A DNA stretch of 36,768 nt. Origin: Thermoproteaceae archaeon. Its GTDB lineage: Archaea; Thermoproteota; Thermoprotei; Thermoproteales; Thermoproteaceae. This document shows positions 1-36,768 of the stretch, piece after piece (the stretch's first letter is position 1; each line of letters begins with the position of its first letter). The stretch spans positions 1 through 36,768 of the forward strand of contig JAJHRB010000006.1 of assembly GCA_020833025.1 (NCBI GenBank). The letters run 5' to 3'. The position numbers were made by a program, and so were the translations under genes. Under the pieces are notes generated by a model. It saw nothing but the letters and a program-made list of their open reading frames with translations. It ran no database searches and was not told the origin of the DNA.

Positions 1-317
1 ATCAGCTGCAGCTCTATCTTAACAGTGTCGGGAACGCGAATTGTCATCAGGCGCCTGAGCACTCTCTCGGAGGCCTCTATGTCTATGAGCCGCTTGGATA
101 TCCTGAGCTCCCAGTGGTCGAAGGTGTGGTACCCCTGTCCCGAGGGCGCCCTCCTGACGGTCACCGTCAGGCGGCGCGTCGGGAGCGGTATTGGCCCGCT
201 GACCCCGACGCCCATCTTCCTAGCCAGCTCCACTATCTCCCTTGCAACCCTGTCGACGTCTGCCGGGTTGGTGCCGTAGAGCCTGATTCTGACCTTCCTG
301 CGCGCTGCAAGCGCCAT
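1..317 (-). CDS. rps10: 30S ribosomal protein uS10 (3' end cut by window edge)
   Basis: Small-subunit ribosomal protein of the 30S head. The minus-strand translation begins MALAARRKVRIRLYGTN and continues through PADVDRVAREIVELARKMG, the PLPTRRLTVTVRRAPSG loop and the HFDHWE-like stretch TFDHWELRISKRLIDIE, which is the classic S10 fold order. About 105 residues are visible and the frame runs off the window edge; archaeal uS10 is about 102-106 residues, so only the last few residues are missing. The ATG at 315-317 has a TATA box centred about 24 nt upstream, so the mRNA is probably leaderless. It lies 77 nt downstream of prf1 on the same strand, so it may also be read from the prf1 transcript. 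Family assignment is secure. Confidence 0.95.
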   Translation of the reverse strand, partial: MALAARRKVRIRLYGTNPADVDRVAREIVELARKMGVGVSGPIPLPTRRLTVTVRRAPSGQGYHTFDHWELRISKRLIDIEASERVLRRLMTIRVPDTVKIELQL

Positions 318-336
318 GACTGCCCCTGTCCCGGGC

Positions 337-345
337 TTAAAAAAT
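337..345 (-). promoter_or_regulatory. TATA box of rps10
   Basis: AT-rich element reading ATTTTTTAAG on the minus strand, centred about 24 nt before the rps10 ATG. Confidence 0.6.
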
Positions 346-394
346 GCTGTCGGGGTGACGCATTCCTTTCAACTGCCGAGGGCCAGGTCGCCCG

Positions 395-1558
395 CTACGT
401 CTTGGCGGCTTGCGCCTGTAACTGCTGCTCCAGGATCCAGACGGGCGCGGATAGAATGGCGACATACCCGCCGAAGGCCTGCACGAGAGTTTTGCTCTCC
501 TCGACCTCGCGCGGCACGACCTCTATCCTCGCGCCGCGCCTCTCCGCGAGCATCGCGACCTCCAGCACGGCATCCTCGCCCAGCTCCTCGGCGACGATAA
601 CGACGTCCGCAATGCCCATCTCGAGCGCTCTCAAGGCCCTCTCCCTGCCGTGAACTATATAGTCGCTCTTCTTCACGGCGTAGTACATCACCCTGTCCAT
701 TGTCTCCTTGGCGCGCACGTACTCGCTCTCCCTCAAGTGCTCTCGCGCGTTCCTGATTGCCTCGATGACGCCGTACTCGTTGGCGCAGCAAGCCGGGACT
801 ACCGCTAACACGAGCCCCTTGAGGCGGTAGTCGAGACCACCCGCCTCGAGGAACTCCTCCTTCGTGGGGCCGGGCCCTGCCACAATAATTCCCTTCAGCG
901 ACGGCATGTGCAGGAAGATCTTGTTTGCCTCCTCGGCGACGAGCTTGTAGAACGTCTCGGCGAGGTGCTCGATCTGTCTCTTGAATCTATTGGCCGACTG
1001 CCCGCCCGCGTGGTGCTTTCCCGGGACGAAGAACTCAACGGTCTTCACGACCTCCCACCTGCTCCCCCGCAGCAGCGCTATCACGGCCTCGCCCCGCTCT
1101 ATTACAACTATGCCGTAAGCCGCGCCGGCGTGCAGCTGGTCTTCGAGGATCTCCGTGTGGAACGCCGTGTCGCAGATGTACTTGAATGTGTATATCGGCT
1201 GCGGCGGCACAATGACGTAGTACACCCAGTCGTAACTCCCGGGGCTCTCCATGTGAAAGCCGGCAAACAGCGCCATGCCGCTCTCCGGCGCCTTTGCCTC
1301 TCCCTTGAGGTTATTTACTATTCTCTCCAGCGCGTCTTGAACGTGAGTCCGCGTCGTCTTGTCCTTTATGTTAGACGCCGTGGCCCACTCCGACCGCAAG
1401 AAGCTCAGCACGTCCGGAATGGGCCTCTCGGTGTTGATGTACAGCGTTATGAGCGTCGTCGCGTAGCCTCTGAACTTCTTCAGCAGATTGATAAACGCCC
1501 TGAGCTCTACCGGCCTCTTTATGTAGTAAACTCCATTAGGCGGCCTGTTAAGGTGCAT
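395..1558 (-). CDS. prf1: Peptide chain release factor aRF1
   Basis: Class-1 release factor that reads all three stop codons and triggers peptidyl-tRNA hydrolysis. The 387-residue product has the usual archaeal length and order. The N domain carries TASNIKDK at residues 60-67 and the stop-reading YxCxxxF motif (YICDTAF, 127-133). The M domain carries the catalytic GGQ at 185-187 (HAGGQSANRF). The C domain follows. The odd point is that the normally near-invariant NIKS is NIKD (N63-I-K-D66): the lysine is kept but the serine is replaced by aspartate. The ATG at 1556-1558 has a TATA box about 27 nt upstream, giving it its own promoter even though it lies 57 nt behind rad50. Confidence 0.95.
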   Translation of the reverse strand: MHLNRPPNGVYYIKRPVELRAFINLLKKFRGYATTLITLYINTERPIPDVLSFLRSEWATASNIKDKTTRTHVQDALERIVNNLKGEAKAPESGMALFAGFHMESPGSYDWVYYVIVPPQPIYTFKYICDTAFHTEILEDQLHAGAAYGIVVIERGEAVIALLRGSRWEVVKTVEFFVPGKHHAGGQSANRFKRQIEHLAETFYKLVAEEANKIFLHMPSLKGIIVAGPGPTKEEFLEAGGLDYRLKGLVLAVVPACCANEYGVIEAIRNAREHLRESEYVRAKETMDRVMYYAVKKSDYIVHGRERALRALEMGIADVVIVAEELGEDAVLEVAMLAERRGARIEVVPREVEESKTLVQAFGGYVAILSAPVWILEQQLQAQAAKT

Positions 1559-1580
1559 GCAGCTGCAATCGCGCGCTAGG

Positions 1581-1590
1581 TTTTATATCT
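1581..1590 (-). promoter_or_regulatory. TATA box of prf1
   Basis: AGATATAAAA on the minus strand, centred about 27 nt before the prf1 ATG, in the gap after rad50. Confidence 0.65.
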
Positions 1591-1615
1591 ACACTCTCAC
1601 TTGTCGAGTGCCTGC

Positions 1616-3724
1616 TCACAGCCGTATCACGACGTCTGCCGCCTCCTCGAACTCGCCCAAGTGTGACGTCACGATTATCACGGGCACGACTGACGCGAGC
1701 TCTCTCACAAGCTCGACTACCCTCCTTCTGTGCTCTTCGTCTAGGTGCTCCGTCGGCTCGTCGAACAGCATGAAGGGCACTCTCCCTAGGAGGGCCCTGG
1801 CAAGCGCCACTCTCAGCGAGAGCGCGAGCAGGTTCTGCTCTCCCACCGAGAGCAGGCCGTGGTCTATGTGGCCAGCCTGCGTGTGTACTCTCACGACGTA
1901 GCGCCCATCGCTCTCGACAAGGCTTACGGACTTGAACGATTCCTTGTGCCTCAGCTTCAGAAACACGGCGTTTAGCTCCTCCGTCACTACTCTCAAGAGC
2001 ATCTGGCGTGCCAAGGGCTTTAGCTCCGCCAGCGCCGACCGCAAGTCTCTCGCTGCAGCGAGACTCCTGTCAAGTCTCTGCGCCTCGGCCCTCTTCTCCT
2101 CGAGCTCTCTGAGCACGCCCTCGAGCTCGCGGCCGAGCTCCTCGCTCTGGCGCCTCAACTCGGCAACTAGAGATCTCACAGACAGGTACTCCTCGTACCC
2201 GGCCTTGAGTGCAGCGAAGCGGGCCTCGGCCTCCCCAAGCCTCTCCTGCACGTCCCTGAGCTCGCGCTCCACGAGCGCCAGCCTCTTGCCAATTTCTCCT
2301 GCCCTCCTCTCGGCCTCTTCCTTTCTCGCCCTTGCCAACTCCAGCCGCTCCCTCGCGTCGCGCTCCCTGCTCAGCAGCGCGAGTAAGTAGGCCCTCCTGG
2401 ACTCGACCTCCCTTTTCCTCCGGTAAAGCGCCTCGAGCTCCGCGAGCCTCCTCCTCGCAGACTCCACGTCCACACCGGCGTACTCCCTGTACAGCTGGTA
2501 CTTCCTGTCGAGCTCTTCCAGCCTCCTCTCCTCGCCGCGCAGCGCCTCTAGCCGCTCCGAGAGGCGCCTCAGCTCCTCCTCCAGCGTCGCCACCTCGGCC
2601 TCGTGCCTCTTTATGGTCTCGCCCGAGAGCGGGGACCCGCAGATCGGGCAGCGGCCGCCCTCGGCGCGCCGTGCCAGCCTTATCACGTCCCTGAGAAGCT
2701 CGAGTCTCGACTTCACGACCGCGTGCGCGGCACTCACCTCCTCGACCCTCCTCCTGACCTCCGCCAGCAGGGCGGGGTCGTAGCTCCTGATCTCGGGCGG
2801 AATTCTCTCGGCCAGCGACACGAGCCTCTTGAGCTCCTGATACTGCGCCTCCACGTCCTCAATCTCGGGGAGCGACTTCAGCTCGTCCGCCGCCCTGGCG
2901 ATCTCTGCCAGCTCGCCCTCCACTGCCCTGAGATCTCTGTCCGCGTCGAGCACCGCTCTCGCGCACTCCTCTGCCTCCCTCTCAAGCGCCTCTCTCTCCT
3001 TGGCCAGAGACGCGAAGCGCTCTCTGAGCTCGACGTATGCCCGCTCGGCGCTCCTGTACTCAGACTCGATGCCCTGCATCTCCGCGAGCCTTCTCTCCGC
3101 CTCCGCGAGCCTCTCCGCCAGCGCCTTTATTCTCTCGCGGAGTTGCGCGGCTCTGCGCTCCAGCTCTTCAACCCTCCCCCCTGCCCGCTCGCGCCTTGCC
3201 CTCAACTCTCCTAGCGCGTCCCTCAAGATCTCGTCCAGCTTGTCAAACACGTCGAGGCGGAGCACGCGGTCTAAGTACTCCGGCTCCTGCAAGATTTTCC
3301 TGAGCTCCCCCTGCCTCACGTACAGCAGATTGCGGTACTCCTCAATGCCGAGGCCCAGCATGGATGTCACCGCGCTCGTTACCTCCGCGTCGCCCCTAGC
3401 GACAACGCCGCCGTTCACCGACAGGTAAGTTCCGGAGGACACGCTGCCGCTATCGCTGAACCTCCTCACCACGAGGACCTGGCTGCCGGCATACTCGATC
3501 TGCAGCCTCACCTCGCCGGCAGGAGTCCCGCGCCTGAGGTACGCGGACCACCTGCTGCCGACGCGCCTCACCCACTGCGAGCCGAAGAGCGCGACGGACA
3601 CAGCCTCCATTATGGATGTCTTGCCCGAGCCGTTGGGCCCGTGTATGAAGTTAACCCCCTCCCCGAACCTGAGGGCAGCGTGGGAGTGCGCCTTGAAGTT
3701 CAAAAGCTCGAGCCCCCGGATCAC
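1616..3724 (-). CDS. rad50: DNA double-strand break repair ATPase Rad50
   Basis: SMC-like ATPase that partners Mre11 in end recognition, tethering and resection. Visible in order: the N-terminal ABC half with Walker A GPNGSGKTS (about 29-37) and the Q-loop region YVRQGEL; a long charged coiled coil; a zinc hook CPIC at 359-362, near the exact middle; the returning coil; and the C-terminal half with the signature LLSVGEQNLLAL and Walker B FMLFDEPTEHLDEE. At 702 residues it is shorter than the roughly 850-900 typical of archaeal Rad50, because the coils are short. The signature reads SVGE instead of the usual SGGE. The GTG start overlaps the mre11 stop as GTGA, showing translational coupling. 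Confidence 0.95.
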   Translation of the reverse strand: MIRGLELLNFKAHSHAALRFGEGVNFIHGPNGSGKTSIMEAVSVALFGSQWVRRVGSRWSAYLRRGTPAGEVRLQIEYAGSQVLVVRRFSDSGSVSSGTYLSVNGGVVARGDAEVTSAVTSMLGLGIEEYRNLLYVRQGELRKILQEPEYLDRVLRLDVFDKLDEILRDALGELRARRERAGGRVEELERRAAQLRERIKALAERLAEAERRLAEMQGIESEYRSAERAYVELRERFASLAKEREALEREAEECARAVLDADRDLRAVEGELAEIARAADELKSLPEIEDVEAQYQELKRLVSLAERIPPEIRSYDPALLAEVRRRVEEVSAAHAVVKSRLELLRDVIRLARRAEGGRCPICGSPLSGETIKRHEAEVATLEEELRRLSERLEALRGEERRLEELDRKYQLYREYAGVDVESARRRLAELEALYRRKREVESRRAYLLALLSRERDARERLELARARKEEAERRAGEIGKRLALVERELRDVQERLGEAEARFAALKAGYEEYLSVRSLVAELRRQSEELGRELEGVLRELEEKRAEAQRLDRSLAAARDLRSALAELKPLARQMLLRVVTEELNAVFLKLRHKESFKSVSLVESDGRYVVRVHTQAGHIDHGLLSVGEQNLLALSLRVALARALLGRVPFMLFDEPTEHLDEEHRRRVVELVRELASVVPVIIVTSHLGEFEEAADVVIRL

Positions 3725-4905
3725 GCGCGCTGCTCGTAGAGCGCCCTCATTATCAGTCTGTAGGCCCCCTCTCTATTGCCGTCCCGCAGTAGCTCCATGG
3801 CCTTTATGACAGTCTCGGCGTATCCGCCGAGCCTCTCCCTCACCAGGCGCCAGAGCTCCTCGTACGCCGCGCCGCCCCTCGCGCCCGGCTCGCGCCGCGG
3901 CGCGGACTTGTAGACGGCGTCAACGTAGAGCGCCCTCGAGAACGCCGACGCTATCTGCCCCGCCCTCACGCCGCCATCCGGGGCCCCCCATATCTCGATC
4001 CGTATCACCGCGCCGTCCCTGTCAAACGCCCTCACAGACTCGTCTATCGCGCGCAGCAGATCCTCCCTATCGCGCACGAAGAGCCTGAGCCTGTACATCG
4101 GGCGCCTCGCGGGCAGCGGAATCGACTTGACCGACACGCCCCTCCCGGCGATATCCAGCAAGACGGCGCCCTTCTGCGCCGCGCTCTGGACTCTCTCGAA
4201 CCTCCCCGCGTAATTCCACGTCTCGAACTCGCCGGCGTCCCACAGCTCTAGCGAGCCGGCCCAAACCGCGCCCACCGGGTGCGTGAGCATGTGGTCGTGC
4301 ACGTGGCCGGCCGCAATGTGCAAGTAGCGCACGCCGCGGAACACCTCTGCCGGCATGGTGTACTCATCCGCCTCGGCTGGATACCTAGCCCTCACGCCCT
4401 CGATTGCCTGGTGTATTGCCAGCACGCAGTTGGGAGGCGCCTTCTGGAGGGCCCTCTTGTACTCGCCGGCGTAGGCCCTCGGCGTGGCGCACGCGCCGAA
4501 CACGTGAACGCCGCCTGCGTCCGCAGCCTCCCAGCACAGCAGCCTTATCACGCCGAGCCTGTCAAGGAGGCTCAGCACTGTGTCGTGCGGGCCGCACCGC
4601 TGGGCCTGGCAGTCTCCTGCCTCTGCCCTGTACCTCACGTAACTGAAGTCGTGATTTCCGCCCACGACGTAGATCGGCACGCCGATCTCTCTGACGGCCT
4701 CGACGAACCTCACGACGGACCTCACGGGAGGCCTTCTCGAGTCAAACAGGTCTCCTGTGATGAGCACTGCGTCTGCCCCCCTCCCAAGCCTGACGGCATC
4801 CTCAAGCGCCCTGTAGTAGTCCTCCTCGCGCGCTTGCAGCTGGTACTGCGCGCGCCCGAGGTGGGCGTCTGAGATGTGGAGGATTTTCACGGGCGCCAGC
4901 GTCAC
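3721..4905 (-). CDS. mre11: Mre11 nuclease
   Basis: Metallophosphoesterase nuclease of the Mre11-Rad50 complex, giving 3'-5' exonuclease and endonuclease activity at DNA ends. Metal-binding motifs are all visible in order: ISDAHLG (motif I), ITGDLFDSRRPP (II), GGNHDF (III), LAIHQ (IV) and AAGHVHDH (V). The 394-residue length is normal. The C-terminal part, rich in Arg and Ala, should hold the Rad50-binding helices. The GTG start overlaps the herA stop (GTGA, 4902-4905), and its own stop overlaps the rad50 start in the same way. An alternative in-frame GTG five codons in (before KILHISD) is possible, but the coupled start fits the operon pattern better. Confidence 0.95.
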   Translation of the reverse strand: MTLAPVKILHISDAHLGRAQYQLQAREEDYYRALEDAVRLGRGADAVLITGDLFDSRRPPVRSVVRFVEAVREIGVPIYVVGGNHDFSYVRYRAEAGDCQAQRCGPHDTVLSLLDRLGVIRLLCWEAADAGGVHVFGACATPRAYAGEYKRALQKAPPNCVLAIHQAIEGVRARYPAEADEYTMPAEVFRGVRYLHIAAGHVHDHMLTHPVGAVWAGSLELWDAGEFETWNYAGRFERVQSAAQKGAVLLDIAGRGVSVKSIPLPARRPMYRLRLFVRDREDLLRAIDESVRAFDRDGAVIRIEIWGAPDGGVRAGQIASAFSRALYVDAVYKSAPRREPGARGGAAYEELWRLVRERLGGYAETVIKAMELLRDGNREGAYRLIMRALYEQRA

Positions 4906-6737
4906 GAGTGCCTTATTACCTCCACTGCCTCCTCAAGCGCCTTGTAGATGTGAGCGCACGGCCTCCCCGCGCCGCAGGCGTTGCACACGGGCCTCCCGTT
5001 GTCTATGACCACGGCGACCTCCCTATCCCCGTCGAGGAGCGTCACCACCACGCGCCCCCCCTCGCGCGCCTTTCTAAGCGTCTTCAGCCTCGCGGCGGTG
5101 ATTGTGATGTCCGGAGTTGGCAGCGAGCTGTAAAGCCTGCGCCACAGCTGCACCGCGCCGAGGGCCTTGCTCGGCCTCCACGCCGCGTCGAGGTCTATGT
5201 CCGCGCCGCCGTAATCGAGCGTCCTGTCTCTCAGCTTGATGACAGTGGGCACTCTGACCACCGGGCCCAGCACGACTGCCTCGCCCACGTCAAGCCCGGG
5301 CAGGTTCTCGAGGAACTCCTGCGCCAAGAGCTCGCTGCTATCTCTGATCGCCTCCTGGTCCTTTGGATTTATTACACGCATTATTACCTGGCTCTGGCAC
5401 TGGCTCATTATGTCGGCGTCCACCTTGCTGGGCCTCTGGCTCACTACGACCAGGTACACCCCGAACTTCCGACCCTCGAATGCCACTCTGCTTAGTATCT
5501 CGTAAGACTTTGTCCGCCTCAGCGCCTTCGGGGGCGCGAATCTGTGCGCCTCCTCCACGAAAACGACGACGGGCCACGGTATCTTGGCCCCCCGGAGCGA
5601 CCTCACGTGCCGCACCCTCGCGCTGAAGACCCGCGAGAGTAAGTGGTACACGACGTAGTCCTGAACCTCCTCGTTAACGCCGGCGAGGTTGACTATGGTC
5701 ACGTCCGCGAGGACCCGGGACAGCGGCGTTGACCTCGACGAGAACACGCCAAGCCTCCTCAGCCTCCTCAGGTACGTCAGGGCGCTGAATATTGCGTGCC
5801 GGTCCCTTCTCGCGAGCTGCATCAAGTCATCCCTCACGAAGTCCGAGGCGGCCCCCAGCTGGTGGAGTAGCTTGTTGAGCGCTGCCTCGCCCCGCAGCGC
5901 CGTCCGAAGCACGCCCTGCATGAACGAGAGGCCGGCTGGCCTGCCGAGAGTCTCGCGCGCCTTGCGCGCGCACGCCCACGCCAGGTATATCGCGTACCTT
6001 ATCTTCTTGGCTCCGGCGGGCACCCCGGCGGCGTTTGCAATTGCGTCGGGGTCGCTGTCGAGCACGCCTATTCTGTACGTGACGTCGCCGGCGTGCTGCC
6101 TCGAGACTCTAACCACAATCGCGGAGAACGGGCCGAGTCTGTGCACGCTGTCCCGGATTGGCACGTACTCGCCGTGCGGGTCTACCACGACGACCTTTGC
6201 GCCCCTCTTGACCAGCTCCTCTACAAGCACCACGGAGAACCACGTCTTGCCGCTGCCTGTTGCCGCTATGACTGCCACGTGGCGCTTTATGCCGTTAACG
6301 TCCAGGCATATCTCGATATCCCTGCTGACAAGCCTCCCGACGCAGAGACCGCGCTCCACCTTGAAAATCTCGCGCAGCTCCGCGTCCTCGGCCGCGTAAA
6401 CGGGGGCCCCCACTCTCGGCGGGTATTTCGGCTGTCTGAGCTCGCCGTCATGCACGTACCCGAGGACCCTGACCCTCGCAATTTGAACCTCCAGGATGTT
6501 GCTCGCAACCTCCCTGATCACGCTATACAGAGACATATCTCTCTTGGCCGAGTAGGGGCTCCTGAAAATCCTCACCACCTGGCCGAGCAGCCTCACATTG
6601 AGGTACTCATTGGCGTGGCTGTCGTACTCCACGTGCTCGACCGTGACGTAATCGTACAGGCTGACGGGTCTCTCTGGGTCGAGCGTTGCGATGAACTCAA
6701 GCGGCGAGCTCGCCGATATTACATAGCCAATTCTCAT
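4902..6737 (-). CDS. herA: DNA translocase HerA with C-terminal SWIM-like zinc motif
   Basis: Hexameric FtsK/HerA ATPase that drives DNA into the NurA nuclease during end resection. The N-terminal HAS-barrel-like region (MRIGYVISASSPLEF onward) is followed by Walker A AATGSGKTW, the strand VVVDPHGEY, and the Walker B region VVVFVEEAHRFAPP with an arginine-rich tail (VSQRPSKVD). The ATG at 6735-6737 is chosen because it follows the nurA stop by 4 nt; the frame stays open upstream into nurA. At 611 residues it is about 100 longer than typical archaeal HerA. The extra C-terminus ends in CNACGAGRPCAHIYKAL (C585, C588, C594, H596), resembling a SWIM zinc finger (CxC...CxH) but with CxxC spacing. 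That extension is the unusual feature. Confidence 0.93.
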   Translation of the reverse strand: MRIGYVISASSPLEFIATLDPERPVSLYDYVTVEHVEYDSHANEYLNVRLLGQVVRIFRSPYSAKRDMSLYSVIREVASNILEVQIARVRVLGYVHDGELRQPKYPPRVGAPVYAAEDAELREIFKVERGLCVGRLVSRDIEICLDVNGIKRHVAVIAATGSGKTWFSVVLVEELVKRGAKVVVVDPHGEYVPIRDSVHRLGPFSAIVVRVSRQHAGDVTYRIGVLDSDPDAIANAAGVPAGAKKIRYAIYLAWACARKARETLGRPAGLSFMQGVLRTALRGEAALNKLLHQLGAASDFVRDDLMQLARRDRHAIFSALTYLRRLRRLGVFSSRSTPLSRVLADVTIVNLAGVNEEVQDYVVYHLLSRVFSARVRHVRSLRGAKIPWPVVVFVEEAHRFAPPKALRRTKSYEILSRVAFEGRKFGVYLVVVSQRPSKVDADIMSQCQSQVIMRVINPKDQEAIRDSSELLAQEFLENLPGLDVGEAVVLGPVVRVPTVIKLRDRTLDYGGADIDLDAAWRPSKALGAVQLWRRLYSSLPTPDITITAARLKTLRKAREGGRVVVTLLDGDREVAVVIDNGRPVCNACGAGRPCAHIYKALEEAVEVIRHS

Positions 6738-6741
6738 GCAC

Positions 6742-8037
6742 TCACGGGCCCAATGCCATCCTGACCCTCCTGGCCACGTCCATGTCCGCGCTCGCCGCAA
6801 CCCTCCTAATGTAGGCCACGTACTCCGAGATCTGGCGCGAGCTGAATGACGCTATCACGTGCGCGTACCAGAGCCACGTGTTGTAGTGAACCGGGTCTCT
6901 GTACTGCTGGGCCAGAATGCCCGCAACATCGCCCACCCCGGCCGTGAGGCAGAATGCCTTCGCGGGAGTCCCGTCGAACATCCGGGACCCGTAGGCCGGC
7001 ACCTCGACCAGTAGCGGCGTGTCGCTGTCGTTGAGCTTGATGTAGAGAAGGTAAAGCTTTGGTACTGCCTCGAGCGCCTCTCGTAGCGCCTCCGCCATAC
7101 CGGCAGCGCCGTCCCCCTGCGGCCTAAATACCGCCGAGTCCCTGAGCCTCTCCGCCGCGGCCTCGGAGAGCCTCTCCGCCGCCGTCAAGCCCCTGTAATT
7201 TAGATGCGCGTCGCAACACCCTAGGAGCATGGGCGCGGTGTAGCTGCCCGCCGGGAGCAGTCTGGCGAGCAGCTCTGAGTCTGTTATTGACTGGGAGAGC
7301 AGTAATGACACGAGCCTGGCGCTCTCGCGATCTAGCGACTGGGCCGCCTTGTAGAAATCTATCAACTCCCTTCTGTACTTGCGCAGCCAGAGCACTGAGT
7401 ACCAGAGGAGCCCTCTAGCGAAAACCCCGTCGCGGTACTTCTCGCTCAGCTTCTCAAATATTGCGTGCTCCTTGAGCAGCCTGAGACTCGAGTCCTTGGA
7501 GACAAAGACCAGCCTGACTCCGCGTCTCTGCGCGCTCGTGAGGAGCCTTGAGAGACTAAGCAGCGCCCTTGCGAGCTCCGGGGCGTGGTAGAGGCTCTGG
7601 AATTCCCGCGAGATTGCCAGGCTGCGCACGAGCTTGGTGACTCTGACGTAAAGCGAGCCGTCCGCCAGCAGCACCTTAATGTCGTGCTTCTCGATTGCCT
7701 TCAGCCCCGCGAGCGACTCCACCGTTATGAGATACGCCCACAGCAGCGGCGGAGAGTCCGCTATTGCTATGTCAACTAGGAACTCCCTCTCGATAAAGTC
7801 AGGCCCCACGGCAGCGGCTCTGGCCAGTACGACGTGGTGCCCGTTTGAGAGCTTGACTGTTACCGCGCCGCCGTCAACGCCGGCAGTCTCGGGACTCTCG
7901 CGCGGCGCTCTCACGCCGAGCGCAGGCAGCCTGCCAGCCAGCATCTCGATTGGGTACTCCTGCTCGAGACTGCTGGCTAAGTACTTGCGCAGCTTCCTAC
8001 TCACCTGCGACATGAACTCGTCGAAGAAATAGTCCAC
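6742..8037 (-). CDS. nurA: NurA 5'-3' nuclease
   Basis: Nuclease that works inside the HerA motor to make 3' single-stranded tails. The RNase H-like domain is marked by AGVDGGAVTVKL (the DGS/DGG acidic motif) and the later ADGSLYVR strand, followed by AHVIASFSSRQ near the C-terminus. The 431-residue length is at the long end for NurA. The GTG start at 8035-8037 has a strong TATA box about 26 nt upstream. This is the first gene of the nurA-herA-mre11-rad50 operon, and position supports identity: herA starts 4 nt after its stop. NurA proteins diverge strongly in sequence, so context carries part of the assignment. Confidence 0.88.
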   Translation of the reverse strand: MDYFFDEFMSQVSRKLRKYLASSLEQEYPIEMLAGRLPALGVRAPRESPETAGVDGGAVTVKLSNGHHVVLARAAAVGPDFIEREFLVDIAIADSPPLLWAYLITVESLAGLKAIEKHDIKVLLADGSLYVRVTKLVRSLAISREFQSLYHAPELARALLSLSRLLTSAQRRGVRLVFVSKDSSLRLLKEHAIFEKLSEKYRDGVFARGLLWYSVLWLRKYRRELIDFYKAAQSLDRESARLVSLLLSQSITDSELLARLLPAGSYTAPMLLGCCDAHLNYRGLTAAERLSEAAAERLRDSAVFRPQGDGAAGMAEALREALEAVPKLYLLYIKLNDSDTPLLVEVPAYGSRMFDGTPAKAFCLTAGVGDVAGILAQQYRDPVHYNTWLWYAHVIASFSSRQISEYVAYIRRVAASADMDVARRVRMALGP

Positions 8038-8057
8038 GATAAAATTTCACACGCTGT

Positions 8058-8068
8058 AATTTATAATT
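8058..8068 (-). promoter_or_regulatory. TATA box of the nurA-herA-mre11-rad50 operon
   Basis: AATTATAAATT on the minus strand, centred 26 nt before the nurA GTG. It is the only clear promoter-like element before the four-gene repair operon. The rest of the gap up to the divergent MoxR promoter (8069-8208) shows nothing I can name. Confidence 0.7.
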
Positions 8069-8208
8069 GCAGCTGAAGCTCACTATAGCAGAGCTCGCAA
8101 AAAGTTTCAGCGCTGTATTTACAACAGAGGCAGGGATCGCGGGCCCAAATACTCTGCGGGGCCCCGTGCCGAGCGCGCCGCAGCCGCGCGCGGGAGAGTG
8201 CCGGGAGG

Positions 8209-8218
8209 AAAAATTTTA
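8209..8218 (+). promoter_or_regulatory. TATA box of the MoxR-VWA unit
   Basis: AAAAATTTTA centred about 26 nt before the GTG at 8240. It fixes that GTG as a leaderless start instead of the in-frame GTG at 8198, which lies upstream of the box. Confidence 0.7.
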
Positions 8219-8239
8219 GCGGGGGCCGCACTGGCTGCA

Positions 8240-9352
8240 GTGGAGGATTTAGTAGCCAAGATCTCGCAAGCCAGAAGGGCTCTCGATTCACTCTTCTTCA
8301 AGCTCACAGACGAAATCACGGCCAGCCTGACGGCAATAGTCACGCGCGAGAACTTCCTCCTGGTGGGCCCCCCCGGCACAGCCAAGACCATGCTCATTGC
8401 GTGCATTTCAAAACTGCTGAAGGCGAAGTGGTTCTACCGCCTCCTCACAAAGTTCACGGAGGTGGAGGAGATCATAGGCCCAATTGACATCGTCGAGCTA
8501 TTAAAGGGGAGCGTGAAAAGAATATACACAAATTCAATAGTTGATGCAGACCTAGCACTGCTTGATGAGATATTCAATGCATCGAGCGCAATTTTAAATA
8601 CAATGTTGACAATTCTCAACGAGAGAGTGATTTATGACGGCGGGAGCATAATACCGGTGAGGACGTGGGCTGTGTTCGGCGCCTCCAACAGAGTACCGGA
8701 GGAGGAGGAGCTTCAAGCGCTCTATGACAGATTCCCGCTGCGCGTGTTCACCAAGTACGCGCAGCCGGACGAGACCGAGCAGCTGATGAGGGCCGGGCTC
8801 CTGCTCCGGAAGAAGCTCGACAGGCTAGTGCCTGTCATGACAATGGACGAGGTGAGAAAGCTGAACGACTGTACACTAGAGTTTGCATACGAGCACTTGG
8901 ATACAATAGTAAAGCACACGTCACCCATTGTCGCATCCTACTTGGACCACGTGATGATATCCAATAGGACGCGGGTTAAAATCCCGCTCTACGTCATAGC
9001 GTACTTGACAGTGCTGGGGATCCCGCCGTCTGAAATTGACGCGGCAGCGCTGAGGGCGGCAACGCTGAAAGTGCTAAAGTATCTGGTCGGGAACAGGGAA
9101 AATCTCGCCGAGTACGAGGCCTTCCTCGCGTCGCACATGCCCGGCGGCTTGTCTATTCTGTACGACATCGTCAACGAGATAAAGGCGCTCATATCCAGCA
9201 ATGCTCTCTCTCTGGCCAGGGAGAAAATTAAGGAGGCCTACGAGCTGCTGGAGAAGTCGCAGCGGGATCCAGTAATAACTAGGTTCTTCCACGTAGAACT
9301 TGAGGAGATAGGCCAGGCGCTTAGGAGCATTAAGAGCCAGGTGCTATTCTAG
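8240..9352 (+). CDS. MoxR-family AAA+ ATPase
   Basis: Chaperone-like AAA+ ATPase of the MoxR group; such proteins usually act with a VWA partner to mature or load metals into other proteins. In the 370-residue product: Walker A GPPGTAKT (about 43-50), Walker B ALLDEIFNAS, sensor 1 FGASNRVPE, and the arginine finger region YDRFPLRVF. The helical lid and a C-terminal helical extension rich in Leu, Glu and Lys follow. Start chosen at GTG 8240 (VEDLVAKISQ), because the TATA box sits exactly 26 nt before it. The gene is divergent from nurA and lies 51 nt before a VWA-domain gene, the classic MoxR-VWA pair. Substrate unknown. Confidence 0.88.
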   Translation: MEDLVAKISQARRALDSLFFKLTDEITASLTAIVTRENFLLVGPPGTAKTMLIACISKLLKAKWFYRLLTKFTEVEEIIGPIDIVELLKGSVKRIYTNSIVDADLALLDEIFNASSAILNTMLTILNERVIYDGGSIIPVRTWAVFGASNRVPEEEELQALYDRFPLRVFTKYAQPDETEQLMRAGLLLRKKLDRLVPVMTMDEVRKLNDCTLEFAYEHLDTIVKHTSPIVASYLDHVMISNRTRVKIPLYVIAYLTVLGIPPSEIDAAALRAATLKVLKYLVGNRENLAEYEAFLASHMPGGLSILYDIVNEIKALISSNALSLAREKIKEAYELLEKSQRDPVITRFFHVELEEIGQALRSIKSQVLF

Positions 9353-9377
9353 CGCGGGCGCCAGCTCGGAGGCGCGG

Positions 9378-9385
9378 TTAAAAAT
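9378..9385 (+). promoter_or_regulatory. TATA box before the VWA gene
   Basis: TTAAAAAT centred about 23 nt before the GTG at 9404, so the VWA gene may be transcribed separately as well as with the ATPase. Confidence 0.55.
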
Positions 9386-9403
9386 CCGCGCGGCAAGGTC
9401 TGA

Positions 9404-10687
9404 GTGGGCGTGTTATTGAACGTTGACTATAGCGACGAGCTGACGAGACTCAGAGTCCGCAGTATAGTGAGACAGCTGCAGAGAGCCGGCATGTTCTCCA
9501 GACTGGCGTCGCTGCCAGACGACGTAATTGCAGACGCCTTCTACGTCCACTACAGGACGCCGATCTTAAGAGAGCAGCCCGGGCGCGACGAGACTCTGTG
9601 GTATATGTTTGTAAAGACATATCTCTCGTCGGATGTATACCAGGAGGTATCTAAAATAAGCAGGTATAACTACCGCGTGTCGAAAATTGCAGCAACCAAG
9701 CTCTTGCGAGCTTACAGCAACTTCCTGTGGAGAGCAGAGAGAGGGAGTGGCGCTGCAAATGGCGAGGAGCGCGGCGCGCGGAACGCGGGCGACCGCGCGC
9801 AGCAGGAAATAGAGATGCTCATAAGATTTTACATGGGAAGTATTAAAGATGTCGAGCGGCTGCGGAGGTCCATTGCGCGCGCGCTCGGCGAGGAGGCCGG
9901 CAAGACGGCAGCCGAGCTTCTGTTCAGCATAGACGCGGACCCGTACCGCGCTAGACTCGCCAAGATCCTCGAGTCAGTAGTGGAGGTGCTCTCAGTGCTG
10001 GGACCCGAGCTCAGACACGGAGAGGTCGAGGAGAGGCAGGGGCTCGTCACCGGAATTACGAGAATAAAGGCGTTCTCCGACCTCAGGAGGGCCACAAATC
10101 TGACGCGCGCGCTCTACATCTCGGCGCGCGAGCTATTCAGCTACAAGCTCGCGACGAAGTCGCTCTCAGTGTACGAGCTGAGTGTAGACACTCGGGGAAA
10201 TCTGTACCTGCTAGTCGACAAGTCCGGCTCCATGTTCTACACCGTGTACGACGAGGTGGCGAGGGGCGCGACGCAGAAAATAGCGTGGGCTACCGCCCTC
10301 GCCATAGCCTTGATGAGAAAGGGAAGTAGGGTCGTGCTGAGGTTCTTCGACCAGATAGTCCACCCGCCGGTAACGAGCGTTAAAGAGGCTATAAGGTCGT
10401 TGCTGAGCGTCATGCCTCTCGGCGGGACTGACATCACCGCCGCCGTTCATACTGCCGTTAGCGACGCAAAGCGCAGCGGCCTTTACAAGTACAAGCTGGT
10501 CCTTATAACTGACGGCGAGGATGATGCCGTGCGCCCCGAGATCCTCAGGGCGGCGAGGCAGGCATTCAGAGAGGTCAGGGCGGTGCTGGTAGGCGGCACG
10601 AACAAGGTCATAGAGTCCTGCCTGCCGACTCTCAAGGTCAACCCCGCCGATTTCAGCACGCTGAAGGCCGCGCTCAGGAGCGTATAG
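9404..10687 (+). CDS. VWA-domain protein (CoxE/MoxR-partner type)
   Basis: Predicted partner of the upstream MoxR ATPase. The C-terminal von Willebrand A domain has an intact MIDAS site: DKSGSM (272-277) at the end of a hydrophobic strand (GNLYLLV), the threonine loop PLGGTDI, and ITDGED. The N-terminal 260 residues are helical and charged with no recognisable domain. There is no signal peptide or membrane segment, so it is cytosolic. GTG at 9404 is preceded by a TATA box; a second GTG two codons downstream is an alternative. CoxE-like VWA proteins with a MoxR neighbour commonly serve metalloenzyme maturation, but no obvious client gene is adjacent here. Confidence 0.85.
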   Translation: MGVLLNVDYSDELTRLRVRSIVRQLQRAGMFSRLASLPDDVIADAFYVHYRTPILREQPGRDETLWYMFVKTYLSSDVYQEVSKISRYNYRVSKIAATKLLRAYSNFLWRAERGSGAANGEERGARNAGDRAQQEIEMLIRFYMGSIKDVERLRRSIARALGEEAGKTAAELLFSIDADPYRARLAKILESVVEVLSVLGPELRHGEVEERQGLVTGITRIKAFSDLRRATNLTRALYISARELFSYKLATKSLSVYELSVDTRGNLYLLVDKSGSMFYTVYDEVARGATQKIAWATALAIALMRKGSRVVLRFFDQIVHPPVTSVKEAIRSLLSVMPLGGTDITAAVHTAVSDAKRSGLYKYKLVLITDGEDDAVRPEILRAARQAFREVRAVLVGGTNKVIESCLPTLKVNPADFSTLKAALRSV

Positions 10688-10692
10688 GCATG

Positions 10693-10699
10693 ATTTAAG
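10693..10699 (+). promoter_or_regulatory. TATA box of the thioredoxin-fold protein gene
   Basis: ATTTAAG centred 25 nt before the ATG at 10721. Confidence 0.5.
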
Positions 10700-10720
10700 T
10701 GGCCCGGAGCGCAGAGCGGC

Positions 10721-12004
10721 ATGGCAGGACGCGCGCTCGCGCTGGCGCTTGCCGCCGCGGCGCTCGCGGCCGCGCTGCTCTCACTCGCGCTCCTCGCGCA
10801 CAAGCACGGCCAGGCGGAGGCCTCCGGGCGCGTCTACGTGTACCACGTGAGCGTTAGCGCCGCGGGAGGTAGGGGCGCGAGCGGCATTGCGTACTACACA
10901 GAGAGCGAGTACGGCACGGTTTACGGCCAGCGCGTCGGCAACGGCAGCTTCTTCGCGCTCTTGAAGAGCGCGAGGGGGGTCATGAACGCGCTCGTCGAGA
11001 CCCCGCACGTGATCCGAAAGCTCACGTACTACGCCGAGTACGCGAACGGGTCCTATGCGCTCTGCGTGAACTCGTCCGCGTCAGCGACCGTGGCCGGCGA
11101 GAGAGTGACTGTAACGCGGAGGGAGTGCGCGGCTGCAGCCGCACAGCTGCCCTCCGCCGGGACATTTGACGAGCTGGTGAGAGCGCTGCTGGGCCTCCCC
11201 GGGCCCACCTCGCCCTCGCACTGGAGGCTCGCCGGCGCTGCCCTGACGCCGTATGGCCGCGCGCTCGTCTACGCCAACGTCACGGAGGTTCCCGTGCTGC
11301 AGCTGCTCGGCAGCACGATAAAGCTGGTGTTCGAGCACGAGAAGTGGGTGCTCCCCGACGGCGCGGTGTATGCGTACAGAGTGCGCGAGGTCTCGGAGAG
11401 AGACCTCGTCGCCGCGCTGACATACACGCTGAGGAACGTCACGCCGCTGACGCCCGAGCTCAGCTCGGTGATAGGAGAGCTCGCGCGCGAGGTCAAGGCG
11501 GCGGCAGGCGGCGGTCTCGAGATACTGCGCGCGGCGGAGAGAGTCGGCATGCCGTTTAACGGCAGCTGGCCCGCGCTAGTGGCCTTCTTTGACCTCCACT
11601 GCCCCTACTGCGCCAGGCTCTTCGTCTACAACTTGACGCTGCTCGAGGGGCGCAGGCTCGCGCTCGTCGACCTAGTGGTACACCCAGACGCCGAGCAGTA
11701 CCACGAGAGCCTCCGCTGCCTCTACAAGGAGACTAACGCGTCGAGAGGCGCCGTGATGGGCGCCATAGTCTCCGCGTACAAGAGGCTGCTCGGCGGCAGC
11801 GGCAACTACTCCGGCCTGCTCCCGCGGGAGCACTGCGCGATAGACGTGGAGTCGGGCAGGCGCCTCGCAGAGCTCCTCGCCGGCGAGGCGGCAACGCCGA
11901 TAGTCGCCGTGGTGTACCCCAACGGGAGCTACAGGGTGATAGTTGGCTACAGGCCCTCGGAAATTGCCATGGCGCTCGGCGCGGCGGGAGGCGCGCAACG
12001 ATAA
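10721..12004 (+). CDS. Secreted or membrane-anchored thioredoxin/DsbA-fold protein with CPYC
   Basis: A 427-residue extracytoplasmic protein. Residues 4-27 form a strongly hydrophobic Ala/Leu signal or anchor helix after MAGR. The last third looks like a DsbA/thioredoxin fold: VAFFDLHCPYCARLF puts a CPYC redox pair at 294-297, followed by a helical insert and the cis-Pro-type segment ATPIVAVVYPNG. The region between (30-280) is unrecognised. It carries ten N-x-S/T sequons (for example NGSFF, NSSAS, NVTEV, NLTLL, NYSGL), suggesting heavy N-glycosylation outside the cell. Likely role: thiol-disulfide exchange or isomerisation at the cell surface. Its stop overlaps the TATA box of the next gene. 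The function is inferred from the fold; no substrate can be named. Confidence 0.75.
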   Translation: MAGRALALALAAAALAAALLSLALLAHKHGQAEASGRVYVYHVSVSAAGGRGASGIAYYTESEYGTVYGQRVGNGSFFALLKSARGVMNALVETPHVIRKLTYYAEYANGSYALCVNSSASATVAGERVTVTRRECAAAAAQLPSAGTFDELVRALLGLPGPTSPSHWRLAGAALTPYGRALVYANVTEVPVLQLLGSTIKLVFEHEKWVLPDGAVYAYRVREVSERDLVAALTYTLRNVTPLTPELSSVIGELAREVKAAAGGGLEILRAAERVGMPFNGSWPALVAFFDLHCPYCARLFVYNLTLLEGRRLALVDLVVHPDAEQYHESLRCLYKETNASRGAVMGAIVSAYKRLLGGSGNYSGLLPREHCAIDVESGRRLAELLAGEAATPIVAVVYPNGSYRVIVGYRPSEIAMALGAAGGAQR

Positions 12005-12006
12005 AA
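12001..12006 (+). promoter_or_regulatory. TATA box of the DUF72 gene
   Basis: ATAAAA overlapping the previous stop codon, centred 24-25 nt before the GTG at 12028. Confidence 0.5.
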
Positions 12007-12027
12007 CGCCCCGCCTGGCGCAACGCC

Positions 12028-12729
12028 GTGGGAATCTTTGTCGGGACGTCCGGCTGGGCCTACTCGTGGAATCTCGGGGGCTCGCTTGAGTGGTACGTCA
12101 GGAGCAGCGGGCTTAACGCGGTCGAGCTGAACGCGAGCTTTTACCGCATACCCGCAGAGCGCCAGGTGAGGCGGTGGGCGCTGGTGGGCAGGGAGCTCAG
12201 GTGGGCCGTCAAGGTGCACAGGAGCGTGACGCACTCGGGCAGGCTCTCGGAGAAGGCGCTCGACGCTCTGCGGCGCTTCCTCTCCGCCTTCGAGCCGATG
12301 GACGGCCTGATAGACTTCTACCTGTTCCAGATGCCGCCCGCGTTTGTGAAGTCGGAGGAGAACGCCGCGAGGGTGGAGAGGGTCGCCTCGCTCCTCGGCG
12401 GGAGGGCCGCCTTTGAGTTCCGCCACCCCAGCTGGTTCTCCGACGAGACGGTCTCGTGGGCCGAGCGCACGGGCTTCACGCCGGTGTCTGTGGACTCCCC
12501 CAATGCTACGTGGATAGTCGCGGTGCGCGGCACGGTCTACTTGAGAATGCACGGAAGGTCCGCGTGGTACTCTCACAACTACAGCGAGGGAGAGCTGCGG
12601 GAGGTGGCAGAGAGACTGGCGGCGCTGAGGCCGCGCAGGGTCTACGTCTTCTTCAACAACGACCACGCAATGCTAGACAACGCTAGGGCCATGATGAGAG
12701 TGCTGAGAGAGCTCGCCGGGAGGGCGTGA
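12028..12729 (+). CDS. DUF72 (YecE-like) TIM-barrel protein
   Basis: Member of the DUF72/YecE family, widespread in archaea and bacteria, with no established reaction. The N-terminus GIFVGTSGWAYSWN (residues 2-15) is the family hallmark. It is followed by NAVELNASFYRIP, VKVHRSVTHS, LFQMPPAF, AAFEFRHPSWF, the conserved SVDSPNA, LRMHGR and the C-terminal VYVFFNND. The 233-residue length is usual. The GTG at 12028 follows a TATA box at the expected spacing. It is convergent with the surface protein gene that follows (31 nt between stops). No membrane segments. Neighbours do not reveal a role. Confidence 0.88.
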   Translation: MGIFVGTSGWAYSWNLGGSLEWYVRSSGLNAVELNASFYRIPAERQVRRWALVGRELRWAVKVHRSVTHSGRLSEKALDALRRFLSAFEPMDGLIDFYLFQMPPAFVKSEENAARVERVASLLGGRAAFEFRHPSWFSDETVSWAERTGFTPVSVDSPNATWIVAVRGTVYLRMHGRSAWYSHNYSEGELREVAERLAALRPRRVYVFFNNDHAMLDNARAMMRVLRELAGRA

Positions 12730-12760
12730 GGAAAAAGGCGGGAGTTAACCCCGCCGCCGG

Positions 12761-14308
12761 CTATCTCGCCTCGATGTAGAGCCCCGCGGGCGCGCCGTAC
12801 GTGCAGCCGGACGGCGTTGCGTACGTCAGCCTGCTCGCCGCCATGTAGACGTACATGTAGTCGGAGCCGATGTTTTCCAGCCCGCCATCAATGTAGAGAC
12901 TCGACGACTGGTAGCCGAACGACACGACGACGCCTCCAAGAAATGCTTGGCAGGCGGGCGCGTACTCAGGGGCGAGCGCGCTGCAGAGCGCCATTCCCAC
13001 GAGGGCGCCCACGGGCACGCCGACGTCAAAGCCTGCGCTGCACTTGTCGCAGCTCTGGAGGATTGTCTGGAGCGTGATGCTCTCGCCGGGGTCCAGCTTG
13101 CCGTCGGCCAGCGCGGTCTCCGGCACGACGAGCTGCTGCATCTGAACGCCGCCGAAGAAGCTGCTCATCAACGCGCTGTGGGGGAGCCCCGGCTGGCTCC
13201 CGCCCTGAATCTGCACCCCGCTGATCAGCACGCTGGAGACGTACGCGTCGAGCTCGTCGTACATGTAGTAGTAACAGCTGTACTCGTAGCCGTCGAAGCA
13301 GAGGTAGACCTCGTAGAGCTCGGTGACGGGCCTCGCCCAGATGTAAGCCCACCACCGCCCGCCAGGGTCAAGCGGCGGGAGGTATCTGAAGTAGCTATAC
13401 CTCTGGCCGCCCCAGACCGCGCCGCCGACGAATAAATTAACGCCTGGCCAGCTGCCCTGCCTCAGCGCGCTGATTATCTGGCCCGTGCTGTAGGCGAGCC
13501 TCGCGACGACGCTGTCGGTCTGCGTATAAATCAGTATTGAGCTGCCAAGCCTCGCCCCCGCCCTCGGCGCGTTGTTGTAAACCACGAGCACGGGGGTCTT
13601 CACGTACAGCACGCCGCCCTGGCTCGTGAAGTAGTCGGGCGGGAGCGCCGACGTCAAGTTCTCCGGCCCCGACCACGCCACCGGTATCCAGCAGATCGCG
13701 TCGATGCTCTCGCCTATGCCGTAGCAGTAGCACTCCCTCCCGTCGCACGTTGGATCTCTCGCCTCTGCCGCCGCCACCGCTCTTGCCGGCCAGGCAGCAG
13801 CCCTCGCTGCCTCCACCTGCGGGCGGCCCCTCGCGACGCGGGCTACGTAGTACACGGCCTGCGGCCTCTTGAAGTCGCCAAGCGTGAGCGGTATCGAGTC
13901 GTGCGCCGTGTATATCGGAGCCCTGCTGGTCCTGTTCAGCAGTATCGCATCGACTATGAGCCCTATCTGGTGTCTGTCCACGAGCTCCTCTGGCACCCCC
14001 ATGGACCGCAGGTGCTCGCGCCACCTGTCGGCGTGCTTTTTTATTGCGTCGTAGGGTATCTTAACAACGGGAATGCCCCTGAAGCACCCGCCCGCGAGGG
14101 GCCTGGAGCCCTCTGGCGTGACTACTCTCGCGAAGATGCAGAGCGAGACGTTCTGGGCGGCGAGCCGTCCCGTCTCGTCGGCGCCGGTCGGCGCGTGGAA
14201 CCTGAAGTCCAGGTAGAGGCCCGGCTCGGGCCGCAGCGTGTAAAGCGCCACGGCGATTGCCGCGAGCGCGGCCGCGGCAGCTGCAGCCGCGATGAGTGCA
14301 CTACGCAT
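12761..14308 (-). CDS. Large secreted or surface protein of unknown function
   Basis: A 515-residue protein with a clear N-terminal signal or anchor (MRSALIAAAAAAAALAAIAVALYTL) and an extracytoplasmic body rich in Tyr, Gly, Ser and Cys. I recognise no domain. Notable parts: a Cys-rich patch DPTCDGRECYCYGIGESIDAIC around residues 190-210; an aromatic segment YEYSCYYYMYDELDAY; CDKCSAGFDVGVP; and a C-terminal hydrophobic beta-like stretch. The even number of Cys in short spacings suggests disulfides, which fits the neighbouring CPYC protein as a possible folding partner (inference only). The ATG at 14306-14308 has a TATA box 26 nt upstream. It could be a cell-envelope protein restricted to Thermoproteales. 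Confidence 0.75.
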   Translation of the reverse strand: MRSALIAAAAAAAALAAIAVALYTLRPEPGLYLDFRFHAPTGADETGRLAAQNVSLCIFARVVTPEGSRPLAGGCFRGIPVVKIPYDAIKKHADRWREHLRSMGVPEELVDRHQIGLIVDAILLNRTSRAPIYTAHDSIPLTLGDFKRPQAVYYVARVARGRPQVEAARAAAWPARAVAAAEARDPTCDGRECYCYGIGESIDAICWIPVAWSGPENLTSALPPDYFTSQGGVLYVKTPVLVVYNNAPRAGARLGSSILIYTQTDSVVARLAYSTGQIISALRQGSWPGVNLFVGGAVWGGQRYSYFRYLPPLDPGGRWWAYIWARPVTELYEVYLCFDGYEYSCYYYMYDELDAYVSSVLISGVQIQGGSQPGLPHSALMSSFFGGVQMQQLVVPETALADGKLDPGESITLQTILQSCDKCSAGFDVGVPVGALVGMALCSALAPEYAPACQAFLGGVVVSFGYQSSSLYIDGGLENIGSDYMYVYMAASRLTYATPSGCTYGAPAGLYIEAR

Positions 14309-14329
14309 GGCAGGGCCGCGCCTCCCGGC

Positions 14330-14338
14330 TTTTTTTTA
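14330..14338 (-). promoter_or_regulatory. TATA box of the surface protein gene
   Basis: AGTAAAAAAAA on the minus strand, centred 26 nt before the ATG at 14308. Confidence 0.6.
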
Positions 14339-14379
14339 CTCCGCAGGTTAGTGTAATTAAGCCCCTGACTGGGGCGGGG

Positions 14380-14513
14380 TGGTGGGGCCGCCGGGATTCT
14401 TGGGCGGGCACTGCCCCGAACCCGGGTCGCCCGCGTCCCCCCGCCGGGGCCCCGGCTGTAAGGCCTGCGCGGCGCTACAGCGCCTGGGCATCCTTCCGCT
14501 AGACTACGGCCCC
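14380..14513 (-). tRNA. tRNA-Val(UAC) with three introns
   Basis: Minus-strand gene with encoded CCA. Acceptor GGGGCCG pairs with CGGCCCC, followed by A73. The D arm GTCT-AGCGGAA-GGAT is normal. After removing three insertions the anticodon arm is CCCGC-CTTACAC-GCGGG (anticodon UAC at 14458-14460) and the T arm is CCGGG-TTCGAAT-CCCGG. Introns: 14465-14485 (21 nt, inside the anticodon stem, position 29/30), 14436-14456 (21 nt, canonical 37/38, ends ambiguous by one nt) and 14400-14417 (18 nt, T loop, 56/57). The first and third can form bulge-helix-bulge structures with cuts CC^A/AG^G and TC^G/AA^G. Promoter lies at 14532-14540. Confidence 0.9.
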
Positions 14514-14531
14514 CCTTTCTGTGCGCGGCGC

Positions 14532-14540
14532 TTTATTAAG
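14532..14540 (-). promoter_or_regulatory. TATA box of tRNA-Val
   Basis: CTTAATAAA on the minus strand, centred about 23 nt before the tRNA 5' end. The tRNA-Pro(UGG) promoter is divergent, 37 nt away. Confidence 0.55.
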
Positions 14541-14577
14541 CTTTCCTGGCAGCAAGCGCCGGCGTGGCCCGGAAACC

Positions 14578-14585
14578 TTTAAAAG
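14578..14585 (+). promoter_or_regulatory. TATA box of tRNA-Pro(UGG)
   Basis: TTTAAAAG centred 24 nt before the mature 5' end. Confidence 0.6.
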
Positions 14586-14604
14586 CAACGGCGGGGGACG
14601 CTCG

Positions 14605-14717
14605 GGGCCCGTAGTCTAGCCTGGTAGGATGCGCGGTTGTACACTACCGTGTACCGCAGTGGGTCCGCGTGATCCCGGGAGGGTACCCCGGGACTTCAAA
14701 TCCCGGCGGGCCCACCA
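14605..14717 (+). tRNA. tRNA-Pro(UGG) with two introns
   Basis: Acceptor GGGCCCG pairs with CGGGCCC, then A73 and encoded CCA. D arm GTCT-AGCCTGGTA-GGAT. Anticodon stem CGCGG/CCGCG. Removing 14639-14659 (21 nt) gives the loop TTTGGGT, anticodon UGG. This cut is favoured over readings as Tyr, His or Pro(GGG) because it alone gives a perfect bulge-helix-bulge: helix GCGG:CCGC, bulges TT^G and AG^T, inner hairpin TACAC-TACC-GTGTA. A second intron, 14680-14694 (15 nt), lies between T stem and T loop (53/54) with helix CCCG:CGGG and bulges GG^A and AC^T. The mature T arm is CCGGG-TTCAAAT-CCCGG. Confidence 0.88.
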
Positions 14718-14722
14718 TTATC

Positions 14723-15117
14723 TCAAGGGAGCAAACGCGCGGCGCCGGAAGAAGCGCGGGGCGCCTGTTCAGAGCCCTCGCAGCACGCTCCCTCCTCCGC
14801 CGCGGCGATCCTCTCGACGAGCTCCGGGGAGAGGCGCATCTCAATCATGTCGAGCAGGCTCTCCAGCCCCTCCCCGCAGCCCCTCAGCATCCTCAGCGCG
14901 AGCGCCGCCAGCAGTCCCAGCTCCGGCTTCGCGGCGGTGCCCCCTCTCGCACTCCCTGATGCACTTCTTGAGGCAGTCTAGGCGCCCCTCTCTATGCGCT
15001 TCACAAGCCCCTCCCTGTCTATTGACTTCAACGCCGCGAGCACCTCCCTGCACAGCCGCGCGCCGGCCCTCTTCCTGCACTCCTCCGGGAACTTGTCGTC
15101 ATCCGTGGCCGTGCGGA
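14723..15117 (-). pseudogene. Frame-broken small gene, unrecognised family
   Basis: Protein-like sequence continues on the minus strand across three frames. The upstream part reads TDDDKFPEECRKRAGARL and on to EVLAALKSIDREGLVKRIE before a stop. A second frame reads DCLKKCIRECERG. A third reads KPELGLLAALALRMLRGCGE and continues through LESLLDMIEMRLSPELVERIA to a TGA at 14723-14725. The pieces are similar in style (helical, charged, Cys-containing) and follow each other without gaps, as expected for one ORF of about 125 codons with two single-base frameshifts. No start codon suits the first frame, so the 5' end is also damaged. A sequencing error is an alternative to true decay. It abuts tRNA-Pro(UGG). 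Confidence 0.5.
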
Positions 15118-15130
15118 GGACTGGCCGTTA

Positions 15131-15359
15131 TGAAATTACCTCTCCCGGGGTCCTGAGCGCCCGGCGGCGCGCCCAGCGCGTAAAGAGCCGCGCGCCTGCG
15201 CCTCTTGACGCGCGTAAACTGCCGGGTCTCGACGAGGTGGTGGCTAGCTCAGGCTGCTGCTAGGGTCTCTCGGAGCGACGTGCGTGGCGCCGGACGGCGC
15301 GCCGCGCTCTCTAGGGGGCGGGCTCGCTGCACGTGCCCTACGGCTTTACTAAGGCCGGC
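15131..15359. other. Intergenic stretch without recognisable features
   Basis: Between the broken gene and hemD I find no gene, tRNA or convincing promoter. A short AT-rich run near 15131-15140 could be the relic promoter of the broken gene. Confidence 0.4.
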
Positions 15360-16007
15360 TCACCGCTGCCCGCGCCCCCTCAAGATTTCAGCCGCGAGCC
15401 TCACAGCGTCGCCTATTGTCGCGCTGCTCGCGGTCGCGTGCCGCACCCCGAGGCGGGAGAGCGCGCGGGAGGTGACCGGGCCTATCGCCACGACGACCTT
15501 GCCGCTCATGTCCGCGAGCCCGGCGACGGCCTCCGCGGCGAGAGAGCTGGCAAAAACCACGGCGCGGGCCCCCGCAATTAGCCGGGCGGCAGCTCTCGCC
15601 CTCTCCGGGTCAATCTCGACGTCGTAAACCGGCACCTCAATCACGCCGGGAGTCAGGGATCTCAGGATGTCGTTCCCCGAGCTGGATCTCAACACAACGA
15701 CCCTCCCCGGCGCGAGGCCTGACAGCAGCTCCGCCACGCCGTAGCTGGTGTACTCGCGGGGGATTTCGCAGTCGCCGACAGCTCTCGCGGTCGACGGCCC
15801 TATGCAGATAACGCGCTTGAACTTGCGCCTTAGCGCCGCCACGTCAACTGCGCTGGCGGCCACCGGGCTCATTACCACCAAGTAGTCCCCCTCGGGCACG
15901 GTGACGTCGCGCCGCGGGATCGCGCGGCCCACGGGCGCGCACACCGCGCCCCCCGGGCAGGGCCCCTCCTTTATCCTGATGACGACAATCTCAGCGCCGC
16001 CCTCCAT
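15360..16007 (-). CDS. hemD: Uroporphyrinogen-III synthase
   Basis: Cyclises hydroxymethylbilane, the HemC product, to uroporphyrinogen III. The 215-residue protein shows the two-domain HemD pattern: an N-terminal Rossmann-like half with LVVMSPVAASAVDVAAL and CIGPSTARAV, and the matching half with VVFASSLAAEAVAGL and VVAIGPVTSRALSRLG. HemD is poorly conserved, but the SPVAA/ASSLA and IGPxTxxA repeats plus context make it convincing. It overlaps the end of cobA by 37 nt (ATG at 16005-16007), so the two are translationally coupled; a slightly later start cannot be excluded. Product flows to the neighbouring SUMT. Confidence 0.85.
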   Translation of the reverse strand: MEGGAEIVVIRIKEGPCPGGAVCAPVGRAIPRRDVTVPEGDYLVVMSPVAASAVDVAALRRKFKRVICIGPSTARAVGDCEIPREYTSYGVAELLSGLAPGRVVVLRSSSGNDILRSLTPGVIEVPVYDVEIDPERARAAARLIAGARAVVFASSLAAEAVAGLADMSGKVVVAIGPVTSRALSRLGVRHATASSATIGDAVRLAAEILRGRGQR

Positions 16008-16714
16008 AGCCTCAACCCTCTCTCCACTACCCTCCCCACGACGATTATGCTCGGGCTCGGGAGGGGGCCCAGCCTCCCCAGAGTTGTTGTGAAGAATTCC
16101 TCGTCCTCGTAAAACGCAGACTTTACCACAGCGACAGGAGTGTCGCCGGGCAGGCCGCCTTCGATGAGCTCTCTCGCAATCTGCCCGGCGACCGACGCGC
16201 CCATGTACACTATTATTGTGTCAACTGCGCCTGCCAGCTTCTTGAAGTCCACCTGCCTCGCGCCCTTTCTCTGGTCCTCCCTCCCGGTGACCAGTGCAAC
16301 AGAGCTAGCCGTCCCTCTCACCACTGGCGGTATGTAGTACTTCGCCGGGGCCGCGAGGCCGCTGGTAACGCCGGGGACTATCTCGCACGGCACGCCCCTG
16401 GATATCAAGTACTCGCACTCCTCGAAGCCCCTGCCGAAGACCAGCGGGTCGCCTCCGTGCAGCCTCACGACGGTGTTAAGGCGGGACGCGTATTCATACA
16501 GCGCTCTGTTTATCTCCTCCTGAGAGGCGCCAATGCCGCCGGGCTGCTTGCCGACGTCAACTACGATAGCGCCCGGCCTCACGCGCCGGAGGAGCTCCCG
16601 CGGCACCAGCCTGTCGTGCAGTACGGCATCTGCTGACTCCAGGAGTCTCAAGCCCTTGACCGTGATAAGCTCGGGATCGCCGGGCCCCGCGCCCACAATG
16701 AAGACCCTGCCCAT
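15971..16714 (-). CDS. cobA: Uroporphyrinogen-III C-methyltransferase (SUMT)
   Basis: SAM-dependent bismethylation of uroporphyrinogen III to precorrin-2, the branch step to siroheme and the siroheme-dependent haem route. The 247-residue protein starts MGRVFIVGAGPGDPELIT (SAM-binding GAGPGDPEL). It then has ADAVLHDRLV, VDVGKQPGG, VVRLHGGDPLVFGRGFEE, the PGVTSGLAAPA motif, and YMG with a C-terminal PSIIVVGRVV, all diagnostic of the precorrin methylase family of SUMT type. The ATG is 36 nt downstream of the eL40 stop with no TATA box between, so it is probably co-transcribed with rpl40e. It overlaps hemD downstream. Confidence 0.94.
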   Translation of the reverse strand: MGRVFIVGAGPGDPELITVKGLRLLESADAVLHDRLVPRELLRRVRPGAIVVDVGKQPGGIGASQEEINRALYEYASRLNTVVRLHGGDPLVFGRGFEECEYLISRGVPCEIVPGVTSGLAAPAKYYIPPVVRGTASSVALVTGREDQRKGARQVDFKKLAGAVDTIIVYMGASVAGQIARELIEGGLPGDTPVAVVKSAFYEDEEFFTTTLGRLGPLPSPSIIVVGRVVERGLRLWRAALRLSSSG

Positions 16715-16750
16715 GCGGGCCGCTGCAGGCCCCCGGCGCCTGCCCCGCGC

Positions 16751-16912
16751 CTACTTTTTCTTGAATTTCTTCGGTCGCAAGTTCTTGCTGCGGCAGCGCC
16801 TGCACTTCTCGGCGTCAGGCGGGTTCCTGGCGCCGCACTTCCTGCATACTTTGTAGCCGAACTTGTGCCTTGTCACAATTTCCATCTTCTCGGGGTCAAG
16901 CGCCACTGGCAT
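16751..16912 (-). CDS. rpl40e: 50S ribosomal protein eL40
   Basis: A small zinc-ribbon ribosomal protein of 53 residues that starts [20 protein letters not shown]. It has CRKC (23-26) and CRRC (37-40) zinc ligands and the very basic tail [10 protein letters not shown]. Size and pattern match archaeal L40e. The ATG at 16910-16912 follows a strong TATA box. It appears to head an unusual transcript with cobA and hemD. It is divergent from acdA, with promoters about 30 nt apart. Confidence 0.93.
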
Positions 16913-16934
16913 TGTTGAGCCCCGGCGGTCTGGG

Positions 16935-16944
16935 TATAAATTTT
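16935..16944 (-). promoter_or_regulatory. TATA box of rpl40e-cobA-hemD
   Basis: AAAATTTATA on the minus strand, centred 27 nt before the eL40 ATG. Probably the only promoter for cobA and hemD too. Confidence 0.65.
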
Positions 16945-16964
16945 CTTATACCGCTACATCGCGA

Positions 16965-16973
16965 ATTAAATAT
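16965..16973 (+). promoter_or_regulatory. TATA box of acdA
   Basis: ATTAAATAT centred about 29 nt before the ATG at 16998. It sets the start, since the frame is open further upstream. Confidence 0.6.
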
Positions 16974-16997
16974 TTCTGGCCGCCGGCAAGTGCTTGC

Positions 16998-18407
16998 ATG
17001 CTGAAAAAGCTGCTATACCCGTCAAGCGTTGCGGTAATTGGGGCGTCGCCAAAACCTGGCTCCGTGGGGTACGTGGTGCTGGAAAATCTGCTAAGCAGGT
17101 TTAAGGGCGCCGTCTACCCTGTCAACCCTAAGTACGACGAGGTGGAGCTGTGGGGGCGCAAGGTGAAATTCTTCAAGAGCGTTCTTGACGTGCAGGAGCC
17201 CGTTGACGTCGCGGTCATAGCCACCCCCGCCCCCACCGTGCCCAAGGTGCTGGACGAGGCTGGCCGCAAGGGCGTCGCCGCGGCGATAGTGCTAAGCGGG
17301 GGGTTCGCGGAGGCGGGAAACGCGGCGCTCGAGGAGCAGGTGGTGGCCGTTGCTAGGCAGTACGGAATTAAGGTGCTCGGGCCCAACTGCATAGGCCTCT
17401 TTAATGCATTTGCCGACTTCGACACGGTATTCCTATCCTCCGAGAGGGCGGGGAGGCCCCCTCGCGGGCCGCTGGCCCTTATAAGCCAGAGCGGCGCCGT
17501 GACCGCGGCCATCATGGACTGGGCGGCGCGGAGGGGGCTGGGCCTGGGCATTGTCGTGAGTTACGGCAACGAGGCCGGCGTGACAGTCACGGAGCTCGTC
17601 GAGGCCGTCACCGACGACAGTAACGTCCGCGTCGTAACGCTCTACCTCGAGGGGTTCAGATACCCCGGAGAGGCCAGAAAGCTCCTGGAGGTGGCGAGGA
17701 AGGTGGCAGCGCGCAAGCCGATAATTGCGTACAAGGCGGGCAGGGGCCGCACAGCCCAGCGCGCCGTCAAGAGCCACGTCGCCGCGATGGCCGGCTCCTA
17801 CGATATGTACCGCGGACTCTTCAGTCAGGCGGGGATTATAGAGGCATCGTCTGTCAGGGAGATGTTTGACATGGCAAAGGCTCTTGCAATGCAGCCCATC
17901 CCGCGCGGCAGTAGAGTGCTGGTGGTGACCGACAGCGGGGGCCTGGCAATTCAGGCCGTGGACGTGCTGGAGGAGCTCGGTCTCGAGATCCCCGAGCTGC
18001 CGGAGAGCATCGCAAGAGAGCTAAAACGCGAGCTTCTGCCCTTCGCCACGGTGTCGAATCCCGTCGATCTGACCGGCAGCGCGACAGACGAGCACTACAA
18101 GATCGTGCTCGACGCGCTGCTCCCAACCGCATTCTTTGACATGGCGCTGGTGATAACGCTAGTGCAGGTGCCCGGCCTCACACACAATCTTGCCGACTAT
18201 ATAACTGCCGCGAGGAGGTACGGGAAGCCGATAGCTGTCGTGAACTTCGGCGGCAGCGAGTTCGTCATAAAGTTCGAGCGCGCGCTGGAGGACAACGGGA
18301 TACCGGTGTACCCGACTCCCGAGAGGGCAGCAAAGGCGCTGTGGGCGCTCTATAGGTACGGAGAGGTCAGGAGGAAAATTGCAATAGCAGAGGCCGCGGC
18401 GGCATAA
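16998..18407 (+). CDS. acdA: ADP-forming acyl-CoA synthetase (acetate-CoA ligase), alpha subunit
   Basis: Converts acetyl-CoA (or related acyl-CoA), ADP and Pi into the acid and ATP; the main substrate-level phosphorylation step of peptide- and sugar-fermenting archaea. The 469-residue protein begins MLKKLLYPSSVAVIGASPKP with a CoA-binding Rossmann domain (SVGYVVLENL; YPVNPKYDEV). It has the central LISQSGAVTAAIMDWAA ligase domain, the catalytic histidine segment KSHVAAMAGSYD, and a second CoA-ligase-like domain. The ATG at 16998 is taken over the longer frame because a TATA box lies just upstream of it. The beta subunit follows 47 nt later. Confidence 0.92.
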   Translation: MLKKLLYPSSVAVIGASPKPGSVGYVVLENLLSRFKGAVYPVNPKYDEVELWGRKVKFFKSVLDVQEPVDVAVIATPAPTVPKVLDEAGRKGVAAAIVLSGGFAEAGNAALEEQVVAVARQYGIKVLGPNCIGLFNAFADFDTVFLSSERAGRPPRGPLALISQSGAVTAAIMDWAARRGLGLGIVVSYGNEAGVTVTELVEAVTDDSNVRVVTLYLEGFRYPGEARKLLEVARKVAARKPIIAYKAGRGRTAQRAVKSHVAAMAGSYDMYRGLFSQAGIIEASSVREMFDMAKALAMQPIPRGSRVLVVTDSGGLAIQAVDVLEELGLEIPELPESIARELKRELLPFATVSNPVDLTGSATDEHYKIVLDALLPTAFFDMALVITLVQVPGLTHNLADYITAARRYGKPIAVVNFGGSEFVIKFERALEDNGIPVYPTPERAAKALWALYRYGEVRRKIAIAEAAAA

Positions 18408-18425
18408 CGCGCGCTCGTGAATACG

Positions 18426-18434
18426 CTATAAATA
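18426..18434 (+). promoter_or_regulatory. TATA box of acdB
   Basis: CTATAAATA centred about 25 nt before the GTG at 18455. The beta subunit can be transcribed on its own. Confidence 0.65.
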
Positions 18435-18454
18435 GTCGGCGGGCCCCCGCCGCC

Positions 18455-19156
18455 GTGACCCACCAGATTGTGGCGAGGGCTGTTGCGGACGGGCGCAGCA
18501 AGCTCCGCGAGGACGAGGCGCTAGCGCTCCTGAGGGCGTACGGAATACCGGTACCGGATTTCACGATCGCCGAGAGCGAGGAGGGCGCCGTCAAGGCAGC
18601 CGACCAGATAGGCTATCCGGTCGCCGTGAAGGTAATATCGCCGCAGATAGTTCACAAGACCGACGTGGGCGGGGTGGTTCTAAACGTCGCTGACGCGCAG
18701 GGAGTTAGGGAGGCCTTCAGAAGACTGCTGGAAGGCGTGAAAACGAAAGCGCCGTACGCGGACGTGGAGGGAGTGCTCGTGCAGAAGATGGTGCCCAGGG
18801 GCGTGGAGCTAATAATCGGCGCGGTCTACGACGAGATTTTCGGGCACTTAATTGCATTCGGGCTCGGCGGGATTTACACTGAGCTGCTTAGAGACTTCAC
18901 TATGCGCGTCGCCCCAATTGACGAGCACGATGCGTGGGAGATGGTGCGCGAAGTGCGCGCGTATCGCCTCCTCACGGGCTTTCGCGGGATGCCCCCGCGC
19001 GACATAGATGCTATTGTGGACGTGCTGATTAAGTTCTCGCGGCTAGTAACGGAGAACCCGGAGATACGGGAGGCAGACTTGAACCCCGTCATCGCGCTCG
19101 AGGAGGGAAGGGGGGCCTACGTCGTTGATGCGAGGTTTATACTTCGCCCGTCCTGA
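18455..19156 (+). CDS. acdB: ADP-forming acyl-CoA synthetase, beta subunit (ATP-grasp)
   Basis: Nucleotide-binding partner of acdA. The 233-residue ATP-grasp protein has LREDEALALLRAYGIPVPDF, the lysine strand YPVAVKVISPQIVHKTDVGGV, LVQKMVPRGVELIIGAVYD, IAFGLGGIYTELLRDFTMRV and the C-terminal EADLNPVIAL. These are diagnostic of the beta chain and give the usual length (about 230). The GTG start is supported by a TATA box at the correct distance. Confidence 0.93.
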   Translation: MTHQIVARAVADGRSKLREDEALALLRAYGIPVPDFTIAESEEGAVKAADQIGYPVAVKVISPQIVHKTDVGGVVLNVADAQGVREAFRRLLEGVKTKAPYADVEGVLVQKMVPRGVELIIGAVYDEIFGHLIAFGLGGIYTELLRDFTMRVAPIDEHDAWEMVREVRAYRLLTGFRGMPPRDIDAIVDVLIKFSRLVTENPEIREADLNPVIALEEGRGAYVVDARFILRPS

Positions 19157-19255
19157 TCTCTGGCGCCCCGCGCGGCACGGCTCGGCTCACCGCCGAGAGG
19201 GATCTGTCGCATACTATCCTTTTCTGCGGTGGGGAGCCCTGGCAGAACTTAAAGG

Positions 19256-19341
19256 TGGTGGGCCCGGGGGGATTTGAACCCCCGACGTCCGCCCGCGCAG
19301 CGGCCTACGGGTCTGGAGCCACGACGCCCCGCGGCAGGCCC
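19256..19341 (-). tRNA. tRNA-Trp(CCA)-like gene with aberrant 5' half
   Basis: The 3' half is a normal tRNA: loop CTCCAGA (anticodon CCA), stem strand CCCGT, variable loop AGGTC, T arm GGGGG-TTCAAAT-CCCCC, acceptor CGGGCCC, A73 and encoded CCA. To get this, an 18-nt intron at 19287-19304 (position 45/46) is removed. It forms a perfect bulge-helix-bulge: CCGT:GCGG, bulges AG^G and AC^G, inner CCGC-TGC-GCGG. The first seven nt, GGGCCTG, pair with the acceptor 3' strand. But only 16 nt separate them from the anticodon loop, with no U8, A14, GG18-19 or D arm. Either this is a decayed or fused copy, the 3' half of a split tRNA, or a highly reduced tRNA. A TATA box lies about 27 nt upstream. Confidence 0.6.
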
Positions 19342-19363
19342 GCTTCTTTTCATTTGCTGCTGC

Positions 19364-19373
19364 AATTTTATGC
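19364..19373 (-). promoter_or_regulatory. TATA box of the tRNA-Trp-like gene
   Basis: GCATAAAATT on the minus strand, about 27 nt before the first base that pairs with the acceptor. It suggests the aberrant tRNA gene is still transcribed from 19341-19343. Confidence 0.5.
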
Positions 19374-19413
19374 TTTTCGCCGCTCGCGCGAGAGAAGTCT
19401 GCCGGGCAGGGAG

Positions 19414-19463
19414 TCGGCCAGCCAGCCGTCATGCGTCCGCCGCGAGCTGCAGCACCACCAGCC
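19414..19463 (-). ncRNA. Degenerate C/D-sRNA-like copy (partner of 20853-20907)
   Basis: Shares a 37-nt block (19427-19463) with 20871-20907, one mismatch. In minus orientation it reads as weak box C GTGGTGC, a 12-nt guide, D' CGGA, C' ATGACGG, then only 8 nt to a weak D-like CCGA. Box C and D are poorer than in the second copy, so it may be decayed. It lies in the gap before asd. Confidence 0.3.
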
Positions 19464-19570
19464 GCCCCTCTGGCAGAAATCTGAAAAAGAACGCGAGAAA
19501 AAACATAAAAAGAATAGAAAGAGGGTGGGGTGGAGCATAATGCATATGTGCGCGCCAGCACACGAGCTGC

Positions 19571-20587
19571 ATGGACCGCCTGAAGGTGTATATTCTCGGT
19601 GCAACGGGCCTCGTGGGCCAGAGGTACGTCCAGCTGCTGGCGAGACACCCGTGGTTTGAGATCGCTGGCATGGCGGCATCCGAGAGGAGCGCGGGCAAGA
19701 CGCTCCTCCAGGCCGGCTGGATTCTGGAAGAGCCGCCCCCGCCGGAGATAGCCGAGATGGGAATAGAGAAGCTTGACGTGGACAGGGTGCCGCGCGTCGA
19801 CTTTATATTCTCGGCGCTCCCGAGCGAGGTCGCCGCCAGAGTTGAGCCTCAGCTGGCGGCGCGGGGGCATACAGTGCTCTCAAATGCCAGCAACATGAGG
19901 CTCGACCCCGACGTTCCGCTGGTAGTGCCCGAGATAAACCCCGAGGATCTAAAACTGCTTGAGAGACAGAGAGCAGAGAGGGGGTGGAGCGGCGGCGTGG
20001 TCAAGAAGCCGAACTGCACCACCACTATACTGAACCTCTCGCTGAAGCCCATTCTCGACGAGTGGGGCATAGAGAGAATTCACGTCGTCACAATGCAAGC
20101 CCTCAGCGGGGCCGGATACCGCGGAGTGCCCAGTGTCGCGATAATTGACAACGCAATTCCATACATCAAGGGCGAGGAGGAGAAAGTGGTGCTCGAGACG
20201 AGGAGGGTCCTCAAGGCGGATTTCGAGATTTACGTCACGACGACGCGCGTCCCGGTGCTCGACGGCCACCTGGAGGCTGTTTACGTGGACACGAAGAAAG
20301 ACTTTGACGTCAGTGCCGTCGTGAGCGCGCTCTCGAGGTTTAAGGGACTCCCGCAGGAGCTTAAATTGCCGTCGGCGCCGGAGAGACCTATAGAGGTCAG
20401 GAGCGAGATAGACAGGCCCCAGCCGAGACTCGATAGGTGGGCCGGCAGAGGCATGGCGGTGGTCGTTGGCAGAGTGAGAAAGCTGGCGCCGAGAAAGCTC
20501 GCGTTTGTCGTGTTGGGACACAATACAGTAAGGGGAGCGGCTGGTAACTCGATCCTGGCGGCAGAGTTGATGGTGAAGATGAAGTAG
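19571..20587 (+). CDS. asd: Aspartate-semialdehyde dehydrogenase
   Basis: Reduces aspartyl phosphate to aspartate semialdehyde for Thr, Met, Lys and Ile synthesis. The 338-residue protein starts [20 protein letters not shown] (NADP-binding Rossmann). It has [38 protein letters not shown], the catalytic cysteine in [14 protein letters not shown], and [13 protein letters not shown] and [14 protein letters not shown] near the end. This is the archaeal/fungal subfamily, which also contains malonyl-CoA reductases of some Crenarchaeota; the neighbouring thrB in the window favours the amino-acid role. The ATG at 19571 has only a weak AT-rich element (CATATG near 19545) at -26. Confidence 0.92.
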
Positions 20588-20590
20588 CCC

Positions 20591-20675
20591 TGCAGTCCCT
20601 CCTCTGAGATTTGTATTTCCGCGAGCTGTCTCCCGCGCCCTGTCGGCACGTAGTTTTCAATCCCTCCTGAGATCC
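20591..20675. repeat. Two CRISPR-repeat-like fragments
   Basis: 20591-20613 contains CAGTCCCTCCTCTGAGATTT and 20653-20675 contains TTTCAATCCCTCCTGAGATC. They share CA(G/A)TCCCTCC...TGAGAT and are about 62-65 nt apart, the period of one repeat plus spacer. Both resemble the Thermoproteaceae CRISPR repeat beginning CTTTCAATCC and ending GAGATTC (from memory). Probably a decayed array; no cas gene is nearby. Confidence 0.35.
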
Positions 20676-20852
20676 GCCCCCTGGCGCTTCCCACTCGCGC
20701 CTTTAAACTCCAGCCCGAGCTCTGACGCTTGCAAAGATATGCGCGGGGTCGGATCAAGGCATTCTTGATATTAAACAAGGGAAATGACTGGAAGAAAGAC
20801 CGGCAAGACTGCTGCGAGACAGATTCTGGGTCGGCGGGTGGGGCGCGAGACG

Positions 20853-20907
20853 TCAGCCAGTATGCCCTGTCGTCATGCGTCCGCCGCGAGCTGCAGCATC
20901 ACCAGCC
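20853..20907 (-). ncRNA. Candidate box C/D sRNA
   Basis: In the asd-nadM gap, minus strand. Box C-like GTGATGC (20896-20902), 12-nt guide (20884-20895), D'-like CGGA (20880-20883), 3-nt spacer, C'-like ATGACGA (20870-20876), 13-nt guide (20857-20869) and box D CTGA (20853-20856). Spacing matches archaeal C/D sRNAs almost exactly, although C and D' deviate from consensus. A TATA-like CTTAAATGG lies at about 20925-20935 in the right place. The same guide region is duplicated at 19427-19463. Confidence 0.45.
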
Positions 20908-20979
20908 TGCAGTGCTCCTGCACCATTTAAGCCATTTACGGGCAGAAGCCTGCCTCTCGCGGCGGGGGCGCCGATCAGC

Positions 20980-20987
20980 ATTAATCA
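20980..20987 (+). promoter_or_regulatory. TATA box of nadM
   Basis: ATTAATCA centred about 27 nt before the GTG at 21011. Confidence 0.5.
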
Positions 20988-21010
20988 AGCACTACTGCTC
21001 CTGACTCTCC

Positions 21011-21559
21011 GTGAGTGGGGAGGCAAGAGCGCTGTTCATCGGGCGCTTCCAGCCACTTCACTGGGGTCACGTGAAGGTGGTCGAGTGGCTGCTCTCTCAA
21101 CACGACGAGGTTGTGGTGGCCATAGGCTCTGCCGACAGGGCACTAACTTTTGAGAATCCCTTCACGCCGGGAGAGCGCGTGGAGATGTTCTTGCGACACT
21201 TCGGCCGGAATTGCCGCCTGGTGTACTGCACCGTTCCGGACACGGGCAGCTCCGCGAGTCTCTGGGGTGCGTACTTACGGCACTGGTGCCCGCGGCACCA
21301 CGCGATTTACTCGAACAATCCCTGGGTCGCCGCGGCGCTCTCCTACTGGGGCGTGAAAGTGAGGGGCCACCCGCAGTTCGGGAGTTACTCCGCAACTACA
21401 GTGCGGCTGCTGATGGCGAGGGGCGACGAGAGGTGGAGAGAGCTCGTGCCGTCTGCCGTTGCGGCGTACATAGAGGAGATACATGGCGTCGAGAGAATGC
21501 GTGCGCTCTATGCCACGGAGGGCTCTGGGCTCAGTGACTCCCGCGGCACGCTTTTATAA
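21011..21559 (+). CDS. nadM: Nicotinamide-nucleotide adenylyltransferase
   Basis: Joins NMN and ATP to NAD+ and PPi in the last step of NAD synthesis. The 182-residue protein has the nucleotidyltransferase signature [17 protein letters not shown] near the N-terminus (GRFQPxHxGH), the [26 protein letters not shown] segment, and the C-terminal [11 protein letters not shown] (ISATxxR motif). These are typical of archaeal NadM, which averages about 170-185 residues. GTG start at TATA distance. Its last codons overlap the TATA box of rpo12, which begins 19 nt after its stop. Confidence 0.92.
21552..21559 (+). promoter_or_regulatory. TATA box of rpo12
   Basis: TTTTATAA, embedded in the nadM stop region, centred 23-24 nt before the GTG at 21579. 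Confidence 0.6.
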
Positions 21560-21578
21560 CCGGGCGGTTTGCGCGCGC

Positions 21579-21737
21579 GTGGGCGAGGAGAGAAAGATCT
21601 ACACGTGCATGAGGTGCGGCAAGACTTTCTCGAAACCTGAAATGGAAATACTTCCTGGCATCAGGTGCCCGTACTGTAACTTCAAAATTATCATGAAGGT
21701 CAGGAGTCCGGCTGTCAAGAGGGTACAGGCAATTTGA
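21579..21737 (+). CDS. rpo12: DNA-directed RNA polymerase subunit Rpo12 (RpoP)
   Basis: Small zinc-binding polymerase subunit homologous to eukaryotic Rpb12. The 52-residue protein has [10 protein letters not shown] (C10, C13), the highly conserved [14 protein letters not shown] (C30, C33) and the tail [11 protein letters not shown]. The GTG at 21579 is supported by a TATA box at -24; the frame extends further upstream, but only through nadM sequence. Confidence 0.95.
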
Positions 21738-21759
21738 GGTGTCGCTGTAGAGCCCCTGC

Positions 21760-21783
21760 CTTTCAATCCTTCTTTCAAGACTC
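21760..21783 (+). repeat. Solitary degenerate CRISPR-like repeat
   Basis: A 24-nt segment starting CTTTCAATCCTTC and ending AAGACTC. It matches the Thermoproteaceae 24-nt CRISPR repeat (as I recall it) at about 19 of 24 positions, including the first eleven. It sits alone in the gap between rpo12 and fau-1; no spacer-repeat series follows. Confidence 0.35.
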
Positions 21784-21941
21784 CTGGTTCTTTTTGACGC
21801 CTTTCTCCGCGCCCTTTCAGGTGCCTGCCCTGACTGCAGGATTGCGCCTCGGCAAACTCGCCCGGCGCTGCGCGCTGCCCGGCATTGCGCGAGTCCGGCA
21901 GGCCGCGCCAGGTGCCAGATGCCCGGCGTTATGGGCACTGC

Positions 21942-21949
21942 TTATAAAC
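21942..21949 (+). promoter_or_regulatory. TATA box of fau-1
   Basis: TTATAAAC centred about 23 nt before the GTG at 21968. It rules out the much longer frame from 21734, whose first 78 codons are non-coding. Confidence 0.65.
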
Positions 21950-21967
21950 CGCCGCGCGCGCGCGTCA

Positions 21968-23332
21968 GTGTACAAGGTGCGCATTCGCGGCATCTTCGCC
22001 ACAGCGCTTACGAAGCTCGCTCTTGACTGGGGCTTTAAGATCGTCCAGCCAACAGCGCAAGTACTGAGCCGGTTCGGCTTAGAGCCGGACTACTCGCCGC
22101 CAGACTTGACGGTGAAGGATCACGAGTCAAAAAGCGGCGTGGTACTGGTGGGCGAGTGCGGCGCAGTGGAGCTCTTTCTCGAGAGACTGAGGGAGCGCGC
22201 CGACGCAATTGTGACCAGAGCCGCCGCTAGGTATCACGAGGTCTTCGTTGGGAGTGCAGTTAGAGAGGGCAGAGTTGAGGCGCCGGACAAAATCACGCTG
22301 AGAGTGCCCGGGAATTATGTCGTGCAGCCAGGGAGCGTCGGGATATTTACTGTGGTCAAACCGCCAGTGGGGCCTTTGGAGGGAGTGGCCGTGCCAGAAA
22401 TAATAGTTGAGGGAAATCTTGTCGAACTCAACACCACGGGGAGAGTTACCTTCAGCGCGCACATACCGGAGCACGAGAGGCTGAGGCTCAGAATTCTGGC
22501 AGGGACGCGCCTGAGGAATTACGCGAACATGGGCCTCCACTTTAAGTCGTCTGCCCGCTACGCGGACGACGAGTCGATAGCCAGAGAGGCAGAACAGCTC
22601 TACCAGGAGATGTTAAGGATTTCGCAAGGAGGCCCCCCGGGGACAGTGTTGAGGCACGGCAAGTGCGTTGCGCTTGCGCTGTTCGACAAGTACTCAAAAG
22701 AGAGGCTCGACGAGGCTAGGGCAGCTGTAGTAGTAACAATCCGCGGCCATCACGCGCTCAGGGCGCAGGAGCTCGGCGAGTGTCTGGACATTCTCGATCA
22801 CGCCGCGGTCTCTACTGACATCTACGACAGAGTTGCCGAGTACCTCGCGCGCGGGGACGTCACAATATATCACATCAAGCCGTGGGGCGAGGTAATAAAG
22901 ATGGGCGGACGGGCTATTAAAAGGGCAGGAGACGTCCTGGTAGTAAGGCGGGCGCTAAAGCCGGGCGGCACGCTGGACGGTCTCGGCATAAAGATTGAGA
23001 GAGGGTTTTACGCCCTCACTTGTATTCCTAAAAATGCAAACTACATCGTGCACAGTTACTACACGGCAGAGGGCAAGAATGTAGGAACGTATGTCAATCT
23101 GAATACGACGCCGGAGTGGGGGCGCTACATAATTTACATCGATCTCCTCGCCGATAAAGTTTACGGCGAGAGTGGGGCTGAGATGGTGCTTGACACGCAA
23201 GAGCTCAGCAAGCACGTCGACGTGCTCCCCGAGAGACTTAGAGATCCGTTGCGGTTTGCACCCCTGCGGAGAGTCCTCTGCACGGAGAATGGGCTTGTCG
23301 AGGCGCCTCCCGCGCAGGGCGCGGGAGGCTGA
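21968..23332 (+). CDS. FAU-1/AU-1-type ribonuclease (RNase E/G-like, DUF402)
   Basis: RNA-binding endoribonuclease of the archaeal FAU-1 group; characterised members cut AU-rich RNA and are linked to rRNA maturation. The 454-residue protein begins VYKVRIRGIFATALTKLALDWGF, continues with IVQPTAQVLSRFGLEPDY and PDLTVKDHESKSGVVLVGEC, and has a C-terminal DUF402 core: VVRRALKPGGTLDGLGIKIE, FYALTCIPKNANYIVHSYYT, VYVNLNTTPEWG-type and YIDLLADKVYG. Length is close to the 450-470 usual. The start is set by a TATA box. Confidence 0.88.
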   Translation: MYKVRIRGIFATALTKLALDWGFKIVQPTAQVLSRFGLEPDYSPPDLTVKDHESKSGVVLVGECGAVELFLERLRERADAIVTRAAARYHEVFVGSAVREGRVEAPDKITLRVPGNYVVQPGSVGIFTVVKPPVGPLEGVAVPEIIVEGNLVELNTTGRVTFSAHIPEHERLRLRILAGTRLRNYANMGLHFKSSARYADDESIAREAEQLYQEMLRISQGGPPGTVLRHGKCVALALFDKYSKERLDEARAAVVVTIRGHHALRAQELGECLDILDHAAVSTDIYDRVAEYLARGDVTIYHIKPWGEVIKMGGRAIKRAGDVLVVRRALKPGGTLDGLGIKIERGFYALTCIPKNANYIVHSYYTAEGKNVGTYVNLNTTPEWGRYIIYIDLLADKVYGESGAEMVLDTQELSKHVDVLPERLRDPLRFAPLRRVLCTENGLVEAPPAQGAGG

Positions 23333-23360
23333 GCGGGAGCGCGGGGCAGTACCGGCGCGG

Positions 23361-24272
23361 CTAGGGCGGGCTCAGGCCGGCGTAATACAGCGCGCCGTGA
23401 GTGGGAGAGGCAATCTTGACCTCGGCCTTAATGCCCTCCTCGGCGTACGCCCTTTCTATTGCCGCTCTCACCGCGTCGCTGTGCTTGTCGTCTACGAGAG
23501 CTATCACCGAGGGGCCCGCGCCGGATATCGTGACGGCGTGGGCGCCCGCCTCGAGCGCGTACATCTTAACCCTGGCGTACCCGCGAATATACGGCGCCCT
23601 GAGGGGCTCAATGACGTCATCTCTCATGCCGAGCGCGACGAGCCTGTAGTCAGACGTCGCGAGGCCGATTACAAGTGCGGAGACCCTCGCGAGCTGGGTC
23701 ACGTATGCCCTGAATGCAACCTCCCTCGGCAGGAGCTCACGCATTACTCTCGTCTTCTCGCGCAGCGGCGGGACGTCCGGAACCCCGACGGCGAACAGCA
23801 GGCGGGGGAAGAAGTGAGAGACCTCTAGCGGCTGAGTCGACAAGACAATCGCGGCGCCGCCGAGCGCCGCTGCGGCAACGTTATCGAAGTGGGGACTCCC
23901 TGCTGCTGCCGCCTCTCCCAAGCCCGCCGCCTCGATGATCGCCTGCGGGCTCGCGCTCACGCCCGCCTCCCTCACGAACGCAGCGAGCGCCGCAACCGCC
24001 GTGGCGCCGCTGCTGCCGAGACCGCGCGCCACCGGAATTTTGTTGTTAACGGCGGCCTCGACGCCCCAGCACCTGCCTAGTATCTCAAACAGTCTCTCAA
24101 ACGCGCGCGTGACAGTGTTGTCAGAGCCGGGGTCGTACCCCTGAAATTTGACGTGCACGCCGCACCCGCTCCCGACGTTCACGTAAGCGTCCGCGAAGTA
24201 GGCATCGTGCGCGACAGCGACGACGTCAAACCCGGAGCCCAAATTCGCGCTGGTTGAGGGGGCTCTCACCAC
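23361..24272 (-). CDS. thrB: Homoserine kinase
   Basis: GHMP-family kinase that phosphorylates homoserine on the threonine branch. The 303-residue protein opens [20 protein letters not shown] (GHMP motif 1). It has the ATP-binding [29 protein letters not shown] (typical of ThrB), and the C-terminal [13 protein letters not shown]. It draws on aspartate semialdehyde made by the asd product nearby. The start is one of two adjacent GTG codons (24272 or 24269); the TATA box fits either. Confidence 0.93.
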
Positions 24273-24290
24273 CCAGTGCCTCTGCAGGCA

Positions 24291-24299
24291 CTTTTAGCA
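24291..24299 (-). promoter_or_regulatory. TATA box of thrB
   Basis: TGCTAAAAG on the minus strand, centred 22-25 nt before the two possible GTG starts. Confidence 0.55.
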
Positions 24300-24337
24300 C
24301 TTGCGGGCAGGGCCGGCACAGGCATTCAGCCTAATGC

Positions 24338-25654
24338 CTATCCTCGAGCGCCACGCCGGAGGATCCCGCGCATTAAGAGCAGCCCGAGGAGCAGCCAGAG
24401 CGCGAGAATCCAAATGTATCTCAGCTTCTCGATTACCGTCAGCATGAGTCCTGTGGATATCAGCACCACGCCGAGCGCCGCAGAGAGCGGGATTCCGGCA
24501 ATGAGCGGTGTTCTGAACGCAGCGTAGAGAGCGCGCGCCCTCGAAATTCTCGCAAGCGACAGCGCGACGAGTAGGTAATTCACGAGAGACCCCACGGCAT
24601 AAACTGCTATTATGAGCTCAACGCCCCCGGTCACTATGAACGCAAAAGATATGAAATACGCCGTAAGTAACGACACGTAGGGAGTTCTAAAGCGCCGCTG
24701 GAGCTGCCGGAAGACGGGATTTAGCAAATGCCTCTCCGCCAGCATGTACAGCAGCCTTGAGAAGGATAGATAGCCCGCGAGCGATGCCAGAGTCATTACT
24801 AGCGACAAGTCGGCCGCGACGAGGTGCGCCATGACGCCGTGAACCTCTTTCGCTAGGTACAGCGGCACCAAGGCGGGGTCTTTGGCAATCGCGTCATGCT
24901 TCAGCGCCGACATCACTGCCGCGGTGAGCCCGAGCCCAAGCGCCGCGCACGTTATTGCAATGGCTACAGCCGCTCGCGGAATCTGCACAAGCGGGCTTTT
25001 GGCCTCGCCAGCAAGCTGTCCAAGCACGTCAATGCCCGTAAACCCGCGGGACAGGAGGGACAGCGCAAAAAGGAAGTTAGTGGCGCCGACGCCGGCCCAG
25101 TTAAAGTACGGCGGGCTTGCAGGATGCCGCAAGAGGGCTAGCGCTATCAGCGCGAGCATTACTGAGAAATCTACAGTTGCGACGGCTCTGGCGACTGCCG
25201 CGCTCTCTTTAACACCAGCCAGCGCGAGTGTAAAAAGCGCCGTGCTCAGCGCAACTGCAATAGGAATCTCGCAGTACTCGCATCCCGTAGTGTCGCCTAT
25301 TATCTTCGCCGCGCAGACGGCTCCGTAGGCGACCATCAGTATCTGGTCGAGGGCCAGCAGCCATGCGGATATGTAGGCGGCAAGGGCGCTGAAGCCGCTG
25401 TAAACGTACAAGTAGGACCCGCCAGTCTCGGGGTACCGCGACCCCATCTCGCCGTACGCCAGAGTAATTGCCGCCATCAGCACAATGCCATAAAGCGCCC
25501 CGAGGAATGTATACTCTCCGGCGTACAGCGCAATGAATCCAACCAGGAAGTAATAGGTGCTCTGAATGTCGGGGTATGCAAGCGCGTAAATGTCGAGCGT
25601 GTTAAGCCTGCGCCTCAGCCACTGTTTAGACGTGTCTGCCCGCGTTGCGGTCAT
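24338..25654 (-). CDS. APC-superfamily amino acid permease
   Basis: Predicted amino-acid/polyamine/organocation secondary transporter. About 12 hydrophobic segments are visible over 438 residues, beginning after a short basic N-terminus (TSKQWLRRRLNTLDIYALAYPD). The first half has the TM1-TM2 family pattern: FLVGFIALYAGEYTFLG, MAAITLAYGEMGSRYPETGGSYLYV (the ExGxRxPxxGGxY signature) and a later GFTGIDVLGQLAGEAKSP. The substrate cannot be read from sequence. The ATG at 25654 faces the divergent GT2 gene across a shared AT-rich promoter. Confidence 0.85.
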   Translation of the reverse strand: MTATRADTSKQWLRRRLNTLDIYALAYPDIQSTYYFLVGFIALYAGEYTFLGALYGIVLMAAITLAYGEMGSRYPETGGSYLYVYSGFSALAAYISAWLLALDQILMVAYGAVCAAKIIGDTTGCEYCEIPIAVALSTALFTLALAGVKESAAVARAVATVDFSVMLALIALALLRHPASPPYFNWAGVGATNFLFALSLLSRGFTGIDVLGQLAGEAKSPLVQIPRAAVAIAITCAALGLGLTAAVMSALKHDAIAKDPALVPLYLAKEVHGVMAHLVAADLSLVMTLASLAGYLSFSRLLYMLAERHLLNPVFRQLQRRFRTPYVSLLTAYFISFAFIVTGGVELIIAVYAVGSLVNYLLVALSLARISRARALYAAFRTPLIAGIPLSAALGVVLISTGLMLTVIEKLRYIWILALWLLLGLLLMRGILRRGARG

Positions 25655-25680
25655 TTACAGCAGCCCCCACTCTGGCGCGC

Positions 25681-25690
25681 TTTTTAAAAT
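25681..25690. promoter_or_regulatory. Shared divergent TATA box (APC permease / GT2)
   Basis: TTTTTAAAAT is near-symmetric. It sits 25-26 nt before the GT2 ATG at 25711 and about 30 nt before the permease ATG at 25654, so it may serve both genes. Confidence 0.55.
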
Positions 25691-25710
25691 GATGCGAGCG
25701 CCACCGGCCG

Positions 25711-26733
25711 ATGGAGCCTTTGTCGCTTATTGCCAACGTCCTGGGATGCCTTTACCTGGCATTAATATCCATCGGCGCGCTGGCGCGGCGGAATTCCCCG
25801 AAAGCACCCCCGGCCGCCAACTACCTCATTGTTGTCGTCACAGTGGGCACAGAGAGAGTGCTCCCGGCGCTGCGCGAGACCGTCGCGCAGCTCAGGCGTC
25901 TTGGACTCAAATTTGTAATACTGTCATCGACACCGCTTGAACTTCCTAATGTCTTGCTAATTCCAAGAGAGGAGGACGGGAGCAAGTACCGGGTAATTAA
26001 ATGGTTTGTCGTCAACTACGTGAGGCGGGACGCGTGGTACATATTCCTCGACGACGACTCCTACCCCCTCGACGCAGAGTTCCTGAAAGACATAACGTAT
26101 TACGGCGCTAGAGGCTGTGTTGCCGGCAACGGCATACTGGTGCCTAGGCCTAGCCGCTCAAGGCTCGCCTACGCGCTCGACTGGGCGAGGTACTTTAACG
26201 ACTTGACGCTATACAGATTCGCGCTCGAGATGCTCAGGAAGCCCATTTTTGGCATGCACGGCGAGTTGTTAATAGTTAGGGGCGACGTGCTTCACGAGAT
26301 CTGGCCCGCCATGGGGGAGAGCATTACAGAGGACTTCCGCTTTGCGATGGAGCTCGTGAGGCGCGGCTACAAGACGTTCCAGAGCCGCACCAGGGTGTCC
26401 GTCAAGAGCCCTAACACGCTCCGCGATTTTATGATGCAGAGAATGAGGTGGGCAGGCGCATTTTACGACGCGCTTAAGTATCGAAACCCCGTACCGGCGG
26501 TGGTTCTCATCATTTCGGTCGCAATGCTTGTAATGGGGCCCGCGGTAACAATACACGGACCCAGCGCGCTGCTGGCGGTCTCCGCCGTCTACCTGGCAGT
26601 CTACGCCTACGGGAGTTTAAAGGCGAGACGCCCTCTTCTCGACGTTCTCATGCTGTCGCCGATAGAGGCTCTGGCGCTTCTCGCGGGCATCATCTTCAGG
26701 CAGAGGCGTTTTTACGTGATAGATAAAACATGA
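25711..26733 (+). CDS. Membrane-bound GT2-family glycosyltransferase
   Basis: Predicted glycosyltransferase acting at the membrane. The 340-residue protein has an N-terminal membrane segment (PLSLIANVLGCLYLALISIGAL), a GT-A domain with IFLDDDSYP (DxD-type metal site), MHGELLIVRGD, GESITEDFRFAMELVRRG (the catalytic ED) and DFMMQRMRWAGAF (QxxRW). It ends in two hydrophobic helices. This pattern is that of processive or polyprenyl-linked GT2 enzymes such as cellulose-synthase or EgtB/AglE-like proteins. Donor and acceptor unknown; a role in surface glycans would fit the sequon-rich surface proteins in the window (inference). Confidence 0.85.
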   Translation: MEPLSLIANVLGCLYLALISIGALARRNSPKAPPAANYLIVVVTVGTERVLPALRETVAQLRRLGLKFVILSSTPLELPNVLLIPREEDGSKYRVIKWFVVNYVRRDAWYIFLDDDSYPLDAEFLKDITYYGARGCVAGNGILVPRPSRSRLAYALDWARYFNDLTLYRFALEMLRKPIFGMHGELLIVRGDVLHEIWPAMGESITEDFRFAMELVRRGYKTFQSRTRVSVKSPNTLRDFMMQRMRWAGAFYDALKYRNPVPAVVLIISVAMLVMGPAVTIHGPSALLAVSAVYLAVYAYGSLKARRPLLDVLMLSPIEALALLAGIIFRQRRFYVIDKT

Positions 26734-26811
26734 GCCGCCCGGATGCCACCCCCGGGCTCCGCTGGAGGCACTAACCCCGGCAGCGGGAGCTCGCCTCGGA
26801 CGGAGGGGGCC

Positions 26812-26820
26812 ATAAAATTA
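26812..26820 (+). promoter_or_regulatory. TATA box of the precorrin-2 dehydrogenase gene
   Basis: ATAAAATTA centred 27 nt before the ATG at 26843. Confidence 0.6.
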
Positions 26821-26842
26821 ATTTAGCTGACACGCAGGGTGC

Positions 26843-27550
26843 ATGCGCATACCGCTGTGGGTTGAGGCCTCGAGGCTCAGGGTGTTAGTGCTTGGCGGGG
26901 GCTCTGTCGGCACTAGGAGGGCAAAGTACTTTCATGAGGCAGGGGCAAGGGTGAGAGTTATAGCGAGGGAGGTGACCAAAGAGCTGGAGGCGCTCGGAGT
27001 GGAAATAAAGCGGGCCGACCTCCGCGAGCACGACCCCTCAGAGGATATTAGGTGGGCAGACGTGGTCGTTATCGCAGTCGACGACTCGGCACTCGCGCTG
27101 AAACTATTCCGGCAGGCAGAGGCTGCGGGAAAGCTTGTGAATGACGCCACCGACGCGAGCCGGACTCACGTCATTGTGCCGTACGAGCGGGTTGTTGCTG
27201 GGTTGAGAATTGCGGTCACTAGCGAGGGCGCTGCCGGCGCTCCTGCGCGCCTATCGCTCGACGTAATAGAAAACTGTATAAGAAAGAGCTGGGTGCCGTT
27301 ATTTTATGAAATCTATAAGGAGCTCAAGAGAGAGGCCAAAAGCAGGCTGAATGATGCAAAGGTGAGAATGCAATTTTACAGGGAGCTGTGCGAGGACGAG
27401 GAGTTTACGAGGTTAATAAAGAGCGGGAATAGAGATGCGGCACTTGCGCGAGGTCTCGAGCTCTTAAACTTGATCGCAGGCGCCGCGAGGGGCTGCAAGG
27501 CCCCTAACTCCCACTGCTCTCCGGGGGCCGGAGCCCCGAGACGCCGCTAG
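26843..27550 (+). CDS. Precorrin-2 dehydrogenase (siroheme synthase N-domain, SirC/Met8 type)
   Basis: NAD-dependent oxidation of precorrin-2 to sirohydrochlorin, perhaps also chelation. The 235-residue protein begins MRIPLWVEASRLRVLVLGGGSVGTRRAKYF, the typical CysG/Met8 opening with a Rossmann GGGxVGxRR. It has VVIAVDDSALALKLFRQAEAAGKLVNDATD (DDxxLN-like region) and AVTSEGAAGAPARLSLDVIENC (SEGxxPxLSxxIR equivalent). It then ends in a helical domain with a Cys- and Pro-containing low-similarity tail. It continues the cobA pathway but is unlinked, more than 10 kb away. It stands alone with its own promoter. Confidence 0.88.
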   Translation: MRIPLWVEASRLRVLVLGGGSVGTRRAKYFHEAGARVRVIAREVTKELEALGVEIKRADLREHDPSEDIRWADVVVIAVDDSALALKLFRQAEAAGKLVNDATDASRTHVIVPYERVVAGLRIAVTSEGAAGAPARLSLDVIENCIRKSWVPLFYEIYKELKREAKSRLNDAKVRMQFYRELCEDEEFTRLIKSGNRDAALARGLELLNLIAGAARGCKAPNSHCSPGAGAPRRR

Positions 27551-28116
27551 GCCTCCCGGGAGCGCGGCTGGAGGAATCGCGCCGGCAGACGTGTTAGCCC
27601 GGGCCTGCCGGGGCGGGCAGGGAAAAAGAGGGCCTGGCACTCCTTATGCAGCAGCCGTCACCGCAGCCCACGCAATTGCGTGCACGGCATAGCCCGGCGT
27701 TCCGCGCTCTGCGCCCTCCCGGGCGGCTCCCCACGGCTAGTCCGGGCAGGGAACCGCAAGGGAGCGCCTGCATCAGACTCCTAGGGAGTCTGTGCCAGGA
27801 GTTTTGTGGCCGGGGAGCGGTCACTCTTGCGTACAGGACTCCCGGAAGAGACTCCCTAGGAGTCTGAAAGGCAGCCGGACGGGGGCAAAAGGAGGGTCAT
27901 TCTGTGCAGACCGGACAGTCAAAATCTGCCTGCTCCTCCAGCCGCCGAGCCGGCCAATATTGAATTAACGCACTGAATTTAGCTACTGCGTCCAGTGCTC
28001 TGGAGCAAGATCTGCGTGAGGAGCCCAGCCTGGCCCTCGTGATGAGAGACTTGCGCTCAGTGCAGTGCGTCACGAGAGTTGAGATCCGCTAGCACGCAGT
28101 CCCGACCCCCGATTAA
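27551..28116. other. 566-nt gap: inverted repeat, no gene
   Basis: No convincing coding or tRNA sequence. It holds an 18-nt inverted repeat (27774-27791 and 27849-27866, listed separately), a short GC-rich hairpin near 27601-27625, and AT-rich run 27966-27982. An exact box C (GTGATGA, 28039-28045) occurs but without a matching D box. Confidence 0.5.
27774..27866. repeat. Inverted repeat of self-symmetric arms
   Basis: CAGACTCCTAGGGAGTCT (27774-27791) is exactly complementary to 27849-27866, with 57 nt between. Each arm is itself an imperfect palindrome around CCTAGG. This could be a DNA-binding or recombination site, a miniature element, or an RNA stem. No target-site duplication is evident. 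Confidence 0.6.
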
Positions 28117-28599
28117 CTAGCTGGGGCTGGCGCTCCGGGCTGCGAGCGTCACTAAAAGTCTCCTCAGCGCGATGTGCTTGTCGAAATTTCCAGTCCTTAT
28201 CCATCTCCCGCATGCTCTGAACGGAGATAGCACGTATGCATTGTGCTTGCATGCCACCTCCTCAGTTGCAATGTAATACGGTTTCGAGACTACGAGAACT
28301 AGCGTTGACACGGCTGCCACTCTCTCGAGCGCGTCTATCACGCCCGCCTCGCGAGACCACCTTCTTATCTCAGCCGGGGGCGCGCCCCTTAACGTCGCAT
28401 CGTAGGGCTCCACCACCTGCCACTCGCCAACGAGGCCGTACCTTGCAGAGAGGACGTACAGCGATACTGGCGCGCCAGAGCGCCTCACCTCGTCTACAAC
28501 CCGGACAATGCGGGCAAACGCGGTCCCGCGGTAGAGCTCCCTTGCCGGGGCTGGCCTGTTGAGCTTTCTAGCGCTGCAGTTTGTAACCACCGATATCAC
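28117..28599 (-). CDS. DUF6884-like conserved protein
   Basis: A 160-residue protein of unknown function. It opens MISVVTNCSARKLNRPAPARELYRG, with a Cys in a CSxxK motif, then LYVLSARYGLVGEWQVVEPYD and GVIDALER. The CSxxK...PAxxLYxG...LSAxYGLV...PYD series matches what I recall of the DUF6884 family, whose members often sit in defence or mobile contexts but lack a proven activity. Two or three Cys plus conserved YGL and PYD suggest an enzyme. No membrane segment. The ATG at 28599 has a TATA box 25 nt upstream. Divergent from trpC. Confidence 0.65.
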   Translation of the reverse strand: MISVVTNCSARKLNRPAPARELYRGTAFARIVRVVDEVRRSGAPVSLYVLSARYGLVGEWQVVEPYDATLRGAPPAEIRRWSREAGVIDALERVAAVSTLVLVVSKPYYIATEEVACKHNAYVLSPFRACGRWIRTGNFDKHIALRRLLVTLAARSASPS

Positions 28600-28620
28600 G
28601 CCAAATCTTGGGGGAGCGCG

Positions 28621-28628
28621 CTATAAGC
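28621..28628 (-). promoter_or_regulatory. TATA box of the DUF6884-like gene
   Basis: GCTTATAG on the minus strand, centred 25 nt before the ATG at 28599; back-to-back with the trpC promoter. Confidence 0.55.
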
Positions 28629-28644
28629 ATGTTCAGGCACAAAA

Positions 28645-28652
28645 GAATATAA
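28645..28652 (+). promoter_or_regulatory. TATA box of trpC
   Basis: GAATATAA centred about 25 nt before the GTG at 28673. It rules out the longer frame from 28559. Confidence 0.55.
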
Positions 28653-28672
28653 CGCGCGGCGGGCAGGCTGCC

Positions 28673-29422
28673 GTGGACTTTCTGTCCGCAGTGAAGAGAA
28701 CAGTAGAACTCCGAGCGGCGGCCGAGCCGCTGCCGCCTCCGAGAGCCGTACCGCTTGTCGACTTCGCCAGAGCGCTGGGAGAGTTTGGCGTGATTGCAGA
28801 GTACAAGCGCTCGTCCCCCCGCGGCCTCATCAGGCTTGACCTGCCGCCGTGGACCTACTTCGCGGAGCTAAGCGCGCACGTCTCGGCATTTTCGGTGCTG
28901 ACGGAGCCCTTCTGGTTTCTTGGAGATTACAGATTTATTGGCATCGCAAAGGCATTCAAGCCGGCCCTCATGAAAGACTTTGTAATCAGTAAGAGGCAGA
29001 TTGATATTGCATTCGGTTACGGTGCCGATGCAGTGCTGATAATTTACAAGCTAGTCGGGAGAGAGGCAGCAATGGAGCTTGCTGAGTACGCCGAGAGACT
29101 CGGCCTCACGCCGGTGGTGGAAGTTGACAACGCGAGAGACGCGAGGGAGGTCGCAACGTGGGGCGGCAAGATAATAATCGGAATCAACGCGCGAGATCTC
29201 AGCACGCTGGAGGTGAACCTCCAGCGAGCCTTTGAGGTGGCCAGGGCCCTTCGAGGAGACGTCGATTACATAATCGAGAGCGGAATTTCCAAGCAGGAGG
29301 AGGTGGAGAGAGCGTGCGAGCTGCACGCAAAGGGAGTTCTGGTCGGCACGGCTCTCATGAAGAACCCACCTCTCGCCAGAGAGCTCAAGGCTGCTGCCGA
29401 GAGGTGTCTCGCGAGGCGCTAG
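28673..29422 (+). CDS. trpC: Indole-3-glycerol-phosphate synthase
   Basis: Closes the indole ring in tryptophan synthesis. The 249-residue TIM barrel begins VDFLSAVKRTVELRAA. It has VIAEYKRSSPRG (catalytic Lys), FSVLTEPFWFLGDY, LMKDFVISKRQI, ADAVLIIYKL, TPVVEVDN, IIGINARDLSTLEVN (catalytic Asn/Arg) and IIESGIS plus GVLVGTALM. All typical elements are present, at the usual length. The GTG start is set by the TATA box. No other trp genes are adjacent; the end overlaps the start of a CDF transporter by 19 nt. Confidence 0.93.
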   Translation: MDFLSAVKRTVELRAAAEPLPPPRAVPLVDFARALGEFGVIAEYKRSSPRGLIRLDLPPWTYFAELSAHVSAFSVLTEPFWFLGDYRFIGIAKAFKPALMKDFVISKRQIDIAFGYGADAVLIIYKLVGREAAMELAEYAERLGLTPVVEVDNARDAREVATWGGKIIIGINARDLSTLEVNLQRAFEVARALRGDVDYIIESGISKQEEVERACELHAKGVLVGTALMKNPPLARELKAAAERCLARR

Positions 29423-30306
29423 CGCGCGGAAGCCTGTCGGCCGCACGGGCGGCGGTCGCGGCTGTAGTGAGCGCGGCTGCGTTAAAATTCGCGGCCTTCT
29501 CGCAGAGCCTCTCCGCAGCGGTGCTCGCTGACGCGGTGCACACAGCGGTTGACATAACCGCGGTGGCAACGGCATACCTAGTAGTTAAGGCCAGCCTGAA
29601 GCCGCCAGACGCAGAGCACCCCTACGGCCACCAGAGGGCAGACGCGGTTGGAGGCATTATTTCATCCATGGTCATGCTCCTCTCTGCCGCGATAATTGCA
29701 TACGAGGCATTGCATAAATTAGTGCTGTGGGAGCCATACGCGCCGTCTCTCATTAGCGCGGCGCTGCTGGGCACCGCCGTGGCGATAGACGTGAGCAGGG
29801 CGGCAAGCATGAGCCGCCAGAAGGGCCGCTCTATCACGCTGCGCGCGAGCGCGGCTCACTTTGTAACCGACGCGGCAATATCGCTTTCCGCGCTTGCCGT
29901 GCTTCTGTCAGGAATTGTGGCGTCGGCGCACAGCGCTGGCTTTCTGACGCGCTGGGGTCCTGCTATTGATGCAGGCACGGCTCTGGCTGCTGCGTGCTAT
30001 CTGGCACTGCGTTGTGCTGCCCTGCTGAGAGTCTCTGTAACCGAGTTGCTGGACTACATGCCGCGCGAGATTGCAGACAGGGCATGTAGAATTGCGCGCG
30101 AGATGCCCGGCGTGCGCCTCGTCAAGTCCGTCCGGGTCAGGAAGTCGGGAAGTATATATCACGCCGATGTGGTCATAGCGGTTGACGGCCACATGTCGGT
30201 CAGCGAGGCTCACGAGATAGCCGATCGCGTTGAGAAAGCTCTCAGAAGGGAGCTAATGGGCGAGGTGTCGGTGCACGTCGAGCCTTGTGACTACAGACAG
30301 AATTAG
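29404..30306 (+). CDS. CDF-family cation efflux protein
   Basis: Predicted divalent-metal (Zn, Fe, Mn or Co)/proton antiporter. The 300-residue protein has about six membrane helices. The metal-site residues are DAVHTAVD in TM2 and AAHFVTD in TM5; HPYGHQRADA lies in the first cytoplasmic loop, and the C-terminal cytoplasmic domain (VRVRKSGSIYHADVVIAVDG, VEKALRRELMGEVSVHVEP) shows the CDF dimer fold. GTG at 29404 overlaps the trpC end by 19 nt, suggesting coupling. Its stop overlaps, in convergence, the stop of the following minus-strand gene. Confidence 0.88.
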   Translation: MSREALARGSLSAARAAVAAVVSAAALKFAAFSQSLSAAVLADAVHTAVDITAVATAYLVVKASLKPPDAEHPYGHQRADAVGGIISSMVMLLSAAIIAYEALHKLVLWEPYAPSLISAALLGTAVAIDVSRAASMSRQKGRSITLRASAAHFVTDAAISLSALAVLLSGIVASAHSAGFLTRWGPAIDAGTALAAACYLALRCAALLRVSVTELLDYMPREIADRACRIAREMPGVRLVKSVRVRKSGSIYHADVVIAVDGHMSVSEAHEIADRVEKALRRELMGEVSVHVEPCDYRQN

Positions 30307-30605
30307 GGGCTTGGCGGCGTCTGCGAGCCACCACTGCTCTCTTTCATCTGTCTCTCTATTTCCTCAAGGGCCTTTTGCACCTCTCTCTCTATCTCTTCAA
30401 TGGGCTTCGGCGGCGGCGTGGTGGCCAGCGCGTAGCCGACCCACGCGAGCACTCCCAGAATTGCTGCCACTGCGATGAATGCTGTTATTTTGAGTACGAG
30501 CACGTCCCACGGCGGCGGCGTGAAGAAGACAAGCCAGCAGTAAACTAGTATTCCCGCCACGCCGGCCGCTATTAGGCCCGTGCCTATTGCCTGGTCTCTG
30601 TGCAT
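30303..30605 (-). CDS. Small conserved two-helix membrane protein
   Basis: A 100-residue protein of unknown function. It starts MHRDQAIGTGLIAAGVAGIL at the ATG 30605 (TATA box 24 nt upstream), rather than an upstream ATG that falls inside the exchanger gene. Two hydrophobic helices (about 7-28 and 35-58) flank a Pro-rich turn FFTPPPWD; then TPPPKPIEEIEREVQKALEEI forms an amphipathic coiled-coil tail with a Ser/Pro end. Topology suggests both helices in the membrane with a cytoplasmic helix. Similar small proteins occur in Crenarchaeota, sometimes labelled regulators without evidence. Convergent with the CDF gene, with overlapping stops. Confidence 0.7.
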   Translation of the reverse strand: MHRDQAIGTGLIAAGVAGILVYCWLVFFTPPPWDVLVLKITAFIAVAAILGVLAWVGYALATTPPPKPIEEIEREVQKALEEIERQMKESSGGSQTPPSP

Positions 30606-30624
30606 GAGTGATGCTGCAGCGCGG

Positions 30625-30633
30625 CTATATAAC
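30625..30633 (-). promoter_or_regulatory. TATA box of the small membrane protein gene
   Basis: GTTATATAG on the minus strand, centred 24 nt before the ATG at 30605, lying inside the 3' end of the exchanger gene. Confidence 0.55.
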
Positions 30634-31593
30634 AATATGGCGGCTGCCAAGACAGCACGTAATATAGTAGACGTAACCCGCGAGCCCCACGGGCGCCGTG
30701 AGGCCGAAATTTCTAGAGAGCACTACGATGGCGGCCTCGGCGGCTGAAACCATAATGGCGATGAGTAGCGCGCTTGCTGCCGCCGGCTCGATAGAGTAAG
30801 TGCCCAGCAGCATTGCAACTCCTGGGTAGAATGTGCTGTACAGCGCCTTCTCGCCGACTATTGCGCTCACACCCTCGCTGTCTCTGCCCCTGGCGAGGAA
30901 AACAAGCCCTACAATAGACTCGGGAAGCGCCGTCGCTATCGGCACGAGCACGATTGAAAGCGCCAGCTTATCTACTTTCAGCGTCTCGCCGAGAGCCTTA
31001 ATTCCGGACACCAGAATCTCGCAGCCGAGGTAAAGCGAGAGGATGGCCGTAAGCGCCTGAAAGACCGGGTTTCCGAGTTTGAGGGCCACGCGCGCCGCCT
31101 CTACCCCCCTCTTCTCACGCAACATGAACCTGGCATACGCGAAATACAGCGCGAGCAGCGCAGCGCCGTAGAGCCTGGCGTGGGCGCTGGCAGCCTCGCT
31201 AGTGAGCGGTAACGGCAGCAGCGGGGCGGCAAAGGTCAGCAGCGGGACCGCAATGATGCGGTCGACGCGTGGCACCGCCGTGCGTCTCCGCTTTAGCGCC
31301 CAGCAGACAAGGCTGGCGAGAACTGCAAGTGGGTATATAATAGTTGACGCCATGAAGGGCTGCGCCACGATGGATCCCCACGCAATTTCGACCTCTCCGT
31401 GCGCCAGCGCGACAATGTACGTGGCTAGCTCGGGAAATGACGTCATAACCGGCGCGAATATTGCCGCAACGCCCACAGTTTCCATGCGAAATTTCCACGA
31501 GATATAGCGCACGAGCTGCTCTATGAGCACGCCGGCAAGAACCGTCAAGAGCACGCCGGCAGCGATCACCGCAAACGCTATGCCAGGTAGCAT
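30625..31593 (-). CDS. CaCA-family Na+/Ca2+ (cation/proton) exchanger
   Basis: Membrane exchanger with two inverted halves. The alpha repeats are clear: VMTSFPELATYIVALAHGEVEIAWGSIVAQPF in the first half and ATALPESIVGLVFLARGRDSEGVSAIVGEKALYS in the second (conserved PE and G-S/N ion-site residues). About 10-11 hydrophobic segments over 322 residues. The ATG at 31593 has a TATA box about 23 nt upstream. The ion substrate cannot be told from sequence. The last residues encode the promoter of the next gene. Confidence 0.85.
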   Translation of the reverse strand: MLPGIAFAVIAAGVLLTVLAGVLIEQLVRYISWKFRMETVGVAAIFAPVMTSFPELATYIVALAHGEVEIAWGSIVAQPFMASTIIYPLAVLASLVCWALKRRRTAVPRVDRIIAVPLLTFAAPLLPLPLTSEAASAHARLYGAALLALYFAYARFMLREKRGVEAARVALKLGNPVFQALTAILSLYLGCEILVSGIKALGETLKVDKLALSIVLVPIATALPESIVGLVFLARGRDSEGVSAIVGEKALYSTFYPGVAMLLGTYSIEPAAASALLIAIMVSAAEAAIVVLSRNFGLTAPVGLAGYVYYITCCLGSRHIVI

Positions 31594-31611
31594 CCCTGAA
31601 CTTTCAGTGCT

Positions 31612-31620
31612 CTATTTTAG
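31612..31620 (-). promoter_or_regulatory. TATA box of the CaCA exchanger gene
   Basis: CTAAAATAG on the minus strand, centred 23 nt before the ATG at 31593. Confidence 0.55.
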
Positions 31621-31634
31621 GTTCGTCGTTCATC

Positions 31635-31657
31635 CTTTCAATGACTTTATTCGAGAC
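31635..31657 (-). repeat. CRISPR-repeat-like fragment
   Basis: On the minus strand this starts GTCTCGAATAAAG and ends CATTGAAAG. The end ATTGAAAG and the (T)CTC...AAA block recall the Thermoproteaceae repeat ending GGATTGAAAG, but the match is partial, so chance similarity is possible. Confidence 0.2.
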
Positions 31658-31733
31658 GCCGCGGCGTTGGAGATGCCTTATTTGGTGTTCCCTGACGGTA
31701 GTGCGAGCTCCCTGACTCCCGCGCCGCCGCGCC

Positions 31734-32633
31734 CTAGCGGCTGCCTTCCTCCCTGAACTTCGAGATGAGCCGGGCAGCCCTTCTGCCGACTTCCAGCGGG
31801 TCGTCGCCAAATACCTTGACCACATGCCTCCTCCCTCCGCTCGCGTAACCCGCCGTGAATTCTATAGTGCCGCCAGGCAGGAGTCTCGCCAGCCCGCCCA
31901 CGGCGACGTGACAGCCGGCGCCCACGTTCTGCAAGAACTCCCTCTCTGCGCTTGCCTCAATCATCGCTGCCCTGTCGCTGGCCTTTCTGAGCAGCTCTAT
32001 CAGCCACGCATCGCTCTCTCTCACTACAGCGACGACAATTCCCTGACCCGGCGGCGGCGGCATGTCCTCAGCGCTTAGAGGGGCGGCGCGAACAGGCAGC
32101 GAGCTCCCATAGAGCCTGTAGAGACCTGCAAGCGCCATGATTGCAGCGTCGTAATGCCCCGAGAGGAGCTTTCGCACTCTCGTGTCCACGTTGCCCCGAA
32201 GCGGCTTCACCTCAATGTCCGGCCTCAAGGCCTTGAGGAACTCTGCCCTCCTCACGCTTGAGGTGCCCACCACGGCGCCTCTTGGCAGAGTCTCTATGGT
32301 GTAGCCGGCCTTGCTGACCACGGCGTCGTGGGGGGGCGCGCGCTTGGAGAAGCACGCAATTACGAGACCCGGGGAGAGCTCGGAGGGCAGATCCTTGAGG
32401 CTGTGCACCGCTATATCGGCCTCGCCGCGGAGCACTGCCATGTTTATCTCCTTCTCGAATATTCCCTTAACTCCAATTTTATAGAGCGGCCTGTCTTGTA
32501 TCAAGTCGCCTGTTGTCTTGATAATAATGGTCTCGAATTCTATATCCGGCTCGACGGCCCTCACCTGCGAGAGGAGCTCCTCCGTCTGAATCAGGCTGAG
32601 GGGGGAGCCTCTTGTTGCGACTCTCAGCTTCAT
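31734..32633 (-). CDS. hemC: Porphobilinogen deaminase (hydroxymethylbilane synthase)
   Basis: Polymerises four porphobilinogens to hydroxymethylbilane, the substrate of HemD. The 299-residue protein begins [19 protein letters not shown]. It has [73 protein letters not shown] and [10 protein letters not shown]. The cofactor cysteine sits in [11 protein letters not shown]. Normal length. The ATG has an AT-rich element at about -30 (32660-32667). A radical SAM gene lies 58 nt upstream on the same strand. Confidence 0.95.
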
Positions 32634-32659
32634 TGCCGGGTGGCGCAGCCGCGGGGCGG

Positions 32660-32667
32660 ATTTTTAG
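32660..32667 (-). promoter_or_regulatory. TATA-like box of hemC
   Basis: CTAAAAAT on the minus strand, centred about 30 nt before the hemC ATG, in the gap after the radical SAM gene. Confidence 0.45.
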
Positions 32668-32691
32668 TTTGGGTCTTGATAGCTGCAAGCG

Positions 32692-33843
32692 CTATTCCTG
32701 CGCCGCGAGGCGGCCGAAGAGGACAGGTATGGGGCACAGCGGGTCGTCGCCGAACATGTCGCCGGCTAGGTAGTAAGCCCTCGCCCTGTCTCCTCCCTTG
32801 CAGTAATGCCTGAACCTGCATGCCGAGCACCTGGGCCCGCGCAAGTACCTGTCAGTGTTGATGAAGGGGTCGAGCCTCTCCGGGTTGAGGACTTCTGCGA
32901 GCCTGCTCTCCCGCACGCTACCCAGCCTGTAGAAATCGACGAACTGACACGGATAGACGCTACCGTCGGGGTGCACGGATACTATTTTGCGGCCGCAGCC
33001 GCCCGAGAGCCTCACGAACTCGAGGTACTCGCGCAGCGAACTCCCTCCGAGAATCAGCGCGAGGTACACGCCGTCAAAGGGGCCCAGCGCGGTCTCTATT
33101 TCGAGCCTGCCCGCGTACTCCCTAGCCTTGGCCACCAAGGTCTCCATGAAGGTCGCGTACTGCTGCGGCGTGTACCACCAGTCACTGCCGAGAGCCCTTG
33201 CCCTGCCGGCGGCAGAGAGATGATAGAACACAACCCGCAGTGCGCCAAGGCTCGCGGCAAAGTCCACGTACTGGCCAGCCTGGTGGATGTTCTTTGCCGT
33301 GACGGTGAAGCGGAGGCCCACGCTCAATTCTGCCGCGATGGCATTCCTCGTGCCATTAATCGCGGCCTTGAAGGCGCCGGGCAAACCGCGAAAGCTGTCA
33401 TGAAAGCGCTCTTCGGCTGAGTCGAGACTCACGCCAATGTAGTCAACTTCGAGCTTTGCGAGCACTCTCGCCGCGGCGGGGCTTATCAGGGTGCCGTTCG
33501 TAGAGAGGGCTACTCTGATGCCCAGCTCCTTAGCGCGCCTAATTATGTCGGGGAGGTCCTCTCTCATGAGCGGTTCGCCTCCTGACAGTATTAATAGCGG
33601 CGAGTTAATCTCAGCCACCTGCTCGACAAATCTCAACGCCTCGGCAGTCGTTAGCTCCGCGCGGCGGGTGCCAGCGTCAGCGTAGCAGTGCGCGCAGTTA
33701 AGGTTGCACCTCCACGTGAGGTTCCATGCGATCACAGGCCTCAAGTGGCCAGAGAACTCGCTGGGCCTCCCGACGCCGTACGCACCCTTGACCCTAAACG
33801 ACACAGTGCCGCGCCCCGTGACGAGAACAGATACGGGTATCAC
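32692..33843 (-). CDS. Radical SAM/SPASM enzyme, AhbC/NirJ-like (candidate haem pathway)
   Basis: A 383-residue radical SAM protein. The N-terminal GRPSEFSGHLRPVIAWNLT leads into RCNLNCAHC, the CxxxCxxC 4Fe-4S site. Then LLILSGGEPLMR, VALSTNGTL and YIGVSLDS follow. The C-terminal SPASM region has SGGCGRKIVSVHPDGSVYPC and CSACRFRHYCKGG, giving ligands for extra clusters. The F-SGHLRP-WNxT opening and adjacency to hemC suggest the AhbC/AhbD/NirJ group, which converts siroheme-derived precursors to haem or haem d1; other SPASM roles cannot be excluded. Start uncertain: ATG 33843 or GTG 33804. No clear TATA box precedes either. Confidence 0.75.
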   Translation of the reverse strand: MIPVSVLVTGRGTVSFRVKGAYGVGRPSEFSGHLRPVIAWNLTWRCNLNCAHCYADAGTRRAELTTAEALRFVEQVAEINSPLLILSGGEPLMREDLPDIIRRAKELGIRVALSTNGTLISPAAARVLAKLEVDYIGVSLDSAEERFHDSFRGLPGAFKAAINGTRNAIAAELSVGLRFTVTAKNIHQAGQYVDFAASLGALRVVFYHLSAAGRARALGSDWWYTPQQYATFMETLVAKAREYAGRLEIETALGPFDGVYLALILGGSSLREYLEFVRLSGGCGRKIVSVHPDGSVYPCQFVDFYRLGSVRESRLAEVLNPERLDPFINTDRYLRGPRCSACRFRHYCKGGDRARAYYLAGDMFGDDPLCPIPVLFGRLAAQE

Positions 33844-34264
33844 GGGCGCCCTCTCAGCTCCCTCCAGCCCTCAGGGGGTCCCGGGAGGTCTCTCTGCGCT
33901 CTGCGGCTGGATCCCGGCAGGCGTTTTGATGCGGCCGCGCGGCAGCTCGGCGGCGCCGGCAGGCCACAATGCCCGAAAGGGACATCCCTCCACGCGCCGG
34001 CTGGGTACCGGAGTTAATAACGGTTCAGGCCCGGAAAGAGTAGTGGACCTGGACCTCAGCCATTATCGAGGCGCCCCGCGCCCGCGTGATCGGCACCCCG
34101 TCCCTGTCGGTTTCAGGGCCGCACCACGGCACTGGCCCGCCTGCGGCAGTTCTTGCACTCTTGCACCCGCACCTCGGGCCCCAACGAGCTTCTCAATCGG
34201 TCCCAGCAGCCGAGGTCCAGCGGCGCCTTTCTGCCTGTATTAACAGCGGTCGCCCTCTATTGAG
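33844..34264. other. Intergenic, no convincing gene; possible small ORF
   Basis: An AT island (GTTAATAAC, about 34013-34021) stands 26 nt before GTG 34043 on the plus strand, opening a 67-codon ORF to 34243 (MDLDLSHYRGAPRPRDRHP). Its Cys/His/Arg-rich composition and codon use (CGA, CAT) differ from real genes here, so I do not call it. On the minus strand a short frame ends VRVQECKNCRRRASAVVRP. Neither is convincing. Confidence 0.3.
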
Positions 34265-34610
34265 CCCTTCTGACCTCCTCCCCGCCCTGAGGGGCGGGTC
34301 CCCCGGCGGCTCGCCGGTTTGCGGCTTGCCGCCCTCACCCCCACCGCCTCACGGCTGGCGGGCGCCCGCCCCGCTCGTCCGGCGGCAGGCCGCGGGCCGG
34401 GCCTCCGGCCCGTTACCCCTATCCCTCCCGGGACTCGGGGATATGTAGGGCTTGAAAGCTCGACCACGCCCCGGGGGGCTTTCAGTTGTAATGATCGGCT
34501 CGAAAAGCGCATAACTGTGACTGGAGTTGCAGGCGTTACCTGTGCTTGTAGAGTTCTCCCACCAGCCCGCGTATTAACGCCGCAGTGTTTAAGTATGCCC
34601 TGGATGTTGG
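34265..34610 (-). mobile_element. Probable remnant of an IS200/IS605-type element: TnpB C-terminus and right end
   Basis: From about 34608 to 34423 the minus strand reads NIQGILKHCGVNTRAGGRTL, QAQVTPATPV and then KAPRGVVELSSPTYPRVPGG. This resembles the tail of archaeal TnpB proteins that follows the ...NAAxNI motif. The frame continues through a GC-rich zone full of hairpins to a right-end-like stem CCCGCCC-TGAG-GGGCGGG (34281-34298) and the flank GAGGAGGTCAGA on the minus strand. That end type, from memory, is typical of archaeal IS605-family elements and overlaps their omega-RNA. The catalytic core of TnpB and any TnpA are missing. I rate this as likely but unproven. Confidence 0.45.
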
Positions 34611-34728
34611 GAGGCCCGAGCCGGCGGGTTTGGCGGCGTCTCGCGCGACAAGGTCGCCGCGATTCCGTACATGGAGGCAAGGGTGTAGGAGTATGTACAC
34701 ACTACGTGGAGTCTAACTCAGGAGGACT

Positions 34729-34811
34729 AGAGCCCGGGACGGTACACATCCGACCCGGGAGCCGCCCAGACCGCTCACCGTGGCCCCTTGGCCGCTAGAC
34801 GACCGGGCTCT
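34729..34811 (-). ncRNA. 83-nt structured RNA candidate, tRNA-like 5' end
   Basis: Starts exactly 25 nt after a TATA box (GCATAAAAGG, 34831-34840) and is closed by a perfect 9-bp terminal stem: AGAGCCCGG (34803-34811) with CCGGGCTCT (34729-34737). Inside: hairpin GGCC-AAGG-GGCC, a stem ACGGT/ACCGT, and nested GAGC/GCTC. The 5' part reads like tRNA (U8-C-GTCTAGCGG...A21, as in a D arm), but there is no TTCRAAY T loop and no plausible anticodon arm, so it is not a normal tRNA. It is not an SRP or RNase P RNA that I can recognise. Confidence 0.4.
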
Positions 34812-34830
34812 GAGTGCCAGGCGCCTCCTC

Positions 34831-34840
34831 CCTTTTATGC
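34831..34840 (-). promoter_or_regulatory. TATA box before the 83-nt RNA candidate
   Basis: GCATAAAAGG on the minus strand; spacing of 25 nt to the terminal stem equals that of the other genes in the window. Confidence 0.5.
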
Positions 34841-34930
34841 TTTTTCCCGATCTGCTGCCCCGTGTTCTCCCCGAAGAGCCGGCCAGCGCAATGCTGGCGA
34901 TTGCCGGCGGAGGAAATTTATGCTAGGTAC

Positions 34931-34982
34931 CTCTCTGCATTCCAGCCTGCAGAGAGCCGGCTGTCAGCCGGCCCTGTGAGGG
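34931..34982. repeat. Run of three adjacent strong hairpins
   Basis: CTCTCTGCA (34931-34939) pairs perfectly with 34948-34956, loop of 8. GCCGGCTG (34956-34963) pairs with 34965-34972 as a near-perfect palindrome. CCCT pairs with AGGG (34972-34982). A TATA-like AAATTTATG at 34914-34922 lies just upstream. It could be a structured RNA start, an operator or a terminator. The rest of 34983-35200 shows nothing clear. Confidence 0.5.
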
Positions 34983-35200
34983 CAGGAGCGTTGGCACTCC
35001 GACACACCTCTAGCGCTCTCTGCGTGCCAGTACGGTGCATAACATTGGCATCGCGGTTGCCGGAAGCAGGCGAGCCCCCACTGCCAGGATTGCGGGCTCA
35101 GCGAGAGGAGGCTCTTCGCGTATCTGCCTAGCTGTCGCTCGTCACAGCGGCGTATTACTGCGTGCGGGCGAAAAACAATTTCGCGCGGCAGGCACGATCG

Positions 35201-35710
35201 TTAATATCTCCCGCTCCCGCGCATGTAGCGCGGCCCGAGCCACGGCGGCAGCCGGCTTATCACGCGCCTCACGTACTCCTCGAGCCAGTCCGGCGTCCTG
35301 AACTCGTTCACGACGTCGAAGTGGTCGTACGGCTTTATGTCGAGCACCGGGCTCCCAGTCCACGCGTCAAGGCCCATCACTCTCACGCGCGGCGGGCTCA
35401 CCTCGGCCAGCTTGACAATAGTCAGCGCTATGCGGTTGGGCCTCAGCGGCGATCTCGTGGCAAACACGCCGACCTCGGGCGCGACCTCGCTCGCGACCGG
35501 CCTCACCTTGAGCCTGCCCTCTCCCGCCTCGTGGAAGTACCACAGCACGAACGCGTGGCTGTACTCCTCCAGCCCCTCAAGCCCCTCCGCATACTCGTCG
35601 TAAACTCGAATCACCGAGACGAAAGAATATCTGTACTCGTCGACGCCGCCTGTCCGGGGGACTCCAACCTCCACAAAGCCTATTGGCCTCATGCAGAGAG
35701 GGCCTGACAT
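35201..35710 (-). CDS. TrmO-like tRNA (adenine-N6) methyltransferase (UPF0066/TsaA)
   Basis: Family that N6-methylates t6A37 in certain tRNAs using SAM; function shown in bacteria, inferred here. The 169-residue protein has RPIGFVEVGVPRTG, SVIRVYDEYAEGLEGLEEYSHAFVLWYFHEA, GVFATRSPLRPNRIALTIVKL (the hallmark ATRSPxRPNxI) and VLDIKPYDHFDVV. Typical beta-barrel length. The ATG at 35710 has an AT-rich element about 28 nt upstream; an in-frame ATG six codons in (MRPIGF) is an alternative. It adjoins a tRNA gene. Confidence 0.9.
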   Translation of the reverse strand: MSGPLCMRPIGFVEVGVPRTGGVDEYRYSFVSVIRVYDEYAEGLEGLEEYSHAFVLWYFHEAGEGRLKVRPVASEVAPEVGVFATRSPLRPNRIALTIVKLAEVSPPRVRVMGLDAWTGSPVLDIKPYDHFDVVNEFRTPDWLEEYVRRVISRLPPWLGPRYMRGSGRY

Positions 35711-35734
35711 TTAGCCCCCGCTGCCGCGCGGGGC

Positions 35735-35742
35735 GTTAAATC
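35735..35742 (-). promoter_or_regulatory. TATA box of the TrmO-like gene
   Basis: TGATTTAAC on the minus strand, centred about 28 nt before the ATG at 35710. Confidence 0.5.
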
Positions 35743-35788
35743 AGTTATGCACGCTGCCAGCTAAACGCCGCTAGCTATGTGGGGAAAT

Positions 35789-35797
35789 CTTAAATAG
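35789..35797 (+). promoter_or_regulatory. TATA box of tRNA-Pro(GGG)
   Basis: CTTAAATAG centred about 22 nt before the mature 5' end. Confidence 0.55.
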
Positions 35798-35814
35798 ACG
35801 CCGCGAGAGAAACG

Positions 35815-35958
35815 GGGGCCGTAGTCTAGCCTGGCCAGGATAATGGGAGCGGCCGTCGCTCCCATCGTGAGGCCGGCCTGGGGCCGAGCCCCGTCGCTGG
35901 ATCGCCGGTGATCCCGGGTTCGGGGAGAGCCCGCCCAGAAATCCCGGCGGCCCCACCA
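35815..35958 (+). tRNA. tRNA-Pro(GGG) with three introns
   Basis: Acceptor GGGGCCG/CGGCCCC, A73 and encoded CCA. D arm GTCT-AGCCTGGCCA-GGAT. After intron removal the anticodon arm is CCGGC-CTGGGGC-GCCGG (anticodon GGG, 35880-35882) and the T arm is CCGGG-TTCAAAT-CCCGG. Introns: 35842-35871 (30 nt, position 25/26, long inner hairpin ATGGGAGCG/CGCTCCCAT, bulges AT^A and AG^G); 35884-35902 (19 nt, canonical 37/38, helix CTGG:CTGG with two G-U pairs, bulges GG^C and AT^C); 35922-35938 (17 nt, T loop 56/57, bulges TC^G and AG^A). The last resembles the T-loop intron of tRNA-Val. Confidence 0.9.
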
Positions 35959-36114
35959 GCGTGCTCTTGCTCCGGAGGCGTCGCGAGGCGGGGGTCTTGA
36001 AACGCGGCAGCACAGGAATGGGCCTCCGCAGCTTTGCTCGCACTCGTTAGGCTGCGCGCTGTGAGTGCTATCGAGCAGTTCTGGCGCGCCTGTTAGAAGG
36101 CCCTCTCAGCCGCG

Positions 36115-36723
36115 TCAGCGGAGAAGCGAGCGGTAGGCATCGCCCCACCCCAGCCTCAAGACCTTGTAGTGGGCCTCGTCGAGATTCACGCTGCTCACGA
36201 CTTGCTCGATGTACCGCACTATCCACCGCACCAGCGTGAGCTTGCCCTCCGGCGTCAGCCTGTGCCAGATGTCGCTCGCCACCTCGAGAGGATTCGGCGG
36301 GTAGGTCCCGCATATGGTGACATCGCCAGAGGGCGGGACTCCAAAGACGAGCGAGGGCGCCGGCGGGCTCTCTGCGGCCCTCGGGAAGACACCGTCCCAC
36401 TCCCTCAGCTCCACTCTCTCGAAGACTTTTGCCTTTATCACCAGCGCCGCGAGTTTCACCGCGGCGACCTCTCTGCGCTTTAGGCTCTCGACCGACTCGT
36501 AGCACCTCCACCTCGCTTTGATCTCGTGGTAGAGCCCGAGGAGCGGCTCGAGGTACCCCTCCAGCGGGCCCAGATCTGCCGGCTTTCCCTCGCACATCTC
36601 GCGCGGCAGCGGCAGCCAGAACTCGTCAAATTTCGTCGAGATGGACTCCAGGAAGTCGGTGCACGCCTCGACGCCGGCTCTCGTCAGCGACGTGACGGCC
36701 ACCAGGGGGTGGCGCCGGGCCAC
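36115..36723 (-). CDS. Conserved-looking protein of unknown function
   Basis: A 202-residue soluble, mostly helical protein that I do not recognise. It starts VARRHPLVAVTSLTRAGVEAC (GTG at 36721-36723, TATA box 24 nt upstream). It has charged helical stretches (LGLYHEIKARWRCYESVES; REVAAVKLAALVIKAKVFER) and a Pro-rich middle (PRAAESPPAPSLVFGVPPSG). A C-terminal part, DIWHRLTPEGKLTLVRWIV, has an aromatic, helical look. No membrane segment or metal motif. Base and codon use match its neighbours, so it looks native. Confidence 0.65.
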   Translation of the reverse strand: MARRHPLVAVTSLTRAGVEACTDFLESISTKFDEFWLPLPREMCEGKPADLGPLEGYLEPLLGLYHEIKARWRCYESVESLKRREVAAVKLAALVIKAKVFERVELREWDGVFPRAAESPPAPSLVFGVPPSGDVTICGTYPPNPLEVASDIWHRLTPEGKLTLVRWIVRYIEQVVSSVNLDEAHYKVLRLGWGDAYRSLLR

Positions 36724-36743
36724 GCGTCATGTCGCGCCTGGAC

Positions 36744-36750
36744 ATTTATT
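36744..36750 (-). promoter_or_regulatory. TATA box of the 36115-36723 gene
   Basis: AATAAAT on the minus strand, centred 24 nt before the GTG at 36723. Confidence 0.5.
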
Positions 36751-36768
36751 GCTGCTGGCATGACGGCG

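What the first reader, a model, noticed from the sequence alone, without database searches (positions are those of the whole stretch)
19256..19341. Trp-type tRNA gene whose 5' half lacks a D arm
From the anticodon loop (CTCCAGA) onward the gene is a perfect tRNA once an 18-nt bulge-helix-bulge intron at 19287-19304 is removed. The 5' side has only 16 nt between an acceptor-like GGGCCTG and the anticodon loop, with no U8, A14 or GG18-19. The 9-nt GCGTCGTGG is too short to be a normal intron. Options: the 3' half of a split, trans-spliced tRNA with a leader that also pairs with the acceptor; a decayed copy; or a genuinely D-arm-reduced tRNA. The promoter looks intact.
Basis: partly seen in the sequence, partly recalled or inferred. 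Interest (0 to 1): 0.75.

Follow-up and report, generated by a model that had tools for sequence, protein, structure and literature searches.

The report
Split tRNA-Trp gene, 3' half
This is the 3' half of an essential tryptophan tRNA whose 5' half lies on another contig of the same heat-loving archaeon (genus Pyrobaculum); the two RNAs carry matching tails and should be spliced together, and the same genome appears to build at least 12 other tRNAs from separate pieces, about twice the number reported for any organism.

Summary
19341-19256 (-) is the 3' half of a trans-spliced split tRNA-Trp(CCA) in a Pyrobaculum-genus MAG. The missing 5' half is at G000:C46:7391-7340(-). Its trailer GCCCCGCGGCAGGC is the exact reverse complement of the leader at 19339-19326. 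Together the halves form a canonical bulge-helix-bulge at position 30/31, plus a second ordinary cis intron at 19304-19287. The joined 77-nt product is a perfect tRNA-Trp, almost identical to intact Pyrobaculum copies. Each half has its own archaeal promoter. The "acceptor-like GGGCCTG" is part of the leader, so this is neither a D-armless tRNA nor a pseudogene.

Relatives form an evolutionary series: intact gene; cis intron at 30/31 (G007); split with halves ~0.9 kb apart at that same locus (closed genome of Pyrobaculum sp. WP30); dispersed halves (this genome). The 3' half keeps the ancestral downstream flank (acyl-CoA synthetase genes). The 5' half keeps an upstream C/D sRNA.

The genome holds at least 13 split tRNAs, with 5' halves apparently shared among Leu 3' halves, in a very intron-rich tRNA set. 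The literature searched reports no Pyrobaculum split tRNA, no split Trp, and a maximum of six per genome. Expression is untested.

The parts
19363..19376 (-). BRE/TATA promoter of the 3' half (AAAGCATAAAATTG)
   Evidence: PWM trained on intact Pyrobaculum tRNA promoters: score 13.7, reached by 0.3% of window background; 35 nt upstream of 19341 (mean for intact genes 34 nt)
19320..19344 (-). 5' leader of the 3' half; 19339-19326 pairs with the 5'-half trailer, with 5 further pairs (19344-19340) after a one-base bulge
   Evidence: exact 14-nt reverse complement of the C46 trailer; duplex -47.7 kcal/mol against -30.7 +/- 3.9 for 2000 shuffled trailers, minimum -48.8; best of 11 five-prime halves
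19316..19325 (-). 3'-half strand of the bulge-helix-bulge: central helix GTCG (19325-19322), bulge TG^G (19321-19319), outer helix CTC (19318-19316); splice 19320/19319 = position 30/31
   Evidence: read from the sequence; partners in the 5' half are CGGC, bulge GG^A and GAG
19305..19319 (-). exon 2a: G31, anticodon loop CTCCAGA (anticodon CCA at 19316-19314), anticodon stem 3' strand, start of variable loop
   Evidence: alignment with intact Pyrobaculum tRNA-Trp
19287..19304 (-). 18-nt cis intron at position 45/46
   Evidence: BHB fold; same-position introns in other tRNAs of this genome and in tRNA-Trp of G001, G005 and G009
19256..19286 (-). exon 2b: rest of variable loop, T arm, acceptor 3' strand, encoded CCA
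   Evidence: joined product recognised as tRNA-Trp(cca) by ARAGORN

Best explanation
The locus is the 3'-half gene of a split tRNA-Trp(CCA). It is transcribed from its own promoter as a ~22-25-nt GC-rich leader plus exon 2. The 5'-half gene (G000:C46:7391-7340, -) is transcribed separately and ends in the complementary trailer. The two RNAs anneal through 14 contiguous pairs (19 with a one-base bulge), which brings exon ends G30 and G31 into a canonical bulge-helix-bulge. The tRNA splicing endonuclease EndA cuts both strands there and at the cis 45/46 intron, and the tRNA ligase joins the exons into the cell's tRNA-Trp. The split most likely arose from a 30/31 cis intron that was broken by a DNA rearrangement. 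Shown by sequence: both halves, complementarity, BHB geometry, promoters, product, synteny, parallel case in WP30. Inferred: transcription, cleavage, ligation, essential use.
For: Partner: one pattern search for acceptor plus D arm finds C46:7391(-), GGGCCCGTAGCTCAGCCAGGCAGAGCGGCGG|AGCCCCGCGGCAGGC. It is the only Trp-type 5' end in the genome; the other two hits within 2 mismatches are Lys 5' halves. The Trp 3' part is also unique. The leader's 14-mer complement occurs nowhere else in 435 kb (with overlaps) of held genome sequence. The two-strand fold gives cloverleaf plus duplex at -97 kcal/mol. Product: ARAGORN tRNA-Trp(cca), 77 nt, differing at a few positions from intact Pyrobaculum copies. 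Promoters at both halves. Parallel: Pyrobaculum sp. WP30 (G008, identified by 100% match at the same coordinates) has tRNA-Trp halves 940 nt apart with a different but again complementary trailer/leader and its own promoter on each; G007 has a cis 30/31 intron at that same locus. Synteny: acyl-CoA synthetase genes next to intact tRNA-Trp in G004 and G009 are next to the 3' half here, and similarity stops at 19320, the splice site. A C/D sRNA about 1 kb upstream of intact tRNA-Trp in G004 and G009 is about 1.2 kb upstream of the 5' half. Enzyme: EndA catalytic subunit present, closest solved relative 2ZYZ.
Against: No RNA data. The genome is a MAG of 93.9% completeness, so an intact tRNA-Trp in the missing part cannot be excluded. 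The structural partner subunit of EndA was not searched for beyond Pfam PF01974. One of the four central-helix pairs of the BHB is G-U.
Confidence: 0.95

Rival explanations
1. A decayed tRNA-Trp copy (pseudogene): the 5' part was lost and an intact gene elsewhere does the work.
For: The D arm is absent at this locus; the MAG lacks about 6% of the genome. Truncated tRNA fragments do occur in this genome (e.g. the Ser fragments at C12:11322 and C17:79).
Against: Every exon position, the cis-intron BHB, the CCA end and the promoter are intact. A matching 5' half with complementary trailer exists. No other Trp 5' or 3' part was found. The closed WP30 genome has only a split copy by the same patterns.
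Confidence: 0.03
2. A genuine D-arm-less or D-arm-reduced tRNA-Trp made from 19341-19256 alone.
For: GGGCCTG (19341-19335) can pair with CGGGCCC, and ARAGORN accepts the stretch as an odd tRNA.
Against: The D-armless tRNAs described in the review read here are mitochondrial (PMC4033280). The 'acceptor' strand is accounted for by pairing with the C46 trailer. All relatives with an intact gene have a full D arm.
Confidence: 0.01
3. Two pieces of one long cis-intron gene, separated only by assembly.
For: In WP30 the halves lie only 940 nt apart on the same strand and could in principle also be read through.
Against: Here both halves lie well inside contigs of 30.6 and 36.8 kb, so they are at least about 25 kb apart, and each is flanked by continuous protein-coding genes.
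Confidence: 0.01

Closest known systems
Split tRNA-Lys(CUU) of Staphylothermus marinus / S. hellenicus and Nanoarchaeum equitans (joined at 30/31; PMC3218864)
   Same: two halves with own promoters, GC-rich complementary leader and trailer, canonical hBHBh' motif, same splice position 30/31
   Different: isotype is Trp; genus Pyrobaculum; halves dispersed; the 3' half carries an additional cis intron at 45/46
Split and tri-split tRNAs of Caldivirga maquilingensis (order Thermoproteales; PMC4033280, PMC4390854)
   Same: same order; several split tRNAs in one genome with combinatorial use of halves
   Different: six tRNAs there (Gly, Ala, Glu types), at least 13 here with none of those isotypes seen; here the tRNA set is also intron-rich
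[quoted passage not shown]
   Same: like WP30's tRNA-Trp: both halves on one strand, close together, internal promoter
   Different: join at 37/38; WP30 joins at 30/31 and has a close relative (G007) that still carries the cis intron
tRNA-Trp of other Pyrobaculum species
   Same: mature sequence nearly identical; several carry the 45/46 intron
   Different: single continuous genes without a 30/31 intron in G001-G006, G009 and G010

Membership tests
archaeal split (trans-spliced) tRNA | 5' and 3' halves encoded by separate genes | tested here: met
   C28:19341-19256 and C46:7391-7340, both internal to their contigs
archaeal split (trans-spliced) tRNA | own promoter on each half | tested here: met
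   PWM hits 34 and 35 nt upstream, each matched by 0.3% of background
archaeal split (trans-spliced) tRNA | GC-rich complementary trailer and leader, specific to the pair | tested here: met
   14-bp exact duplex; -58.9 kcal/mol against -40.3 or weaker for the other ten 5' halves
archaeal split (trans-spliced) tRNA | bulge-helix-bulge at the exon junction | tested here: met
   GAG/CTC outer helix, GG^A and TG^G bulges, CGGC/GTCG central helix, read from sequence
archaeal split (trans-spliced) tRNA | joined exons give a standard tRNA | tested here: met
   ARAGORN tRNA-Trp(cca), 77 nt; alignment with intact orthologues
archaeal split (trans-spliced) tRNA | no intact gene for the same anticodon | tested here: inconclusive
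   none found in a 93.9% complete MAG; in closed WP30 only the split copy found with the same patterns; a copy interrupted inside the anticodon loop would escape
archaeal split (trans-spliced) tRNA | both halves expressed and spliced in the cell | not testable with these tools
   no RNA data available
D-armless tRNA | mature tRNA without D arm | tested here: not met
   a D arm is supplied by the 5' half
tRNA pseudogene | degraded exon or processing signals | tested here: not met
   exons, cis-intron BHB, CCA and promoter intact

The most novel reading that the evidence does not exclude
This Pyrobaculum lineage makes at least 13 of its tRNAs (Trp, Arg-UCU, Lys-CUU, Lys-UUU, Asn-GUU, Leu-UAG/CAG/GAG/CAA, Gln-UUG/CUG, a CAU tRNA, Thr-GGU) by trans-splicing, with 5' halves shared between Leu 3' halves. 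The genus preserves the steps from intact gene to cis intron to adjacent split to dispersed halves, so split tRNAs here are late products of intron-containing genes.
Probability: 0.85. Interest if true: 0.8.

Novelty: new member of a known kind. Interest (0 to 1): 0.72.

Why it matters
Whether split tRNAs are relics of an ancient two-piece state or recent products of intron-bearing genes is a long debate. Here one isotype in one genus shows intact, cis-intron, adjacent-split and dispersed-split states. In the dispersed case each half still sits beside an ancestral neighbour, and homology at the 3' half breaks exactly at the splice site. Chan et al. 2011 (PMC3218864) stated that no Pyrobaculum then sequenced had split tRNAs, that six was the maximum per genome, and that the split-rich genomes have few introns; this genome departs from all three. 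It also warns that standard tRNA finders on archaeal MAGs will report such essential tRNAs as missing or as pseudogenes.

Tried and rejected
Permuted tRNA (5' half downstream of the CCA): no acceptor or D-arm sequence after 19256. D-armless tRNA and pseudogene: see rivals. Reading Vienna's minimum-energy junction literally (single-base bulges): rejected in favour of the canonical 3-nt bulges, because the same geometry fits the cis 30/31 introns of G004 Lys, own Arg(GCG) and Arg(UCG), and G007 Trp. I first placed the central helix on the wrong side and found no fit, then corrected it. EndA tree to place the MAG among relatives: unresolved. The WP30 insert between the halves has no Pfam match for its longest reading frame and no homologue in the held loci. 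Two 3' halves first read as Pro (labels) are Gln(UUG) and Gln(CUG), as ARAGORN confirmed on the joined sequences.

Full report
What was checked. The window is contig C28 of a 1.56-Mb, 126-contig archaeal MAG (93.9% complete, 0% contamination). Its genus-mates in the held collection include the closed genome of Pyrobaculum sp. WP30 (G008 matches CP012158.1 at 100% over 3 kb at the same coordinates), so the genus is Pyrobaculum. From the anticodon loop onward it is a complete tRNA-Trp interrupted by an 18-nt intron at 19304-19287, which folds as a BHB and is a normal 45/46 intron in this genus. Upstream of the anticodon loop there is no D arm.

The missing half. A search of the own genome for an acceptor strand complementary to CGGGCCC followed by U8 and a D arm returned C46:7391(-), GGGCCCGTAGCTCAGCCAGGCAGAGCGGCGG|AGCCCCGCGGCAGGCGCCGCT. 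The stretch GCCCCGCGGCAGGC is the exact reverse complement of window 19339-19326; after a one-base bulge five more pairs follow. The leader/trailer duplex is -47.7 kcal/mol against -30.7 +/- 3.9 for 2000 shuffles whose minimum was -48.8; the sequence is very GC-rich, so the shuffle test alone is not overwhelming, and exactness, register and uniqueness carry the argument.

Splice site. 5' half: GAG(22-24) CGGC(25-28) GG^A, then the inner helix. 3' half: inner helix, GTCG, TG^G, CTC. This is a canonical helix, 3-nt bulge, 4-bp helix, 3-nt bulge, helix motif with the junction at 30/31. The same geometry fits cis introns at 30/31 in other tRNAs of the genus (Lys of G004, L193; own Arg genes L046 and L052; Trp of G007, L187). 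Joining the exons and removing the cis intron gives a 77-nt tRNA-Trp(cca) (ARAGORN), nearly identical to the intact tRNA-Trp of G002 and G004.

Expression signals. A promoter matrix trained on 28 intact tRNA genes finds AAAGCATAAAATTG 35 nt before 19341 and AAAGCTTTTATTCC 34 nt before the 5' half. Such scores are reached by 0.3% of window positions, and the spacing equals that of intact genes (mean 34 nt). The predicted start therefore falls at the beginning of the pairing part of the leader.

Evolution. In nine of the other ten genomes of the genus tRNA-Trp is one continuous gene, in eight of them without a 30/31 intron. G007 has a 30/31 cis intron. WP30, at the same locus as G007 by flanking sequence, has the exons 940 nt apart. 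There the 5' half is followed by a trailer and a T run, and the 3' half has its own promoter (score 19.7) and a leader complementary to that trailer but unrelated in sequence to ours (duplex -37.3; cross-pairings -23.4 and -30.1). In G004 and G009 the intact gene sits beside the acyl-CoA synthetase genes found at window 16.9-19.2 kb, and similarity to the window ends at 19320, the splice point. On the other side, a C/D-box sRNA-like element (Rfam sR14, below cut-off) lies about 1 kb upstream of tRNA-Trp in G004 and G009 and about 1.2 kb upstream of our 5' half in the same orientation; in G002 it lies within 60 nt of tRNA-Trp. The simplest history is a chromosomal rearrangement inside a 30/31 intron, each half keeping a flank. 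Whether the split here and the one in WP30 are independent is not settled: the loci differ, and the EndA tree does not resolve the order.

A genome full of split tRNAs. Following T arms without D arms and D arms without T arms gives 11 five-prime and 13 three-prime halves: Trp, Arg(UCU), Lys(CUU), Lys(UUU), Asn(GUU), Leu(UAG), Leu(CAG), Leu(GAG), Leu(CAA), Gln(UUG), Gln(CUG), a CAU tRNA (Met/Ile) and Thr(GGU). All 13 joined sequences are recognised as standard tRNAs. For 12 of 13 three-prime halves the assigned 5' half gives the best duplex of the 11. The exception is CAU, whose trailer was cut short in that comparison, and the margin for Lys(CUU) is only 1 kcal/mol. Four Leu 3' halves share two Leu 5' halves. 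Several are further interrupted by cis introns, including T-loop introns. Junctions use positions 30/31 and 29/30 and sites in or next to the D arm. Only the Trp junction was examined base by base; the others are assignments by pairing, promoter and product. The promoters of the two Leu 5' halves are weak by the matrix.

Known or new. Split tRNAs are a known kind. In 2014 they comprised 29 trans-spliced genes for 12 anticodons in seven genomes (PMC4033280); Trp is in none of the lists read. Chan et al. (PMC3218864) state that none of five Pyrobaculum species had one and that six per genome was the maximum. Searches of the open-access library to 2026 found no later report; subscription papers and preprints were not searched. 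I therefore file this as a new member of a known kind, with an unprecedented genome-wide extent.

Enzyme. The own EndA catalytic subunit (C61:40360) is closest to 2ZYZ chain B. From my own knowledge 2ZYZ is the P. aerophilum heterotetramer, a type with broad BHB specificity; the partner subunit was not located.

Noticed in passing
window 34809-34787 (-), trailer to about 34760; 3' half at L093 (G000:C19:698): 5' half of another split tRNA, Gln(UUG): AGCCCGGTCGTCTAGCGGCCAAG, with a trailer complementary (AGCCGCCCAGACCG) to the leader of the 3' half on C19. Its promoter AAAGCATAAAAGGG is present.
   Followed up: partly
G000: C13, C14, C19, C20, C31, C34, C74, C81, C89, C100, C102 (L090, L250, L256, L093, L202, L038/L096, L099, L108, L218/L248, L049/L110, L053/L231/L232/L111/L114/L115, L224, L028): Halves of at least 12 further split tRNAs, including four Leu 3' halves for two Leu 5' halves.
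   Followed up: partly
L049 / L110 (G000:C81 about 449-660): The Lys(UUU) halves are transcribed divergently from a perfect inverted-repeat promoter region (CTTTTAAGCTTTTCTCCTGGCTGGCGCGCGCCAGCCAGGAGAAAAGCTTAAAAG).
   Followed up: no
L038 / L096 (G000:C31) and L218 / L248 (G000:C74): Lys(CUU) and Thr(GGU) halves lie in tandem about 0.2-0.3 kb apart with a second promoter between them, resembling adjacent split genes.
   Followed up: partly
window 14605-14720 (+), 14513-14385 (-), 35815-35960 (+): Three more multi-intron tRNA genes in the window that ARAGORN and the Rfam gathering threshold miss.
   Followed up: no
L087 / L185 (Pyrobaculum sp. WP30, CP012158.1 about 1555300-1556310, -): Closed isolate genome with tRNA-Trp split by a 940-nt insert at the 30/31 intron site; no split tRNA from this strain turned up in the papers searched.
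   Followed up: yes
L040:2744-2894, L182:2580-2716, L183:452-504, L184:1627-1680: C/D-box sRNA-like element (Rfam sR14, sub-threshold) that accompanies tRNA-Trp or its 5' half in four Pyrobaculum genomes.
   Followed up: partly
L089 (G000:C12:11375), L091 (G000:C17:83): Truncated tRNA-Ser 3' fragments near contig ends, looking like attachment-site remnants of integrated elements.
   Followed up: no
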